Notes under the pieces: model-generated
Database searches by the model: none
The model's input: only the letters and a program-made list of their open reading frames with translations
What the model was told of the DNA's origin: nothing
Assembly: GCF_016904885.1 (NCBI RefSeq)
Contig: NZ_JADWYI010000001.1
Span: 3,782,001-3,846,000, forward strand
Direction of reading: 5' to 3'
Length of the DNA: 64,000 nt
Source of the DNA: Archangium primigenium
Lineage (GTDB): Bacteria; Myxococcota; Myxococcia; Myxococcales; Myxococcaceae
Shown: positions 1-64,000 of the stretch, piece after piece
How positions within the stretch are numbered: the first letter of the stretch is position 1
Layout: every line of letters begins with the position of its first letter
Program-made: the position numbers and the translations under genes

Positions 1-3483
<3,483 letters not shown>

Positions 3484-3571
3484 GGTGTGCGCTGGCGTCC
3501 GCCCCCTCGAACTACATCGCGGACCCTCAACCTACCATGCCGTTTGGAGCCGCCTCAAAGCCGACCCCGGA

Positions 3572-3625
3572 CGCACGAAAGGCCGGAGGCCCCGGCGGAC
3601 TGCCCGGGACGTCCGGCCTCGTGCG
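3572..3625 (-). terminator. Hairpin after the outer-membrane barrel gene
   Basis: Arms 3572-3587 and 3612-3625 pair over 14 bp, with a two-base bulge (AA) in one arm and a 24-nt loop. It starts about 15 bases after the stop codon of the 3640-5175 gene. No U-tract follows, so the termination role is inferred from position. Confidence 0.5.
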
Positions 3626-3639
3626 GGGACCGCGGAGCG

Positions 3640-5175
3640 TTAGAAGCGCGCCTGCAGCAGCAGGTTGAAGCCGAGCGCGTGGGGCATCTGGAAGCTCGGC
3701 TGCGCGATGCCCACGGCGTCATCCCGGAACGTCGTCCGGTTCGGATCGTAGGTGTAATAGAGCTCGCCCACGGTGGCGACGGTCTCGGACAGATCCCAGC
3801 GGAACGTGCCCTTGGCGGAGAGGATGGGCTCGGCGAGGCAGATGGCGTTGGTCGGGCCGCACGTGGTCGGCAGGATGCTCAACGTGCTCACGTCGCGCAC
3901 CACCACGGTGCGCGTGCCGGTGAAGCCCTGGGGCGGGATGTTGCCGCCGAGCAGGGGATCCGGGCTGCGGAACGAGGAGGGCTGCTGCACGCCGATGATG
4001 AAGCCCGGCGTCAGGTGCCAGGCGGGGATGTTGTAGTCCGCGCCCGCGGCGAGGAACATCTCCGGGCTGACCTCGGTGCCCTTGGGGAACTCGCTGAAGG
4101 GCGGCAGGCCGGGCACCTCGAACTGGATGAAGGACAGGCTGCGGTAGAGGCCCAGCAGGTGGAAGCGCCAGTAGTTCCACTTGGCGCGCGCCTGGAGCGC
4201 CAGCGCCGTGGCGCCCTGGGGCACGGTGCGGCCGAACACGTCCGGATCCGACAGCGTCTGCACGAGGTAGCTGCCCTCGAGCGACACCGAGTAGGACAGG
4301 CCGCCCGGGTACTGCTCCGGGGCGAAGAAGCGCTGGTAGACGTCCGGATCGTTCTTGTAGAGCCGGAAGTCGATGCTCGTGCCGACGGGCACGCCCACGT
4401 GGTAGACGCCCTGCGCGGACACGCCCGCGGAGTTCACCGGCGCGCGCACGCTCTGGGCGGCCAGGCCCGGCACGATGCCCTTCTGGAAGTAGCCGCCGCC
4501 GGCCTCCAGGCGCAGCGTCTCCAGCACGTCCCAACCGGCGCCGGCCATGAAGCCGTAGAGCGACTCCTGCTCCTTGATGAGATCGTTGAACACGAGCGCC
4601 GTCTTGGCGCCCGCGTAGGCGTACCAACGGTCGCGCGTGAGCTGCAGCTTGGCGCCCGGCACGCCCGCCTGGGCGGCGCGCGTGGTGAACACGCCGCTGC
4701 CACCCCAGGAGATGCGGTAGGCGTAGCCGAGCCGGAAGCGGTCCGCGGACACGGGGAAGCCCGTGAGCGACAGCCCCTCGTTCTCGCCCCAGCCCTGGGG
4801 CCGGTACTGCAGGCGGATGTAGCTGGAGTTGTCCCGGAGCGAGATGTCGCCCGAGGGGTTCTCCAGCACGAGCACGGTGAAGGCCGCCTCGGTGGTGAGC
4901 CCCTCGAAGAACGCCGGCATCCGCTTGTAGAGGACGATGTTGGACAGCGTCTCGAAGCCGGAGAAGCGCGTGTTGAAGTTGTCGTAGAACTGGGTGTTCT
5001 GCAGACCGCCGCCAAAGCGCGCCGTGGGGCTGTTGGGCGTGGTCTCTCCCGAGTTGGCGAAGACGTTGTCATCCGCGAACGCGAAGGAGAGGCGGGTGTC
5101 GACGAAATCTCCGGCCCAGGCGGGTGCGGATAGGGTCATCAGCCCGGTGAGGGCCAGGGTACGCAGCGTTCTCAA
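3640..5175 (-). CDS. Predicted outer-membrane beta-barrel protein
   Basis: A 511-residue protein with a clear signal peptide ending AWA-GD near residue 22. The rest is alternating polar/aromatic strands typical of a barrel (GYAYRISWGG, YYTYDPN). The last residue is Phe (LLLQARF), the usual BAM-recognition ending of outer-membrane barrels. The start is a TTG preceded by GGAGGG; the next in-frame ATG would remove half the signal peptide. It lies 89 bases downstream of a lipoprotein gene on the same strand and is probably the last gene of a three-gene envelope operon. The family was not recognised; a porin or small-molecule channel is possible but unproven. Confidence 0.75.
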   Translation of the reverse strand: MRTLRTLALTGLMTLSAPAWAGDFVDTRLSFAFADDNVFANSGETTPNSPTARFGGGLQNTQFYDNFNTRFSGFETLSNIVLYKRMPAFFEGLTTEAAFTVLVLENPSGDISLRDNSSYIRLQYRPQGWGENEGLSLTGFPVSADRFRLGYAYRISWGGSGVFTTRAAQAGVPGAKLQLTRDRWYAYAGAKTALVFNDLIKEQESLYGFMAGAGWDVLETLRLEAGGGYFQKGIVPGLAAQSVRAPVNSAGVSAQGVYHVGVPVGTSIDFRLYKNDPDVYQRFFAPEQYPGGLSYSVSLEGSYLVQTLSDPDVFGRTVPQGATALALQARAKWNYWRFHLLGLYRSLSFIQFEVPGLPPFSEFPKGTEVSPEMFLAAGADYNIPAWHLTPGFIIGVQQPSSFRSPDPLLGGNIPPQGFTGTRTVVVRDVSTLSILPTTCGPTNAICLAEPILSAKGTFRWDLSETVATVGELYYTYDPNRTTFRDDAVGIAQPSFQMPHALGFNLLLQARF

Positions 5176-5215
5176 ATTCCCTCCAGGCGCGGCGGGGGGG
5201 ACGCCGCTCCTTCCG

Positions 5216-5236
5216 GCGCCCCAATGAGTGGGGCGC
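5216..5236 (-). terminator. GC-rich hairpin between lipoprotein and barrel genes
   Basis: GCGCCCC (5216-5222) and GGGGCGC (5230-5236) form a perfect 7-bp stem with a 7-nt loop, 29 bases after the lipoprotein stop. It may attenuate read-through into the barrel gene or protect the upstream message. No U-tract is present. Confidence 0.35.
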
Positions 5237-5264
5237 TCACATCCGATTCACGTCTTCTCTTTGG

Positions 5265-7274
5265 CTACTTACACGGCTGGACGGGCTTTGGGCACTCCAA
5301 GCCCACGCCGGGGTGGCAGCACAGGTCGTCGGCGTCGCGCGGCATCACCATCCACCGGGGCCGGGCGGCCTGCACCTGGCGCAGATGACCCACCACGTCA
5401 TAGGTGGCGCCGTGCAGGAAGCGGCACTGGCGGGCGCGCTCGGCGTCGGTGTCGCTCTCGTCGCAGTCCACGCGCAGATCCGGCACTGCGTCGCGCGTGA
5501 TGAGCAGCATGCGGGTGTGGGTGTTGGCGGCCACGTGGCAGCGCGGCGCCTGACCCTCGGGGGTCGTCTGGGCCAGGAAGGCCACGAAGCCCCCATTGGC
5601 GCTCGTGATGACGTCCTTGCGCTGGCGCGCGGGCAGCAGCTCGTCCTGGGTGCTCGCGGTGACGGTGGTGTCCCCGAAGCGCACGTGGGCGGCCTCCTCG
5701 CACCACACGCTCACCTGGGTGCCGGTGTCGTAGCCGATGGGCGTCTTGCGCGACGCGCCGCCCGACAGCGCCACCACCTGGGTGCGCGCGGGCAGGGTGT
5801 CATCCAGGCCCGCCTCGCGGGGGCCCGGGCCCGCCATCTCCACCACGAACTGGCCGAAGCCCGTGTACTGGGTGCGCTCGGCGCACACCGTGTTGGCGTA
5901 CGTCCCGGTGCCGGTGGTGCAGTCCGCGTTGCACTGGCGCTCGGCGGCGTTGGGATCCACGCCGGGGTTGGACGTGTCGCAGTTGCCCCAAATCCAGTTC
6001 CCCATCGCGTCCTTCGTCTGACAGAAGGAGGGCACGGTGGCGTCGCCGTTGAGGTCACACGTCTTGAAGACCTGGGGGAAGCGCACGCGGCGCATCTTCA
6101 CGAGCCCCGACTCCAGGCTCTCCATCTTCAGGTTCTTGTTGTTGTAGCCGCACAGAATGTCGGTGATGAACGGCGAGAGCACGTTGTCCAGGAAGCAGTG
6201 GCGCAGGTTGAGCTCCACCGGCGGGTTCTTGGCCAGGTGGATCTCCCACTCGTCCTGGGGCCGCAGGCGCACGTGCTCGCGCACCGTCCACGACGGGAAG
6301 GTGAGCTGCGTGGTGGAGGTGAACTCCTGGATGGAGCCCGCGAGCGTCCACAGCAGATCCCCGGGGTAGAGGCCCTCGGGGAAGCTGTAGTTGTAGACGA
6401 ACATGGAGCCGTACGTGCCGGGCAGGTAGCCGTTGGGCTCGGCCACGCGCACGCCCGAGGCCGAGGAGGTGTTCTCCGGCACGGGGCACGCGGTGATGTC
6501 GGTGACGAAGAAGCCCGAGGGGTCCGTGCCCGTGACGAGCAGCGTGACGTCCTGGTTGTCGTCGATGCCCGGACAGTCGCGCTTGAGGGCGCCACCGGCC
6601 TCCGGCATGCGGCCGATGGTGACGAACTGGTTGACGAAGGGCGAGGTGCGGTTGTCGAAGCCCTGCGGCGTCTGGATCGCCGCGAGCGAGGGCTCCTGGA
6701 AGTACATGGGCAGCGAGGCGCTGGACGCATAGCTGCGCGTCGTGGGCTCCTGGGGCAGCTTGGTGGGGTCCCCCGCGACGGCGCCGTTGATGTAGTGCAG
6801 CTTGACGGGCTCGTCGGCCACCAGCACACGCACTTCACCGAAGAGGTGCTGGGCGCGCAGCGTGCCCACGCCCACGCCCTTGGTGATCTGCACCCAGGCG
6901 TAGCCGTAGTCCCCGGCGAGTTCACCCGGGTCCATCTTGAAGCTCACCGGGCCATTGAAGTCCATGGGCTCGCCGCTCTTGCCCAGGGCGGTGACGCTCA
7001 CCTGCATCTCCACCTGTCCGGTGGGAATGACGTAGCGGCAGTCCGACTTGCCGCGCTGGTCCGCGGGCACCTGCTCGAGCGTGTCGTTGTAGCGCTTGAG
7101 GCAGGTGGGCACCACGCTCAGCGGCTGCAGGGTGCCGTCGTCGGCCACCGTGGACAGCCGCTGCACGTCCACCCGGAACGCGCCCACGCCGGACAGCGGG
7201 GGGGATTCCACCGCGTAACACCCGGAGACGGCGGCCGCCGCCGTGGCGGCCAGGAGGAGCTGGGTCGTCTTCAT
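5265..7274 (-). CDS. Secreted lipoprotein of unknown function
   Basis: 669 residues starting at ATG 7274. The N-terminus MKTTQLLLAATAAAAVSGC is a textbook lipoprotein signal with lipobox VSGC. The mature part is rich in beta strands and has many Cys pairs (CCHPG near the C-terminus), which suggests disulfides outside the cytoplasm. The start codon shares one base with the stop of the upstream nucleotidase gene (TGATG), so the two are almost certainly translationally coupled. The frame extends further upstream into that gene, but the lipobox fixes the start. No family recognised. It may partner the phosphoesterase or the barrel protein encoded on either side. Confidence 0.8.
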   Translation of the reverse strand: MKTTQLLLAATAAAAVSGCYAVESPPLSGVGAFRVDVQRLSTVADDGTLQPLSVVPTCLKRYNDTLEQVPADQRGKSDCRYVIPTGQVEMQVSVTALGKSGEPMDFNGPVSFKMDPGELAGDYGYAWVQITKGVGVGTLRAQHLFGEVRVLVADEPVKLHYINGAVAGDPTKLPQEPTTRSYASSASLPMYFQEPSLAAIQTPQGFDNRTSPFVNQFVTIGRMPEAGGALKRDCPGIDDNQDVTLLVTGTDPSGFFVTDITACPVPENTSSASGVRVAEPNGYLPGTYGSMFVYNYSFPEGLYPGDLLWTLAGSIQEFTSTTQLTFPSWTVREHVRLRPQDEWEIHLAKNPPVELNLRHCFLDNVLSPFITDILCGYNNKNLKMESLESGLVKMRRVRFPQVFKTCDLNGDATVPSFCQTKDAMGNWIWGNCDTSNPGVDPNAAERQCNADCTTGTGTYANTVCAERTQYTGFGQFVVEMAGPGPREAGLDDTLPARTQVVALSGGASRKTPIGYDTGTQVSVWCEEAAHVRFGDTTVTASTQDELLPARQRKDVITSANGGFVAFLAQTTPEGQAPRCHVAANTHTRMLLITRDAVPDLRVDCDESDTDAERARQCRFLHGATYDVVGHLRQVQAARPRWMVMPRDADDLCCHPGVGLECPKPVQPCK

Positions 7275-9646
7275 CACTTCACCTTGCGGCCGATGCGGCC
7301 GTCCTCGGAGGCGTTGGCCAGGGGCATCTTGACCGGGTTCTCGCAGAAGCGCTTGAGCTGGCCCGTCACCGAGCCGCACTCCTGCGCTCCGGCGATCACC
7401 TCGCGGCAGTTGCAGCGGCCGGCGTACGGCCCCGGGGGCACGCCGCACGTGGCCTGGATGATCTCCGGCGTGAGCCCCTGCACCTGGCAGCGCTCGGAGG
7501 CGTTGGCCGGAGACTGGAGCAGTTGCAGGCAGGTGCACTCGCCCACCTTCTTGGCCAGGGCGTCCTGGAACTCCTGGGCCTGACGGCACACGTTGCGCAG
7601 CTGCTCGTCCACCGTCCACTTGCCGTCGCGCAGCGCGCCGCAGTGCTCGCCGGTGGCGGACGTGGTGCGGCCCGCGTTGATGTCGTCACAGGTGCAGAAG
7701 CCCTGCATGTAGCCGATGAGCGAGTCGCGCAGCGAGATGCCCGTCTCCTGGCGCGTGGTGTTGCGCTTGAGCACGTTGAAGCCCGAGCCCCCCTTGGCGA
7801 TGTAGTCGTTCACCGCCACGCGGTACATGCCGTTGGGGTTGAGCGGGTTGCCGTTGATGGAGATGTCGATGGCGGGGTGGGCATAGCACCGGCTGCCGTC
7901 CACGTCCGACAGGCACTGCCAGGGCGCATGGCCCTCGCGACCCGTCTGGGGGCAGTCCTTGGCGCCCTGGCTCTGCTCGCACGCGATGCGCAGGTCGTTG
8001 ATCTGCACCTGGGCGCAATCCATGGTGAAGCGCGCGCCGGAGATCTGCGCCTGACTCACGCAGCCGCGCTCGGCCGAGCGCTCGGTCACGAAGTCGAGCA
8101 TCTCCTGAATCTCCGAGCCCGACAGGTTCATGATGTTGATGGTGTTCTCGAAGGGGAACACGTTGAACATGGACTCCTGGGTGACCGCGCCCGCGTAGAG
8201 GTTGTCGCGGATGCCCAGCGAGTTGGTGAGCGCCATCTCCGCCTCCACCGCGCGGCGCTTGCGCATGGAGTCCGCGGTGATGTTGCCCAGCGGCGAGTCA
8301 CCGCCCGAGGAGTTGTTGCGCCGCTCGAGGTTGCGCGGCGCGTAGGAGAAGATGGACGTCAGCTGCAGCTTGAAGTCCATGCCCAGCAGGTAGGACTGCA
8401 TGAGATCCGTGGTCTCGCGGTCCTCCTGGGCCTGGCACTTGGCCAGGGCCTCGCGCACGCCGGGCGCGTTGATGAACTGGCCGGGGTTCCAGTAGTTGTC
8501 CTTGTAGTAGGCGCGCATGGCGTCGTCGCACCACAGGCCGTCCACCGGGAAGGCCTTGAAGGTCTGGCTGACGACCTCGGCGCCATCCGGTCCGCGCTCC
8601 TCGGCGGTGGGCACCTTCACGATGAGGTCCAGGCGGCCCACGTACTTGGCGAACGCGCCCGAGTGCGCCAGCACCACCTTGCGGCCGCTCGGGTCGCTCA
8701 GCTGCTGCGGCGGGTTGAGCACCACGTGCAGGTGACCGCCGAGGATGACGTCCAGGCCGGACACGCCGGGGATGAGCACCTTGACCACCGCCTTGGGCTG
8801 GCCCGCGAGCGCGGGATCCGCCCACTCCAGGATCTGCCAGGGCTCCTGGGCGCGCTCGATGAAGGGCTTGGCGCGCTCGTACTCGTAGAAGGCCTCGTAG
8901 CCGCGGATGAGATCCTGGTCCTCGTGCAGGCCCAGGTGGCTGACGACGACGATCAGGTCCACCACCGGGCGCAGCATCTGCACGTAGGCGCGCGCCACCT
9001 CGTTCTGCTCCAGGGGCGTGGCCTGCAGCGAGTTGCCGCCCTCCACGAGGGAGTTGAGCGAGGAGATGTTGGCCATGCCGATGATGCCCACGCGCAGGCC
9101 CTGCATGTTGCGGATGACGTAGGGCACGCTGTTGAGCAGCGCCTGCTTGTTGCCGGGATCCTTCGGGCTGTCCCAGGCGTAGTTGGCCGCCATGAGCGGG
9201 AAGCTCGCGAAGTCGCGCGCCTTCTGCACGAAGTTGCCCAGGCCCGCGTCGAACTCGTGGTTGCCGATCACCGCCGCGTCCAGGTACATGCGCGACAGGA
9301 ACTTGAACTCGGCCTCGCCACTGAAGAGGTTGAAGATGGGCGCGCCCTGGAAGCAGTCACCCGAGTCCAGGTGCATCACGCGCTCGGAGCGCTTGCGCTC
9401 GCGCTTGAGGATGGCGCCCATGCGCGTGGCGCCGCCGAACGGGCCCGCCTCCGGCACGATCCCCAGGTCCGTGTCCGTCTTCAACGGCGAGAAGTCGTAG
9501 GGGATGAGGCGCGAGTGGATGTCCGAGGTGTGCAGCAGCGTGAGGCGGACTTCCTGCCCCGACAGGTCGATGTCATTGCCCTCCATGACGGGCATGCACG
9601 AAGCACAGAGCAGGACGGAGAGAAGTCCGGGCAGGAGGCGTCGCAT
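7274..9646 (-). CDS. 5'-nucleotidase / UshA-type metallophosphoesterase, exported
   Basis: 790 residues. The N-terminus is a lipoprotein-like signal (LLSVLLCASC). The calcineurin-like metallophosphatase domain shows HTSDIHS (metal site 1), LDSGDCFQG, GNHEFD and GGHLH in the usual order over residues about 35-330. The C-terminal 5'-nucleotidase domain follows (PLGNITADSMR, MFNVFPFENT, AVNDYIAKGGSGF). The last 150 residues are Cys-rich and not part of the core family. It probably hydrolyses extracellular nucleotides or nucleotide sugars to release phosphate and nucleoside. It is the first gene of a coupled operon with the lipoprotein and the barrel. A Leu replaces the usual Thr in GGHTH. Confidence 0.85.
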   Translation of the reverse strand: MRRLLPGLLSVLLCASCMPVMEGNDIDLSGQEVRLTLLHTSDIHSRLIPYDFSPLKTDTDLGIVPEAGPFGGATRMGAILKRERKRSERVMHLDSGDCFQGAPIFNLFSGEAEFKFLSRMYLDAAVIGNHEFDAGLGNFVQKARDFASFPLMAANYAWDSPKDPGNKQALLNSVPYVIRNMQGLRVGIIGMANISSLNSLVEGGNSLQATPLEQNEVARAYVQMLRPVVDLIVVVSHLGLHEDQDLIRGYEAFYEYERAKPFIERAQEPWQILEWADPALAGQPKAVVKVLIPGVSGLDVILGGHLHVVLNPPQQLSDPSGRKVVLAHSGAFAKYVGRLDLIVKVPTAEERGPDGAEVVSQTFKAFPVDGLWCDDAMRAYYKDNYWNPGQFINAPGVREALAKCQAQEDRETTDLMQSYLLGMDFKLQLTSIFSYAPRNLERRNNSSGGDSPLGNITADSMRKRRAVEAEMALTNSLGIRDNLYAGAVTQESMFNVFPFENTINIMNLSGSEIQEMLDFVTERSAERGCVSQAQISGARFTMDCAQVQINDLRIACEQSQGAKDCPQTGREGHAPWQCLSDVDGSRCYAHPAIDISINGNPLNPNGMYRVAVNDYIAKGGSGFNVLKRNTTRQETGISLRDSLIGYMQGFCTCDDINAGRTTSATGEHCGALRDGKWTVDEQLRNVCRQAQEFQDALAKKVGECTCLQLLQSPANASERCQVQGLTPEIIQATCGVPPGPYAGRCNCREVIAGAQECGSVTGQLKRFCENPVKMPLANASEDGRIGRKVK

Positions 9647-9677
9647 TCGAGGGGGCGATCCAGGGGCAGTGAGGAAT

Positions 9678-9706
9678 TTGACTGCTACAAGACGGCGCAA
9701 GGTACG
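9678..9706 (+). promoter_or_regulatory. Candidate sigma-70-type promoter for the Nudix gene
   Basis: TTGACT (9678-9683) matches a -35 box at 5 of 6 positions. The -10 position 17 bases downstream (GGTACG) is poor. It lies in the 120-bp divergent gap between the nucleotidase and Nudix genes. Confidence 0.25.
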
Positions 9707-9766
9707 GGATCCTCTGGGGGTGGGCAAGCAACGCCCCGACGTCGATTCATCGCTCAAGGAGCAGGC

Positions 9767-10441
9767 ATGCGTACGGACACGGGGAGCGCGGTCACGGATA
9801 TCGAGATCATCGAGGATTTCTCCTCGACGGCGCGGTGCGACGAGGGCTTCCTGCGCCTCAAGCGCTTGCGCTGCCGCAACCGGCGCGCGGACGGCTCGAC
9901 GTCGGAGGTGTACCGGGTGGACGTGGTGGATCGCCCGCGCCTGGACGCGGTGGCGGTGGTGGTGTTTCGGCGCGGTGCGTCGGGCCTGGAGGTGCTCACG
10001 CGGATGAACCTGCGGCCCGCCGCGTACTTCCGGCGTGACAAGCCGATGGTGCTCCCGGACGGTGCGTCCTACCTGCGGGTGGAGGAGATCGTCGCGGGGC
10101 TGCTCGAGCCCGAGGATCGCGGCGAGGCGGGCCTGCGCCACCGCGCGGCCGAGGAGGTGCGCGAGGAGGCGGGCTACGTCGTGCGGCCCGAGGACGTCCG
10201 GCTGCTCGGCGCGGGCTTCTTCGTGGCGCCGGGCATCCTGTCGGAGAAGGTGTTTCCCGCGGCGGTGGACGTGACGGGCCTCGTGCCCGAGCCGCCCTCG
10301 GGGGATGGCTCGCCGCTGGAGGAGGGCGGGGACGTGCGGTGGCGGCCGTTCGGCGAGTTGCTCGCGCTGTGCCGCGCGGGCCAGGTGCCCGATGCGAAGA
10401 CGGAGCTGTGTCTGCTGCGGCTCCTGGCCGAGCAGGCGTGA
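9767..10441 (+). CDS. Nudix hydrolase
   Basis: 224 residues from ATG 9767, with AAGGAG 7 bases upstream as ribosome site. The Nudix helix is seen around residue 130 as AAEEVREEAGYVV, preceded by an acidic stretch. The canonical REUxEExGU motif reads EEVREEAGY, so the first Arg is replaced by Glu while the metal-binding glutamates remain. The N-terminal strand-rich region (VYRVDVVDRPRLDAVAVVVF) resembles ADP-ribose/sugar-nucleotide pyrophosphatases. Likely a cytoplasmic nucleoside-diphosphate-sugar hydrolase; exact substrate unknown. The upstream open frame continues across the divergent nucleotidase gene and is not coding. Confidence 0.85.
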   Translation: MRTDTGSAVTDIEIIEDFSSTARCDEGFLRLKRLRCRNRRADGSTSEVYRVDVVDRPRLDAVAVVVFRRGASGLEVLTRMNLRPAAYFRRDKPMVLPDGASYLRVEEIVAGLLEPEDRGEAGLRHRAAEEVREEAGYVVRPEDVRLLGAGFFVAPGILSEKVFPAAVDVTGLVPEPPSGDGSPLEEGGDVRWRPFGELLALCRAGQVPDAKTELCLLRLLAEQA

Positions 10442-10497
10442 ATCGGGGGGCGGGTGATTGGCGGCGGGGCGCCAAGACGGATAGGGTGCCTCACGAC

Positions 10498-11892
10498 ATG
10501 CACCTCGCTGCTCCTTCGTCCTTGCCCCCGCGGCCGGAGTACTCGCGGGCCTTCCGCCTGCGCCGCGCCCAGAACTGGCTCACCCTGGGCACCATGTACG
10601 CGGCCATGTACATGGGCCGCTACAACTTCTCCTTCGCCAACGCGACGCTGTCGGGGAAGTACGGGTGGAGCAAGACGCAGGTGGGCGCCATCATCAGCGC
10701 CGCCACGCTCATCTACGGCATCTCGGCCATCTTCAACGGCCCCTTCGCCGACCGCATCGGGGGGCGCCGCGCCATGCTGCTGGGCGCCGTGGGCGCGGTG
10801 GTGTTCAACCTGGCCTTCGGGTTGGGGGCGTACCTGGGCTTCCTCGGCACGGGCACGGTGCTGCTCGGCTACCTGGCCACGGTCTGGTCGCTGAACATGT
10901 ACTTCCAGTCGTACTCGGCCCTGGCGCTCATCAAGGTGAACTCGGGCTGGTTCCACATCAGCGAGCGCGGCGTGTTCTCCGCCATCTTCGGCTCGATGAT
11001 CCAGGGCGGCCGGGCGCTCATCTTCCTCATCGCGCCCTTCCTGGTGGCCACGCTGCCCTGGCAGTTCGTCTTCTTCGTGCCCGCGCTGGTGATGACGACC
11101 CTGGGCGTGCTCACCTTCCTGTGGGTGCGCGACGCGCCGGACGAGGCGGGCCTGCCCGCGCTGGACACGGCGGATGCCTCCAGCGGGTACACGGGCAAGG
11201 TGGACCTGTCCTACGTGGCGCGCGTGGTGTTCACCAACCCCGTGACCCTCACCATCGCGGCGGCCGAGTTCTGCACGGGCTTCGTGCGCCACGGCTTCGA
11301 GCAGTGGTTCCCGCGCTACATGCAGGAGGCGCAGAAGCTGCCGCTGGACAGCCCCGTGTTCCAGAAGGGCGCCTTTGGCGTGGTGGTCGCGGGCATCGCG
11401 GGCGCGTTCTCCGCGGGCTTCCTGTCCGACCTGCTCTTCAAGGCGCGTCGGCCGCCCGTGGCCTTCATCGGCTACGTGCTGCAGGTGGTGTGCATGGCCA
11501 TCATCTGGAAGGCGCCGAGCCTGGAGCTGGTGATCGCCGCCTTCGTGGTGAACTCGTTCTCCATCAGCATCGTGCACTCCATGCTCTCGGGCACCTCGTC
11601 CATGGACTTCGGCGGCAAGAAGGCCGCGGCCACCGCCGCGGGCATGTTCGACGGCATGCAGTACGTGGGCGGCTCGGTGGTGGGCGTGGGCATGGGCTGG
11701 CTGCTGGAGAACTTCGGCTGGGGCGCCTGGGGCCCGAGCATGATCGGCTTCTCCGCGGTGGGCGGCGTGCTGATGCTCTTCCTGTGGAACGCCCGCCCCA
11801 AGGCGCACGGGGCCCCGGCGGCGCCCGTGGAGTCCCTGACCCCGGGCGGTACCTCCTCGCCGCCCTCGTCCCGCACGGGCACCGGCGGCTAG
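10498..11892 (+). CDS. MFS transporter of the organophosphate:phosphate antiporter type (GlpT/UhpT-like)
   Basis: 464 residues with about 12 hydrophobic segments. The first loop MYMGRYNFSFANATLS and the segment GWFHISERGVFSAIFG are characteristic of the OPA branch of the major facilitator superfamily, which exchanges glycerol-3-phosphate or hexose phosphates for phosphate across the inner membrane. The MFS loop 2-3 motif is present (GPFADRIGGRRAML). A GTG at 10486 in the same frame is an alternative start. It lies 56 bases after the Nudix gene on the same strand and may be co-transcribed. Substrate not determinable from the sequence. Confidence 0.85.
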   Translation: MHLAAPSSLPPRPEYSRAFRLRRAQNWLTLGTMYAAMYMGRYNFSFANATLSGKYGWSKTQVGAIISAATLIYGISAIFNGPFADRIGGRRAMLLGAVGAVVFNLAFGLGAYLGFLGTGTVLLGYLATVWSLNMYFQSYSALALIKVNSGWFHISERGVFSAIFGSMIQGGRALIFLIAPFLVATLPWQFVFFVPALVMTTLGVLTFLWVRDAPDEAGLPALDTADASSGYTGKVDLSYVARVVFTNPVTLTIAAAEFCTGFVRHGFEQWFPRYMQEAQKLPLDSPVFQKGAFGVVVAGIAGAFSAGFLSDLLFKARRPPVAFIGYVLQVVCMAIIWKAPSLELVIAAFVVNSFSISIVHSMLSGTSSMDFGGKKAAATAAGMFDGMQYVGGSVVGVGMGWLLENFGWGAWGPSMIGFSAVGGVLMLFLWNARPKAHGAPAAPVESLTPGGTSSPPSSRTGTGG

Positions 11893-12008
11893 GCGCGAAA
11901 AGGTTGCGCCACCAAACGAGCGCCCGGGCCCCGGACAACGTCCGCTGCAGGGCGTCGCGGACCGAGGGCCACTAGGGTGTGACGGAGTCGTGACGTAGAC
12001 TCCTCCGC

Positions 12009-13562
12009 GTGTCCCCGGCATCTTCTCCCTTGCTGCAGAACCGGTTGGAAGTGCACGACCGGAAGCAGTTCGAGCTCAAGCTCGAGTACCAGCCCTCGGG
12101 TAGCGACGCCGAGACGCGCTATCTCGTGGAGACGTACGTCTTCCTGCCGGCGAGTCTGAACATCGACGCGGAGACGTACCCGCGCGCGAACTTCTACGCG
12201 GACATCCACAACTACGTGCGCTTCAAGACACCGGTGATGAGCCTGGAGGAGCTGCAGTTCTCCGACGGCTCGCCGCTGGTGCGGCTGGAGAAGGCGCTGC
12301 GCGCGGGGACCGAGAGCGAGGCCGCGCTCATCCACCAGGCGAAGCTGCTGTCGTGTGTCTTCCGCGGCGTGCTGCGGCGCTTCGCCCGGGACGTGGAGTC
12401 ACGGTGCGAGGACGGTCACGTGTCCTCGAACTGCGCGGCCATGGAGCGTGAGGCGGTGGCGACGCGCGAGGGCGTGCGGCGGATCCTGGACCGCTTCCGG
12501 GTCTGGGCGCGCGAGGTGCAACGGCGGCGGCTGCAGGACAAGACGTGCGCCTCCATCCGGCTGGTGGACGAGTACCTCAGCCTCACGGTGGAGCAGTTCC
12601 TGCGCAAGGCCGTGGCGGACATGGCCGCGCTGCCACGCGCGGGACTGTCCTTCGAGCTGCGCAAGGAGTTGATGGACGAGGTGCTGCGCGAGGAGCAGTA
12701 CCGGCGTGCCCACGCGCTGCGCTCGGTCATCAGCCCCACGGGGGACAACGAGGAGTACCTGCACCGCTTCGGCTTCCTCAAGAAGTTCTGCATGAACATC
12801 CTCTTCCTGTCGGCGCGCCGGGCCCAGAAGCGCCAGGGCTGGGAAGAGGTGCTCTTCGCGCTCGCCGCGGGCGTGGCCATGACGTTCGCCTCGGTGGTGG
12901 CCTTCTGGGCGCAGGTGCGCTTCACCGAGGCGAGCCTCAACTTCTTCCTCATCATGATCGGCGGCTACATGATGAAGGACCGCATCAAGGAAGGCATGCG
13001 GCGCATGTTCAGCCAGGTGGCGGCGCGGCACCTCTATGATCGCATGGCGCGCATCGTGGAGCCGGTGTCGGGCAAGTGCCTGGGGGTCTGCGAGGAGAAG
13101 GTGGACTACGGGCGCGCGGTGCGGGTGCCCGAGGAACTCGTGGCGCTGCGCTTCCGGGACGATCTCATCACCGCGTCCCAGGGCGAACTGTCCGAGACGG
13201 TGCTGCGCTACCAGAAGCAGGTGGTGCTGGACGTGAAGCTGCTGCCGCGCACCGAGCGGGGCGTGAGCGGCATCACCGACATCATCCGCATCAACGTGGG
13301 CCGCTTCCTGCGCGACATGGACGAGCCGGAGTACGCGCTGGAGTACGTGGACCTGGAGGACTTCTCCGTGGGCCGGGTGCGGGGCACCAAGAGCTACCAG
13401 GTGGACCTGGCCTTCCGGTTCACCGTCCAGGAGGCGGGCGAGGAGCGGGTGTCGTTGCACCTCGCGCGGCTGGTGCTGGACCGCAATGGCATCAAGCGCA
13501 TGGTGCGCTTGTACCCCGAGGAGCAGCCTCCTCGGCCCCAGCCCCTCCGATCGGCCGCCTGA
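12009..13562 (+). CDS. Conserved-looking membrane protein of unknown function
   Basis: 517 residues from GTG 12009. Residues about 1-260 are soluble and helical, rich in Arg/Glu. Two adjacent hydrophobic segments follow (VLFALAAGVAMTFASVVAFW and ASLNFFLIMIGGYMM, about residues 280-325). The C-terminal 190 residues are soluble again and strand-rich (DIIRINVGRFLRDMDEPE). Both soluble parts should therefore face the same side, probably the cytoplasm. I did not recognise a family. It stands alone, with about 115 bases upstream and 49 bases before the next gene. Confidence 0.75.
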   Translation: MSPASSPLLQNRLEVHDRKQFELKLEYQPSGSDAETRYLVETYVFLPASLNIDAETYPRANFYADIHNYVRFKTPVMSLEELQFSDGSPLVRLEKALRAGTESEAALIHQAKLLSCVFRGVLRRFARDVESRCEDGHVSSNCAAMEREAVATREGVRRILDRFRVWAREVQRRRLQDKTCASIRLVDEYLSLTVEQFLRKAVADMAALPRAGLSFELRKELMDEVLREEQYRRAHALRSVISPTGDNEEYLHRFGFLKKFCMNILFLSARRAQKRQGWEEVLFALAAGVAMTFASVVAFWAQVRFTEASLNFFLIMIGGYMMKDRIKEGMRRMFSQVAARHLYDRMARIVEPVSGKCLGVCEEKVDYGRAVRVPEELVALRFRDDLITASQGELSETVLRYQKQVVLDVKLLPRTERGVSGITDIIRINVGRFLRDMDEPEYALEYVDLEDFSVGRVRGTKSYQVDLAFRFTVQEAGEERVSLHLARLVLDRNGIKRMVRLYPEEQPPRPQPLRSAA

Positions 13563-13611
13563 GGGAGCGAATTCCCGAACGCCGCCAGGCCATGTGCCCT
13601 ATAGAGGGCCC

Positions 13612-14355
13612 ATGGTCTCCGACTTCAAGAGCAGGGTGGGCGAGGGCTGGCGCCTCGCGTTGCGCGAGGTGCTGGAGCGGGCACGCGCGCTCGGCCCGCG
13701 GGCGGTGCTCGCCTTCGATCTGGACTCCACGCTCTTCGACAACCGGCCCCGGCAGGCGCGCATCCTGCGCGAGTTCGGCGTCTCCGTGTCGCAACAGGCC
13801 CTGGGCCTGTGCGAGCCGCGCCACTGGGACAGCGGCTTCGACATGCGGGGGGCCATGCGCAACTGCGGCCTGTCCGAGCCGGAGGTGGAGGCGCACTTCG
13901 CGGCGGCCCGGACCTTCTGGCTCGAGCGCTTCTTCACGAGCGACTACTGCGTGGACGACACGGTCGTTCCCGGCGCCGCGGCCTTCACCCGCGCGGTGGT
14001 GGAGGCGGGCGCGCACCTCGTCTACGTGACGGGCCGCCACGAGGGCATGCGCGCGGGCACCGAGTCCTGCATGCGCCGCCATGGGCTGGCCGTGCCCGAC
14101 GACGCGCGTGTCCACCTGCTCATGAAGCCCCGCCCGGAGGATGACGACGATGCCTTCAAGCGCGAGGCCCATGCGCGCCTGGGCTCGTGGGGCACGCTCA
14201 TCGCCGCCTTCGACAACGAGCCCACGCACGTCAACGACTACGCGCGGCGCTTCCCCGACGCGCGGGTCATCCACCTCGCCACGGACCATTCGGGTCGGCC
14301 CGTGCCGCTGCTGGAGACCATCGTTTCGGTCCCGCATTTCGACCCCGACGCTTGA
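13612..14355 (+). CDS. HAD-superfamily phosphatase
   Basis: 247 residues from ATG 13612. HAD motif I is FDLDSTLFD near residue 35, motif II is VYVTGRHEG, and the acidic motif IV region reads AAFDNEPTHVNDY. The DNEP form and the Cap-1-like helical insert after motif I suggest a small-molecule phosphatase acting in the cytoplasm. TATAGA at 13600-13605 sits 6 bases before the ATG and no ribosome-binding site is visible, so the message could be leaderless. Substrate unknown. Confidence 0.8.
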   Translation: MVSDFKSRVGEGWRLALREVLERARALGPRAVLAFDLDSTLFDNRPRQARILREFGVSVSQQALGLCEPRHWDSGFDMRGAMRNCGLSEPEVEAHFAAARTFWLERFFTSDYCVDDTVVPGAAAFTRAVVEAGAHLVYVTGRHEGMRAGTESCMRRHGLAVPDDARVHLLMKPRPEDDDDAFKREAHARLGSWGTLIAAFDNEPTHVNDYARRFPDARVIHLATDHSGRPVPLLETIVSVPHFDPDA

Positions 14356-14414
14356 CGCGGTGCGGCTGAACCCGGATTGTCCGCGTAGTTTGTTCTACGG
14401 GCAGACAAAAGCCC

Positions 14415-14442
14415 TTGCAGTCCCCTTGCCGCGCGCTATGTG
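14415..14442 (+). promoter_or_regulatory. Candidate promoter of the pyruvate dehydrogenase operon
   Basis: TTGCAG (14415-14420) and TATGTG (14437-14442) are separated by 16 bases, about 60 bases upstream of the E1-alpha start. Both hexamers match the sigma-70 consensus only moderately. Confidence 0.3.
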
Positions 14443-14501
14443 AGGCGCTTGGCGTTTTCCGTCCCGGATGGGGGCGGTCTCAACTGTACGGAGGAGTGGC
14501 G

Positions 14502-15626
14502 GTGGCCAGCGCTTACTCGAAAGACCTGCTGTTGACGATGTACCGGAAGATGTACCTCATGCGCCGCTTCGAGGAGCGCACCCAGCAGCAGTACGGCTTG
14601 GGGAAGATCGCCGGATTCTGCCACCTCTACATCGGGCAGGAGGCGGTGGCGGTCGGCGTCAACGAGGCGGTTCGCCCCGACGACTACATGCTCTCGGGCT
14701 ACCGCGATCACGCCCAGCCGCTCGCGCGCGGCTCGCACGCCGGCATGATCATGGCGGAGCTCTTCGGCCGCACGGGCGGCTACAGCAAGGGCAAGGGCGG
14801 CTCGATGCACATCTTCGACATCGAGCATCACTTCTACGGCGGCTACGGCATCGTGGGCGGGCAGATTCCGCTCGCCGCGGGCATGGCGTTCGCCAGCCGC
14901 TACCGCAACGAGGACCGCATCACCGTGTGCTACTTCGGTGACGCCGCGGCCAACCAGGGCGCCTTCCACGAGACGCTCAACATGGCGGTGAAGTGGAAGC
15001 TGCCCGTGCTCTACATCTGCGAGAACAACCGCTACGGCATGGGCACGGCCATCGCGCGCGTGTCCGCGGTGCCGGAGATCCACAAGCGTGGCGCCGGCTA
15101 CAACATGCGCCACGAGGCCGTGGACGGCATGGACGCGCTCAAGGTGTACGAGGCGGTGAAGGACGCGGCCGCCTACATCCGCGCCGGCAACGGCCCGGTG
15201 CTCATGGAGGCCAACACCTACCGCTTCCGCGGCCACTCGGTGGTGGACCCCGCCACCTACCGCTCCAAGCAGGAGGTGGAGGACGAGCGCAAGAACGACC
15301 CGATCCCCCGGCTCATGCACTACGCCCTCAAGGAGGGCCTGGCCAAGGAGTCGGACTTCGAGGCCATCGAGAACGAGATCAAGGAGCAGGTGGACGAGGC
15401 GGTGAAGTTCGCCGACGAGTCGCCCGAGCCGAGCCTCGACGAGCTGTGGCGCGACACCATCGTGGAGGAGGGCGAGGAGGACGTTCGCCCCCGCGCGCGC
15501 GTGCTGGGCGAGAAGGTGGACAACTGGCCCTCGTACCCCTCGGGCAAGGACCTCAAGGTGACGTGGGACCTGGAGCCGCGCGAGCAGGCGGAGAAGGCCG
15601 ACAAGGCCGCCGGTCTCAAGAGCTAG
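14502..15626 (+). CDS. pdhA: Pyruvate dehydrogenase E1 component, alpha subunit
   Basis: 374 residues from GTG 14502, with GGAGG 7 bases upstream; an in-frame GTG at 14496 overlaps that ribosome site. Thiamine diphosphate binding is visible in FGDAAANQGAFHETLN through ENN (residues about 140-185), and the GHSVVD loop holds the conserved phosphorylation-loop serine position. With E1-beta it decarboxylates pyruvate and transfers the acetyl group to lipoyl-E2. It is first of three genes in the order E1-alpha, E1-beta, E2 and is of normal length. A branched-chain 2-oxoacid substrate is less likely but cannot be ruled out by eye. Confidence 0.93.
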   Translation: MASAYSKDLLLTMYRKMYLMRRFEERTQQQYGLGKIAGFCHLYIGQEAVAVGVNEAVRPDDYMLSGYRDHAQPLARGSHAGMIMAELFGRTGGYSKGKGGSMHIFDIEHHFYGGYGIVGGQIPLAAGMAFASRYRNEDRITVCYFGDAAANQGAFHETLNMAVKWKLPVLYICENNRYGMGTAIARVSAVPEIHKRGAGYNMRHEAVDGMDALKVYEAVKDAAAYIRAGNGPVLMEANTYRFRGHSVVDPATYRSKQEVEDERKNDPIPRLMHYALKEGLAKESDFEAIENEIKEQVDEAVKFADESPEPSLDELWRDTIVEEGEEDVRPRARVLGEKVDNWPSYPSGKDLKVTWDLEPREQAEKADKAAGLKS

Positions 15627-15673
15627 TCGTCCCGCTGTTTGACTGAACCCTTTCGCATTTCGGAGCCAACACC

Positions 15674-16660
15674 ATGGCCGAGTTGATGTACCGCGAGGCG
15701 CTCAATCAAGCGCTCGCCGAGGAGATGGAGCGCGACGCCAACGTCTTCCTCATTGGTGAGGAAGTGGGTCGCTATCAGGGCGCCTTCAAGGTGTCCCAGG
15801 GGCTGTTGGACAAGTTCGGCAGCGCGCGCATCATCGACGCGCCCATCTCCGAGCTGGGCTTCACGGGCCTGGGCGTGGGCGCGGCCATGGTCGGCCTGCG
15901 TCCGGTGGTGGAGATGATGACGTGGAACTTCGCCATCCTGGCGATGGACCAGATCGTCAACAACGCGGCCAAGCTGCGGCACATGTCGGGCGGCCAGCTG
16001 CGCTGCCCCATCGTGTTCCGCGGCCCGGGCGGCGCCGGTGGCCGTCTGTCCAGCCAGCACAGCCAGGCGCTGGAGTCCACCTACGCCCACTTCCCGGGCC
16101 TCAAGGTGATCGCCCCCGCCACCCCGGCGGACGCCAAGGGCCTGCTCAAGGCCGCCATCCGCGACGACAACCCCGTCGTCATGTTCGAGGGCGAGCGCCT
16201 CTACGCCATCAAGGGCGAGGTGCCCGAGGGCGAGCACGTCATTCCGCTGGGCAAGGCGGACGTGAAGCGCGAGGGCAAGGACGTCACCCTCATCACCTGG
16301 TCGCGCATGTACTACTTCTGCGAGGAGGCCGCCAAGCAGCTGGAGTCCGAGGGCATCTCCGTGGAGATCCTCGACCTGCGCACGCTGCGGCCCCTGGACG
16401 AGGAGGCCATCCTCGCCTCGGTGCGCAAGACCAACCGCGCCGTCATCGTGGAGGAGGGCTGGCCGCTGGCGGGCGTGGGAGCCCAGGTGGTGGACATCAT
16501 CCAGTCCAAGGCCTTCGATGACCTCGACGCGCCCGTGGTGCGCGTGACCGGCCTCGACGTGAACATGTCCTACGCGGCCAACTTGGAGAACGCGATCCAG
16601 CCGGACGCGCCCAAGATCATCGCCGCCGTGAAGAAGGTCCTCTACCGCGAGGGAGCCTGA
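15674..16660 (+). CDS. pdhB: Pyruvate dehydrogenase E1 component, beta subunit
   Basis: 328 residues, the usual length. The N-terminal transketolase-type pyrimidine domain begins MYREALNQALAEEM and includes IGEEVGRYQGAFKVSQGL and the glycine-rich RGPGGAGGRLSSQHSQ loop. The C-terminal transketolase domain runs from about residue 200 (LITWSRMYYFCEEA, ILDLRTLRPLDEE). It forms the heterotetrameric E1 with the upstream alpha subunit. The gap to E1-alpha is 47 bases and to E2 only 7, so all three are one transcript. Confidence 0.93.
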   Translation: MAELMYREALNQALAEEMERDANVFLIGEEVGRYQGAFKVSQGLLDKFGSARIIDAPISELGFTGLGVGAAMVGLRPVVEMMTWNFAILAMDQIVNNAAKLRHMSGGQLRCPIVFRGPGGAGGRLSSQHSQALESTYAHFPGLKVIAPATPADAKGLLKAAIRDDNPVVMFEGERLYAIKGEVPEGEHVIPLGKADVKREGKDVTLITWSRMYYFCEEAAKQLESEGISVEILDLRTLRPLDEEAILASVRKTNRAVIVEEGWPLAGVGAQVVDIIQSKAFDDLDAPVVRVTGLDVNMSYAANLENAIQPDAPKIIAAVKKVLYREGA

Positions 16661-16667
16661 GACCCGT

Positions 16668-18275
16668 ATGGCTACGCCCATCCAGATGCCCTCCCTGTCT
16701 CCGACGATGAAGGAGGGCAAGATCGTCAAGTGGCTCAAGAAGGAGGGCGACAAGGTCTCCTCCGGCGAAGCGATCGCCGAGTGCGAGACCGACAAGTCGA
16801 ACCTCGAGATCGAGGCCTACGATGACGGCATCCTGCTGAAGATCCTCGTCGCCGAGGGCGAGATGGCCACCGTGGGTGCGCCCATCGCCATGCTCGGCGA
16901 GAAGGGTGAGAAGGCCGAGGCCCCCAAGGCCGAGAAGAAGGCCGAGACGCCCAAGGCCGAGCCCAAGAAGGCCGAGGCCCCCAAGGCCGAGCCCAAGAAG
17001 GACGAGAAGAAGCCCGAGTCGGCTCCCGCCGCGTCCGGAGGGGGCGAGGGCATCGCCATCGCCATGCCGTCGATGTCGCCCACGATGACCGAGGGCAAGA
17101 TCGTCAAGTGGCTCAAGAAGGAGGGGGACAAGATCTCCTCCGGCGAGGCGATCGCCGAGGTGGAGACGGACAAGTCCAACCTCGAGGTCGAGGCCTACGA
17201 CGACGGTGTGCTCGCGCGCATCGTGGTGAAGGAAGGCGAGACGGCCAAGGTGGGCGCGCCCATCGCGTACCTGGCGGGCAAGGGTGGGGCGAAGCCGGCC
17301 CCGGCCGCCGAGTCCAAGGCGCCCGCCGAGTCCAAGTCCGCCGCGCCCAAGCCGGCCGCCGCCGCCACCGAGGCCCCCAAGGCCAAGGAGCCGGTGTCCA
17401 CGCCCGGTGGCCGTCTGCGCGTCAGTCCGCTGGCACGCAGGATCGCCCAGGAGAAGGGGCTCGACCTGTCGCGCATCCAGGGCTCGGGTCCGCTGGGTCG
17501 CATCGTCAAGCGGGACGTCGAGTCGGCCCGCGCGGAGGCCCCCAAGGCCGCCGCCGCGTCCAAGCCGACCGCCGCCGCCGCGGCTCCGGGCACGCGTCCC
17601 GAGCCGAAGTCCGTGCCCGTCTCCACCATGCGCAAGGTCATCAGCCAGCGCATGGCCGAGGTGAAGCCCGGAGTGCCCCACTTCTACCTGTCGGTGGACG
17701 TGGAGATGGACGCCGCGCTGAAGATCCGCGAGGAGGCCAAGGCCGTCGAGTCCAAGGTCTCGGTCAACGACATCATCGTGAAGGCGTCGGCGATGGCGCT
17801 GCGCCGCTACCCGAAGATGAACGTGGCGCTCAATGGCGACGCCATCCTGCACTTCGAGTCGGTGGACGTCGGCATCGCGGTGGCGATCGAGGACGGGCTC
17901 ATCACGCCCATCATCCGCGACGCGGACAAGAAGGGCCTGTCGGCCATCTCCGCCGAGGCACGGGACCTGGCCGAGCGGGCGCGCAAGCGGGCCCTCAAGC
18001 CGGCGGAGTACACGGGCGGCTCGCTGACGGTGTCCAACCTGGGCATGTACGGCATCGACTCGTTCATCGCCGTCATCAACCCGCCCCAGGCCGCGATCCT
18101 CGCGGTGGGCTCCGTGGCCGACAAGGTCGTGGTGCGCGACGGGCAGATGGTCATCCGCAAGGTGATGACGGTGACGCTCTCGGGCGACCACCGCGTCATC
18201 GACGGGGCCATCGGCGCCGAGTACCTGCGGGAGCTCCGGGCGCTGCTCGAGCACCCGATGCGGTTGCTGTTCTAG
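16668..18275 (+). CDS. pdhC: Pyruvate dehydrogenase E2, dihydrolipoamide acetyltransferase with two lipoyl domains
   Basis: 535 residues. Two lipoyl domains with the lipoylation lysine in ETDKSNLE at residues 43 and 169 are joined by Ala/Pro/Lys-rich flexible linkers. A peripheral-subunit-binding domain (RLRVSPLARRIAQEKGLDL) follows near 250, then another linker and the catalytic acyltransferase domain from about 310. The active-site His508 and Asp512 are in GDHRVIDG. It forms the core of the complex and transfers acetyl groups to CoA. No E3 (dihydrolipoamide dehydrogenase) gene adjoins it, so E3 must be encoded elsewhere. The repeated lipoyl domain is genuine domain duplication, not an assembly error. 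Confidence 0.95.
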   Translation: MATPIQMPSLSPTMKEGKIVKWLKKEGDKVSSGEAIAECETDKSNLEIEAYDDGILLKILVAEGEMATVGAPIAMLGEKGEKAEAPKAEKKAETPKAEPKKAEAPKAEPKKDEKKPESAPAASGGGEGIAIAMPSMSPTMTEGKIVKWLKKEGDKISSGEAIAEVETDKSNLEVEAYDDGVLARIVVKEGETAKVGAPIAYLAGKGGAKPAPAAESKAPAESKSAAPKPAAAATEAPKAKEPVSTPGGRLRVSPLARRIAQEKGLDLSRIQGSGPLGRIVKRDVESARAEAPKAAAASKPTAAAAAPGTRPEPKSVPVSTMRKVISQRMAEVKPGVPHFYLSVDVEMDAALKIREEAKAVESKVSVNDIIVKASAMALRRYPKMNVALNGDAILHFESVDVGIAVAIEDGLITPIIRDADKKGLSAISAEARDLAERARKRALKPAEYTGGSLTVSNLGMYGIDSFIAVINPPQAAILAVGSVADKVVVRDGQMVIRKVMTVTLSGDHRVIDGAIGAEYLRELRALLEHPMRLLF

Positions 18276-18284
18276 CGTTGTCCG

Positions 18285-18312
18285 GGCGGGCCGCCTTCAT
18301 GGGCGGCCCGCC
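18285..18312. terminator. Bidirectional terminator hairpin
   Basis: Perfect 11-bp inverted repeat (arms 18285-18295 and 18302-18312) with a 6-nt loop, between the convergent E2 gene and the small 18327-18533 gene. It can end transcripts from both sides. It has no strong U-tract. Confidence 0.65.
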
Positions 18313-18326
18313 AGGGGCACGGGGGC

Positions 18327-18533
18327 CTACTCACGCGTCTTCTGCGCGTCCTCGACGTCGTGCTCCAGCTTGCGCTGGGCCTCGGTGACGTCGGCCTGTT
18401 CCGCGCGCCGGGTGCCGGTGGGGAGCTCCTCCTCCTTGTCCTCCGAGCGGCCCTTGATGCCGGGCCACGGCTCGGGGCGGGTGGCCTCCACGTGCTCGAT
18501 GTTCTCCGAATAGCCCGGGCTCTTCTTCGCCAT
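18327..18533 (-). CDS. Small charged protein, unknown function
   Basis: 68 residues from ATG 18533, with GAGGAA just upstream as ribosome site. The protein is hydrophilic, rich in Glu, Lys and Arg (SEDKEEELPTGTRRAEQ), with no signal or membrane segment, and is probably disordered or helical. Codon usage follows the high-GC third-position pattern of real genes here. Function not recognised. Confidence 0.6.
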   Translation of the reverse strand: MAKKSPGYSENIEHVEATRPEPWPGIKGRSEDKEEELPTGTRRAEQADVTEAQRKLEHDVEDAQKTRE

Positions 18534-18695
18534 GTCTTCCTCCGCGTGCGGTGTGGGAGTGCCCGCATAGAATGGGGCCGACGAGGCCTGGCACCAGTGG
18601 GGGCGGGCGAGAGCATCGAGCGACCGGCCGCCCGCCTGGTCAAAAGGGCCGGAGAAGAACGCGCCTCGCGCAGGTGAATGGATTAACTTCAGACC

Positions 18696-18983
18696 GTGAG
18701 CGACGACGATATGAAACCCTTCTCTCCAGAGGCGCAGGGGTCGGAGAACGACGCGGCGCTGACCCAGGCCCTGCAGGGGGCCGTGTTCCCTCTGTCCTGT
18801 CGTCAACTCGTCTGGCTGGCCCGGGAGAACGACGCGCCGGCGCCCCTGTTGTCGCGGTTGAGCGCGTTGGGCCAGGGCTCGTTCGGCTCGGTGGCCGCGG
18901 TGCGCGGAGCCCTGGAACCCCAGGGACGCGGGACGGCGGAGCGCACCGTGGATTCACGGCCTTCCTCCTCTTCCCCTCGCTGA
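18696..18983 (+). CDS. DUF2795-like small protein
   Basis: 95 residues from GTG 18696; an ATG at 18711 is a possible alternative. The central part (VFPLSCRQLVWLARENDAPAP through FGSVAAVRGAL) fits the helical DUF2795 pattern: a Pro-Leu start, a conserved Leu/Ala helix, then a length-matched second helix. The C-terminal 20 residues are low-complexity Ser/Arg. The family function is unknown. Confidence 0.6.
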   Translation: MSDDDMKPFSPEAQGSENDAALTQALQGAVFPLSCRQLVWLARENDAPAPLLSRLSALGQGSFGSVAAVRGALEPQGRGTAERTVDSRPSSSSPR

Positions 18984-19161
18984 GCTTTTCCCAGGTAGGC
19001 TGGACACCGGACAGGGTGCTGCCCCCCGAGGCCCGTGCACCGTTGGACCGTGAAACACGGCCCATGGGGTTTGGCGCGCGACGTGGTATCTCTTGGGGCG
19101 TGGGCGCAGTGGGTTGGAAGGGTGGGTGTGTGCCGGTCGGCCTGGCCCAGAGAGGAACTCC

Positions 19162-20319
19162 ATGAATCCGTCTGACCTCCCCGCCGTCCTCTATGTCGAC
19201 GACGACGCGCTCAACTTGAGGGTGTTCGAGGCGAACTTCGGCCAGAAGTTCCGCATCTTCCGCTGCTCGACCCCCGCCGAAGCCCTGACGCTGCTGGAGC
19301 AGAAGCGCAGTGAGATTGGCGTCATCCTGTCGGACCAGCGCATGCCGGGCATGACGGGTGTGGAGCTGCTGGAGCGCGCGCGCACGCTGGCGCCGGACGC
19401 CAAGCGCATGCTCGTCACGGCCTACTCCGACATGCAGGCGGTGATCGACGCGGTGAACCGGGGTCAGGTCAGCCGCTACTTCGTCAAGCCGTGGGACCGG
19501 GCCGAGGTGCTCGCCGCGCTCGAGGACGGGCTGCGCATCGCGCGGCTGGAGCTGCGCATCCGCGAGGTGGAAGGGCGGATGATGAAGGCCGAGCGTCTGG
19601 CCACGCTGGGCCAGGTGACGACCGGCATCGCGCACGAGCTGATGGGCCCGGTGGGCTACCTGTCCCAGAACGTGGCCTCGCTGCGCCGGGATCTCGAGTG
19701 CGTGGTGCAGTACGCCTCCAAGCACCTGGCGACGGACCCCTCGCCCGAGGTAGCGAGCGTGCTGGAGGACCTGCCCTCGCTGCTGACGGACCTGGCGTCG
19801 GGCGCGGACCACCTGCGGGGCGTGGCGCTGGGCCTGCGCGCCCAGGCGCGGGGCGAGGACATGGAGAACTCGGCGGACGTGGCCGAGGTGGTGTCGTTCG
19901 CGGTGAAGCTGGCGCGCGCCGAGGTGCGCGACCGCGCCCGCATCACCACCATGGGCGAGCCGGTGAAGGTGGCCTTCGGTCCGGTGAAGTTGTGCCAGGT
20001 GCTGCTCAACCTCATCGTCAACGCGGCGCAGGCCATGGAAGGCACGGGCCGGCCGGGGCGCATCGAGGTGCGCTGGTCGTCGCGTGAGCAGGACGTGTTG
20101 CTCACGGTGACGGACAACGGCTGCGGCATCGCGACGGAGCTCCAGGAGAAGGTCTTCCAGCCGCTCTTCACCACCAAGCCGGTGGGCATTGGCACGGGCC
20201 TGGGCCTGTCCATCTGCAAGGAGCTGGTGGTGCAGTCCGGGGGCGTCATGCGCCTGTCGTCGACGCAGGGCACGGGGACCGAGGTGGAGCTCACTCTCCG
20301 GCGAGCCCCGCCCCCCTGA
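19162..20319 (+). CDS. Response regulator fused to histidine kinase
   Basis: 385 residues from ATG 19162, with AGAGGAA upstream. Residues 1-125 are a receiver domain with acidic pocket DDD near 14-16, phospho-acceptor Asp58 in LSDQRMPG, Thr in TAYSD and Lys in FVKPW. A short helix leads to a kinase core with the His in GIAHELMGP near residue 155, N box NLIVNAAQAM, G1 DNGCGI and G2 GIGTGLGLSI. All catalytic motifs are intact. Such receiver-first hybrids act downstream of another kinase. The 3' end overlaps the convergent 20291-20881 gene by 29 bases. Cytoplasmic, with no membrane segment. Confidence 0.87.
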   Translation: MNPSDLPAVLYVDDDALNLRVFEANFGQKFRIFRCSTPAEALTLLEQKRSEIGVILSDQRMPGMTGVELLERARTLAPDAKRMLVTAYSDMQAVIDAVNRGQVSRYFVKPWDRAEVLAALEDGLRIARLELRIREVEGRMMKAERLATLGQVTTGIAHELMGPVGYLSQNVASLRRDLECVVQYASKHLATDPSPEVASVLEDLPSLLTDLASGADHLRGVALGLRAQARGEDMENSADVAEVVSFAVKLARAEVRDRARITTMGEPVKVAFGPVKLCQVLLNLIVNAAQAMEGTGRPGRIEVRWSSREQDVLLTVTDNGCGIATELQEKVFQPLFTTKPVGIGTGLGLSICKELVVQSGGVMRLSSTQGTGTEVELTLRRAPPP

Positions 20320-20881
20320 GCCCGAAGGCGTTGTGCAGCAGGCGCCACACGCGCACCAACGCCTCGTCTTCCCGGGGGCCGATGTGATCCACCACCACCT
20401 CGCGCCGGGTGTGTGACTCGCCCTCGCGCCACACCACCACCAGCGCGCGGTGCCCCGAGGCCCGCTCCACCACCTCCACGGCGGTGACACTGTCGAAGGG
20501 CACCCACTCGCGGCGCGTGGCCCCCGGGGCCCACCGCAGCCGCTCCAGGCGGAGCCGCTCGGAGCGGAAGTGCAGCACGAAGCGCCGACGGCCCAGGTGG
20601 GCCTCCAGGCGCAGGGCCACGCCCACCAGCGCGCCCGCGCCCAGCCCCAACACGAGGGGGACGAGCGACGCCGCGGAATCCCTACCTCCTCCCATCAATG
20701 CCGCCAGGGCCCCCACCGCGAGCACGGCGGCCAGGGCCATGAGCAGGGGGGGGCCTTGCCGCTGCCAGGCGGAGGGCGTCCGGGAGACTCCGAGCAGGCG
20801 GCCAGGCTCGTAGTTCAGCCAGACGTCTCCCAGCCGACGCGGAGCGGGGTTCTCTTCCAGGGCTTCCGTGAAGCTCGCCAC
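20291..20881 (-). CDS. Small membrane protein with PH-like C-terminal region
   Basis: 196 residues from GTG 20881; the frame has no ATG nearby. Two hydrophobic segments occupy about residues 43-90 (LLMALAAVLAVGALAALMGG and SLVPLVLGLGAGALVGVAL). The remainder is soluble and strand-rich (RRFVLHFRSERLRLERL, FDSVTAVEVVERASGHRAL), similar in look to bacterial PH-like membrane proteins. Function unknown. Confidence 0.6.
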   Translation of the reverse strand: MASFTEALEENPAPRRLGDVWLNYEPGRLLGVSRTPSAWQRQGPPLLMALAAVLAVGALAALMGGGRDSAASLVPLVLGLGAGALVGVALRLEAHLGRRRFVLHFRSERLRLERLRWAPGATRREWVPFDSVTAVEVVERASGHRALVVVWREGESHTRREVVVDHIGPREDEALVRVWRLLHNAFGLRGAGLAGE

Positions 20882-20947
20882 GTCTCCAACATAAGTCCCT
20901 CTCGGCGCTGCTCGAAGTCCGTTGCGAGCTGTGCGATTCTCCTGCGC

Positions 20948-21922
20948 ATGGACCTCCCCTTCGAGACGGACGAGGGCAGCACGAGTGAGGGGCGTGGCGG
21001 AACCCTCGCCTCGACCGTGCTGGTCGTGGATGACGAGCCCGTGGTGCGGGACGTGTGCGCGCGCCTGTTGGCGCGTGAGGCGGACTTGGTGGTGAGCCTG
21101 GCCGAGGACGCCGAGCAGGCGATGGAGATGCTGCGCGGGCAGCGCTTCGACGTGCTCATCACCGACAAGAACCTGCCGGGCATGGGTGGCGTGGAGCTGA
21201 TCGCCGAGGCGCGTGCGCTCCAGCCCTCGCTGGAGGCGGTGATGATCACCGGCTACTCCAGCTCGGAGTCGGTGATCGCCGCCTTCGCCGCGGGCGCGAG
21301 CGATTACATCCTCAAGCCCTTCGAGGACTTGCGGCTGGTGCGGGCCAAGGTGCGCGCCGCGCTGGAGCGCCGCGCGGGCCGCATCCAGGGCCGTGAGCAG
21401 GCGCGCCGCGTGGCGCGTGAGGCGGCGGAGCTGCTGCAAGCCGGCGGACAGGCCTCGCCCACGGCCCGCCAGCAAATGGAGGCCCAGCTCCGGGCCTACG
21501 AGCTCGCCAGCCGCGTGGCCCCAGGAGGGCAGGTGGCGGTGGTGGGCAGCAACTCGGCCTTGCGCACCCTGCTGGACGAGGGGCTGGAGGCCGTGCCGCT
21601 GCCGCCCGACTCCCCCGCGCTGTTGGGCGCGGCCGTGGTGGTGCTGGAGACGGGCTCCCCGGGCTGGTGGGAGATCGCCGAGCGCCTGCAGTCGGCGTCG
21701 TCGGACTTAGTGTTGCTGGCGGGCCCGAACGCGGACCTGGCGGACCTGTTGGACGCCATCACGCTGCGCCTGGAGCTGGTGGGCTTTGGCTCCTCGTCGC
21801 CGCGGGCGCTGCCGGAGCGGGTGCGCACGCTGTTGATGCGCCGCAACCTCCAGCGGGCCCAGACCAACCTCGCCTCGGCGCTGACGGCCTTCCGCGAGAG
21901 CCTCGGCAACAGCGGCCGCTGA
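20948..21922 (+). CDS. Response regulator with unclassified C-terminal domain
   Basis: 324 residues from ATG 20948. Receiver domain at about 20-145: DDE acidic pair, Asp73 in LITDKNLPG, TGYSS and LKPFED. A charged helical linker follows (QGREQARRVAREAAELL). Residues about 200-290 alternate strands and helices (VAVVGSNSALRTLL, AAVVVLE, DLVLLAGPNADLADLLDA) and look like a second, phospho-site-lacking receiver fold. No DNA-binding or output enzyme motif is visible. It diverges from the membrane-protein gene 66 bases away. Confidence 0.8.
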   Translation: MDLPFETDEGSTSEGRGGTLASTVLVVDDEPVVRDVCARLLAREADLVVSLAEDAEQAMEMLRGQRFDVLITDKNLPGMGGVELIAEARALQPSLEAVMITGYSSSESVIAAFAAGASDYILKPFEDLRLVRAKVRAALERRAGRIQGREQARRVAREAAELLQAGGQASPTARQQMEAQLRAYELASRVAPGGQVAVVGSNSALRTLLDEGLEAVPLPPDSPALLGAAVVVLETGSPGWWEIAERLQSASSDLVLLAGPNADLADLLDAITLRLELVGFGSSSPRALPERVRTLLMRRNLQRAQTNLASALTAFRESLGNSGR

Positions 21923-21983
21923 CGTGGGGAGGGGAGGAGCGGGTCCGCCCGCTGCCTCCCTCGGGCGGAGCCCGCAAAAGCGA

Positions 21984-22015
21984 AACGCCCGCTTCTCAAG
22001 AGAGAAGCGGGCGTT
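21984..22015. terminator. Strong bidirectional terminator of the tRNA operon
   Basis: Perfect 14-bp inverted repeat (21984-21997 and 22002-22015) with a 4-nt loop AAGA. Read on the minus strand, the stem is followed by a T-rich run (TTTCGCTTTT), the form of an intrinsic terminator just after the second tRNA-Glu. On the plus strand it also closes the response-regulator gene. Confidence 0.8.
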
Positions 22016-22021
22016 CCGGTG

Positions 22022-22093
22022 TGACCCTGCCGGGATTCGAACCCGAGTTTGAGCCGTGAGAGGGCTCCGTCCTAACCGCTAGACGACAGGGCC
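22022..22093 (-). tRNA. tRNA-Glu (anticodon CTC), copy 2
   Basis: 72 nt. The acceptor stem GGCCCTG pairs with CAGGGTC (one G-U) plus discriminator A. The anticodon stem is GAGCC/GGCTC around loop CTCTCAC, giving CTC for the GAG codon. The T arm carries GGTTCGAATCC. The 3' CCA is not encoded. It is identical over its whole length to the copy 103 bases away. Confidence 0.93.
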
Positions 22094-22124
22094 TGACTGC
22101 GGCGCTGCGGTACTGGTACTACAG

Positions 22125-22196
22125 TGACCCTGCCGGGATTCGAACCCGAGTTTGAGCCGTGAGAGGGCTCCGTCCTAACCGCTAGACGACAGGGCC
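22125..22196 (-). tRNA. tRNA-Glu (anticodon CTC), copy 1
   Basis: 72 nt with the same sequence and cloverleaf as the neighbouring copy. Anticodon CTC, no encoded CCA. The short 31-base spacer and shared strand indicate processing from one precursor with tRNA-Gln upstream. Confidence 0.93.
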
Positions 22197-22220
22197 GGTC
22201 TGACACCGGGGTACGACGAG

Positions 22221-22291
22221 CTGGGGAACTAGGATTCGAACCTAGATAAGCAGAGTCAGAGTCTGCTGTCCTGCCGTTAGACGATTCCCCA
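22221..22291 (-). tRNA. tRNA-Gln (anticodon CTG)
   Basis: 71 nt. The acceptor is TGGGGAA/TTCCCCA with discriminator G, the usual glutamine-tRNA U1-A72 plus G73. The anticodon stem GCAGA/TCTGC encloses CTCTGAC, giving CTG for the CAG codon. CCA not encoded. It is the first of three tRNAs in the cluster. Confidence 0.93.
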
Positions 22292-22361
22292 AGACCGCTG
22301 TGCTGCCTCTCCCTACCGCAACCACCTGCCCACTTCAACTACCTTTTTTCCTACCGCCCGT

Positions 22362-22781
22362 CTACCGCGACTTCTTCCCGGGCTTCGCTTCCGGCTTCTT
22401 CACCGGCTTACTACCACCGGGCACCGACTGCAGGGGAACAACATAGACGCGAACCTCATCATTCGCCTCGTAGATGTTCAGCCCCTCGAAATTCTTCCCC
22501 GAGGGGTTGCTGATATGGACCGCCTTCACGCCCGGCTGGTTGATGATCGCCCGCCGAGGATACGAACCCGCCGGGTAGACCGTCTTGTAATACTCCAGCG
22601 TCTTCTCGAAGTCGCCCGGTGCCCGATACCTGTTCTCGCCGACCTTCTGCGAGCCATCGGGCAGTTGCGCTCCGCTGACCACCTCCGCCGCCGCCACTAC
22701 CGTCCACAGGGCCGCCGCAACCGCCCCGAACGGGCGCGCCTTATAGAAAAGGCCCTTCAGGCTGTCAAGCACTCGTGTCAT
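22362..22781 (-). CDS. Small exported or membrane-anchored protein, unknown
   Basis: 139 residues from ATG 22781. A hydrophobic segment at about 19-38 (FGAVAAALWTVVAAAEVVSG) could be an uncleaved anchor or a signal peptide. The mature part contains RAPGDFEKTLEYYKTVYP and strands, then a Lys/Pro-rich basic tail. It lies between gltX and the tRNAs on the same strand, 59 bases after gltX. Family not recognised. Confidence 0.7.
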   Translation of the reverse strand: MTRVLDSLKGLFYKARPFGAVAAALWTVVAAAEVVSGAQLPDGSQKVGENRYRAPGDFEKTLEYYKTVYPAGSYPRRAIINQPGVKAVHISNPSGKNFEGLNIYEANDEVRVYVVPLQSVPGGSKPVKKPEAKPGKKSR

Positions 22782-22806
22782 CGGCCCGGAACAATAGGGC
22801 CCGGGC

Positions 22807-22823
22807 GGAGTGGTGTCCACTCC
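22807..22823 (-). other. Short hairpin between gltX and the small exported gene
   Basis: GGAGTGG and CCACTCC form a perfect 7-bp stem around a TGT loop, directly after the gltX stop and before the next start. It could be an attenuator or a processing site. No U-tract. Confidence 0.3.
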
Positions 22824-22840
22824 AACCTGGGCCCCGCCCG

Positions 22841-24280
22841 TCACGGCCGGGAGAGCGCGGCGTCCAGGCGGTGGAGCGACTCCTCGCGGCCGAGCAGCTC
22901 CAGCGTCTCGCCGATGCCGGGGCTCACCGTGCCGCCGGTGACGGCCACGCGCACCGGCTGGGCCACCTTGCCCATGCCCACCGCGGCCTGCTCGCTGACC
23001 TTCTTCACCACCTCGTCCAGCGCCGTGGCGGTCCACTCGGGCAGCGCGGCGGCCTGCTCGCGCACCTGGGTGAGCAGGGGCTTGGACTCGGCCGTTAGGT
23101 GCTTGGCCGCGGCCTTCTCCTCCAGCGTCACGCCGTGCTGGAAGTACTTGAGCGCCATGTCGGCCATCTCCTGCTGCGTCTTGGCGCGCTCGCGGAAGGC
23201 GAGCACCACGCGCTCGAGCCGCGGATCGCCCGGCTTGATCTGCACCCCCTTGGCCACGAGGAAGTCGGCCAGGGTGGAGGCCACCACCGCGGGGGCCAGC
23301 AGCTTGAGCCATTGCTGGTTGAGCCACTGCAGCTTCTCCGGGTTCCACACACCGGACGTCGTGCCCACGTGGTCGAAGTCGAACCACTCGATCATCTGCT
23401 CGCGCGAGATGACCTCGTCGTTGCCGTGGCTCCAGCCCAGGCGCACCACGAAGTTGAGCAGGGCCTCGGGCAGGATGCCGTGGCGCTTGTGCAGCATCAC
23501 GTCCGCCTCGGGGTGCTTGCGCTTGGACAGCTTCTCGCGGTCCGGGCCGAGGATGAGCGGGAAGTGGGCGAACTCGGGCGGCTTCCAGCCCAGGGCCTGG
23601 TAGAGCATCAGCTGGGGGAAGGTGGAGTTGACGTGCTCCTGGCCCCGGCCCACCAGGGTGATGTCCATGGTGTGGTCGTCGATGACGCAGCCGTAGTTGT
23701 AGAGCGGGATGCCGTCCGCGCGCAGCATCACCCAGTCATCCAGGTCCGAGTAGGCCTTGGTGATGGGACCCAGCGCCTTGTCGTCGAACGTCACCTCGCC
23801 CTCCTGGGAGGGCATCTTGAAGCGGATGACGGAGGTGCGGCCCGGCGGCGGCTCCTTGAGCTCGCGGCAGGTGCCCTCGTACTTGTAGGTCCCGGGCTTG
23901 CCCGTGGCCTTCTCCACGGCGGCGCGGCGCGCGTCGATCTCCTCGCGCGTGCAGTAGCAGCGGTAGGCCTTGCCCTCGGCGATGAGCTGATCGGCGTACT
24001 TCTTGTAGAGGTCCAGGCGCTGGGTCTGGAAGTAGGGCGCGGCGGGCCCCTCCTTGCCCGGGCCCTCGTCCCAGTCGATGCCCAGCCACATGAGCCCGTC
24101 GAGGATGGCCTTGACGGACTCGGGCGTGGAGCGCTCCTGGTCCGTGTCCTCGACGCGCAGGATGAACACGCCACCGTGGCGCTTCGCGTAGAGGTAGTTG
24201 AACAGGGCGGTGCGAGCGCCCCCGATGTGCAGGTAGCCGGTCGGGGACGGGGCGAATCGGACACGAGGAGCGGAGGCCAT
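22841..24280 (-). CDS. gltX: Glutamyl-tRNA synthetase
   Basis: 479 residues from ATG 24280. The class I signature is PSPTGYLHIGGART near residue 10-23, and the KMSKS loop reads KLSKRKHPE near 248. The catalytic region contains RVEDTDQERS and the Glu-binding region around YCTREEID. The C-terminal anticodon-binding helical domain is complete, so the length is normal. It charges tRNA-Glu with glutamate; whether it also charges tRNA-Gln cannot be told from the sequence by eye. Two tRNA-Glu genes and one tRNA-Gln gene lie downstream on the same strand. Confidence 0.95.
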   Translation of the reverse strand: MASAPRVRFAPSPTGYLHIGGARTALFNYLYAKRHGGVFILRVEDTDQERSTPESVKAILDGLMWLGIDWDEGPGKEGPAAPYFQTQRLDLYKKYADQLIAEGKAYRCYCTREEIDARRAAVEKATGKPGTYKYEGTCRELKEPPPGRTSVIRFKMPSQEGEVTFDDKALGPITKAYSDLDDWVMLRADGIPLYNYGCVIDDHTMDITLVGRGQEHVNSTFPQLMLYQALGWKPPEFAHFPLILGPDREKLSKRKHPEADVMLHKRHGILPEALLNFVVRLGWSHGNDEVISREQMIEWFDFDHVGTTSGVWNPEKLQWLNQQWLKLLAPAVVASTLADFLVAKGVQIKPGDPRLERVVLAFRERAKTQQEMADMALKYFQHGVTLEEKAAAKHLTAESKPLLTQVREQAAALPEWTATALDEVVKKVSEQAAVGMGKVAQPVRVAVTGGTVSPGIGETLELLGREESLHRLDAALSRP

Positions 24281-24394
24281 AGGTCGGAAGGGCGCGGATA
24301 GCAGGAGCGGGCTTGTGTGGTCAACGAACGGCCGGGTTCTCCGTCCCGCTTCCCGGGCCAATGCATTAAACTGACGCACCTCGAGGGCCTTCGC

Positions 24395-24973
24395 ATGACA
24401 CTGTCCACGTCGCTTCGCGTGTTGCTCCTGGCTGTCCTCCTGCCCTGTGGGCCAGCGGGCGCCACCACCCTGTTGCGTGCCGAACTGCCCGAGCTCGCCC
24501 AGTCCTCCGACGCCATCGTGCACGGCACGGTGCGCCGGGTGGAGAGCCGTTGGAGCGGGGACGGGCGCCGCATCGTCACCGACGTGGAGATCCAGGTGAC
24601 CGAGTCGCTCAAGGGTCAGCCGGGCGCGACGGTGCTCGTCACGCAGCCCGGGGGGCGGGTGGGGGACATTGGCCAGCGGGTCAGTGGGCTCGCCACGTTC
24701 ACGCCAGGCGAGGAGGTGGTCGTCTTCCTCGCGCGGCAGGGCGCCGATGCCTTCCGGGTGTCCGGGATGGCGCAGGGCAAGTACAAGGTCCAGCCCCCCG
24801 AGGGGGGACGCAAGGCCCAGGCCGTGCCGGAGTCCCTGGGGGACACGCTCGTCCTCGACCCGGCCACCCAGGAGCCCGTGGAGGCCCCGGCCCGGAGCCT
24901 GCCGCTCGCGGAGCTCAAGGCGGCCATCCGCGCGGCGCTCGTGTCTCCGGCGACCCAGGAGAAGAGGCCGTGA
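24395..24973 (+). CDS. Exported protein preceding two metalloproteases
   Basis: 192 residues from ATG 24395, with signal peptide VLLLAVLLPCGPAGATT. The mature part is a beta-rich domain (IVHGTVRRVESRW, VTDVEIQVTESLKG, FTPGEEVVVFLAR), a pattern I have seen beside secreted matrixin-like proteases; the family name was not recalled. Its stop shares a base with the next start (TGATG), so translation is coupled to the first metalloprotease. Confidence 0.75.
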   Translation: MTLSTSLRVLLLAVLLPCGPAGATTLLRAELPELAQSSDAIVHGTVRRVESRWSGDGRRIVTDVEIQVTESLKGQPGATVLVTQPGGRVGDIGQRVSGLATFTPGEEVVVFLARQGADAFRVSGMAQGKYKVQPPEGGRKAQAVPESLGDTLVLDPATQEPVEAPARSLPLAELKAAIRAALVSPATQEKRP

Positions 24974-25878
24974 TGATCTCCGCCCTGGTGCTCGCGCTCG
25001 CGCTCGGTCAGAGCGACCCGTACGTCCGCAGCCGCGTGACGGCGAGTGACTCGCAATCCCAGTGCCTCTTCTGGACGGTGCCCACCATCCCCTGGCAGCT
25101 GAGCAGCGTGGGCAACCCCCAGAGCACCGACGCCCAGCGGCAGGCGGAGTTCCAGGCCATCCGCGCGTCCGTGAAGAGCTGGCAGGACGTGTTCGACGGT
25201 TGCGGCAACCTGGGCTTCGCCGAGGGGCCGCTCGTGGACGATCGCAAGGTGGGCTACGTGCTCAAGGGGGACAACCGCAACCTCTTCCTCTTCCGGTCGC
25301 GGCGGTGCGCCGACGTGGCGCCCTCGACCGATGCGTGCTGGCGCGACGAGACGTGCGGCAATGCCTACGACTGCTGGGACAGCGACGAGCGCACCATCGC
25401 CCTCACGCTCACCACCTATGACGAGAAGTCCGGCATCATCTACGACTCGGACATCCAGCTGAACGCCAGCGGCTTCACCTTCACCACCGTGGATGCGCCG
25501 GTGTGCGTCCAGCCGGGCGCCACCCAGCGCAACTGCGTGGCCACCGACGTGCAGAACACCATGACGCACGAGCTCGGCCACCTGCTCGGGTTGGATCACA
25601 CCCTGGCCAGCGGCTCCGTCATGTACCCCCGCGCCCCCTCGGGGGAGATCTCCAAGCGCACCATCGACGCGGGCTCGCGCGACTTCGTGTGCGGCGCCTA
25701 CCCCAAGGGCGGCGCCAGCCAGAGCTGCTTCACGACCCCGGTCAGCACGCCCAGCGCCGTCGTGCTCGGCCCGGTCTCCTCGGGATGCGCCAGCACCGGC
25801 GCCGCCCCCGGGTGGCTCGCGCTGGGCGCCGGGGGGCTGCTCCTGGGACGTCGTCGGCGGGGAGGCCTTCGCTCGTGA
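24973..25878 (+). CDS. Secreted matrixin-like zinc metalloprotease with MYXO-CTERM-like tail (first of pair)
   Basis: 301 residues from ATG 24973 (GTG 24970 also possible). Short signal peptide, then a protease domain with the extended zinc motif HELGHLLGLDH (His199, His203, His209; Glu200 catalytic) and a downstream Met-turn candidate (SGSVMYPRA). Eight or more Cys suggest disulfides. The C-terminus has GCAST, a hydrophobic stretch and RRRRGG, matching the tripartite MYXO-CTERM sorting signal that anchors proteins at the myxobacterial surface. It is one of two adjacent paralogues and probably degrades external protein. Confidence 0.83.
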   Translation: MISALVLALALGQSDPYVRSRVTASDSQSQCLFWTVPTIPWQLSSVGNPQSTDAQRQAEFQAIRASVKSWQDVFDGCGNLGFAEGPLVDDRKVGYVLKGDNRNLFLFRSRRCADVAPSTDACWRDETCGNAYDCWDSDERTIALTLTTYDEKSGIIYDSDIQLNASGFTFTTVDAPVCVQPGATQRNCVATDVQNTMTHELGHLLGLDHTLASGSVMYPRAPSGEISKRTIDAGSRDFVCGAYPKGGASQSCFTTPVSTPSAVVLGPVSSGCASTGAAPGWLALGAGGLLLGRRRRGGLRS

Positions 25879-26807
25879 CGCGGCGCCTCGCATGGGCTCC
25901 GCTCGCGGTGCTCGCCCTGGCCTCGTCCGGGGCGGAGGCCCAGGACTACCGGCGCACCCTGGTGCCTGGCCGACCCTTCTGTGTCGTCTGGCCCGGCCGG
26001 GAGTTCCTCTACCGATTGGATCCCGCCGGCAGCGCGCGCACCCCGGGGGACTCCGAGTTCGCCGCCATCGATGCCGCCGTGGCCTCCTGGCGCGCGGTGT
26101 CCAACACCTGCAGCGACTACGTCTTCACCCGCGGCCCGGACCTGCCGAATCCCCAGGTGGGCTACGACAAGGACGGCGGGCCCAACGACAACGTCATCAC
26201 CTTCCGCGAGCGGGACTGCAACGATGCCGTGCCTCCTGGAGACCCCTGCCTCGAGGCCGACACCTGCGCCAACGACTACGGCTGCTGGGAGCACGGCAAC
26301 GCCACCATCGGGCTCACCACCACCACGTTCAGCTTCCGCACGGGCTACATCCTCGACGCCGACATCGAGCTCAACGCGTCCGGGACGGGCAGGGGCTACG
26401 AGTTCACCACCGCCGACTCGCCGCTGTGCGACAGCGTGCGCACCACCGCGTGCGTGGGCATGGACCTGCAGAACACGGTGACGCACGAGCTCGGCCATGT
26501 GGTGGGCCTCGACCACGTGCCCGAGGTTCCCGGCTCCACCATGGAGCCCACCGCGCACCCGGGCGAGACGAGCAAACGCATCATCGACGTGGGCAGCGCC
26601 GCGGGGTTCTGTGATGCGTACCCCCGGGGCCTGCCCCCCGTCCAATGCGGCGAGAATCCGCAACTGGGCCGCGGCTTCCAGGCGGTGACCAAGGGGGTGG
26701 CCAACGGATGCGGCGCGGGGCCCGGCGTCCTGCTGCCCCTGGCCTCGGGGCTGACGGTGGTGGCCTGGCGTCGACGGCGCCAGGGCTCCGGCGCGCCGCG
26801 TGGGTGA
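25875..26807 (+). CDS. Secreted matrixin-like zinc metalloprotease with MYXO-CTERM-like tail (second of pair)
   Basis: 310 residues. GTG 25875 overlaps the previous TGA (GTGA), so translation is coupled. Signal peptide LAVLALASSGAEAQ. Zinc motif HELGHVVGLDH with His204, His208, His214 and a Met-turn candidate (STMEPTAHPGE). It shares paralogous segments with the preceding protease (TCANDYGCWEHGNATIGL versus TCGNAYDCWDSDERTIAL). The C-terminal tail NGCGAGPG, hydrophobic stretch and RRRRQG again fit MYXO-CTERM. The pair arose by tandem duplication and divergence. Confidence 0.83.
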   Translation: MTRRLAWAPLAVLALASSGAEAQDYRRTLVPGRPFCVVWPGREFLYRLDPAGSARTPGDSEFAAIDAAVASWRAVSNTCSDYVFTRGPDLPNPQVGYDKDGGPNDNVITFRERDCNDAVPPGDPCLEADTCANDYGCWEHGNATIGLTTTTFSFRTGYILDADIELNASGTGRGYEFTTADSPLCDSVRTTACVGMDLQNTVTHELGHVVGLDHVPEVPGSTMEPTAHPGETSKRIIDVGSAAGFCDAYPRGLPPVQCGENPQLGRGFQAVTKGVANGCGAGPGVLLPLASGLTVVAWRRRRQGSGAPRG

Positions 26808-26823
26808 GGAGGGGCGGGGACCC

Positions 26824-27522
26824 ATGGGCATCGCCTTCTTCGATCTGGACAAGACGCTGCTCGCGGTGAACTCGGCCTCCCTCTGGGTGCGTGACGAGTT
26901 CGCCCAGGGGCACATCTCCCGCTCCCAGGCCCTGCTCGCCAGTGTCTGGCTCGCCCGCTACCACCTGGGCTTCGCCCCCATGAAGAACGCGCTCGCGCGG
27001 GCCCTGGCCACCCTCCAGGGCACGAGCGAGGCGCGGCTGCGCGAGCGCACCGCCCAGTTCTACGAGACCCAGGTGCGCTCGCAGTTCCGCCCCGGGGCCC
27101 TGCGGACCCTGGACGCGCATCGCGCGGCGGGAGATCGGCTCGTGCTGCTCACCTCGTCCTCGGAGTACATGTCCGAGCTGGTGGCGCGCGAGCTCGGGCT
27201 GGCCGAGGTGCTCTGCAATCGCTTCGAGGTGGATGCGCGGGGCGTGTACACCGGCCGGCTGCGCGGGGAGCTGTGCTTCGGTGACGGCAAGCGCGTGCAC
27301 GCGGAGGCCTGCGCCTCGCGGCTGGGCGTGGCGCTCTCCGACTGCGCCTTCTACACGGACTCGTATTCGGATCTGCCCGTGATGGAGGTGGTGGGTCGCC
27401 CCGTGGCCGTCCACCCGGACCGTCGCCTGCGGCGGGAGGCCTCCCGCCGCGGCTGGCGCGTGGTGGACTGGGGCGTGCCTGGACGGCTCAGCGACGCCGG
27501 GGCGCCACGATCCGGATGGTGA
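26824..27522 (+). CDS. HAD-IB family phosphatase (SerB-like)
   Basis: 232 residues from ATG 26824; a GTG at 26800 would add 8 residues. Motif I is FFDLDKTLLAVNS, motif II LLTSSSEY, and motif IV region FYTDSYSDLPVMEVVG, typical of HAD-IB hydrolases related to phosphoserine phosphatase and CicA. A helical cap lies between motifs I and II. The 3' end overlaps the convergent kinase gene by 35 bases. Substrate unknown; a phosphate monoester of a small metabolite or lipid head group is plausible. Confidence 0.82.
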   Translation: MGIAFFDLDKTLLAVNSASLWVRDEFAQGHISRSQALLASVWLARYHLGFAPMKNALARALATLQGTSEARLRERTAQFYETQVRSQFRPGALRTLDAHRAAGDRLVLLTSSSEYMSELVARELGLAEVLCNRFEVDARGVYTGRLRGELCFGDGKRVHAEACASRLGVALSDCAFYTDSYSDLPVMEVVGRPVAVHPDRRLRREASRRGWRVVDWGVPGRLSDAGAPRSGW

Positions 27523-29461
27523 AGGGGTAGTCCACCGCCACCGCCTGGCCCTGCACGAGGATGGGCTTGTAGGTGCGCGACTGCAGCGCATCCACCACCG
27601 CCTCGTTCATGTGCGGCAGGCCCTTGATGACGCGGCAGCCTTCCACGCCGCCCTGGGTCGTGATGATGCACTTGAGCAGCATCGTCCCCTCGACCCGCGC
27701 GGCGAGCGCCTCGCGCGTGTAGACGATGTCCTTGCCCTGGACCTCCACCGGCCGGGGCATGCCCTCCTGGAAGGGCATGGGCCCGCTGCGCCGGGTCTCC
27801 GCGCCGCGCGTGAGACCCATCATCGGCACGGGCAGTTCCCCCGCGGGCGCCTTGGCGTCGGCCCGGGCGCTGGGCGCGGGGTCGGACTCCATCATCACCG
27901 GCGCGCTGATGGGAACCCCCGAGCGAGAATCCCCCGCGTTCGAGCCCCGATCCCGCTCCATGCGGTTGGAGCCGCCCCGGGTGGCCGACGCGCGCATGCG
28001 CTGCATGCGCTGGGTGAAGACCACTTCCCCCGAGCCGCCGGTGATGACCGTGTCCGGCTGGTAGCCGTCCAGGATGAACTCGAACTCGGCGGTGAGCGTG
28101 TCCTGGCCCTTGGGCTTGGGAATCTCCAGCAGCAGGGGCGTCGTGCCCCGCTCCTCGCCCTTGTAATAGACGTGCGCGCCCGTCGGCTGGCTCATCAGCC
28201 GGAAGCGCACCACCTGCTCGGCCTCCACGGGCGTGGCGGCGGGCTCGCTGGTGGGCTCGGCCACGGCGGCCACGGGGGCCGTCGGGCTCTCCGGGGCGCG
28301 GTGCTTGAAGGCGCCCGTGTACCAGAGCAGGCCGCCGGTGATCGCCACGGCGATGCCACCGCCCAGCAGGCCGCCCATCAAGAGCGTGCGCCGCCGGGCG
28401 TTCTTGATGTCGGGCGGCACCTCCACGCTGATGTCCACCGCGAGCGTGTCCCCGCCCGAGGACGAGTCCCCGGTGATGCCCGCGAAGATGGGCGTCTTGT
28501 GCGGGCCGGTGGTGTGCTGGCCGTTGGGGTGCTTGAAGATGCCGCTGTGGCCGCCGGCCGCCATGCTCGCCGCGCGCATGGCGTCGAGCACCTCGTCCAT
28601 CGTCTGGTAGCGCCGCGCGGGCTGCTTCTCCAGGCAGCGGCGCACCACCTCCTCGATGCCCGCGGGCACGGTGATGTCCGGCCGCACGGAGCTGAACGCG
28701 GGGGGCAGCTCCTTATGGTGGGCGAAGATGAGCTCGATGTGATCCTTGGACACGAAGGGCGGCCGGCCCACCAGCATCTGGTAGAGCACCACGCCCAGCG
28801 AGTACACGTCGCTGCGCACGTCCGCTTCGTTGCGCGCCTGCTCGGGGGCCATGTACGCCGGCGAGCCCAGGAAGGTGCCGCTCTGGGTGATCTCCGGGTT
28901 GGGCGTGTCGTCGGCGGCGGCGATGGACTTCACCAGCCCGAAGTCCAGCACCTTCACGAGGTCCTGATCCGCCTCGTTGAGCAGCATGATGTTGGCGGGC
29001 TTGAGATCGCGGTGGACGATTCCCTGGTTGTGCGCCTCGCGCAGCGAGCGGCAGATCTGCTGGGCGATGCTCAGGGCGCGCGCCCAGGGCAGGGGGCCCG
29101 ACTCCGCCACGGCCTGGCCGAGCGTGCGACCCTCCAGGTACTCCATGGCGATGTAGTAGATGCCGTCGTCCGTCTGCCCGTAGTCGATCACCGTCACCGT
29201 GTTGGGGTGGCGGAGCTTGGAGGACAGCGAGGCCTCGCGCAGGAAGCGCTTCTGGAAGCCAGGGTCCCGACTGGTGGGGAAGTGCGGGTTGAGCACCTTG
29301 AGCGCCACCACGCGATCCAAGGGCGTCTGCTGGGCGCGGTACACGCGGCCCATGCCGCCCACGCCAATGGGCTCGAGGATGCTGAAGCGGCCATTGAGCG
29401 TCCGGCCAATGAGTGGGTCCGCCCCCGTATCACCTGGACCCTGTGAGTCGCCGGTCACCAT
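27488..29461 (-). CDS. Ser/Thr kinase fused to PEGA-like and TonB C-terminal domains
   Basis: 657 residues from ATG 29461, with GGAG 9 bases upstream; an ATG at 29527 would add 22. Kinase domain about 25-300: Gly loop GVGGMGRV, Lys in VALKVLN, HRDLKPANI near 147, DFGL, SPAYMAPEQA. A single membrane segment near 355-382 (LLMGGLLGGGIAVAITGGLL). The C-terminal side has a PEGA-like strand pair (GAHVYYKGEERGTTPLLLEI), a disordered Arg/Pro linker, and a TonB_C domain from about 575 (EGTMLLKCIITTQGGVEGC, VDALQSRTYKPI). The kinase is cytoplasmic and the PEGA/TonB_C part periplasmic. It overlaps the HAD gene tail by 35 bases. Confidence 0.85.
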   Translation of the reverse strand: MVTGDSQGPGDTGADPLIGRTLNGRFSILEPIGVGGMGRVYRAQQTPLDRVVALKVLNPHFPTSRDPGFQKRFLREASLSSKLRHPNTVTVIDYGQTDDGIYYIAMEYLEGRTLGQAVAESGPLPWARALSIAQQICRSLREAHNQGIVHRDLKPANIMLLNEADQDLVKVLDFGLVKSIAAADDTPNPEITQSGTFLGSPAYMAPEQARNEADVRSDVYSLGVVLYQMLVGRPPFVSKDHIELIFAHHKELPPAFSSVRPDITVPAGIEEVVRRCLEKQPARRYQTMDEVLDAMRAASMAAGGHSGIFKHPNGQHTTGPHKTPIFAGITGDSSSGGDTLAVDISVEVPPDIKNARRRTLLMGGLLGGGIAVAITGGLLWYTGAFKHRAPESPTAPVAAVAEPTSEPAATPVEAEQVVRFRLMSQPTGAHVYYKGEERGTTPLLLEIPKPKGQDTLTAEFEFILDGYQPDTVITGGSGEVVFTQRMQRMRASATRGGSNRMERDRGSNAGDSRSGVPISAPVMMESDPAPSARADAKAPAGELPVPMMGLTRGAETRRSGPMPFQEGMPRPVEVQGKDIVYTREALAARVEGTMLLKCIITTQGGVEGCRVIKGLPHMNEAVVDALQSRTYKPILVQGQAVAVDYPFTIRIVAPRRR

Positions 29462-29624
29462 TTCGTCGTGCTCCGCCGGACTGCGCCTGGGTGGAAACCT
29501 TCCATCTGACTCGCCATGAAACCACATCTCCCGGAAACACGCGACCTCAGTGCGAGTCGCCTGCCCGTTCCCTGCGCACACCTCTTGTCGTGCGCCCGGG
29601 GTCCTGGCGGACCTATCGCCCGCA

Positions 29625-29653
29625 TTGACGGGTCCACGCGGCCGGCATACCCT
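29625..29653 (+). promoter_or_regulatory. Sigma-70-type promoter of the chemosensory operon
   Basis: TTGACG (29625-29630), exactly 17 bases of spacer, TACCCT (29648-29653). The -35 matches at 5 of 6 positions and the -10 keeps the key T, A and final T. It lies about 43 bases before the first gene, in the gap divergent from the kinase-TonB gene. Confidence 0.5.
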
Positions 29654-29695
29654 TTCCTCCCTCCCGTGCGCCCCCAGGGGCGCGCTCGTACGTCC

Positions 29696-30259
29696 ATGCT
29701 CGGTTCCCCTCCGATGACGGCTGAAGCCCAGGCGAGACGTGCGTCGGTCCAGAAGCGCTTGTCGGCGCTGGAAGAGGAAATCGTCCGGCTGCGAAGGGAG
29801 TTGAGCACCCTGGGGGTGGATCAGCGCCTGCCAGGCCTCTACCTCACGGTGGAGGTGGCGGGCTCCACGGCCCTGCTGCCCGTGGAGGCGGTGCTCGAGG
29901 TGGTCCGGCTGGTGGCCATCGAGCCCCTGCCCACCACGGCGCCGCATGTGCGCGGAACCATGCTCTACCGGGGCAGCCCCGCGGTGGTGGTGGATCTGGC
30001 GGCGCTGCTGGGCGTGCGGCGCGAGCCGGAGTTGGACGCCCACCTGGTCATCTGTGGGGGCGCGCGGCTGGTGGCGGTGCTCGTGGACCGGGTGCGGGAT
30101 CTGATCGAGTCCCCGGTCCTGGTGGAGGGCTCGGGCTCGGGCGAGTCCGCCCTGGAGTGGGACCGCACGGGCCTGCTGGCGGGCCTGTGTCGCACCGCCG
30201 AGGGCGTCCGGCCGCTCTTGCGCACCTCGGCCCTGCTGTCGGTGCCGGAGGGCACGTGA
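29696..30259 (+). CDS. CheW-like adaptor protein (first)
   Basis: 187 residues from ATG 29696; ATG 29714 is also possible, as neither has a strong ribosome site. An N-terminal coiled-coil-like helix (VQKRLSALEEEIVRLRRELS) precedes a CheW domain (LYLTVEVAGSTALLPVEAVLEVVRL, RGTMLYRGSPAVVVDLAALLG). CheW couples receptors to the CheA kinase. It is the first gene of the chemosensory operon and overlaps the next start by GTGA. Confidence 0.8.
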   Translation: MLGSPPMTAEAQARRASVQKRLSALEEEIVRLRRELSTLGVDQRLPGLYLTVEVAGSTALLPVEAVLEVVRLVAIEPLPTTAPHVRGTMLYRGSPAVVVDLAALLGVRREPELDAHLVICGGARLVAVLVDRVRDLIESPVLVEGSGSGESALEWDRTGLLAGLCRTAEGVRPLLRTSALLSVPEGT

Positions 30260-31638
30260 AGGAGCCCGGGCGGGTGGAGCGGCTGGACGAGGCGGCGCTC
30301 AGCGGCCTGGAGTCCGTGCTGCGCTCGGCGTGCGGGATGGTGCTCGCGCCCAGTGTGCGCCGCTCGCTGAGCACCGCCCTCACCCGCGCCGCCGAGTCCC
30401 AGGGCCTGCCCACCGCCGACTTCCTCCAGCGCCTGCTCGCGCGCGACACCGCCGCCGTGGAAGCCTTCCTCGGCTACGCCGTCATCGGCGAGACGTACTT
30501 CTTCCGCCACCCGGAGCAGCTGCGCGAGCTGGCGCGCGCGGCCGCGGTGCACACCGGCCCCTTCCTCGTCTGGAGCGCGGGGTGCGCCAGCGGGGAGGAG
30601 CCCTACAGCATCGTCATGTCCCTGTTGATGGCGGGGCTGACGCCCGAGCTCATCCGCGTGGTGGCCACGGACGTGTCCGGCCGGGCCCTGGAGAAGGCGC
30701 GGCGGGGGGTGTACTCGCCCTGGTCGGTGCGGCGCATGGAGATGGGGCTCGAGAAGCGCTTCCTGTGCGTGGAGTCCGAGCGTGTCACCGTACCGCCCGA
30801 GGTGCGGGCCCGGGTGGAGTTCCGGCGGCACAACCTGGTGACGGATCCGCCCCCGCTGTCCGGGGCCCACGCCATCTTCTGCCGCAACGTGCTCATCTAC
30901 TTCCCCCCCGAGGTCATCCCCGGCGTGGTGGCGCGGCTCGTGGAAGCGCTGGCCCCCGGGGGGTGGCTCTTCGTGGCGCCGGCGGAGCTGCCCTTCGTCC
31001 GGGGCCTGGGTCTGGAGGAGTCGTCGGTGGACGGGCACCCCGTGCTGCGCAAGCCCCGGGCCGAGCTCCCGCCGGTGCGCGCCCCGGTCCCCGGCCCCAT
31101 CCGCTTCGTGTCCCGGCCCCAGAGCCCCCTGCGTCGCGCGCCGTCTCCCGCCCGGGGCGTGCCCGCCGCCCGGCCGGAGGGGGCGCCCCCGTCGAATCCC
31201 GCCCCTTCGCCGCCCGTGGAGGCCAATACGCTCTCGGTGTTGGACGTGCTGCAGCGGGCCCGGATCGCGGCGAGCCTCGGGCAGGTGGAGCAGGCCGAGG
31301 CGCTCGCGCGCCGGGCCGCGCGGGAGCTGTCCCCCGACGCCTACCTGCTCCTGGCCATGATGGCCGAGTCGCGCGGCGACGTGGCGGGCGCGGTGGGCGC
31401 CGTGCGCAAGGCGCTCTATCTGGAGCCCCAGTTGGCCATCGGGCATGCCATGCTCGTGGCGCTCTACGGCAAGCTGGGCCAGCCCGAGGAGGCGGAGCGC
31501 GCACGGCGCAACGCGCTGCGCGCCCTGGAGGGGCTGGATGACGAAACCATGCTCCGAGGCGTGGAGGCGATGACAGTGGGTGGATTGCGGCGCGCGCTCG
31601 AGCCCGCGGTGAAGCAGGGAAGACCGGGTGCGCGATGA
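30256..31638 (+). CDS. CheR-type chemoreceptor methyltransferase with TPR tail (WspC-like)
   Basis: 460 residues from GTG 30256, coupled to the CheW gene by a GTGA overlap. The CheR N-terminal helical domain covers 1-70. The SAM-binding domain has VWSAGCASGEEPYSIVMSLL and CRNVLIYFPPEV, with the receptor-proximal ETYFFRHPEQL region. A proline-rich linker (about 275-330) leads to TPR repeats (ARIAASLGQVEQAEALARRA). It methylates receptor glutamates using S-adenosylmethionine. The TPR extension is typical of WspC-type enzymes. There is no cognate CheB in the cluster. Confidence 0.88.
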   Translation: MKEPGRVERLDEAALSGLESVLRSACGMVLAPSVRRSLSTALTRAAESQGLPTADFLQRLLARDTAAVEAFLGYAVIGETYFFRHPEQLRELARAAAVHTGPFLVWSAGCASGEEPYSIVMSLLMAGLTPELIRVVATDVSGRALEKARRGVYSPWSVRRMEMGLEKRFLCVESERVTVPPEVRARVEFRRHNLVTDPPPLSGAHAIFCRNVLIYFPPEVIPGVVARLVEALAPGGWLFVAPAELPFVRGLGLEESSVDGHPVLRKPRAELPPVRAPVPGPIRFVSRPQSPLRRAPSPARGVPAARPEGAPPSNPAPSPPVEANTLSVLDVLQRARIAASLGQVEQAEALARRAARELSPDAYLLLAMMAESRGDVAGAVGAVRKALYLEPQLAIGHAMLVALYGKLGQPEEAERARRNALRALEGLDDETMLRGVEAMTVGGLRRALEPAVKQGRPGAR

Positions 31639-31666
31639 GGGACACGCGTTTGAATGAGGAGGCCCC

Positions 31667-33283
31667 GTGGACGGCCAGGGTCTGAGACCGCTCACCATCC
31701 AGCGGCTGGACATGCGCCGCTTCAGCCTGCGCACCCGCATCCTGCTCATCACGGGCGCGGCGGGCGCGCTGGTGATGACCCTGCTCGTGGCCGCCTTCTC
31801 CCTGCAGATGCGCGAGGCGCTCAAGGAGGAGTTCACCAAGCGCGCCACCGCCACCAGCCAGGAGCTGTCGCACCACCTGGCCGCCGCGCTGTCCTCCGGG
31901 GACACCGAGTCCCTGCGCCAGGCCACCGTCGCCACCCTGCGCCACCAGCCCGACATCGCCTATGTGGTGGTGCGCGGGCCGCGGGGGGAACTGCTCGGCC
32001 ACGACAAGGCGCCCCGGCTGGTGAGCACCGCCCAGCTGCCCGCCATGTCCCCCCAGGGCGGCGTGCACGAGCTGTACGTCGGCGGCCAGCCCGTGCTGGA
32101 GACGTCCGCCGGGGTGAATGCCCCGGCGCCCGGGGCCGCGCCGGGCGCGGACGGCGTGCGCGTGGGCTCGGTGCAGGTGGGGCTGGAGCTGCGCGTGCTC
32201 GAGCGGTCCGTGTCGCGCATGGCCTGGCGCGGCGTGGGCGTGGGCATCGTGGCGCTCGTGGGCTGCCTGGTGGTCGTCGCCCTGCTGTGCCGCATGCTCA
32301 TCATCCCGCTCGAGCGCCTGGCGCGCGCGGCCGCGGGGCTCGCCGCGGGGGACCTGCGCCAGCAGATCGCCGCCAGCGGCATCGACGAGGTGGGGGACCT
32401 GGCGCGCAGCTTCGCCACCATGGCGGAGATGCTCACCAACCTGCTCAAGGACCTGCGCAGCGCCTCGGCGGACATGGAGCGCGAGGCCACCAACGTGCTG
32501 GCCACCTCCGCCCAGCAGTCCGCCATGGCCAACGAGCAGGCCAGCGCCATCCACGAGACGAGCGCCACCGTGGCGGAGATCGCCCAGACGTCCCGCCAGG
32601 CCACCGCCTTCGCCGACACCGTCATCAGCGGCGCGAGCCGCTCGGACTCGCTGAGCGCCGAGGGCCAGAAGGTCGTCGACGAGAGCGTGGCCGCCATGGA
32701 GAAGCTCAGCGAGCAGGTGAAGGCCATCGCCCTGGCCATCACCGACCTCAACGAGCAGACGCTGCAGATCGGCGACATCATCAGCACCGTGAAGGACGTG
32801 GCCGAGCAGTCCAACCTGCTCGCGCTCAACGCCTCCATCGAGGCGGCCAAGGCGGGTGACCAGGGCCGCGGCTTCGCCGTGGTGGCCATGGAGATGCGCA
32901 CGCTCGCCGAGCAGTCGAAGATGGCCGCCAACCAGGTGCGCGCCCTGCTCGGCGAGGTGCAGAAGGGCACGCGCGCCGCCGTGTCCGCCACCGAGGAGGG
33001 CAGCCGCCGCGCCCTGGCCGCCATGGAGCTCGCGCAGAGCGCCGGCTCGGCCATCAAGGGCCTGTCCGACCTCATCCGGGACTCGTCCCTGGCGGCCCGG
33101 CAGATCGCCGGCAACACGCGCCAGCAGACCATTGGCGTGGAGCAGATCGCCGCGGCGATGAACGAGCTCACGGTGGCGATGCAGGACAACGTGGAGGGGA
33201 CGAAACGCATCGAGCAGGTGGCGGGAAACCTCTCCAACCTGTCCAGGCGCTTCTCCGATCTCGTCGGGAAGTACCAACTATGA
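31667..33283 (+). CDS. Methyl-accepting chemotaxis protein
   Basis: 538 residues from GTG 31667, with GAGGAGG 5 bases upstream. Two membrane segments (about 24-42 and 185-215) bracket a roughly 150-residue periplasmic sensor of no recognised family. A HAMP domain follows ([20 protein letters not shown]). The signalling hairpin contains [20 protein letters not shown] and [18 protein letters not shown]. It is the sole receptor in the operon and presumably signals to the CheA encoded downstream. Confidence 0.9.
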
Positions 33284-33314
33284 CCGGGGGGCTGTTCGTG
33301 GAGGGAAAGGAAGT

Positions 33315-33692
33315 ATGAAGGTACTCATCGTCGAGGACACGAAGACCATCACCCACCTCATCCAGGTCTACCTGATGGGCTGGGGACTGGAGTTCTTCGA
33401 GGCGGGCAATGGAGTCCAGGGGCTCGCCCGCGCCCGGGAGGTCAAGCCGGATCTCATCATCTCGGACGTGCAGATGCCGGAGATGGATGGTTTCGCCCTG
33501 TGCGCCGCCGTGCGGGCCGATCCCATCCTGTTCTCCACACCGTTCGTGATGCTCACGTCGCTCAAGGACGACGCGAGCCGTCAGCGGGGCCGGTTGGTGG
33601 GCGCGAGCGCGTTCCTCAACAAGCCCGTGGTGGTGGATGACCTGCGCGAGAAGGTGCGCAGCATCCTCAAGCTGCCCGCCAGCAAATTCTAG
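33315..33692 (+). CDS. CheY-like single-domain response regulator
   Basis: 125 residues from ATG 33315 with AAGGAAG upstream. Acidic pocket near residue 7-8 (VEDTK), phospho-acceptor Asp51 in ISDVQMPEMDG, Thr/Ser in LTSLKDD, Lys in LNKPVVV. All receiver residues are intact and there is no output domain, so it probably acts by protein contact. It sits between the receptor and second CheW genes. Confidence 0.88.
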   Translation: MKVLIVEDTKTITHLIQVYLMGWGLEFFEAGNGVQGLARAREVKPDLIISDVQMPEMDGFALCAAVRADPILFSTPFVMLTSLKDDASRQRGRLVGASAFLNKPVVVDDLREKVRSILKLPASKF

Positions 33693-33704
33693 AGGGGGAG
33701 GGTC

Positions 33705-34283
33705 ATGGCCGGCGACGAGTCGCGGGAGAAGATCGACTACACGCTCTTGCGCCGCAAGCTGGACGAGGCGCAGGCGGTGCTCGAGGGCGCGCAGGTGCTC
33801 AGCGCCGAGCGCCGCCGCGAGGTGCTGGCCGAACGCGCGCGGGTGCTCGCCGAGTCACGTCAGGAAGAGCGTCGCGAGACGATGTCGGTGCTGTCCTTCC
33901 GCGTGGGCGGCGAGCGCTACGCGGTGCCCATCGACGCGGTGGACCACGTGCTGGAGTCGCGCGGCCTGTGCCCGTTGCCGGGCGCGCCGCGCTATGTGTT
34001 GGGGGCCCTGGTGTCGCGCTCGCGCGTGGTGCCGGTGCTGGACCTGCGTCAGGTGCTGGGGTTGGAGGGCGGGGGCATGTCGGATTTGAGTCGGGTCGTG
34101 GTGGTGGAGGTCTCCGAGGAGTTCTTCGGACTGGCGGTGGAGGAGGTGGACGGCCGGCAGGAGTTGCCGCGCGCGGACCTCTCCCAGCCGCCGCCGGGGC
34201 CCTTCACCTTCCTCACCCGCAACCGGGTCATGGTGCTCGATCTCGTGCAGTTGAGTGATCCCGCCGTGGCGGGACGGGGATAG
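33705..34283 (+). CDS. CheW-like adaptor protein (second)
   Basis: 192 residues from ATG 33705 with AGAGGGGGAGG just upstream. An N-terminal 60-residue helical extension (LDEAQAVLEGAQVLSAERRREV) precedes the CheW core (SFRVGGERYAVPIDAVDHVLE, LGALVSRSRVVPVLDLRQVLG). Two CheW proteins in one operon suggests one per array position or distinct partners. It ends 14 bases before the CheA gene. Confidence 0.85.
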   Translation: MAGDESREKIDYTLLRRKLDEAQAVLEGAQVLSAERRREVLAERARVLAESRQEERRETMSVLSFRVGGERYAVPIDAVDHVLESRGLCPLPGAPRYVLGALVSRSRVVPVLDLRQVLGLEGGGMSDLSRVVVVEVSEEFFGLAVEEVDGRQELPRADLSQPPPGPFTFLTRNRVMVLDLVQLSDPAVAGRG

Positions 34284-34297
34284 GGGCGGAAGACGCG

Positions 34298-36823
34298 ATG
34301 GATCCTCGGGTGTTGCGCAGCCTCTGGCCCATCTTCGCCGCGGAGACGCGCGAACAGTTGCAGACCATTGGCACCGCGGTGCTGGGGCTGGAGCAGGGCA
34401 CGGCCGAGCAGGCCGCCGAGCAGCTCACGGCCCTCAAGCGCGAGGTGCACAGCCTCAAGGGCTCCGCGGCCAGTCTCGGCCTGACGGACATCGAGCAGCT
34501 GGTGCATGCCATCGAGGACGGGCTCGCGCGCTGCTCTCCGGGCCATGTGCCGCCGCCCGGGCTCGTGGACTCCACGCTGCGCAGCCTGTCGGCCATCGAG
34601 GCGGCGCTCAACCGGGGGGACGCCGGGGAGCCGCCCGCCATCGAGGGGTTGTCCGGTTTGCTGGCGGGACTCGGCCGGGGCGGGCTGGCGCAGGCGAGTG
34701 ACACCAAGCCCCGCGTTCCGGCGCAGTTCCGGCGCGAGGGCCTGCAGACGCTCGAGAAGCTGGAGGCGGCGCTGGGCCGGCTGTGCTCGCCGGGGCTGGA
34801 GGATCGGCCCGGGGCGGTGTGGGAAGCGGTGGGCCTCGCCGAGCTGCTCAAGGCCGCGGCCAACGTGGCGGGCGTGACGGCGGTGGAGTCGCTGGCCAGC
34901 TCCATCCGGGCCGGCTTCGCGCGCATGGAGGAGGCGGGCGTTGGCGCCAGCGTGGCGGCCTCGGACATCGCGGGCGCGCTCGTGCAGCTGCGCGGCTCGC
35001 TGGAGGCGCTGGAGGAGATGGCGCCCGAGCCCGCGGTGGCCCCCGCCGAGCCCGAGGTGACGGCGCGCTCGGCTTCCGGCCGGCGGCAGCAGCAGGACAT
35101 GGACCGGGCGGTGCGCGTGTCGGTGCGCACGCTCGACTCGCTGGCCCTGCAGGTGGAGCAGCTCGCGGCGGGACGCGCCCAGCAGTTGCGCCGCGCGGAG
35201 GCGCACCGCGAGCTGATGGAGCAGACGAACAACGCCCTGTTGCAACTGGAGCGCGCGGCCCAGCAGCTCGCGCTGTCCGGCGGGGGCGGCGGCGCCCTGG
35301 AGTCCCTGCGCGCCGGCGTGGGGCAGGTGCGCGGCGTGCAGAAGCAGCTGTTGCAGCTGTCCAAGGACGTGCACCGCGAGGGCGAGCAGCTCGCGCTGGT
35401 GGCCCAGGTGGTGCGCGATGACCTGCGGGATCTGCGCATGGTGCCCGCCTCGCAGATGCTCGAGCCGCTCAAGCGCACGGTGCGCGAGGTGGCCGCGCGG
35501 CTGGGCAAGGACGTGGAGCTGGTGCTCGCCGGAGGCGATGTCCGCATCGACCGGCGCATCGTGGACGTGCTGAAGGATCCCCTGCAGCACCTGGTGCGCA
35601 ACGCCCTGGACCACGGGCTGGAGTCCACCTCCGAGCGCGTGGCGGCGGGCAAGTCGCCGCGCGGGCAGCTGTCCGTGCGGGTGGAGCCCCGGGGCACGCG
35701 CCTGGCGGTGGTGGTGGAGGACGACGGCTCGGGCCTGTCCCCGGAGAACGTGCGCGCCACGGCCGTGCGCCGGGGGATGCTCAGCGACCTGGAGGCCGCC
35801 AAGCTCACCGACATGCAGGCCGCGCGGCTCGTCTTCGAGCCCGGGTTCTCCACCCGCGAGCAGGTGACGGAGACGTCCGGGCGGGGCGTGGGCCTGGACG
35901 TGGTGCAGAGCACCGCCACGCGGCTGCAGGGCGCCGTGGACATCGCCTTCACCCGGGGCCAGGGCACGCGCTTCACCATCGATCTGCCCCTCATCCTCGC
36001 CGGCGCCCTCGGGCTGCTCGTGCGCGCCGGCACCGCGGTGGTCGCCATTCCCTCGGACGCCGTGGAGCGCGTGCTGCGCCTGGCCCCGGACGACGTGGGC
36101 ACCGTGGCCGGCCACGTGGTGGCGCGCGTGGAGGACGAGCAGCTGCCCTTCCATCCGCTCTCCGTGTCCCTGCACATGCCGCGGCTGCCGCTCGCGCTCG
36201 AGTCCGGCAAGCCCCAGACGGCCATGGTGCTGGCGCTCGGTGGCGTGCGCGCCGTGTTCGCCATCGACGCCGTGGTGGGCCAGCAGGAGATCGTGGTGCG
36301 CTCGCTGGGCCGTCACCTGCGCCACGTGACGCACCTGGCGGGCGCCGCCGTGCTGGACGACGGCAGCGTGGTGCCCGTGCTCAACGCGCCCGAGCTCTTG
36401 CGCGCCGCCGCCACGCCCGTGGTGCTGCGCGCCGCTCCCGAGACGCGCCGCCCCCACATCCTCGTGTGCGACGACGCGCTCACCACGCGCTTCGCCATCA
36501 AGTCCCTCTTGGAAATCGCCGGCTACTCGGTGGTGACGGCCGCCGACGGTCAGGAGGCCCTGGGCATCCTCGAGCGCACCGCGTGCCAGCTCGTCGTGAG
36601 TGATTGGCAGATGCCCCGGCTCGACGGCATCGGCCTCACCCGCCGCATCCGCGCCCACCCGCGCCTGTCCCACATCCCGGTCATCCTCTGTACCTCGCTG
36701 GACACCCCGCAGGAGCGCGCCGCCGGCCTGGAGGCGGGCGCCGATGGCTACCTCGTCAAGCGCGAGGTGGAGCGCGGCAAGTTGTTGGATCTGGTACGTC
36801 AGCTCCTGCCCACTCATTCCTGA
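34298..36823 (+). CDS. CheA-type hybrid histidine kinase with C-terminal receiver (WspE-like)
   Basis: 841 residues. Hpt domain with His51 in KREVHSLKGSAAS. The dimerisation region and HATPase carry N box RNALDHGLES, G1 EDDGSGLS and G2 GRGVGLDVV. A CheW-like domain (LGLLVRAGTAVVAIPSDAVERVL) and a receiver from about 725 follow (CDDALTTRF, Asp769 in VSDWQMPRLDG, CTSLDT, LVKREV). All catalytic residues are present. It would autophosphorylate in response to the receptor and pass phosphate to its own receiver or the stand-alone CheY. The architecture matches WspE/FrzE-like kinases. Confidence 0.92.
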   Translation: MDPRVLRSLWPIFAAETREQLQTIGTAVLGLEQGTAEQAAEQLTALKREVHSLKGSAASLGLTDIEQLVHAIEDGLARCSPGHVPPPGLVDSTLRSLSAIEAALNRGDAGEPPAIEGLSGLLAGLGRGGLAQASDTKPRVPAQFRREGLQTLEKLEAALGRLCSPGLEDRPGAVWEAVGLAELLKAAANVAGVTAVESLASSIRAGFARMEEAGVGASVAASDIAGALVQLRGSLEALEEMAPEPAVAPAEPEVTARSASGRRQQQDMDRAVRVSVRTLDSLALQVEQLAAGRAQQLRRAEAHRELMEQTNNALLQLERAAQQLALSGGGGGALESLRAGVGQVRGVQKQLLQLSKDVHREGEQLALVAQVVRDDLRDLRMVPASQMLEPLKRTVREVAARLGKDVELVLAGGDVRIDRRIVDVLKDPLQHLVRNALDHGLESTSERVAAGKSPRGQLSVRVEPRGTRLAVVVEDDGSGLSPENVRATAVRRGMLSDLEAAKLTDMQAARLVFEPGFSTREQVTETSGRGVGLDVVQSTATRLQGAVDIAFTRGQGTRFTIDLPLILAGALGLLVRAGTAVVAIPSDAVERVLRLAPDDVGTVAGHVVARVEDEQLPFHPLSVSLHMPRLPLALESGKPQTAMVLALGGVRAVFAIDAVVGQQEIVVRSLGRHLRHVTHLAGAAVLDDGSVVPVLNAPELLRAAATPVVLRAAPETRRPHILVCDDALTTRFAIKSLLEIAGYSVVTAADGQEALGILERTACQLVVSDWQMPRLDGIGLTRRIRAHPRLSHIPVILCTSLDTPQERAAGLEAGADGYLVKREVERGKLLDLVRQLLPTHS

Positions 36824-36866
36824 GCAGGCAGGGGACCGGGGCCGCCGCGCTCCGCCCTTTTCCCCA

Positions 36867-36892
36867 CCGCTCGGGGTGCGCACCCTGAGCGG
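36867..36892 (+). terminator. Hairpin after the chemosensory operon
   Basis: CCGCTC-G-GGGTG-CG-CACCC-T-GAGCGG is an almost perfect palindrome 43 bases after the CheA stop and just before the DedA ribosome site. It may terminate the operon or be an operator for the next gene. Confidence 0.4.
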
Positions 36893-36909
36893 GAACGGCA
36901 GGAGGTCGG

Positions 36910-37542
36910 GTGGACGAGCAGATCGCACTGTGGATCAGTGGTTTTTCGTACCCCGCCGTCTTCTTCCTGCTGCTCCTGTGTGGTGTGGGCGCGCCCCTGA
37001 GCGAGGAGCTGGTCATCCTCACCGGCGGCATCCTCGTGTCCCGCAGCGGCGCGAGCTTTCCCCTCATGGCCCTGGCCGCCTACCTGGGCATCCTCGCCGG
37101 GGACAGCGCCCTGTACCGCATCGGCTACGCGCTCGGGCCCCGCGTCTTCTCCCATCCCCGGCTCTCGAAGATGCTGCCGCCCCAGCGGCTCGAGCTCTTG
37201 CAGCAGATGTACATGCGGCGCGGGGCCCTGGCGGTGTTCTTCTCGCGCTTCCTGCCCGGCCTGCGCGCCCCGGCCTACCTGCTCGCGGGCGCCACCCAGT
37301 TGCCCTACCGGCAGTTCGTCCTCGCGGACGGGGCCGCGGCGTGGATTCCCGCCCTCGGCGTCACGTGGCTGGGCTTCCGCTTCGGCCCCACGGCGCTCGC
37401 CCATATCCAGGGCGGCCTGCGCTGGGTGCTGCTCGCGGCGCTCGGCGTGGGCGTGGGCTGGCTCGTCAAGCGCTGGCTCAAGCAGCGCCGACTGGTGCGC
37501 GCCGCGGCCCGCGTGGTGGAGCCGCGGCCCCCCGAGGTCTGA
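36910..37542 (+). CDS. DedA-family membrane protein
   Basis: 210 residues from GTG 36910, with GGAGG 5 bases upstream. About five hydrophobic segments. It has the DedA pattern: an N-terminal LSEELVI acidic motif and the ARFLPG-type loop seen here as SRFLPGLRAPAYLLAG. The family comprises undecaprenyl-phosphate or phospholipid flippases and related permeases of the inner membrane. The basic C-terminal tail (KRWLKQRRLVR) would be cytoplasmic. Confidence 0.85.
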   Translation: MDEQIALWISGFSYPAVFFLLLLCGVGAPLSEELVILTGGILVSRSGASFPLMALAAYLGILAGDSALYRIGYALGPRVFSHPRLSKMLPPQRLELLQQMYMRRGALAVFFSRFLPGLRAPAYLLAGATQLPYRQFVLADGAAAWIPALGVTWLGFRFGPTALAHIQGGLRWVLLAALGVGVGWLVKRWLKQRRLVRAAARVVEPRPPEV

Positions 37543-37545
37543 GCC

Positions 37546-38562
37546 TCAGGCGGCCACGCGCGGCAGCAGCAGGGTGAGCGCCAGGCCCCCCTCGCTCTTC
37601 ACCTCGAGCCGGGCCTCGCTCCGGCGCACGAGCCGCTCCAGGCCCGCCAGCGCGCGCTCGGGCACGGGCCGCTCCCCCTGGCCGAGGATGCTCAGCCGCC
37701 ACACCTGGCAGTCGTCCGGCACGTCCACCCGCATCTCCAGGCCCGACGCGCCCGCGCCCACGAGCACCCGCTCCAGGGCCCGCATGAGCAGCACCAGCGT
37801 CGGCCGGGGCACACGCGCGCGCAGGGGCTCCTCGGGCACCTCCAGGCGCGCGGCACCCGGCCGGCCCGGCCCGAAGGCCGCGTGCAGCAGGGGCCGCAGG
37901 TCCGCGGTCGTCACCGCCTCGCCCCGCTGCCGGTTCTGCAGCCGCGTGTTGAGATCCGCGGCGGACTGGCGCATGCGATCCAGGTAGCGCTGCATCGGCG
38001 GGGTGAGCGCCCCGGCGATGCCCTTGTTCATCATCTCGATATAGCCCTGCAACACGAGCAGGGGCGTGCGCAGGTCGTGCGCCGCGCGGGCCCAGGTCCG
38101 CTCCCGGTGGGCGAGCAGTTCCTTGATCCGCTGGCGATCCAACCGCAGTTGATCGCGCTCGCTCCGGGCGGCTTCCTCCCGGGCCAGGCTGGCCAGCAGC
38201 GCGCCCCCGAAGGACGTGAGCCGCAGCAGCGCCTGCCGCTCCTCGGCGTCCCGGCAGGGCTCGCCCACCACCAGGGTGGTGGACCCCACCTGGAAGCACT
38301 GCCAGGGGTGCTCCCGCGCCGCGCCAGGAGGCGCCCGGCCCGACAGGACCACCCGGCGGTCATCTGTATACAAGGCGGCGCCGCTCGTCCCCGAAAGACG
38401 CACAACTGCCTCCACGAGGGCATTCAAGCCCACCCTCGCGCCGTGGTGCAGGGACTGCTCGGCGATCACCGCCAGCAGCCGCTCCACCCCGGAGGCGCCC
38501 ACGCCCATGCCCACTTCTTGCCCACTCCAAGCACCGTCCAGCACATCCAGAGGAATGCGCAT
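37546..38562 (-). CDS. Histidine kinase-like protein with degenerate ATPase domain
   Basis: 338 residues from ATG 38562. A GAF-like N-terminal sensor region covers about 30-130. HisKA follows, with the phospho-acceptor His in RAAHDLRTPL near 160. The region that should be HATPase (from about 215) ends SEGGLALTLLLP, so the final strand is recognisable, but no Asn of the N box and no DxGxG are visible. It is therefore probably catalytically dead and may act as a phosphoacceptor or scaffold. It lies convergent with the DedA gene, separated by 3 bases. No membrane segment. Confidence 0.72.
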   Translation of the reverse strand: MRIPLDVLDGAWSGQEVGMGVGASGVERLLAVIAEQSLHHGARVGLNALVEAVVRLSGTSGAALYTDDRRVVLSGRAPPGAAREHPWQCFQVGSTTLVVGEPCRDAEERQALLRLTSFGGALLASLAREEAARSERDQLRLDRQRIKELLAHRERTWARAAHDLRTPLLVLQGYIEMMNKGIAGALTPPMQRYLDRMRQSAADLNTRLQNRQRGEAVTTADLRPLLHAAFGPGRPGAARLEVPEEPLRARVPRPTLVLLMRALERVLVGAGASGLEMRVDVPDDCQVWRLSILGQGERPVPERALAGLERLVRRSEARLEVKSEGGLALTLLLPRVAA

Positions 38563-38714
38563 GGGGACGAGAGGGTGCAACGCACCTCTGGGTGGGCATG
38601 CGCGGTGCGCGGGAATGAAAACCTTTCCACTCCGGGGGTAAAGCCCCGCCCACCTTTTTACCGATCTCCAGGCGTTCTCCGGGCCCGGACGCTGTCCTTC
38701 CCTGGGAAAAAGGT

Positions 38715-38730
38715 TGGCAGAGCCTTTGCT
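38715..38730 (+). promoter_or_regulatory. Sigma-54 (-24/-12) promoter of the heparinase-like gene
   Basis: The element TTGGCAGAGCCTTTGCT (38714-38730) has GG at 38716-38717 and GC at 38728-38729 with the required 10-bp spacing, and agrees with YTGGCACGrNNNTTGCW except at two inner bases. The predicted transcript would begin near 38741, leaving about 22 bases before the ATG. No enhancer-binding protein is encoded nearby. Confidence 0.7.
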
Positions 38731-38762
38731 TAAGGAAGCTTCCGGAAGGGGACGGAGAGCGA

Positions 38763-40838
38763 ATGGGCACGCTGGGCTACTACTCGACGATCGCACGACT
38801 GGCTCCGGTGGGACTCGCACGCGGCATGGTGCGGCGGGTCCACGGCAAGGCGCGCCAGGCGCTCTACAAGCAGCGCGAGCGGCTCGACGAGCGGGGCGTG
38901 CTGGCGGCCTTCGGGGTGACGAGCGCCGAGGCGCTGGCCGAGCGCGCGCTGGCGGTGCGTCCGGGCGGGGCCTGGTGCGAGGTCGGGCAGCGGGACTCCG
39001 CGCGCACGGCGCTCGAGGCCGTGGAGGGCGGGGTGGAGCGCGCGCTGGAGCGGGCCGAGGCGGCCCTGCGCGGCGAGTACCACGTCTTTGGTGTCCCCGT
39101 GTGTTTCGGTGAGGGCCAGCCGGTGGACTGGTCCCTGGATGTGGGCAGCGGCTACCGCTACCCGGTGGTGCCGGTGGAGCGGCTGAAGCTGGCCCAGCCG
39201 GGCGTGGATCCCAAGTTCCCCTGGGAGCTGGGCCGGCTGGACTGCCTCGTGGCGCTCGGCCAGGGCTACTGGGTGGCCCGGGACGAGGCGCGGCGGCGGG
39301 CGTTCGCGCGCGCCTTCGTGCTGCGCGCGCTCGACTTCCTCCAGGCCAACCCCGTGGGCGAGGGCGTGCAGTGGACGTGCCCCATGGACGTGGCGCTGCG
39401 GGGCGCCAACCTGGCCCAGGCGCTGCGCCTGTTCGCGGATGCCCCCGAGGCCCGGCGGCCTGAGTTCCTCGTGCCCGTCTTGCAAGCGATCGCGGAGCAC
39501 GCGGCCTGGGTGGAGACGCACCTCGAGGATGGCGGCGCGGTGCCCAACAACCACCTCGTCTCCAACTTCGTGGGCCTGCTGGTCATGGGCCTCCTGTTCC
39601 CCGAGCTGCCGGACGCGGAGCGCCAGACGGCGCTGGCGGTGGCGGGGCTGCGCACCCAGGTGGCGGCGCAGGTGCACGCGGATGGCAGCTCCTTCGAGGG
39701 CTCCATTCCCTACCACCGCCTGTCGGTGGAGCTCTTCACGCTGGCGCTCGTGGTGGCGCGCACCCGGGGCGTGGACCTGGGGAGCGTCTACGAGCAGCGG
39801 CTGCTCGGCATGTTCAAGGCCTCGCGCTGCTGGACGTCCGAGCACGGCCTGGCGCCGCAGGTGGGCGACAACGACTCCGGCCGCGTCTTCCCCTTCCGGG
39901 AGCGGGAGGGCCGCGAGCAGGGCTACCTGGCGCCCCTGGGGGCGGCGCTCTTCGGGGACGTGGGCCTCGGGGGCGGGGACTTCCCGGACGAGGCGGCGTG
40001 GCTCCTGGGCCGGCCCGGCCTCGAGCGCTTCCGCGCGTCGCGGCCCGCGCCCGCGCCGGTGTCGACGAGCTTTCCCGAGGGCGGCTTCCACGTGCTGCGC
40101 GGGGCCGGGGCGGTGGTGACGGTGAGCGCCGGCGCCCAGGGACAGGGTGGGGTGGGCGGCCACAGCCACAACGACAAGCTCTCCTTCGAGCTGCACCTGG
40201 ACGGGCGCCCCGTCATCGTGGATCCGGGCACGGGCACGTACACGCGGGAGCCCGCGGTGCGCAACGCCCTGCGCTCCACGGCGTCGCACAACACGCTGCA
40301 GGTGGACGGCACGGAGCAGGCGCCGCTCGAGCCGCACCGGCTCTTCGCGCTGCCCGAGTCGGCGCGCGCGCGGGTGCAGGTGTTCCAGACGGGCGGCGAA
40401 TTGGAGCGGCTGCACGCGCGGCACGACGGCTACCGCGTGCTCTCCGCGCCCGTGGCCGTGGAGCGCACGTTCTTGCTCGACAAACGAGAGCGCGCGCTGG
40501 GAATCGTCGAAACTTTGGTGGGGGTGGGGCTTCACGAAGTGACTGGGAGACTCCACCTTCCGGACCGCGAGGCGAGATTGAGCAAGCCCACCGCCGGGCA
40601 GCTGGCGCGGGCGAGTCGAGTGCCGGAAGCCCCGCGTTCTTTCGAAGCCATCGCGGTGGAGCTGGGGCCGGAGGACAGCCCCGTGGCGATGGTGCTCTTT
40701 CAAGAAGGTGTCTGTCCGCGGTTGGAGACGTCCCGGTACTCGCCGGGCTACGGCCTCCTGGTGGAATCGCGGGTGGTGGTGTTCGGAGCGACGCTGTCGC
40801 CTCCGGCGTGTTTGCGGTGGGTTGTTGTTTTCGGGTGA
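38763..40838 (+). CDS. Heparinase II/III-like polysaccharide lyase
   Basis: 691 residues. The N-terminal two-thirds is an alpha/alpha-toroid-like helical region (FPWELGRLDCLVALGQGYW, ETHLEDGGAVPNNHLVSNF). The C-terminal third is a beta-sandwich with the heparinase II/III signature GGHSHNDKLSFELHLDG and VIVDPGTGTYTRE. No signal peptide is visible, so it is probably cytoplasmic or part of an assembly complex. Similar proteins occur in exopolysaccharide clusters; the actual substrate is unknown. It is preceded by a sigma-54 promoter and followed 59 bases later by a nucleotide-sugar dehydrogenase. Confidence 0.82.
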   Translation: MGTLGYYSTIARLAPVGLARGMVRRVHGKARQALYKQRERLDERGVLAAFGVTSAEALAERALAVRPGGAWCEVGQRDSARTALEAVEGGVERALERAEAALRGEYHVFGVPVCFGEGQPVDWSLDVGSGYRYPVVPVERLKLAQPGVDPKFPWELGRLDCLVALGQGYWVARDEARRRAFARAFVLRALDFLQANPVGEGVQWTCPMDVALRGANLAQALRLFADAPEARRPEFLVPVLQAIAEHAAWVETHLEDGGAVPNNHLVSNFVGLLVMGLLFPELPDAERQTALAVAGLRTQVAAQVHADGSSFEGSIPYHRLSVELFTLALVVARTRGVDLGSVYEQRLLGMFKASRCWTSEHGLAPQVGDNDSGRVFPFREREGREQGYLAPLGAALFGDVGLGGGDFPDEAAWLLGRPGLERFRASRPAPAPVSTSFPEGGFHVLRGAGAVVTVSAGAQGQGGVGGHSHNDKLSFELHLDGRPVIVDPGTGTYTREPAVRNALRSTASHNTLQVDGTEQAPLEPHRLFALPESARARVQVFQTGGELERLHARHDGYRVLSAPVAVERTFLLDKRERALGIVETLVGVGLHEVTGRLHLPDREARLSKPTAGQLARASRVPEAPRSFEAIAVELGPEDSPVAMVLFQEGVCPRLETSRYSPGYGLLVESRVVVFGATLSPPACLRWVVVFG

Positions 40839-40897
40839 AGGTCTTGTGGATGGGCATGACGGGGAGGCCCGCATGCCCTCAGGTGGAGGGTGAGAAG

Positions 40898-42223
40898 ATG
40901 CGCGTTATGGTGAGCCCGTTGCTGAATCAGATCCGTCAGCGTGAGGCGAAGGTCGGTGTGGTGGGGATGGGCTACGTGGGTCTTCCGCTGGGCATGGCGT
41001 TCGCGGAGGCGGGCTTCCCGGTGACGGGGCTCGACGTGGACACGCGCAAGGTGGACAGCATCGGCAAGGGCGAGAGCTACATCAAGCACATCAAGAGCGA
41101 GCCGCTCAAGGTGCTGACGGACTCGGGCAAGCTCAAGGCGACCAACGACTTCGCCAAGGCGAAGGAGCTCGACTGCATCATCATCTGCGTGCCCACGCCG
41201 CTCACCGCGTCGCGTGAGCCGGACATGAGCTACATCATCAAGACGGGCGAGGCGCTCGCGCCGCACGTGCGCCGCGGCCAGCTCTTCATCCTCGAGTCCA
41301 CCACCTACCCGGGCACCACGGACGAGGTCCTCAAGCCCCTGCTGGAGAAGGGCGGCCTCAAGGCGGGCGTGGACTTCCACCTGGCCTTCAGCCCCGAGCG
41401 CGAGGACCCGGGCAACAAGAACTTCAACACCAAGACGATCCCGAAGATCGTGGGCGGCCACACGCCCGCGTGCCTCGAGGTGGCCCAGGCGCTCTACTCC
41501 AGCGCCCTCAAGGACACCGTGCCCGTGTCGAGCACCCGCGTGGCCGAGCTCTCCAAGCTCCTGGAGAACATCTTCCGCTGCGTGAACATCGCCATGGTCA
41601 ACGAGATGAAGATGCTCTGCGACCGCATGAACATCGACGTGTGGGAGGTCATCCAGGCCGCGTCCACCAAGCCCTTCGGCTTCATGCCCTTCACGCCGGG
41701 CCCGGGCCTGGGCGGCCACTGCATCCCCATCGATCCCTTCTACCTCACGTGGAAGGCGCGCGAGTTCGAGTTCCACACCAAGTTCATCGAGCTGGCCGGT
41801 GAGGTGAACCAGCAGATGCCCTACTACGTGGTGCAGCGCACCATGGAGGCGCTCAACAAGCAGCGCAAGACGCTCAACGGCTCCAAGGTGCTCTGCCTCG
41901 GCGCGGCGTACAAGAAGGACATCGACGACATGCGCGAGAGCCCCAGCCTGCGCGTCATCACCCTGCTCAAGGGCACGGGCGCCGAGGTGGACTACCACGA
42001 CCCGTACGTGCCCAAGCTGGAGGAGGGCCACGGCTTCCACTTCAACATGACGTCCGTGCCGCTCTCGCCCGAGACGCTCGAGAAGTACGACGCGGTGGTC
42101 ATCCTCACCGACCACTCCAACATCGACTACGTCGAGGTGGTCAAGCACTCCAGCGTCGTGGTCGACACGCGCAACGCCTGCAAGAACGTGGGCCCGGGCC
42201 GCGAGAAGGTCACCAAGGCCTAG
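40898..42223 (+). CDS. Nucleotide-sugar dehydrogenase (WbpA/WecC/TviB type)
   Basis: 441 residues from ATG 40898 with GGAGGG upstream. Rossmann start VGVVGMGYVGLPLG, conserved ESTTYPGTT, catalytic Cys in GPGLGGHCIPIDPFY near residue 273 and a C-terminal UDP-binding domain (GAAYKKDIDDMRESPSL). It oxidises a UDP-hexose or UDP-N-acetylhexosamine to the uronate using two NAD. The ESTTYPGTT form favours UDP-GlcNAc/ManNAc dehydrogenases over UDP-glucose, by family resemblance. It probably supplies an acidic sugar for surface polysaccharide with the heparinase-like protein upstream. Confidence 0.88.
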   Translation: MRVMVSPLLNQIRQREAKVGVVGMGYVGLPLGMAFAEAGFPVTGLDVDTRKVDSIGKGESYIKHIKSEPLKVLTDSGKLKATNDFAKAKELDCIIICVPTPLTASREPDMSYIIKTGEALAPHVRRGQLFILESTTYPGTTDEVLKPLLEKGGLKAGVDFHLAFSPEREDPGNKNFNTKTIPKIVGGHTPACLEVAQALYSSALKDTVPVSSTRVAELSKLLENIFRCVNIAMVNEMKMLCDRMNIDVWEVIQAASTKPFGFMPFTPGPGLGGHCIPIDPFYLTWKAREFEFHTKFIELAGEVNQQMPYYVVQRTMEALNKQRKTLNGSKVLCLGAAYKKDIDDMRESPSLRVITLLKGTGAEVDYHDPYVPKLEEGHGFHFNMTSVPLSPETLEKYDAVVILTDHSNIDYVEVVKHSSVVVDTRNACKNVGPGREKVTKA

Positions 42224-42283
42224 CCGTCCACTCCTGAACTCCGCGTGACTCCGGCCGGGGCGGGTCCCCGTCCGGAAGCGCTC

Positions 42284-42330
42284 GTGGCCCCGTCGTGATG
42301 CCTCGCTCCGAGGCGTCAGGGCGGGGCCTC
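42284..42330 (+). terminator. Terminator after the dehydrogenase gene
   Basis: Arms 42284-42305 and 42309-42330 form a 22-bp stem with five mismatches and a 3-nt loop, followed by TTCTCGTT. It ends the polysaccharide operon 61 bases after the stop. Confidence 0.65.
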
Positions 42331-42424
42331 TTCTCGTTGCGGGCGCTTGCTGGCGTGCGGCGTGGCCTGTAGACCCGGGGGGGCCACGCGGGTGGGCCGC
42401 GTCGCCCGAGCCTCGGAGCCGTCC

Positions 42425-43882
42425 ATGTCGGACCCGCGTCACGTCCAGATCCTCATCGTTGGCGCCGGCTTCGGCGGACTGTGCGCCGCCATCCGGCTCA
42501 AGCAGCGGGGGCGCGAGGACTTCCTCGTGCTGGAGCGCGCCGGGGCCGTGGGCGGCGTCTGGCGCGACAACGCCTATCCAGGCTGCGCGTGCGACGTGCA
42601 GTCGCACCTCTTCTCCTTCTCCTTCGCGCCCAACCCGCGCTGGACGCAGGACTACTCGCCCCAGGAGGAGATCCAGGCGTACCTGGACGGGTGCGTCGCG
42701 CGCTTCGGCCTCGGGCCCCACCTGCGCCTGGGCCACGAGGTGCTCGAGGCCACGTGGCACGAGGACGCGCGGCGCTGGCGGGTGCGCACGTCGCGGGGGG
42801 ACTTCACCGCGGACGTGCTCGTGTCCGCCATGGGGGCCCTGAGCGAGCCCGCGGCGCCCGAGCTGCCCGGGCTGGAGACGTTCCAGGGCAAGGTCATGCA
42901 CTCGGCGCGGTGGGACCATGCCCACGCGCTCGCGGGCCGCCGGGTCGCGGTGGTGGGCACCGGGGCCTCGGCGATCCAGTTCGTGCCGCGCATCCAACCC
43001 GAGGTGGCGCGCCTGACGCTCTTCCAGCGCACGCCGCCGTGGATCCTCCCCCGCGGCAACCGGCCCTTCGCCCCGCGCACGCGCCGCCTCCTCGAGCGGC
43101 TGCCCCTGGCGCGGCTGCTCCTGCGCGCGGGCCTGTTCGTGCGGCAGGAGTCCCTGCTGCTCGCCTTCCGCCATGCCGCCGTCATGCGCGGGGTGCGGTG
43201 GATGGCGCTGCGCCACCTGGCGCGCGGCGTGCCGGACCCCATGCTCCGGGCGCGGCTGACGCCCGACTACGCCATGGGCTGCAAGCGCGTGCTCGTCTCG
43301 GACGACTACCTGCCGGCGCTCACCCGGCCCAACGTGGAGCTCGTCACGGATCCCCTGGTGGAGGTGCGCCCCCACGGCCTCGTCACGCGCGCGGGCACCG
43401 AGTACCCGGCCGACACGCTCATCCTCGGCACGGGCTTTCGCGTGTCCGAGCACCCCGCCTACCAGCGCATTCGCGGCCGCGACGGGCGCTCGCTCGCCGA
43501 GACCTTCGCCCACAGCCCCCAGGCGCACCTGGGCGTGACGGTGGCGGGCTTTCCCAACCTCTTCCTGCTCATGGGGCCCAACTCCCTCTTGGCCCACAAC
43601 TCCGTGGTGCTGATGATCGAGTCCCAGGTGGCGCACCTGCTCGGCGCCCTGGACTTCCTGCGCGCGCGGGGGCTCACCCGCGTGGAGCCGCGCCCCGAGG
43701 CCCAGGCGGCCTTCGTCGCCGCCGTGGAGGCCGCCACGCGCGAGGGCGTGTGGACCACGGGCGGCTGCACGAGCTGGTACCTGGATGCCACGGGCCGCAA
43801 CTCCGCGCTCTGGCCCGGCTTCACCTTCACCTACCGGCGCCGCGTCCAGCGCTTCAATCCCGCCGAGTACCTCACCGCCTGA
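42425..43882 (+). CDS. Flavin-binding Baeyer-Villiger-type monooxygenase
   Basis: 485 residues from ATG 42425. FAD Rossmann motif VGAGFGGLCAAIRL at the N-terminus and NADPH motif VGTGASAIQF near residue 180. The Baeyer-Villiger fingerprint is seen as FQGKVMHSARWDH, between the two dinucleotide folds. Such enzymes convert ketones to esters or oxidise heteroatoms using NADPH and oxygen. It stands alone, with no neighbouring pathway gene to indicate substrate. Length is normal. Confidence 0.88.
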   Translation: MSDPRHVQILIVGAGFGGLCAAIRLKQRGREDFLVLERAGAVGGVWRDNAYPGCACDVQSHLFSFSFAPNPRWTQDYSPQEEIQAYLDGCVARFGLGPHLRLGHEVLEATWHEDARRWRVRTSRGDFTADVLVSAMGALSEPAAPELPGLETFQGKVMHSARWDHAHALAGRRVAVVGTGASAIQFVPRIQPEVARLTLFQRTPPWILPRGNRPFAPRTRRLLERLPLARLLLRAGLFVRQESLLLAFRHAAVMRGVRWMALRHLARGVPDPMLRARLTPDYAMGCKRVLVSDDYLPALTRPNVELVTDPLVEVRPHGLVTRAGTEYPADTLILGTGFRVSEHPAYQRIRGRDGRSLAETFAHSPQAHLGVTVAGFPNLFLLMGPNSLLAHNSVVLMIESQVAHLLGALDFLRARGLTRVEPRPEAQAAFVAAVEAATREGVWTTGGCTSWYLDATGRNSALWPGFTFTYRRRVQRFNPAEYLTA

Positions 43883-43900
43883 AGTCGCGCCGCGCGTCCC

Positions 43901-43929
43901 TTGACGGCACGAGGGGTTTCCGGTAATTG
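43901..43929 (+). promoter_or_regulatory. Candidate promoter of the rpsD paralogue
   Basis: TTGACG (43901-43906), 17 bases of spacer, then an AT-rich -10 region (TAATTG, 43924-43929). The -35 matches 5 of 6; the -10 is weak. The Fur-type operator begins exactly at the -10, a classic repressor position. Confidence 0.4.
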
Positions 43930-43949
43930 ATATTGATACTGATTATCAA
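43927..43949 (+). promoter_or_regulatory. Fur/Zur-type operator upstream of the S4 gene
   Basis: GATATTGATACTGATTATC (43929-43947) matches the 19-bp Fur consensus GATAATGATAATCATTATC at 16 positions, in the GATAAT-GATAAT-x-ATTATC arrangement. The inner palindrome TTGATACT-G-ATTATCAA also fits the TGATAATnATTATCA form known for Zur. Such AT-rich sequence is exceptional in this high-GC DNA. The regulator (Fur or Zur) is inferred, not proven. Confidence 0.7.
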
Positions 43950-43990
43950 TTTCAACTCGGCGACAGGAGCCGGGAAGCAAGGAGCGGGAC

Positions 43991-44623
43991 GTGGCGCGGA
44001 ATACGGGACCTCGCGGCAGGGTGTGCCGTCGGCTGGGGATTGCGCTGTCGAACATCACCGCGAAGGATCCGGACAAGGATCCGGTGTTGCGCCGGCCCTA
44101 TCCCCCCGGTCAGCACGGCGCCACGGCGCGGCCCTCGGTGAGTGACTACGCGCAGCGGCTGCGCGAGAAGCAGAAGCTCAAGCTGTTCTACGGGCTTTTG
44201 GAGAAGCAGTGCCGCCGGGCGTTCATGGAGGCGCGGCGCTCGCCGGGCAACACGGGCACGGTGCTCTTGCAACTGCTGGAGCGGCGGCTGGACGTGGTGG
44301 TGCTGCGCGCGGGCCTGGCCACGAGCATCCGTCAGGCACGGCAGTTCGTGCGCCACGGCTACCTGCAGGTGGACGGCGGGCGGGTGAACATCCCGAGCTT
44401 CCGGGTGAAGAACGGCGGCGAGGTCCGCTTCGCGCCCACGCACGCGGCGCTGCCCATCGTGGTGGCGAGCCACGAGCGGATGAAGGATCGCCAGGTGCCG
44501 GCCTACCTGCAGGTGGTGGACGGAGGCAAGGGCGTGCGCTTCGTGCGCGAGGCGGAGCGGGAGGAGATCCCCGTCAACGTCAACGCGCCCTTCATCGTGG
44601 AGTTCTACGCGCAGCGGGTGTGA
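43991..44623 (+). CDS. rpsD: Ribosomal protein S4, zinc-ribbon-lacking paralogue
   Basis: 210 residues from GTG 43991 with AAGGAG 6 bases upstream. Typical S4: start [26 protein letters not shown] motif, and the S4 RNA-binding domain ([37 protein letters not shown]). S4 proteins of the zinc type carry four Cys in the N-terminal 35 residues; here only Cys12 remains. It is not in the usual rpsM-rpsK-rpsD-rpoA operon, so it is probably a second copy. With a Fur/Zur-like box in front, it is probably made when zinc is scarce. Confidence 0.88.
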
Positions 44624-44624
44624 G

Positions 44625-44642
44625 CCCGCCGCGCGCGGCGGG
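44625..44642. terminator. Bidirectional hairpin between rpsD and SDR genes
   Basis: CCCGCCG (44625-44631) and CGGCGGG (44636-44642) form a perfect 7-bp stem with a 4-nt loop, two bases after the S4 stop and before the convergent SDR stop. Confidence 0.45.
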
Positions 44643-44659
44643 ACGGCGAGGGCGTCCGC

Positions 44660-45418
44660 TCAGGCCTTGTCCGGGGCGCCCTGGTCCGCGGTGGCGTACC
44701 AGGCGAGAACCTGGTCGTGGTACTCGGGCCGGGTGTACACGTCACCCCGGGGCCGCGCGATGAGCTCCTGGATGACGGCGGCGACCTCCTCGGGGGTCTG
44801 CGCGTTGGGCAGGCGGCGCGAGTCGGGTCCGCCGCCCAGCGCGTTCACGCCGAAGTCGGTGGCCACGGGTCCCGGCAGCACGGTGGACACGTGGATGTGG
44901 GGGAAGCGCTCGCGCACCTCCATGCGCAGGTTGGCGGTGAGGGCGTTGAGCGCGTGCTTGGCGGCGTTGTAGGCCGAGCGGAAGGGCACGTAGGGCACGC
45001 GGCCGAGCATGGACGACACGTTGATGAGGTGGCCCCGGCCGCGCGCCTGGAAGTGGGGAAGCACCGCCTGCATGCCGTAGAGCGCCGACTTGACGTTCAC
45101 GCGCATCATCTCGTCGAAGTCCTCGTCGGTGAGCTCGGAGACGAGCTTGCTGATGCCCCGGCCCGCGTTGTTCACCCAGACGTCCACGTGGCCGAAGCGG
45201 CCGAGCGCCGCGTCCAGCACGCGCTGGAGGTCCTCGCGCCGGGTGACGTCGGCGGGGACGACCAGGGCGTCCGGCCCGCACTGGGCGGCCACCTGCCGCA
45301 GCTCCGGCTCGCGCCGCGCGGCGAGCACCACGCGGCCTGCCTGTCCCGCCACCTGACGCGCCAGGGCGGCGCCAATGCCCCCGCTGGCCCCGGTGATGAC
45401 CACGACCTTGTCGTTCAT
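44660..45418 (-). CDS. Short-chain dehydrogenase/reductase
   Basis: 252 residues from ATG 45418. Classical SDR: cofactor loop TGASGGIGAAL, NNAG structural motif, and catalytic Ser-Tyr-Lys in NVSSMLGRVPYVPFRSAYNAAK. NADP preference is suggested by ARREPE after strand 2. An oxidoreductase of unknown substrate. It is transcribed away from the TldD gene, with 106 bases between them. Confidence 0.87.
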   Translation of the reverse strand: MNDKVVVITGASGGIGAALARQVAGQAGRVVLAARREPELRQVAAQCGPDALVVPADVTRREDLQRVLDAALGRFGHVDVWVNNAGRGISKLVSELTDEDFDEMMRVNVKSALYGMQAVLPHFQARGRGHLINVSSMLGRVPYVPFRSAYNAAKHALNALTANLRMEVRERFPHIHVSTVLPGPVATDFGVNALGGGPDSRRLPNAQTPEEVAAVIQELIARPRGDVYTRPEYHDQVLAWYATADQGAPDKA

Positions 45419-45524
45419 GTGAAAACCCCTTGTCTGGGGGTCTCTCTATCGCCTTGGGCGAGACCCGGCCAGCCGGGCGAGTGGCGCGGGACGTGCCAGG
45501 GGGGGCGGGGGTAGAGTTCTGGAC

Positions 45525-47249
45525 GTGCGAATCCGAAACCGCTCCGTCCTGACGCTGCTCGCCACCTCCGTCCTGCTCACCGCGGCCGCCCCTCCTCCCG
45601 ATGCGCGGGTGACCCTGGTGGATGCCATGGCCGAGGAGCTCCAGCGCAACCAGCAACAGCTCAAGCTGCGCAACCACGAGGCCCCGTACTTCATCAGCTA
45701 CCAGCTCAAGGACACGGACCAGGCCGTCCTCATCGCGCGCTACGGCTCCATCTTCCTCGACGACACCTCGCGCCACCGCCGGCTGTACGTGGACACGCGC
45801 GTGGGCGCGTACGACTTCGACAACTCGGGCCCGGAGGAGTACGCCTTCTATGGCAGCCCGGGCACCAGCTACGTCGTCAACAAGGACGGCCCCCTGGACG
45901 ACTCGCCCCTGGCGCTGCGCACCGCGCTCTGGCTCGCCACGGACGAGAAGTACAAGGCCTCGCTCAGCCAGCTGCTCAAGAAGAAGGGCGAGCACGTCTA
46001 CATGGTGGAGGATCCCAACCGCCCGCCGTCCTTCTCCCGGGAGAAGCCGGTGCGCGCGGTGCAGCCGCCGCTGGCCTTCCCCTTCGATCGCGCCCGCTGG
46101 TCCCGGGTGGCGCGCGAGCTGTCCGCGCGCTTCGCCCCGTACCCGGAGCTGTTCGACTCGGAGGTGCGCATCACCGCGGACAAGGTGACGCGGCTCTTCG
46201 TGTCCACCGAGGGCAGCCGCATCGTGTCCGAGGAGGTGATGTACGGCCTGCACGTGACGGCGGTGACGCGCGCGGAGGACGGCCAGCTGCTCAACAGCGC
46301 GCGCAACTACTACGCGCCCACCGAGGCGGGCCTGCCGGACGAGAAGGCGCTGGACGTGGCGGCCACCCGCGTCATCGAGGAGCTGCGCGCGCTGCGCCAG
46401 GCGCCCGCCATCGATCCCTACACGGGCCCGGCCATCCTGGCGCCGGAGGCCGCGGGGGTGCTCTTCCACGAGGCGGTGGGCCACCGGCTGGAAGGGGACC
46501 GGCAGGACGGGGAGGGCGAGGGCAAGACGTTCCGGGGCCAGGTGGGCAAGGCGGTGCTGCCCGCGTTCCTGAGCATCGTGGACGACCCCACGATGCGCAC
46601 GCTCCAGGGCGAGCCGCTCAACGGCTTCTACGAGTACGACGAGGAGGGCGTGAAGGGGCAGCGCACGGTGCTCGTGGACAAGGGCGTGCTCAAGAGCTAC
46701 CTGCTGTCGCGTCGGCCCGTGGAGGGCTTCCTCCAGTCCAACGGCCACGGCCGCAGCCAGGGCTCGGCCAAGCCCGTGGCGCGCATGGCCAACCTCATCG
46801 TCGAGTCCACCAAGCAGGTGGATGACGCCGAGCTGAAGCGGCAGCTCATCGCGGAGGCCAAGCGCCAGGGCCGCCCCTACGGGCTCATCATCCGCGACAT
46901 CACCGGGGGCAACACCAACACCTCCAGCTATGGCTACCAGGCGTTCAAGGGCGTGCCGCGCATGGTGTTCCGCGTGGACGTGAAGACGGGCGAGGAGTCG
47001 CTGGTGCGGGGCGTGGAGATCGTGGGCACGCCCCTGTCGGCCATCAACCGCATCCAGGTCACCGGGCGCAAGTCGGGCATCTTCAACGGCTTCTGTGGCG
47101 CGGAGAGCGGCCACGTGCCCGTGTCCACGGTGGCGCCCGCGCTGCTGTTGCAGGAGATCGAGCTGCAGCGCACCCAGGAGGGCAAGGATCGGCCGCCCCT
47201 GCTGCCGCGGCCCACGGACGCGGGCGCCGCCAGCAAGGAGGCGCGCTAG
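45525..47249 (+). CDS. TldD/PmbA-family metalloprotease with N-terminal signal
   Basis: 574 residues from GTG 45525. The zinc motif of TldD reads HEAVGH (His315, Glu316, His320), followed by the family region RLEGDRQDG, and the C-terminal ITGGNTNTSSYGYQAF is typical. Unlike the cytoplasmic E. coli TldD, it starts with a signal-like segment (RSVLTLLATSVLLTAAAPP), so it is probably exported or membrane-tethered. No PmbA partner lies nearby. The next gene begins 2 bases after its stop, so they are co-transcribed. Confidence 0.85.
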   Translation: MRIRNRSVLTLLATSVLLTAAAPPPDARVTLVDAMAEELQRNQQQLKLRNHEAPYFISYQLKDTDQAVLIARYGSIFLDDTSRHRRLYVDTRVGAYDFDNSGPEEYAFYGSPGTSYVVNKDGPLDDSPLALRTALWLATDEKYKASLSQLLKKKGEHVYMVEDPNRPPSFSREKPVRAVQPPLAFPFDRARWSRVARELSARFAPYPELFDSEVRITADKVTRLFVSTEGSRIVSEEVMYGLHVTAVTRAEDGQLLNSARNYYAPTEAGLPDEKALDVAATRVIEELRALRQAPAIDPYTGPAILAPEAAGVLFHEAVGHRLEGDRQDGEGEGKTFRGQVGKAVLPAFLSIVDDPTMRTLQGEPLNGFYEYDEEGVKGQRTVLVDKGVLKSYLLSRRPVEGFLQSNGHGRSQGSAKPVARMANLIVESTKQVDDAELKRQLIAEAKRQGRPYGLIIRDITGGNTNTSSYGYQAFKGVPRMVFRVDVKTGEESLVRGVEIVGTPLSAINRIQVTGRKSGIFNGFCGAESGHVPVSTVAPALLLQEIELQRTQEGKDRPPLLPRPTDAGAASKEAR

Positions 47250-47251
47250 CC

Positions 47252-47923
47252 ATGCGACTGCCCGAGGGCAGCCGGCTCACCGCCCGGGGCCTGCTGTTCG
47301 ACGTGGACGGCACGCTCATCGACTCGCACCTCGGCGTGGAGAAGGCCTGGGAGCGCTGGGCCGCGCGCGTGGGCATCGACTGGCCCCACCTGCTGGCGAA
47401 CCTGCATGGCCGCCGCATGGTGGACACCATCCAGCGCTTCGCGCCCCCGGGCGTGGACGTGGCCCAGGAATGCGCCTGGGTGGAGCAGGCGGAGCTCACC
47501 ACCGATGACGGCATCGTGCCCATCGCCGGGGCGCGGGCCTTCCTGGAGTCCCTGCCGCCCGAGTGCTGGATGGTGGTGACGTCGGCCACGCGGGCCCTGG
47601 CCCTGCACCGCTTCGCGCTGACCGGACTGCCGCGTCCGCGCCGGCTGCTGCCGGGGGATGAAATCCAGCGCGGCAAGCCGGATCCGCAGGGCTATGCCCT
47701 GGGCATCGAGGCCCTGGGCTGCGCGGCCTCGGACACGCTGGTGTTCGAGGACGCGCGCGTGGGCATCCTCGCCGGACGCGCCGCCGGGGCGCGGGTGCTC
47801 GCCATCGCGGGCGCCGAGCGCGCCGAGCACCTCGACGACGTGGACTGGATTCCGGACTTCTCCACACTGTCCTATGAAGGACGGGACGCGCGGGGCCAAC
47901 TCGTGCTGCGCGTGGGTCATTGA
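47252..47923 (+). CDS. HAD-superfamily sugar-phosphatase-like hydrolase
   Basis: 223 residues from ATG 47252. HAD motif I FDVDGTLIDS near residue 16, motif II VVTSATRAL, motif III Lys in RGKPDPQGY, and motif IV FEDARVGILAGRAAG. The cap and sequence pattern resemble beta-phosphoglucomutase and 2-deoxyglucose-6-phosphatase-type proteins. Probably a cytoplasmic phosphatase of phosphosugars. It sits between the TldD and NlpC genes in one likely operon. Confidence 0.85.
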   Translation: MRLPEGSRLTARGLLFDVDGTLIDSHLGVEKAWERWAARVGIDWPHLLANLHGRRMVDTIQRFAPPGVDVAQECAWVEQAELTTDDGIVPIAGARAFLESLPPECWMVVTSATRALALHRFALTGLPRPRRLLPGDEIQRGKPDPQGYALGIEALGCAASDTLVFEDARVGILAGRAAGARVLAIAGAERAEHLDDVDWIPDFSTLSYEGRDARGQLVLRVGH

Positions 47924-47955
47924 ATGCCCGGCGGGTCGCGGCCGTTGAGTACGCC

Positions 47956-48645
47956 ATGACGAGACGACCGCTCCTGCTGGCCTGCCTGCTGGGCGTCTTC
48001 CTCGCGCCCCCCGTGCTGGGGGCGCCGCGGGTCGCCGCGAAGCCCGCGGTGGCCCAGGCCAAGGCCCCGTCCAAGGCGAAGCGGACCCCGGTCCGGGCCA
48101 CGAAGGCCAAGCCTCCCTCCCGGGGCAAGCGCGTGGCGGCCCGGGCGTCGGGGCTCGTGGGCCGCTCGCTGGCGAACCAGGCCGTCACGGATGACTGCTC
48201 GGGGCTCGTGCGGCTGGCGTACCAGGCCGTGGGCGTCGAGCTGTTGACCCAGGGCAGCCTCCGCCCGGGCGAGAACGCGGCGAGCGCCATGTACCGGCGG
48301 GCCCAGCGCACGGGCGCGCTGCACCGCAAGACGCCCCGGCCCGGCGACATCGTCTTCTTCCACGAGACGTACGACCGCAACCGCGATGGCCTGCGCAACG
48401 ACGGCGTGACGCACGTGGGGGTCATCGAGTCGGTGGCCAAGGACGGCACGGTGGTCTTCGTGCACCGGGGCGGCCAGAGCGTGGCGCGCGCGCGGATGAA
48501 CCTGCGCCAGTCCCAACACAAGAGCGCCAAGGGCCACCTCCTCAACGACTACCTGCGCCGGGCCGAGCAGGGCGAGCGCGCGCGGCTCACGGGCGAACTC
48601 TTCGTGGGCTACGGCTCGGCCCAGCGGCTGACGTCGGCCCGCTGA
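47956..48645 (+). CDS. NlpC/P60-family cell-wall hydrolase, secreted
   Basis: 229 residues from ATG 47956; an in-frame TTG at 47920 overlaps the upstream gene. Signal peptide LLLACLLGVFLAPPVLGAP, then a Lys/Ala/Pro-rich linker. The catalytic domain has Cys in DDCSGLVRLAY, His in DGVTHVGVIES and a second His in FVHRGG. It probably cleaves peptidoglycan stem peptides in the periplasm. It lies 32 bases after the HAD gene. Confidence 0.83.
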   Translation: MTRRPLLLACLLGVFLAPPVLGAPRVAAKPAVAQAKAPSKAKRTPVRATKAKPPSRGKRVAARASGLVGRSLANQAVTDDCSGLVRLAYQAVGVELLTQGSLRPGENAASAMYRRAQRTGALHRKTPRPGDIVFFHETYDRNRDGLRNDGVTHVGVIESVAKDGTVVFVHRGGQSVARARMNLRQSQHKSAKGHLLNDYLRRAEQGERARLTGELFVGYGSAQRLTSAR

Positions 48646-48700
48646 CGCCTTTCCCCCGCGTGGCCGTTCCCTGACCAGGCGGGCGAGCGGGAAGGGCGTC
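48644..48700 (+). terminator. Inverted repeat after the NlpC gene
   Basis: Arms 48644-48655 and 48689-48700 pair at 11 of 12 positions around a 33-nt loop, directly after the stop codon (the left arm overlaps it). A terminator role is plausible but the loop is long. Confidence 0.3.
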
Positions 48701-48744
48701 CAAGCGCGCGGGCTCGTCCAGAAGTCCACTCCCAGATTGGGTGG

Positions 48745-49698
48745 ATGCGAGACGAACCCTCCGCCTACCGCCTTGGCTACGTCGCCCAGAGTCTCACCCT
48801 CGGCGTGGGAGCGAGCCACACGTGCCGGCTCGCCAGCGCCACGCCCGAGCGGCTGACGGCGCTCATCGCGCAGAACCTGGCCGAGCTGGAGCAGCTCCTC
48901 CTCTTCAACGAGGCGCACGGCATCGAGCTGTTCCGCATCGGCTCCTCGCTCATTCCGTTCGGCTCCCATCCCGTCAACACCTTGCCGTGGTGGAGCACCC
49001 ACGCGCGGGACTTCGATCGCCTGGGCCACATCGCCCGGCGCTCGCGCCAACGGCTGTCCCTGCACCCGTCCCCCGCGGCGGCGTCCCTGACGTCGGTGCA
49101 CCAGCGGGTGCGGGACGCCGCGCTCGCCGAGCTGCGCTACTCGGCCCGCGTGTTGGACCTGTTGGGGCAGGGGCCCGAGGCGCGGGTGGTCCTCCACCTC
49201 GGGGGCGCGGCGCCGAGCCGCCCCGAGGCGCTCGACACCGCGCACCGCTTCCTGGACGGCATGCCCGCGGAGCTGCGCGATCGGATCGTGCTCGAACACG
49301 ACGACAAGGTGTGGAGCGCGCGCGAGACGCTCGCCCTGGCGCGGGCCCATGGCCTGCCCATGCTCGCGGACAACCTGCACAACGCCCTGGAGCCCTCGGA
49401 CCCGGTGATGCCGCTGGACGAGCTGCTGCGCGCCTCGGCGGCGTCCTGGCGCGTGCTGGACCTCCGCCCCAAGTTCCACCTGGCGAGCCAGGCGCCCGGC
49501 GGCCGACCCGGCGCCCACGCGGACCGGATCGATCCCGAGGACTTCCGGGCCGTGGTGGCCGCCCTGGACGGCCCCGCGGACCTGATGCTGGAGGCCAAGG
49601 ACAAGGACCTGGCGCTGTTCGCCCTGCGCGAGCAGAACATTCCGCCCCGGAAGCGCTCGCGGGCGCCGCGAGACGTGCAGGCCCCGACGCGCGAATAG
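48745..49698 (+). CDS. uvsE: UV DNA damage endonuclease UvsE/UvdE
   Basis: 317 residues from ATG 48745. The family N-terminus RLGYVAQSLTLGVGASHTC and the conserved stretch NEAHGIELFRIGSSLIPFGSH are present, with later metal-ligand regions VVLHLGG, VLEHDDKVWS and LRPKFHLAS. This TIM-barrel enzyme nicks DNA 5' to pyrimidine dimers and starts an alternative repair pathway. The C-terminal 25 residues are basic and family-independent. It is a stand-alone gene. Confidence 0.9.
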   Translation: MRDEPSAYRLGYVAQSLTLGVGASHTCRLASATPERLTALIAQNLAELEQLLLFNEAHGIELFRIGSSLIPFGSHPVNTLPWWSTHARDFDRLGHIARRSRQRLSLHPSPAAASLTSVHQRVRDAALAELRYSARVLDLLGQGPEARVVLHLGGAAPSRPEALDTAHRFLDGMPAELRDRIVLEHDDKVWSARETLALARAHGLPMLADNLHNALEPSDPVMPLDELLRASAASWRVLDLRPKFHLASQAPGGRPGAHADRIDPEDFRAVVAALDGPADLMLEAKDKDLALFALREQNIPPRKRSRAPRDVQAPTRE

Positions 49699-49755
49699 GC
49701 CCGCCCCGGGGTTCTCTGGTAATGAGGGGCTTGCAATTTCGCGAGGGAGGTTTGC

Positions 49756-49956
49756 ATGCGTTGGCTCGTGCTGGTGGGAACCCTGGGAATGCTCGGCGGC
49801 TGTGGTCCCGAGGTGGCGGAGGAGGCGTCCGTGCAGCAGCAGGGGGCGTCGGACTCCTGGTGCCGGAGCTACAAGACCCAGCAGTACTGCCCGAAGGTGT
49901 GCGCCTGGCACACCCAGCCCGCGCCGGGCTATTGCGGCGCGTTCGCGACCGAGTAG
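49756..49956 (+). CDS. Tiny Cys-rich lipoprotein
   Basis: 66 residues from ATG 49756 with GGGAGG upstream. The signal MRWLVLVGTLGMLGGC has lipobox LGGC. The mature 50 residues carry four further Cys (WCRSYKTQQYCPKVCAWH, GYC), suggesting two disulfides. No family recognised. It ends 18 bases before the HflX gene. Confidence 0.65.
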   Translation: MRWLVLVGTLGMLGGCGPEVAEEASVQQQGASDSWCRSYKTQQYCPKVCAWHTQPAPGYCGAFATE

Positions 49957-49974
49957 CCGTGCTACGAGGGGGAC

Positions 49975-51468
49975 ATGTCTCAATCCCCCTCGCAGCGCCC
50001 TCGGGCCGTGTTGGTGAGCGTCCAGCTCCCGGGCATCTCCGACACCGAACATGCCGCGGATCTCGCCGAGCTCGGGCGGCTGGTGCACACCCTCGGCTAT
50101 GACGTCGTGGCGACCGTGTCCCAACGGCGCGACCGGGTCGCGTCGGGCACGGTGCTCGGCAGCGGAAAGCTCAAGGAGCTGGCCGAGCTCACCGGTGGCC
50201 GGGGCACCGTGCCCACGGGCGCCAACCTCCACAAGTCCAAGGCCCGCGTGCGCTGGGAGGCCGCGGCCGAGTCCTCTGGCGAGGAGACGCCTGGCGAGGC
50301 GCCGTCCGACGAGGAGGCACCCGAGGCCGTGTCTCCCGAGGCCGACGATGACGACCTCTCCGACGAAGACCTCTCCGAGGAGGCGCGGGACGACGCGCCC
50401 GAGGACGATGGTGAGGAGGACGTCCAGCAGGGGCTGCCCGCCGGCGAGCGGCCCTCGGTGGTGGTGGTGGACCAGGAGCTGTCGCCCAGCCAGTTGAGCA
50501 ACCTGGAGCGGGCCACGGGCGTGACGGTGCTCGACCGCACCGGCGTCATCGTGGACATCTTCCACCGGCACGCGCGCAGCCGCGAGGCCCGGATGCAGGT
50601 GGAGATCGCCCGGCTCAACTACCTGGCGCCGCGCCTGCGCGAGTCCACGGGCCGCAGCGAGCGGCAACAGGGCCGGGGCTCGGGTGACTCGGCGGTGGAG
50701 CTGGATCGCCGGAAGATCCGCGACCGGCTCGCCGAGCTGCGCGAGGGGCTCGCGTCCATCCAGCAGGACCAGGCGCAGCGGCGCTACGCGCGGAGGGATC
50801 AGCTGCGCGTGGCGCTCGTGGGCTACACCAACGCGGGCAAGTCCTCGCTGATGCGCGCCCTGACGGGCAGTCAGGTGCTGGTGGCCGATCAGCTCTTCGC
50901 CACCCTGGACACCACGGTGCGCGCGCTCCACCCGGAGACGAGGCCCCGGGTGCTCGTCTCGGACACGGTGGGCTTCATCCAGAAGCTGCCGCACGACCTG
51001 GTGGCCTCCTTCCGCTCCACGCTGGACGAGGCGCTGGAGGCCTCGCTGCTGCTCTACGTGGTGGACGGCTCGGATCCCACCTGGGAGGCCCAGCTCGAGG
51101 TCACCCGGGAGGTGCTCCGGGAGATCGGCGCCCACGAGGTGCCGAGTCGGCTGGTGTTCAACAAGGCGGACCGGTTCTCGCCCGAGCAGCGCGAGGCCCT
51201 GCGCGAGCGCTACCCCGAGGCGCTCCTGCTCTCGGCGCACGCGCCCGAGGACGTCGCGGCGCTGCGCCAGCACGTGCTGGATTACTTCGAGCGCTCCATG
51301 GTCGAGGCGGAGCTGGTGATTCCCTATGCCCGCCAGGGGCGCATCGGCGAGGTGTACGAGCACGCCCGGGTCATCGCCGAGGAATACGACGAGCACGGGC
51401 GGCGGCTGCGGATCCGCGCGCTGCCGGCGGCGGTCGCGCGGCTGACCCACGCCTTCAAGACCCCGTAG
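49975..51468 (+). CDS. hflX: HflX-type ribosome-associated GTPase
   Basis: 497 residues from ATG 49975. The N-terminal HflX domain (ASGTVLGSGKLKEL, VVVDQELSPSQLSNLERATG, DRTGVIVDIFHRHA) is followed by the linker helix and a GTPase core: G1 GYTNAGKSSL, G3 DTVGFIQKLP, G4 NKAD, then a C-terminal domain. HflX splits stalled 70S ribosomes. A very acidic insert of about 60 residues (roughly 95-160; SDEEAPE, DDDDLSDEDLSEE) interrupts the N-terminal domain, lengthening the protein beyond the usual 420-430. Confidence 0.9.
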   Translation: MSQSPSQRPRAVLVSVQLPGISDTEHAADLAELGRLVHTLGYDVVATVSQRRDRVASGTVLGSGKLKELAELTGGRGTVPTGANLHKSKARVRWEAAAESSGEETPGEAPSDEEAPEAVSPEADDDDLSDEDLSEEARDDAPEDDGEEDVQQGLPAGERPSVVVVDQELSPSQLSNLERATGVTVLDRTGVIVDIFHRHARSREARMQVEIARLNYLAPRLRESTGRSERQQGRGSGDSAVELDRRKIRDRLAELREGLASIQQDQAQRRYARRDQLRVALVGYTNAGKSSLMRALTGSQVLVADQLFATLDTTVRALHPETRPRVLVSDTVGFIQKLPHDLVASFRSTLDEALEASLLLYVVDGSDPTWEAQLEVTREVLREIGAHEVPSRLVFNKADRFSPEQREALRERYPEALLLSAHAPEDVAALRQHVLDYFERSMVEAELVIPYARQGRIGEVYEHARVIAEEYDEHGRRLRIRALPAAVARLTHAFKTP

Positions 51469-51580
51469 AGCCGTCCGGGCCCCCCCGTGCCTCTGACACA
51501 CGCGTCAGGGTTCACGGCACGTGGGGCCCTGGATTCACCCGGAGGAGGCGTCGGCATGTGCCTTGCTATCGGGGTCGCCC

Positions 51581-52186
51581 ATGGAAACCTCCTCCGCCAT
51601 CCCCCCGAAGCGTCTCTGGGCTGTTCGTCTCGCCGTGCTCGTGGCGGGCCTCGGCTCGATCGCGACCTCCATGGCGCCCCCTCCGATCTCGGCGCAGACC
51701 ACCTTCGACGGCAAGCCCTTCCTGATCCGCTCGGAGGCGCCCAAGGCCACGCGCACGTTCCGGCTCGAACTGCTCCAGGAGGACACGCCGCACCGGATGG
51801 AGGTGGGCCTCGACGGTCAGCTCGAGGTGCACTGGCGCCAGGACGATCCGTCCGTGCAGTCCGCCTCCACGCTCGTTCGCGCGCGGGTGTACGTCGCCGG
51901 GGATGACGGATACGGCTCGCCCTGGAGCGAGTCGATGCCGCTTCTCGCCACCCGGCCGGGCGAGGCCGCTCGGCCCACGACGCTGTCCCTGTACACCCAT
52001 CCCTCGGTGTGCGAGTCCTCCTCGACCTGCGAGTGGCGCGGCACCCTCGAGGTCGAGCTCATCCCCAACGGCGCCCCGGGCGTCGCCGAGGTGGCGTGGA
52101 AGCTGACCTCCCGGGCCACCGAGATCACGAACGAGGGCAAGGACGAGCCGCTCGAGGGCATCGAGCTGCGCATCACCGAGGAGTGA
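51581..52186 (+). CDS. Secreted protein of unknown function
   Basis: 201 residues from ATG 51581. The hydrophobic segment LAVLVAGLGSIATSMAPPP is a signal peptide or anchor. The mature part is strand-rich, with one Cys pair (SVCESSSTCEW) and repeated beta patterns. It is followed 3 bases later by a membrane-protein gene, so the two probably share a transcript. No family recognised. Confidence 0.65.
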   Translation: METSSAIPPKRLWAVRLAVLVAGLGSIATSMAPPPISAQTTFDGKPFLIRSEAPKATRTFRLELLQEDTPHRMEVGLDGQLEVHWRQDDPSVQSASTLVRARVYVAGDDGYGSPWSESMPLLATRPGEAARPTTLSLYTHPSVCESSSTCEWRGTLEVELIPNGAPGVAEVAWKLTSRATEITNEGKDEPLEGIELRITEE

Positions 52187-52189
52187 GCC

Positions 52190-52684
52190 ATGGACGCGGC
52201 CCCCATGCCCCGGGCCTTCCCCGGCAGTGGCATGCTGCACCCCCTCGTGCTCGGCGCGGTGGGGCTGCTCCTCCTCAACGATCACTGGTTCAAGGCGGCC
52301 TGGCCCTCGTGGTGGACGGGAAAGCTGTCGGACGTGGCGGGGCTCGCCATGTTCCCGCTACTGCTCCAGGCGCTCTGGGAGCAGGTGGCGACACGCCGGG
52401 ACGCCGCCTTCCACCCGTCTCGCCGGGTGCTGGTGGTGTGCGTGGTGCTGACGGCGCTGTGCTTCGCGGCCATCAAGCTCTTCCCGCTCGCGGCGATGGG
52501 CTGGCGGTGGGGACTCGGGGCGCTGCAGTGGCCCTTCCGGGGATTGCTCGCGCTGCTCTCGGGGCGCTCGCTTCCGGAGGTGAGCCCCGTGCGGCACACG
52601 ATGGACGTCACCGACCTGCTCACGCTGCCCGCCGTGCTCGTGTCCCTGGGGCTGGGCTGGCGGCGCGGGAAGGCTACTCCTTGA
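52190..52684 (+). CDS. Membrane protein with TGKLSD motif
   Basis: 164 residues from ATG 52190. Four hydrophobic segments. Near residue 30-55 the motif NDHWFKAAWPSWWTGKLSDVAG is diagnostic of an uncharacterised bacterial membrane family that I recognise by pattern only. The 3' end overlaps the convergent gene at 52674 by 11 bases. Function unknown. Confidence 0.7.
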   Translation: MDAAPMPRAFPGSGMLHPLVLGAVGLLLLNDHWFKAAWPSWWTGKLSDVAGLAMFPLLLQALWEQVATRRDAAFHPSRRVLVVCVVLTALCFAAIKLFPLAAMGWRWGLGALQWPFRGLLALLSGRSLPEVSPVRHTMDVTDLLTLPAVLVSLGLGWRRGKATP

Positions 52685-53939
52685 CGGGAGGAGGCGGCGC
52701 GTCGGGCCGGGGCGGGGGCGCCTCGCGCTTGAACGGAGACCAGGACACCACCACCTCCGTGCCCTCCGCGTCGCGGCCATGGAGGAAGTCGAGGAGCTGT
52801 TTGACCTCGGGCGGGGCCTCGGCGGCGCTCACCGTGACGTGACCCCGGAAGCCGCCCCGGCCCAGGTCCGCGTCCACCTGGATGCGCTCGCTCCAGGGCC
52901 GCGTGTCGCTGTCCGCCTCGCCGTCCCAGCGCAAAGTCACACGCTCCAGACGCTCCCAGGTGACCTGCGTGCCCTCGGGGACGTGCACCACCACGTCGCT
53001 CCACCAGCCCTCACCGTCCTCCTTCGGGCGCCACCGGGAGACCTCGAGGTGGACCGGGGGCGGGATGCTGGGCGGCGGCCCCCGCGTGAGCGCGAAGGCG
53101 GTGGCCTCCAGGACGTCCCCCTGGGCCAGACGGGCCTGGAGCCGCACGGTGAAGCTCCGGGGCTCGTGGGGCGCCAGGTCCGTCAGCGCGTAGGTGTGCT
53201 CGGCCCGGGGCTCGGCCGTGTCGGCCTGGGCGCCATCGCCAAAGGACCACCGGTAGGCGCGAACCCGCGCGTCGTCCGCGTGCACCGCCTGGAAGGCGAA
53301 CCGGCCCGGACCGCGCTGCTCGACCCCGATGCGCAGGGGCTCCCGCCGCGGCCCTCCGTCCGAGCCACAGGCCCGCACGTCGATGAGGAACTCGCGCTCG
53401 GCGAGCACCCCGACACGTCGGCCCCCCAGGTCGGAGCACACCTGGAAGCGCACGGGATACCGACCCGCCACCGGTGGGGCCCGCCAGCGCAGGGTCGGGC
53501 CGGGTTGCAACTCGGCGCCCGAGTCGACGGGCCAGACCCAGCGCGACACACTTCCGGGCTCGGGAGGGCCTCCCACGCGGGCGGACAACCCCATCACCTC
53601 GCCCGTGCACACCCAGGCCCGGTCCTGCTCCACGCCCTCGATGCGGACGCGGGAGGGCACGACCACCCGTTCCTCGCCCAGCGCCGCGGCGAGGGTTTCC
53701 CCGGACACGAGGGGCGGGGACCCTGACAGGGATGTCGTGGAAGGGGCGGCGGGAGCATCAGGCGCGGGCAGGGGCGGCGAGGCGGGCGGGGGCACCTCGA
53801 CGGGACGCGGCGCGGGCGGCGGGGCCTCGGGGCGGGGCCACACGAGGAGGGCGAGCACGAGCAGTGCTCCCGCGACCCCCAGGGCGAGCAGGGCGCGGCG
53901 ACGTCCGGACGGGCGAGCGGACACGGGCGAGGGACGCAC
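52674..53939 (-). CDS. Membrane-anchored PKD-domain protein
   Basis: 421 residues from GTG 53939. An N-terminal anchor (LLALGVAGALLVLALLVW) and a proline-rich linker precede the extracytoplasmic part. A PKD-like beta-sandwich is seen at about 225-265 (YRWSFGDGAQADTAEP, EHTYA), and other segments are also beta-rich. PKD domains usually mediate binding in surface proteins. It starts 6 bases after the stop of the upstream secreted protein gene, so they are in one operon. Confidence 0.7.
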   Translation of the reverse strand: MRPSPVSARPSGRRRALLALGVAGALLVLALLVWPRPEAPPPAPRPVEVPPPASPPLPAPDAPAAPSTTSLSGSPPLVSGETLAAALGEERVVVPSRVRIEGVEQDRAWVCTGEVMGLSARVGGPPEPGSVSRWVWPVDSGAELQPGPTLRWRAPPVAGRYPVRFQVCSDLGGRRVGVLAEREFLIDVRACGSDGGPRREPLRIGVEQRGPGRFAFQAVHADDARVRAYRWSFGDGAQADTAEPRAEHTYALTDLAPHEPRSFTVRLQARLAQGDVLEATAFALTRGPPPSIPPPVHLEVSRWRPKEDGEGWWSDVVVHVPEGTQVTWERLERVTLRWDGEADSDTRPWSERIQVDADLGRGGFRGHVTVSAAEAPPEVKQLLDFLHGRDAEGTEVVVSWSPFKREAPPPRPDAPPPPVKE

Positions 53940-53945
53940 GGGGCG

Positions 53946-54746
53946 CTAGAAGCCGAACTCCTTCAGATGGCGGCCATAGCCCTTGGAGTTGGGCCGGTAC
54001 CACTGGTCATCCCAGCCCTTGAACTCGGCGTCATCGAGCAGACGCTCGGTCTTGCCCTGGAGGGTGACGGCGTTGATGAGCTGCACGGTGGTCGAGCCCA
54101 CGTTGCGCGAGACGAGCCGGTCCGTGGGGTCGAGGTACTGCGACGCATGGCGGCTGCAGTAGTCCTGGAGGAAGCAGCCCCGGTCGCAGGTGCTCAGGGT
54201 GTTGTAGGTGGCGTGCTTGTCCTCGGCGACGTAGAGCGTGGGCCAGCCCCGGTAGGCATTGAGCGCGCTCGTCACGGTGTCGTACTCGAGCTGATCGTAG
54301 GAGTACCAGGCCGACGAGTCACAGCTGCTCAGCCGATGCGCGGACATGTAGACCCAGTCGAGGTACCAGCGGCCCGCGGAGTAGTGGACCTCGAAGATCT
54401 GGAACTCGGGGTCGCCGTCGTGGCCGGTGGTGACGCCGGTGTCGTCGAAGAAGGTGTCCAGGTAGAAGATGCGCAGCGTGCGCGTGGCGAAGCTGACGCT
54501 CTTCACGGCGTAGTAGGGCCGTCGGCCGTGGCCGCTCTCGCCGCTGTCGAACCAGAACAGGGGCATGAACGCGTAGGCGAGCTGGTGCTCGCAGTCGTCC
54601 TCGAGCCCATCGCGGTCGGCGTCCTTGCCACTCGCCCAGCAGTTGTCGCCGTAGGGCAGGTGTCCGAGCCCATCGGCGAGGGCGGGGGTCGTCGGCAGGA
54701 GGATGAGTCCCAGCGCGACGAGGGCGGGGGCCAGGCTGCGGTGCAT
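53946..54746 (-). CDS. Secreted protein of unknown function
   Basis: 266 residues from ATG 54746. Signal peptide [18 protein letters not shown]. An Asp-rich stretch [14 protein letters not shown] resembles a calcium-binding thrombospondin-type-3-like loop. Later segments ([19 protein letters not shown]) resemble Vps62-like secreted proteins. Six Cys suggest disulfides. The C-terminal Phe is not in a barrel context. Function unknown. Confidence 0.65.
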
Positions 54747-54807
54747 GGGGAAGCTCCGGGGTCGGGAGCGCCCATGCTAACCGGGAGCCGCGCCGGGCCC
54801 CAGCGGC

Positions 54808-56589
54808 CTACGGGGCGAGGATCCGCACCGACGACATCTTGTCGTTGGCCGCGGAGGGGACCAGGGGCGTGTCCGAGGTGAAGGTCCACATCGTCCCGGC
54901 GAAGTCGTTGTCGTCGAAGACCTGGACCGTCCAGCCCGTGGGGACGCGCAGCGAGCTCATCCAGTCGTTGGGGATGCCCGCGGCGTTGAGCTGGGCGAGC
55001 GTATAGCCGCCTGGCTGCAGGGAGATACCGAGCCCGCCGTAGTTGCCGTCCGCGTAGAAGGTGGCGCCGGGCGGCTGGGTGACGTTCACGTTGTCGAACG
55101 CGGCGGCGCTGTCGTGGGCGCGCAGGCCGAGGGCGCCCGAGGCATAGGTGGCGTCGGTGGCCGTGACGAGGGGGGTGGCCGAGCGGTTGAGGTACACCGA
55201 GAGGCGCGAGCCGCTGGCCACGACCTTGAGGTTGTAGGTGACGTTCGCGTCGATCGCCACGGGCGCGCTGGCGAGCTCGGTCCAGGTGCCGCCGTTGGCG
55301 CGGCCGAGCACCACCCGGTCGCTGCCGGCGGCGAGGCCGGCGTAGTACCCCTTGTAGGCGTCCAAACCCGAGCCCGGGCTGCTCACGCGGAACATCAGGC
55401 CCGCGTCACCGGACGCGCCGGGAGTGACGTCGGCCTCGAAGGCCAGCGCGGAGAAGTTCGTGTTCAGCAGGGCCTTGGCGTCGGGCTGCTGGGTGGTGGC
55501 GTACCTCTCGCTGGTCACGCTCCACGCGCCGCCGTAGGTGCTCCAGCCCAGGGCATTGCCATCACAGAAGTTGTCCTGGGTGGTCATCTCCACGGGTTTG
55601 ATGGTCCCATCGGCATTGAAAGACATGCGATCGAGGGACAGCTCGCGGTGGTTGCCATCCGTGGCCCCGAGCGGTCGCCGGTGGTAGACGATGTACCAGT
55701 CATCCGTGCCCGGCACGTTGACCACCGAGTTGTGGCCCGAGCCGGTGGCGAGGGTGGCGTTCTGGCTGAGGATGGTGCCCAGCTTGGGGAAGGGTCCCAG
55801 GGGCGAGTTGGCGATGGAGTAGGACACGCGGTAGTCCGGGCCGGTCCAGCCGCCCTCGGACCACATCAGATAGTATTTGCCCTTGCGCTTGAACATCAGC
55901 GCGCCCTCGACGTAGCCGGAGGGGGTGATCTCCTTGAAGGACGAGGTGTCCAGGCTGATCATGTCACTGTTGACCTTGACGACGTTACAGTGACCCCAGC
56001 CGCCGTAATACAGATAGGCCTGACCGTCATCGTCGATGAAGATGTTCTGATCGATGGGCTGTGCGCCATTGATGAACTTGGCGATCAGCGGGCGGCCGAT
56101 CGCATCGACGTAGGGGCCGGCCGGGTGGTTGGATTTGGAGACGCCGATGCCCCCCATCTGGCTGTCATTCTGGATGTCGTTGGCGCCGAAGTAGAGGTAG
56201 TAGGTGTTGTTGCGGAAGATGGGCGAGGGGGCCCAGATGGCCCGGGTGGCCCAGGAGATGTTCGCCTTGTCGAGCACCCGTGAGTGCTTCGTCCAACGGA
56301 CGAGATCCGTGGACGAGAAGGCATCCAGGTAGGTCTGCGAGTTGTACGGGGCGGAGTAGGTCGGGTAGACCCAATACACGCCATTGTAGATCTTGATGTC
56401 CGGGTCCGCGTACCAACCGCTCACGAAGGGATTTCCGGCGGAGCCGGGCGTACATGCGGACGCCAAGGGCGCGACCGCCATGCCCTCGGCCGTGCTCGCG
56501 GGGGCGGCCGTTCCCTCACCACAGTGAACCGTGGCGCTCAACAGCAGGGGGGCCAATGCCAGTCTTCCCAGATGGAATGGGGGGTTCAT
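54808..56589 (-). CDS. Glycoside hydrolase family 43-like enzyme with beta/gamma-crystallin-like tail
   Basis: 593 residues from ATG 56589. Signal region, then a five-bladed propeller typical of GH43: SGWYADPDIKIY (general base Asp), IWAPSPIFRN and GYVEGALMFKRKGKYYLMWSEGG (catalytic Glu). A concanavalin-like middle domain covers about 365-505. The C-terminus (YADGNYGGLGISLQPGGY, IPNDWMSSLRVPTGW, NDKMSSVRI) is a beta/gamma-crystallin repeat pair, which typically binds calcium. It probably cleaves arabinosyl or xylosyl links in external polysaccharide. The upstream in-frame ATG at 56676 is less likely because no signal peptide would begin there. Confidence 0.8.
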   Translation of the reverse strand: MNPPFHLGRLALAPLLLSATVHCGEGTAAPASTAEGMAVAPLASACTPGSAGNPFVSGWYADPDIKIYNGVYWVYPTYSAPYNSQTYLDAFSSTDLVRWTKHSRVLDKANISWATRAIWAPSPIFRNNTYYLYFGANDIQNDSQMGGIGVSKSNHPAGPYVDAIGRPLIAKFINGAQPIDQNIFIDDDGQAYLYYGGWGHCNVVKVNSDMISLDTSSFKEITPSGYVEGALMFKRKGKYYLMWSEGGWTGPDYRVSYSIANSPLGPFPKLGTILSQNATLATGSGHNSVVNVPGTDDWYIVYHRRPLGATDGNHRELSLDRMSFNADGTIKPVEMTTQDNFCDGNALGWSTYGGAWSVTSERYATTQQPDAKALLNTNFSALAFEADVTPGASGDAGLMFRVSSPGSGLDAYKGYYAGLAAGSDRVVLGRANGGTWTELASAPVAIDANVTYNLKVVASGSRLSVYLNRSATPLVTATDATYASGALGLRAHDSAAAFDNVNVTQPPGATFYADGNYGGLGISLQPGGYTLAQLNAAGIPNDWMSSLRVPTGWTVQVFDDNDFAGTMWTFTSDTPLVPSAANDKMSSVRILAP

Positions 56590-56676
56590 GCGCCCATCCT
56601 GCGCCGCCCCCCAGAACCCTTCAAGTGAAATGCGGTTTATTCCTGGATTGATGCTTCGTCCTGGAGGTAACGCCAC

Positions 56677-57252
56677 TCAGCCCATCAGCGTGCCGCACTC
56701 GGCGATCCGCCGCACGCGCAGCGCGGCCAGCCGTTCCAGGGGCGCGGCCACCTCGGGCCCCTCGAGCAGCGCCACCGCTTGGGCGATGGCGTCCAGGGTG
56801 GACATGCCGGTGGGGTGCGAGGGATCTCTCAGCCGGAGCGTTCCAGGGGCGAGCGGCGGCAAGGTCAGCCGGGGCAGCGCGCGCAGCTCGGGGATGCGCT
56901 GGGTCATCTTCCGGGCCTGGGACCAGCTGCCATCCAGGACGACCAACTGCCGGGGCGGCGGCGTGTCGGGGGGCGGCGGGGTGCCATCCGGGTAGAGCAA
57001 CCAGGTGCCGGGCTCGCGCAGCACGGCGCTGTCCAGCGGCTCATGGGGCGAGCCATGGGTGAGCAGCCGGGCGTTCACCAGGGCCTGCACGGCCAGGCGC
57101 CCGGTGTTGCTCTTCTTCCCGATCTCCATGAGGTGCTGCACCAGGAGGATCCGGGTCCGTGTCTCCACCCGGGGCAGCTCGGCGCACAGGCAGAGCTGCT
57201 GGGGCAGGTTGCAGCGGGGACAACGGGGCGGGGGCGTGACGCGGGAAGACAT
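56677..57252 (-). CDS. DTW-domain tRNA-uridine aminocarboxypropyltransferase (TapT-like)
   Basis: 191 residues from ATG 57252. The N-terminal zinc-type CPRCNLPQQLCLC motif (four Cys), then VQHLMEIGKKSNTGRLA, and the DTW-family signature as VVLDGSWSQARKM. The DTW family includes TapT, which makes acp3U on tRNA from S-adenosylmethionine. Lacks any signal or membrane segment and is a little shorter than E. coli TapT. It stands between two secreted glycosidase genes without obvious functional link. Confidence 0.82.
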   Translation of the reverse strand: MSSRVTPPPRCPRCNLPQQLCLCAELPRVETRTRILLVQHLMEIGKKSNTGRLAVQALVNARLLTHGSPHEPLDSAVLREPGTWLLYPDGTPPPPDTPPPRQLVVLDGSWSQARKMTQRIPELRALPRLTLPPLAPGTLRLRDPSHPTGMSTLDAIAQAVALLEGPEVAAPLERLAALRVRRIAECGTLMG

Positions 57253-57320
57253 CTTCCCGCATCCTCGTCCGGTGGCCCTGGGAAGAGAAGTCCCAAGGCA
57301 TGACCGCCAAGCGGGTGGGG

Positions 57321-60300
57321 CTAGTTGCCGGTGATGACGAACGTCGAGCCCGGCTCCTTGGTGATGTGCCCGTCGGCGGAGTTGGTGAGGGTGACGTTCG
57401 TCAGGGTCGCGTTGCCGCGGGCCCCGCTCATGGCCAGGATGCCGGCGCCGTTGCGCGAGTTGCTGATGCGCACGTTGCTGATCACCACGTTGGGCATGTT
57501 GCCGCCCCCGTTCTTGAACTGGATGCCGTCGTAGGTCGAGTCATCGATGTCGGTGTCGCGGATGGTGACGCCGACGATGTCCCGGGTCGACGGGAACAGC
57601 GTGATGGCCCCGAACTCCTGGTCCTCGTTCCAGAAGGCGCCTCCGGTCCGGTAGAGCCCGTTGTTGGCGATGAGCGTCGTGCCCGAGAAGGGCAGCGGAT
57701 CATGATCCGTGGCCAGCATGATGCCGGGGTAGTTCATCGTGTCGTAGACGAGGTTGTTCTGGATCGTGTTGCCATAGCCGCCGTAGATGGCGATGCCGTT
57801 GGCGCGCCAGGGCAGCTGAACGGTGTTGTTGATGAAGTGGTTGTCGTGGGCGATGTCCACGGTCCGGTCCTTCACGTACGGATTGGCCCAGACGGCCAGG
57901 GCATCGTCGCCGGTGGTGCGGAAGGACGAGTTGAACACCCGCGAGTTGCGCGTGCCATTGCTGAAGTTGATGCCGTCCGCGTAGGTGTCGCGGATGCGCA
58001 TGCCACTGAATTGCAGGCCATCCGCCGGGTTCCACAGCTCGGGGATGTTGTCGTAGTCACGGCCCACCCAGACGGCCACGTTGGCGTGCTCGATCCACAC
58101 GTTGGTGATCTTCGAGTTCTTGCCGAACCGGCCATTGAGCGCCACGCCGCCCTCGGCATTGCCGTCACCGCCCCGGATCCGGCCGGAGCCGAAGATGGCG
58201 ATGTCGGAGATCTGCACGTTGTCGTCGATGTCGAAGCCGAAGTTGCCCTCGTGCGGGTGGTTGATGCTGGCCGTCTGCAGGTGCGGCTGGAGGGTGGAGT
58301 AGAGCTGGGAGTGCCACATGCCCGCGCCCCGGATGGAGACATCGCGGATGCCCACCTGGTTGAACATGCCGCGGTGGAGCGGATCCGGGGTGAGGATCTT
58401 CTTCTCCTGCCGCCACTGGCCCGCCGGAATCCACACACAGGCGATCACGCCGTTCTGGTCGTCCATCACCGCGCGCTGGAGGGCGTCCGTGTCATCCAGG
58501 CCGTCATTGGGCACCGCGCCGTAGTTCGTGATCGAGGTGCACTCGGCGGGCTTGCTCGTGGGGGGTGCCACCTGCTCGAGGTCGATGAGGTCGATGATGT
58601 AGAAGGCGGCCGTGTCGTTCGCATCGCGCTGCAGCCGGAAGACGGTGCCCGCCGGGTAGGTCTGCGTGAGCAGCGCCTGGGCCTCGTCGAACAGCCGCCG
58701 GGCATCGGTCTGGGGCGTGTTGGTCAGCGCCTCCGGGCCGTCGGTGTTGCCGTACAGCCAGCTGTGGCGCGAGGAGAGCGTGAGCTTCCGCACGAAGGTG
58801 CCATTGGCATACAGGCTGATCGTGGCCTCCTGCCCGCCGCCGCCCGGCGCGTCGGGGATGGCGTTGCGCACGACGATGGCGTTGGCCGGCTGGAGCGCGG
58901 TGAACTCGACGTACTGGCCCGTGCTGTTGAGCCGCACCGCCTTGCGGCCCGAGGACTCGGTGGCGAAGTTGGTGTGCCCGAAGGTGCGCAGGGCATCCGT
59001 CTCCAAGAGGGTGCCCTGGTAGCGGCCGGCCTCGGCCTCGTAGGAGACCCAGGGCACGGCCGCGCCACGGCCGACGACGATCGCCTGCGAGAACGTGTTG
59101 TTGGTCTCGTTGGTCTCGGCGACGACGTTGGTCGCGTCCGCGGTGGCGGTGACGGTGGCGCCGCCACTCGTGGCGGTCCAGCTCCCGCTGGTGGTCACGG
59201 TGAGGGTGGCTCCGGCGGCGATGGCGGCCGTGGAGGTGTCGAGCGTGCTCCCGCCCACCACGACGCGCGTGACCGTGGCCGCGGTGACCGCCGTGCTGCC
59301 GCGGTTCTTCACCGCCACGCTGAACTTGACCGCGGCGCCCACGGCGGGGTTCGCGGGCGTCGGGCTGATGCTCAGCACCTGGAGGTCGGGCCCGGGCGCC
59401 TCGGACACGGTGAGGCGGGTGGGGTTGCTGTACGCGTTGTTGCCCTCGCTCTGCTCCACCACGGTGTTCTGGGGATCGACGACGGCGCCCAGCGTGTAGG
59501 CGCCCGCGCCCCGCTTGCCGATCGACGCCGACACGGTCGTGGTCGCACCCGCCGCGAGCCCGGACACGGAGGCCGAGGCGACCGCGACGCCGTCCAGGGT
59601 GAGGTCCACCGAGGTGGTCGCCGAGGACCGGGTGCCGATGTTCTTCACCGTGGCGGACAGGGTGATGGCATCGGTCTCGACCGGCGCGCTCGGGGTCGAG
59701 GTAACGGCGGTGACGGTGAGGTCGGGGTTGGCCGTGGGGGCGCCGTAGACCTGGAACTCGGCGACCTGCCCGTTGCTCGAGCCGGTGTTGGCCGTGAAGA
59801 CGAGGCGGACCTCGGCGGCGGTGGCGCTCAGCGGCACGGTGACGGTGTTACCGGTCGCCGGGTTGAAGGTGTACGCGGCGGAGGCCTTGAGCGTGGCCCA
59901 GGAGCTCCCGGACGCCCCGCGGCCCTGGACCTCGAAGGTCTGGGTCCGGGTCGCCCAATCGGAGGCGGGCGACACCTTCACGACCACGCCCGAGAGGTCC
60001 ACGCTCGCGCCGAGCGAGACCGTCAGGTGGCTCGGGTACTGACCGCCCGCGCCCTCCCAGTAGGTGTCCGTGCGGCCGTCATTGGCGTTGGCGGCCACGT
60101 ACTGCCATTCCGTCGACGAGCCCACGATGGGCTTGCCCTGGGCGAGGTTCGTCCCCGAGGGCGGAGTCGTCGGCGGCTCGGTGGGCGGGGGGCTGGCGGT
60201 GCCGCGCACCTCGAACTCGGACAACTGGCCCGCCCCCCAGCCGGTGTTGGCGGTGAGGGTGACACGCACGTAGCGCGCGGACGTGTCCGGCACGTCGATC

Positions 60301-60737
60301 GTCACGGCGTTGCCAGTGGACGGATCGAACGTGTAGACCGCGCTCGCCTTGAGCGTGGTGAAGGCCGCGCCGTCGGTGGAGGACTGGACCGTCAGCGTCT
60401 GTTGCCGCGTGCCCCAGCCAGAGGGCAGTCGCAGGACGATGTCCTCGACGAGCGCGGCCGTGCCCAGATCGACCTGGGCCCACTGCGGAAAGGCTCCGTT
60501 GGCCGACTCCCAATAGGAACTGGCGTTGCCGTCGGTGAGGTTGTTCGGCGTGTAGGGCGCATTGCTGCTGCTCGCGGACGCTGACTTGCCCGTGGAGAGC
60601 ACGGATGCGAGCGCGCGCCGCTCGGTGTGCATGGCGCCTGGGGGCGCGGTATCGACCGCTGGGGTACACGCGCTCGTGAAGAGCAGCATCGCGCAGGCGC
60701 CACGAAGGAGGCGCCTGGGTTGTTCGTGATGGATCAT
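57321..60737 (-). CDS. Large secreted GH87-like alpha-1,3-glucanase (mycodextranase-type) with discoidin and CARDB domains
   Basis: 1138 residues from ATG 60737; earlier in-frame ATGs exist but a lipoprotein signal (LLRGACAMLLFTSAC) fits this start. Two discoidin/F5-8C-like domains (about 45-175 and 190-330) share parallel segments (ATRTQTFEVQG). Two CARDB-like beta-sandwiches follow (VTAVTSTPSAPVETDAITL; LSISPTPANPAVGAAV), then a carbohydrate-binding-like domain and a right-handed beta-helix hydrolase (NYGAVPNDGLDDTDALQRAV, VWIPAGQW, HSQLYSTLQP, TTGDDALAVW). The GH87 assignment is by pattern. It probably attacks external fungal or bacterial alpha-glucan. Confidence 0.75.
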   Translation of the reverse strand: MIHHEQPRRLLRGACAMLLFTSACTPAVDTAPPGAMHTERRALASVLSTGKSASASSSNAPYTPNNLTDGNASSYWESANGAFPQWAQVDLGTAALVEDIVLRLPSGWGTRQQTLTVQSSTDGAAFTTLKASAVYTFDPSTGNAVTIDVPDTSARYVRVTLTANTGWGAGQLSEFEVRGTASPPPTEPPTTPPSGTNLAQGKPIVGSSTEWQYVAANANDGRTDTYWEGAGGQYPSHLTVSLGASVDLSGVVVKVSPASDWATRTQTFEVQGRGASGSSWATLKASAAYTFNPATGNTVTVPLSATAAEVRLVFTANTGSSNGQVAEFQVYGAPTANPDLTVTAVTSTPSAPVETDAITLSATVKNIGTRSSATTSVDLTLDGVAVASASVSGLAAGATTTVSASIGKRGAGAYTLGAVVDPQNTVVEQSEGNNAYSNPTRLTVSEAPGPDLQVLSISPTPANPAVGAAVKFSVAVKNRGSTAVTAATVTRVVVGGSTLDTSTAAIAAGATLTVTTSGSWTATSGGATVTATADATNVVAETNETNNTFSQAIVVGRGAAVPWVSYEAEAGRYQGTLLETDALRTFGHTNFATESSGRKAVRLNSTGQYVEFTALQPANAIVVRNAIPDAPGGGGQEATISLYANGTFVRKLTLSSRHSWLYGNTDGPEALTNTPQTDARRLFDEAQALLTQTYPAGTVFRLQRDANDTAAFYIIDLIDLEQVAPPTSKPAECTSITNYGAVPNDGLDDTDALQRAVMDDQNGVIACVWIPAGQWRQEKKILTPDPLHRGMFNQVGIRDVSIRGAGMWHSQLYSTLQPHLQTASINHPHEGNFGFDIDDNVQISDIAIFGSGRIRGGDGNAEGGVALNGRFGKNSKITNVWIEHANVAVWVGRDYDNIPELWNPADGLQFSGMRIRDTYADGINFSNGTRNSRVFNSSFRTTGDDALAVWANPYVKDRTVDIAHDNHFINNTVQLPWRANGIAIYGGYGNTIQNNLVYDTMNYPGIMLATDHDPLPFSGTTLIANNGLYRTGGAFWNEDQEFGAITLFPSTRDIVGVTIRDTDIDDSTYDGIQFKNGGGNMPNVVISNVRISNSRNGAGILAMSGARGNATLTNVTLTNSADGHITKEPGSTFVITGN

Positions 60738-60934
60738 GAGTCCCGCCTGGATGAGAGACATCGTGTCGGCCATGGTTTGGCACCCCATCCCCTTTCCCGT
60801 CAATAAGGGAAAACCCGTTATTCCGTTCCTGATGAAGAATAAGGGCGCACGGTCGTGCGGAATTGAACAAGGGCTGAATGTTTCTCCAGGTCAAGCCATC
60901 GAGGCCTGTCTTGCCTTGCCCTGGAAAAGACAAA

Positions 60935-60961
60935 GGCCCCGGATCGGGAAGATCCGGGGCC
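60935..60961 (-). terminator. Intrinsic terminator after the repeat lipoprotein
   Basis: Perfect 11-bp inverted repeat (60935-60945 and 60951-60961) with a 5-nt loop. On the minus strand it is followed by TTTGTCTTTT, and it lies 21 bases after the stop codon at 60982. Confidence 0.8.
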
Positions 60962-60981
60962 CTGACCGCGCGAACTGGATG

Positions 60982-62886
60982 TCAATTCCGGATGATGACC
61001 GATGCGTCCTGGACTTCCAGGCCGGCATCCCTCACGACGGGCCCACCATCCGAGCCTCCGTCGGGACCTGCATCGGGTCCGCCATCCGAGCCGCCGTCGA
61101 GACCGCCATCCGAGCCGCCGTCGCCGCATCCACCATCGGAGCCGCCATCACCCCCGCAGCCTCCGTCGATGCCCGGGCCCGCGTCGAGTCCACCATCGAA
61201 GCCTCCGTCGATCGGACCCGCGTCCGGGCGCGGCCCTCCGTCGAGGCCGCCGTCGGTGCCAGGACCGCCGTCGGTGCCAGGACCGCCATCGGTGCCGGGG
61301 CCGCCATCGGTGCCCGGACCCCCGTCGGTGCCTGGGCCGCCGTCCGTACCAGGGCCGCCGTCGGTGCCGGGGCCACCATCCGTGCCCGGGCCGCCGTCAT
61401 TGCCCGTCCCGCCATCGGTCCCGGCATCGGGCTTGTCGACGCAGCCTCCGCTCTGGCAGGCCTTGCCATTGAGGGCACAGTTCGTCTCGTCCTGGAAGGT
61501 GTAGCAAAGGCCGTTGGTTTGCTGGCAGGTCTGCTTGGTGTCTCCCACGCACTGCGACTCACCCGGCTTGCACGTGTCCACGCACTCCTGGCTGTCCTGG
61601 GGCATGCAGGACAGGATGCTGGCCTGGCTGTAGATCGCGTTGGCGATCTCGCGCTGGTCGAACTCCTCCTTGCGCTCCCAGGTCCAGTCGAGACTGGCGG
61701 TCGCCTCGGCGGAGTGATTGGGTTTGTCATACTTTCCGCCGCAGCTTCCCTTGAAGGACCAGCCCACGCGCTTGTTCTTCGAGACGTACTTGAAGGCGCT
61801 CGCGCGGATGTCCACCGAGATGTGTCCACCCCGGGGCCAGGATCCCCAGAAGGCATCCTCCTCGGTGAGCGTGACCGCCGCGATGTTGGCGGGCACGTCC
61901 TGTCCGTAATCCCGCGCATTGCAGTCCCGGGGCAGGCTGCACCCCAGGGGCATCTGCGTGGGCCCCGAGATGCGGAGCTGGTTGCTGTACTGGGTGCTCG
62001 CCGCGCAGTCCTTCTTGCGCCGGAACAGTCCCGAGCCGGGTGACGTCTCACGGGAGCGGTTGCTCTCGCCGCAGACGACCTGGGCCGAGCCGCTTCCCGT
62101 GTGCGTCCAGTACACGCCGCAGCCTGGCGAGCCGCACAGGATGTCCGACTCCGAGGCGAACGAGGAGACGACCGCGGGGAACGAGGGGCAGTTGCCCCCC
62201 GCCAGGGCGGGCTGTTGCGTGGGGGCGTCCCCGCTGGAGGCGAGGTCATGGACGTGCCCGTCCGTGCCCTGGGCCTGGACGCTCAGGACGGGGCTCAAGG
62301 TCTGGCCGAGCGGCGCGCACCCGGGGAACAGCTTGAACAGCGACGCGGGCAGCTTCGGCATGGGAAGCAGGGGATCCATCAGCGAGAGCTCGCAGCCGCG
62401 CTCCGGCGAGTCCTGACGGACGAGCATCGCGTCGTAGGTGAAGTGCTCGGCGCCCACCGTGAGCTCGATGCCCACGAGCGCGAAGCCCGTCATCGCCGAG
62501 CCGCGCGCGTACTCGAAGTAGACGCGCCGCATGGGGATGCGCGCCACGGACAGCGCCCCCGTCGACGAATCGCGCTCGGGGCGGAAGTAGACGTCCTCGG
62601 CGGGCTCCTGGATGTACTTCGCCGTCGCGTCCCAGGCGTCTCGCGGATCGAGCAGTTCCGTGCGCACCCGCGCGTGGACCTGGAGGCTGCCCTGGGGGAA
62701 GGTGCGCGCCAGGTCGTCATAGGCGCTCTGGACGAGGGTGGGCAGGTCCGCTTCGGGCATCCGCGGCGCTTCGGGCTCGTGGGGCAGGCGCTCCGTGCCT
62801 TCACCACAGGCCATCATGCCCGCCACCAGGGACAGGGCGAGTCCCGAAGGCAGGCTCCACACCAGGGGATTCTTCTTCTGCGTCAT
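60982..62886 (-). CDS. Secreted lipoprotein with Cys-rich domain and Gly/Asp-rich repeat tail
   Basis: 634 residues from ATG 62886. Lipobox MMAC after LALSLVAG. The N-terminal region is mixed alpha/beta; the middle has many Cys (CMPQDSQECVDTCKPGESQC), similar to short Cys-rich repeats seen in myxobacterial surface proteins. The last 160 residues are Gly/Asp/Pro-rich, with eight copies of GPGTDG (61252-61386) and related DGG segments. It is probably a surface protein with a disordered or calcium-binding tail. Function unknown. Confidence 0.7.
   Translation of the reverse strand: MTQKKNPLVWSLPSGLALSLVAGMMACGEGTERLPHEPEAPRMPEADLPTLVQSAYDDLARTFPQGSLQVHARVRTELLDPRDAWDATAKYIQEPAEDVYFRPERDSSTGALSVARIPMRRVYFEYARGSAMTGFALVGIELTVGAEHFTYDAMLVRQDSPERGCELSLMDPLLPMPKLPASLFKLFPGCAPLGQTLSPVLSVQAQGTDGHVHDLASSGDAPTQQPALAGGNCPSFPAVVSSFASESDILCGSPGCGVYWTHTGSGSAQVVCGESNRSRETSPGSGLFRRKKDCAASTQYSNQLRISGPTQMPLGCSLPRDCNARDYGQDVPANIAAVTLTEEDAFWGSWPRGGHISVDIRASAFKYVSKNKRVGWSFKGSCGGKYDKPNHSAEATASLDWTWERKEEFDQREIANAIYSQASILSCMPQDSQECVDTCKPGESQCVGDTKQTCQQTNGLCYTFQDETNCALNGKACQSGGCVDKPDAGTDGGTGNDGGPGTDGGPGTDGGPGTDGGPGTDGGPGTDGGPGTDGGPGTDGGPGTDGGLDGGPRPDAGPIDGGFDGGLDAGPGIDGGCGGDGGSDGGCGDGGSDGGLDGGSDGGPDAGPDGGSDGGPVVRDAGLEVQDASVIIRN
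61252..61404 (-). repeat. 18-bp tandem repeat within a lipoprotein gene
   Basis: Eight copies at 18-bp intervals from 61252, plus a ninth diverged copy at 61396, each encoding GPGTDG (ninth GND). Third positions vary, so the repeats are old or selected on protein sequence. Length variation between strains is likely. Confidence 0.85.
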
Positions 62887-63021
62887 ACGACGGCTCCTTC
62901 ACGGGGAGGGGACCGGCGTACGAATTCGTGAAGCCCTTGGAAGGGCTAATAACTCCGATTCCCCTGGATAATCATGACAAGCTTGTATCCAGGAATCAAC
63001 ACGGGGGCTTTTTCCCTGGGC

Positions 63022-64000
63022 TCAGCTGTTCCAAATGGCCTCCACGCGGCGGCGCACGAGGGCGCGACCCTCGATGAAGCCGGGCAGGGCCCGCATGGGT
63101 CCGAGCACCGGGCAGAACTCGACCCAGTCCAGGTCGATGAGCGCCGTGTTCGCGGCCCGCTGGAAGTAGCCGAGGGCCGCGGGGGCATCGCCCGCCAGAC
63201 ACGCCATCTCCGCGACGAACTGGCAGGCCATGGAGACGAAGCGGGGGTTGTCGTGGGTCGAGAGGACGGCCCGCGCCGCGGCCGTGAACCGTGACGCGTC
63301 CAGTTCTCCGAGCACCACCTCGGCGTAGAGGTGGGCGAGCCGCGTCAGGAACTCATCGCCCAGGCGGAACTCCTCGCGGGCGCGGCGCGCCTCGGCCAGG
63401 TCCCCCGTCCACCCGGCGACCCGCACGCGCAGGAAGTCGACCACGGGGCGGTGGGATTGGGACGGGGCGAGCTGCCCGAGCGCCCACCGGTAGTCCTCCA
63501 TGCGGCCGAGCAGGGCGCTCGTGCGGGCCAGATCGATGAGCGCGCCGCCCATGTCGGGCGCCAGGGCATGGGCGAGGCGCAGGCGCTCGAGGCCCTCGGC
63601 CGAGTGGCCCGCCTCGCACTGGATGCTGCCGAGGTACTGCAGGGACAAGGCATGGAAGGGGGCGATGTCCAGGCTCATCCGGACATGGGTGACCGCCGAG
63701 CGCCAGTCGCCGTCCTGGGCCATGAGCATCGACCGGGCCAGGTGCGTCTCGGCGAACTCGGGCGCCTGCCGCAGCGCCCGCTCGACGCTCTCGCGCGCGA
63801 GCTGGCGCAGCTGCGGGCCGGTGTCCTCGCGGCTCGAGAAGCAGGCCCGGACGGTGGACAGGGCGTACAGGGCCACGGCGGGCAGGAAGGCGGGGGCCAG
63901 CTCCAGGCAGCGCACGAGCAGGGGACTCGCCCCGTCGCTCGCCGAGCGCCGCTCGCGGTGCAGGTGCTGGTTGGCCTGCCGGTAGAGCACCAGCACATCG
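63022..64000 (-). CDS. TPR-containing protein, N-terminus beyond window
   Basis: The frame is open from the right edge to a stop at 63022, giving at least 326 residues. The residue immediately before the first visible GTG is read through (Asp), so the real start lies outside. The visible part is helical with TPR-like repeats (HARSMLMAQDGDWRSAVTHV-like, FHALSLQYLGSIQCEAG, PAALGYFQRAA). It resembles the C-terminal half of myxobacterial transcriptional or kinase regulators with TPR sensors. The N-terminal domain cannot be known here. Confidence 0.6.
   Translation of the reverse strand, partial: DVLVLYRQANQHLHRERRSASDGASPLLVRCLELAPAFLPAVALYALSTVRACFSSREDTGPQLRQLARESVERALRQAPEFAETHLARSMLMAQDGDWRSAVTHVRMSLDIAPFHALSLQYLGSIQCEAGHSAEGLERLRLAHALAPDMGGALIDLARTSALLGRMEDYRWALGQLAPSQSHRPVVDFLRVRVAGWTGDLAEARRAREEFRLGDEFLTRLAHLYAEVVLGELDASRFTAAARAVLSTHDNPRFVSMACQFVAEMACLAGDAPAALGYFQRAANTALIDLDWVEFCPVLGPMRALPGFIEGRALVRRRVEAIWNS

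Follow-up and report, generated by a model that had tools for sequence, protein, structure and literature searches.

An exported protein with a predicted TIMP-like fold is encoded ahead of paired matrixin-like proteases in Archangium primigenium

The 64,000-nucleotide stretch of Archangium primigenium DNA analysed here (the window) carries three overlapping genes on the + strand, which encode an exported protein, P0001, followed by two paralogous zinc proteases, P0002 and P0003 (Table 1). The original prediction of a translationally coupled pair of matrixin-like proteases was borne out, as both paralogues scored over the cut-off of the protease family NF041905 and the TGATG and GTGA junctions were present; the proposed start (24395) belongs to the upstream gene, the proteases themselves starting at 24973. 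The further suggestion of a fixed stoichiometry gained no support, a single partner gene being set against two protease genes, and neither did that of predation-related protein degradation. Among related loci, junctions between the upstream protein and the protease overlapped in 141 of the 158 scored (103 by 4 nt and 36 by 1 nt), as did 15 of the 23 first-to-second protease junctions that were scored, all of these counts being upper bounds because the junction script chose the start codon nearest to the stop.

Table 1. Coordinates of the locus within the window, with the basis for each feature.
Feature	Position	Strand	Basis
P0001, exported protein, predicted TIMP-like (NTR/OB-fold), 192 aa	24395..24973	+	ORF, AF2 model, fold matches
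Presumed signal peptide, P0001 residues 1-23, ending A21-G22-A23	24395..24463	+	by eye and alignment columns
Thr24 codon, presumed mature N-terminus of P0001	24464..24466	+	TIMP alignments (24.. versus 1..); Thr column
TGATG stop/start overlap, P0001 to P0002	24971..24975	+	sequence
P0002, matrixin-like protease, 301 aa	24973..25878	+	NF041905, PF00413, AF2 model, karilysin/MMP fold
HELGHLLGLDH zinc site of P0002; Met-turn Met at 25621-25623	25567..25599	+	sequence
MYXO-CTERM sorting tail of P0002	25783..25860	+	TIGR03901
GTGA start/stop overlap, P0002 to P0003	25875..25878	+	sequence
P0003, second matrixin-like protease, 310 aa, GTG start	25875..26807	+	NF041905, PF00413
HELGHVVGLDH zinc site of P0003	26484..26516	+	sequence
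P0003 tail resembling MYXO-CTERM: C, hydrophobic stretch, RRRR	26709..26804	+	by eye only

Both proteases belong to NF041905, the myxosortase-dependent metalloprotease MXAN_2677/MXAN_2678 family (cut-off 250 bits; P0002, 381.4 bits, E = 1.9e-114; P0003, 353.1 bits, E = 8.6e-106), and both matched PF00413 (cut-off 24; P0002, 32.9 bits; P0003, 24 bits, right at the cut-off); they are 41% identical over the aligned stretch. Two such proteases in M. xanthus are already implied by the family name, and an M. xanthus record (L123) carries the same trio; name and model cover the proteases, and their upstream partner is without a model in NCBIfam. No literature on MXAN_2676 to MXAN_2679 was found in open-licence PMC. 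HExxHxxGxxH motifs, each followed by a Met-turn-like sequence (SVMYP in P0002, STMEP in P0003), mark the two proteins as matrixin (M10)-like, and H199, E200, H203, G206, H209 and M217 of P0002 were invariant in 62 alignment rows. For the P0002 model only (AlphaFold2; pLDDT 81.3, pTM 0.78), an MMP-type catalytic fold is predicted: karilysin was the top structural match (Z = 16.5, r.m.s.d. 2.7, 162 of 166 residues aligned), Foldseek placed the model with the karilysin/MMP fold at E = 1.3e-7, and all 50 of the structure matches listed were MMPs or matrixins, some of the chains coming from TIMP complexes.

No prodomain was evident in P0002, P0003 or the proteases of the linked loci from start-to-HExxH distances, N-termini or the karilysin alignment, which suggests that these matrixins lack one. 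The chosen start codon lay a median of 191.5 aa from HExxH (5-95%, 156-224; 158 linked proteases), the N-termini inspected have the look of a signal peptide with the catalytic region after it, and the karilysin alignment begins at P0002 residue 17 and karilysin residue 35. In P0002 this signal peptide is a short one that lacks basic residues. At the other end, where MYXO-CTERM-like tails had been proposed for both proteases, P0002 passed the TIGR03901 cut-off of 20 (21.3 bits, and 23.3 bits in the genome search), whereas TIGR03901 was not listed for P0003 at E up to 10, and the P0003 tail (GC, a hydrophobic stretch and RRRR) resembles MYXO-CTERM by eye only. A myxosortase, to be sought elsewhere in the genome according to the original prediction, is encoded there by a gene of the MrtX family (mrtX; NF040593, 434.3 bits, cut-off 180; G000:C1:3985444-3986142).

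Most homologues of P0001 were linked to metzincins. Among 189 distinct homologues, a metzincin adjoined or shared the reading frame in 175, 8 were without one and 6 were cut off (leaving 183 evaluable); in the linked homologues the metzincin lay downstream (160), within one frame (13) or upstream (2), with a median of 605 nt separating the end of the domain from HExxH in those linked downstream. The subset below 60% identity (n = 107) comprised 97 linked homologues, 5 without a metzincin and 5 cut off. Across 117 genomes of the order, P0001-type genes and NF041905 occurred together in 105, neither occurred in 11 and a P0001-type gene alone in 1, with NF041905 present at E <= 1e-10 in 105 genomes and over its cut-off in 84. 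The gene in the sole P0001-type-only genome (G058) lies at a contig end. Pairs of P0001-type proteins and matrixins were found in Myxococcota, Acidobacteriota, Verrucomicrobiota and others. Orthologues without proteases, which the original prediction would have counted against it, do exist at the edges of the family: 8 of the 183 evaluable homologues, 6 of which miss the fixed N-terminus described below, had no metzincin, and in a set of 29 far Bacilli loci the flanks examined contained none in 18. The same absence was seen for L136 and for two sub-branches (L235 and L236; L244, L247 and L250) from the class of L158's genome.

The signal peptide of P0001, in which no lipobox was seen by eye, is presumed from sequence to be removed by signal peptidase I, with Thr24 as the first residue left. 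In the homologue alignment, Ala occupied column 23 in 71 of 80 rows and column 21 in 55 of 79. Column 24 held Thr in 64 of 80 rows and one of Thr, Ala and Ser in 76, but Cys in none. Ala, Gly or Ser at position 23 followed by Thr, Ser or Ala at position 24 was found in 154 of the 175 protease-linked homologues versus 2 of the 8 unlinked ones.

By sequence, P0001 had no Pfam match at E <= 10, nor did it exceed the cut-off of any NCBIfam model; the proteases form a named family whose partner is without a model match in either collection. When 35 homologues were scanned, the Pfam families listed at E <= 1 included neither TIMP nor NTR; one of these homologues reached agrin NtA at E = 0.17. Sequence homology to TIMPs was not found by hhalign of the P0001-family profile against human TIMP-1, TIMP-2 and TIMP-3 (probability 3.4%, E = 0.013; 0.1% for a control of TIMPs against the protease profile). 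P0001 had no match in a viral fold library at E <= 0.001, nor did tblastn of the Bacilli homologue L263 against phage records return one. Two sets of candidates were set aside: four NCBIfam families, each matched by just one or two of 80 homologues at E <= 0.01 and none plausible, and single-strand DNA-binding proteins, the top matches of a PDB profile search (E = 0.11), an OB-fold hint only.

Structural comparison points to a TIMP/NTR fold with an NTR/OB-type N-domain, as predicted by the AlphaFold2 model of P0001 (pLDDT 87.0, pTM 0.81). In a Foldseek search of the PDB, ranks 1-17 were all agrin NtA, TIMP-1, TIMP-2 or PCOLCE NTR, at modest query-normalised TM-scores of 0.33-0.40; VIA-align matched the model to N-TIMP-3 (Z = 10.6, r.m.s.d. 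2.8, 117 of 121 residues aligned) and TIMP-1 (Z = 10.5), with agrin NtA fitting about as well and PCOLCE NTR close behind. Complement C345C, like agrin NtA and PCOLCE, also appears in the fold-match lists; to our knowledge, none of these three NTR-fold proteins acts as an MMP inhibitor. Many of the TIMP alignments begin at P0001 residue 24 and, in chains numbered from 1, at TIMP residue 1, so the mature residue 1 of P0001 is predicted to coincide with the position of TIMP Cys1.

On balance, we favour the reading that the operon is a bacterial MMP/TIMP-like module, in which P0001 would act in trans as a TIMP-like inhibitor and keep the matrixins silent until they are displayed at the surface. 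Exported P0001 would be cut before Thr24, exposing a free alpha-amino group at the TIMP Cys1 position. P0002 and P0003, which appear to begin at the catalytic domain, would be active once folded in the periplasm, because no prodomain is evident, and P0001 would there hold them inactive in the fashion of a TIMP, its N-terminus and conserved PGG loop entering the cleft and its terminal amine binding the catalytic zinc. Surface display of the proteases would then depend on myxosortase and type II secretion, and at the surface P0001 might be shed or might limit their activity. An extra N-terminal residue disables TIMPs, a point for which no paper was found in open-licence PMC. Since comparable pairs turn up in several bacterial phyla, P0001 and its matrixins may represent what the MMP/TIMP system of animals looks like in bacteria. 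Counting against an inhibitor are the occurrence of the NTR fold in proteins not known as MMP inhibitors, the modest TM-scores, the missing TIMP cysteines, the failure to find sequence homology to TIMPs and the homologues without a metzincin. So do the retention of the partner beside some proteases with altered zinc ligands, the unusual signal peptide of P0002 and the Listeria pair described below, the closest one published, in which the metzincin cuts its partner. The original prediction had left the upstream protein as an inhibitor or a chaperone of the proteases; with the predicted TIMP/NTR fold and the linkage to metzincins in 175 of 183 homologues, inhibitor is now the better-supported role.

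Bacterial proteins resembling TIMPs have been published before: in Listeria monocytogenes, a metzincin gene adjoins a gene for an exported, predicted TIMP-like protein (Mtz-Tim), and pairs of this type are reported from many Gram-positives (excerpts of PMC8235301). According to the same excerpts, Tim is a lipoprotein, its likeness to TIMPs coming from Phyre2, that is cleaved by the protease, losing ~50 N-terminal residues to active Mtz, and the phenotypes require both proteins; a test of Mtz inhibition by Tim does not appear in them. By analogy, given the same adjacency of metzincin and TIMP-like protein at P0001-P0002, P0001 could be a substrate or effector whose TIMP-like domain is cut and freed by the protease to act on the envelope. 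We consider this unlikely, as Listeria Tim has an N-terminal stretch ahead of its TIMP-like part, whereas P0001 lacks a lipobox by eye and begins at a TIMP-like residue 1, the domain starting, as in most linked homologues, directly after the signal-peptidase-like site and thus leaving no stretch for a protease to remove. Rather unlikely, too, is a folding or export partner (a chaperone or pilot) for protease maturation or type II secretion exit. The upstream position of the P0001 gene and the overlap of the genes in most scored pairs would suit such a role, as would the retention of the partner beside proteases with altered zinc ligands (Glu in L073, Asp in L091/L092 and the first His changed to Gln in L166), but TIMP/NTR modules give the best match to the fold, with no named chaperone among the leading rows, and the conserved residue-1 position would have no obvious meaning. 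Least probable of the readings considered here is an NTR module that targets the protease to its substrate, by analogy with the matrix- or ligand-binding NTR domains of PCOLCE and agrin, for although agrin NtA matches about equally well and some P0001-family branches adjoin a TonB-receptor-like or TAXI-transporter-like gene without a protease (neighbours judged by eye), most members are separate proteins encoded ahead of a protease, and the proteases would have no evident prodomain to control them otherwise.

A TIMP-like inhibitor would invite comparison with several known systems. The predicted folds of both partners resemble those of animal TIMP/MMP pairs, and the presumed mature residue 1 of P0001 falls at TIMP residue 1 in the model comparisons; animal TIMPs, however, start with Cys1 and have six disulfide cysteines in the N-domain, whereas P0001 starts with Thr, has no cysteine in residues 24-192, gave no detected sequence homology and is encoded in a bacterial operon. 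No literature joining TIMP and myxobacteria was found in open-licence PMC, where further text searches listed papers on animal TIMPs alone. AprI, the alkaline protease inhibitor of Pseudomonas, belongs to family I38. Like the role proposed for P0001, it is an inhibitor of a secreted bacterial metzincin through a zinc-NH2 bond, as worded in a reference title cited in PMC8235301. In Tannerella forsythia, the KLIKK proteases are all preceded by a small ORF, and these ORFs encode predicted lipoproteins without significant mutual similarity (passages of PMC4404884). Karilysin with potempin A, the title of PDB 8b2q, which is among the P0002 structure matches, is likewise a bacterial matrixin with its inhibitor, and here too the partner ORF lies directly upstream of the matrixin; KLIKK proteases carry a KLIKK C-terminal domain, whereas P0002 and P0003 have MYXO-CTERM-type tails, ending RRRRGGLRS and RRRRQGSGAPRG. 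The 8b2q inhibitor chain, potempin A, was absent from the best 50 matches listed for P0001, an absence that is uninformative either way.

If P0001 is a TIMP-like inhibitor, one control device would be common to prodomain-less-looking matrixins in Myxococcota, Acidobacteriota, Verrucomicrobiota and others, and the idea of an N-terminal amine would be sharply testable, because 6 of the 8 members without a protease neighbour miss the fixed N-terminus. It would also bear on whether TIMPs arose only with animals, having been described as originating during the eumetazoan radiation (PMC10755359, abstract), and on the origin of MMPs, whose root, bacterial or metazoan, was left open by a recent study (in the portion of PMC12587646 consulted), and it would supply naturally occurring protein inhibitors for enzymes of the MMP type. 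That MMPs and TIMPs were partners before animals, having long existed in bacteria as jointly encoded matrixins and TIMP-fold inhibitors with an N-terminal Thr, Ser or Ala amine, made by signal peptidase, in place of Cys1, and that both halves of the animal system were obtained or re-derived from an operon of this kind, strikes us as quite improbable.

Gene order also distinguishes these loci from the Listeria pair, in which the Tim gene follows that of the protease (PMC8235301, excerpts): the partner gene leads in the window, as it does for 160 of the 175 linked homologues. The protease came first in 2 of the 175 as a separate gene (both in Tumebacillus), in 3 of the 175 within one frame and in 11 of the 29 Bacilli loci.

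The exported protein encoded first in the gene trio (P0001) very probably belongs to the TIMP/NTR fold class, judging by its predicted structure. A TIMP fold had been suspected from sequence beforehand, and the structure searches were run without that hint. With a model built from 80 sequences (pLDDT 87.0, pTM 0.81), Foldseek placed agrin NtA, TIMP-1, TIMP-2 and PCOLCE NTR at ranks 1–17 against the PDB (E values of 6.7 × 10−4 to 2.1 × 10−2, with modest TM-scores) and a single-strand DNA-binding protein at rank 18, and VIA-align returned N-TIMP-3 from its TACE complex as the top match (Z 10.6, rmsd 2.8, 117 aligned of 121), followed by TIMP-1 (Z 10.5), agrin NtA (Z 10.4) and complement C345C domains (Z 7.6–8.8, where values below 8 may reflect merely a common arrangement). 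For the protease encoded next (P0002; model from 62 sequences, pLDDT 81.3, pTM 0.78), karilysin headed both the VIA-align list (Z 16.5, rmsd 2.7, 162 of 166) and the Foldseek list (E = 1.3 × 10−7), and all 50 entries listed in each were MMPs or matrixins. Together, these matches predict that a matrixin is paired here with a protein folded like the inhibitor of matrixins in animals. We rejected filing P0001 as a TIMP, as it lacks the defining Cys1 and TIMP cysteines and comparison did not establish sequence homology.

Genes of the trio and the gene that follows it (window coordinates)
Gene	Position	Strand	Description
P0001	24395-24973	+	ORF, first of three end-to-start overlapping genes
P0002	24973-25878	+	overlaps P0001 gene via TGATG
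P0003	25875-26807	+	overlaps P0002 gene via GTGA
HAD-IB phosphatase	26824-27522		next after P0003

With 381.4 and 353.1 bits, respectively, the two proteases (P0002 and P0003; 41% identity across the aligned stretch) both passed the cut-off of NF041905, named 'myxosortase-dependent metalloprotease, MXAN_2677/MXAN_2678 family'. Both were originally described as having MYXO-CTERM-like tails, and a MYXO-CTERM was scored for P0002 (TIGR03901, 21.3 bits, and 23.3 bits in the genome search, over the cut-off); the similar-looking tail of P0003 went unreported by the model. The proposed search for myxosortase genes elsewhere found one match, of the MrtX family (434.3 bits; cut-off 180), in the same genome, where at least 20 among the 47 MYXO-CTERM matches listed were over the cut-off (a lower bound, from 150 of 303 candidates scored). 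According to PMC11980579, whose main text mentions neither MXAN_2677 nor MXAN_2678, MrtX cleaves the MYXO-CTERM protein TraA and anchors it at the surface. P0002 and P0003 were also the genome's only two matches, both sub-cut-off, to NF041938 ('MYXO-CTERM-anchored inactivated metalloprotease'). P0002 has an apparent signal peptide (MISALVLALALGQ, window 24973-25011) that is short and without a basic residue, and several orthologues have one of similar appearance.

A functional link between partner and protease is highly likely. Of 117 genomes from the same order, 105 carried NF041905 (E ≤ 10−10) and 106 had a homologue of P0001 (E ≤ 10−5), with both in 105, neither in 11 and the P0001 type alone in one (G058, whose match, L093, is at a contig end), although these genomes are mutually related and the concordance does not represent 117 independent events. 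Homologues were collected by genome searches, a related-locus search (best 80 of 102 relatives) and direct fetching, and the sets are biased towards best matches. Of the best 80 of 102 loci, 75 held an ORF with the zinc motif HExxHxxGxx[H/D], adjoining the homologue by position; in the other five, the contig stops at the homologue or shortly beyond in three (L143, L172 and L180), a metzincin-like neighbour has its first His changed to Gln in one (L166), and one, titled Planctomycetota (L136), is a genuine exception without a metzincin, an argB-like gene being next by eye. A pooled set comprised 189 homologues after removal of identical domains (L031–L180, L185–L254 and the window; L001–L030, places of the same order search, and the PF00413 loci L181–L184 were omitted, and later Bacilli loci counted separately). 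With the motif relaxed to [HQ]E..H..[GN]..[HDE], a metzincin lay on the same strand ≤2.2 kb downstream in 160, in one open frame in 13 and upstream in 2; 6 were cut off and 8 had none. Thinning to <60% mutual identity (n = 107) left 97 linked, 5 with none and 5 cut. Among the linked named records are ones titled Acidobacteria, Verrucomicrobia, Hydrogenedentota, Gemmatimonas and Tumebacillus. The class to which the L158 genome belongs (record title Luteitalea sp., an acidobacterium) gave a match in 53 of 80 genomes, and 20 weaker matches had a metzincin in 14 regions, none in 5 and 1 cut; in the class of the Tumebacillus genome, matches (36 of 200 genomes, E ≤ 0.001) were mostly weak, and 29 Bacilli loci read had a metzincin upstream in 11 and none within ~1.5 kb in 18. 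Set against the pooled counts, these indicate strong linkage within the P0001-like core that weakens in far branches. As background, PF00413 had four matches (E ≤ 0.01) in the 9.49-Mb source genome, two being P0002 and P0003, the only frames in the 64-kb window with the metzincin motif.

No prodomain is evident in the linked proteases; in MMPs, one of about 80 residues is normally present. From start codon to HExxH, the median was 191.5 aa (5–95%, 156–224; 158 linked pairs, taking the start nearest the partner's stop, with a script floor of about 100 aa), and by appearance a signal-peptide-like stretch is followed by the catalytic region; P0002 aligns to karilysin from its residue 17 onwards, opposite karilysin residue 35, which is the earliest one given for that chain. 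A trans-acting inhibitor, made first and from the same operon, would stand in for a prodomain, and a TIMP-like domain placed N-terminally in a shared frame would occupy its place. The TIMP-like domain came first in 10 of the 13 one-frame homologues and the protease in 3, these frames being stop-to-stop, with an internal start possible. In two of the latter (L072 and L127), the protease is followed by a MYXO-CTERM-like tail, a second signal-peptide-like stretch and the TIMP-like domain, so that signal peptidase could still release the TIMP-like N-terminus; in the third (L163), a hydrophobic segment separates the two domains. We favour, with moderate confidence, inhibition as the main role of P0001, which is predicted to look like a TIMP and probably works like one.

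TIMPs chelate the catalytic zinc through the alpha-amino group and carbonyl of their Cys1, and an N-terminal extension disables inhibition. The P0001 signal peptide ends, by eye, at A21-G22-A23, which would make Thr24 the first mature residue; across 80 aligned rows, Ala occupies column 23 in 71, and column 24 holds Thr in 64, Ala in 8 and Ser in 4, and many TIMP rows in VIA-align start at model residue 24 with residue 1 of chains numbered from 1. The pattern [AGS]|[TSA] at 23|24 occurred in 154 of 175 linked, 2 of 8 unlinked and 5 of 6 cut-off homologues (the other six unlinked having no aligned residue in five and Pro in one), a contrast that serves as a pointer because the eight unlinked are few and from few branches. 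Among the least variable positions in 97 thinned linked members were G74, G86, G87, G105 and F111; G86 and G87 are part of a PGG loop after the third model strand (E79-85), which, by strand order, we infer to be the counterpart of the TIMP C-D reactive loop. Binding of the catalytic zinc by the N-terminal amine of P0001 is proposed more tentatively than inhibition itself.

A TIMP-like protein beside a metzincin is already in print: PMC8235301 describes Mtz-Tim of Listeria monocytogenes, in which Tim is a lipoprotein cleaved by Mtz and its gene comes after the protease gene, reports the pair across Gram-positives and states that, as far as the authors could find, TIMP-like proteins had not been recorded from bacteria before. 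The metzincin-bearing Tumebacillus and Bacilli loci are likewise protease-first. A small putative lipoprotein ORF precedes each Tannerella KLIKK protease (PMC4404884), and the title of PDB entry 8b2q names potempin A with karilysin. What appears new is a matrixin operon from a Gram-negative in which the partner gene comes first, a surface-sorting tail is present and the as yet unnamed partner, predicted to be TIMP-fold, is conserved across phyla.

Several loci stood apart. Five P0001-like homologues in the L158-genome class (L235, L236, L244, L247 and L250) have divergent N-termini and no protease neighbour; by eye, what adjoins them is either a TonB-receptor-like ORF or else a TAXI-transporter/amidase-like cluster. 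Zinc ligands of the partner protease are altered, with the TIMP-like gene still adjoining, in L073, L091 and L092 (third ligand Glu or Asp), as at L166. A Myxococcaceae-like locus (L114) is in a record titled 'Comamonas sp. KCTC 72670', probably mislabelled. One Tumebacillus genome has several divergent family copies (L199, L202 and L205), two of them directly 3' of a small metzincin gene.
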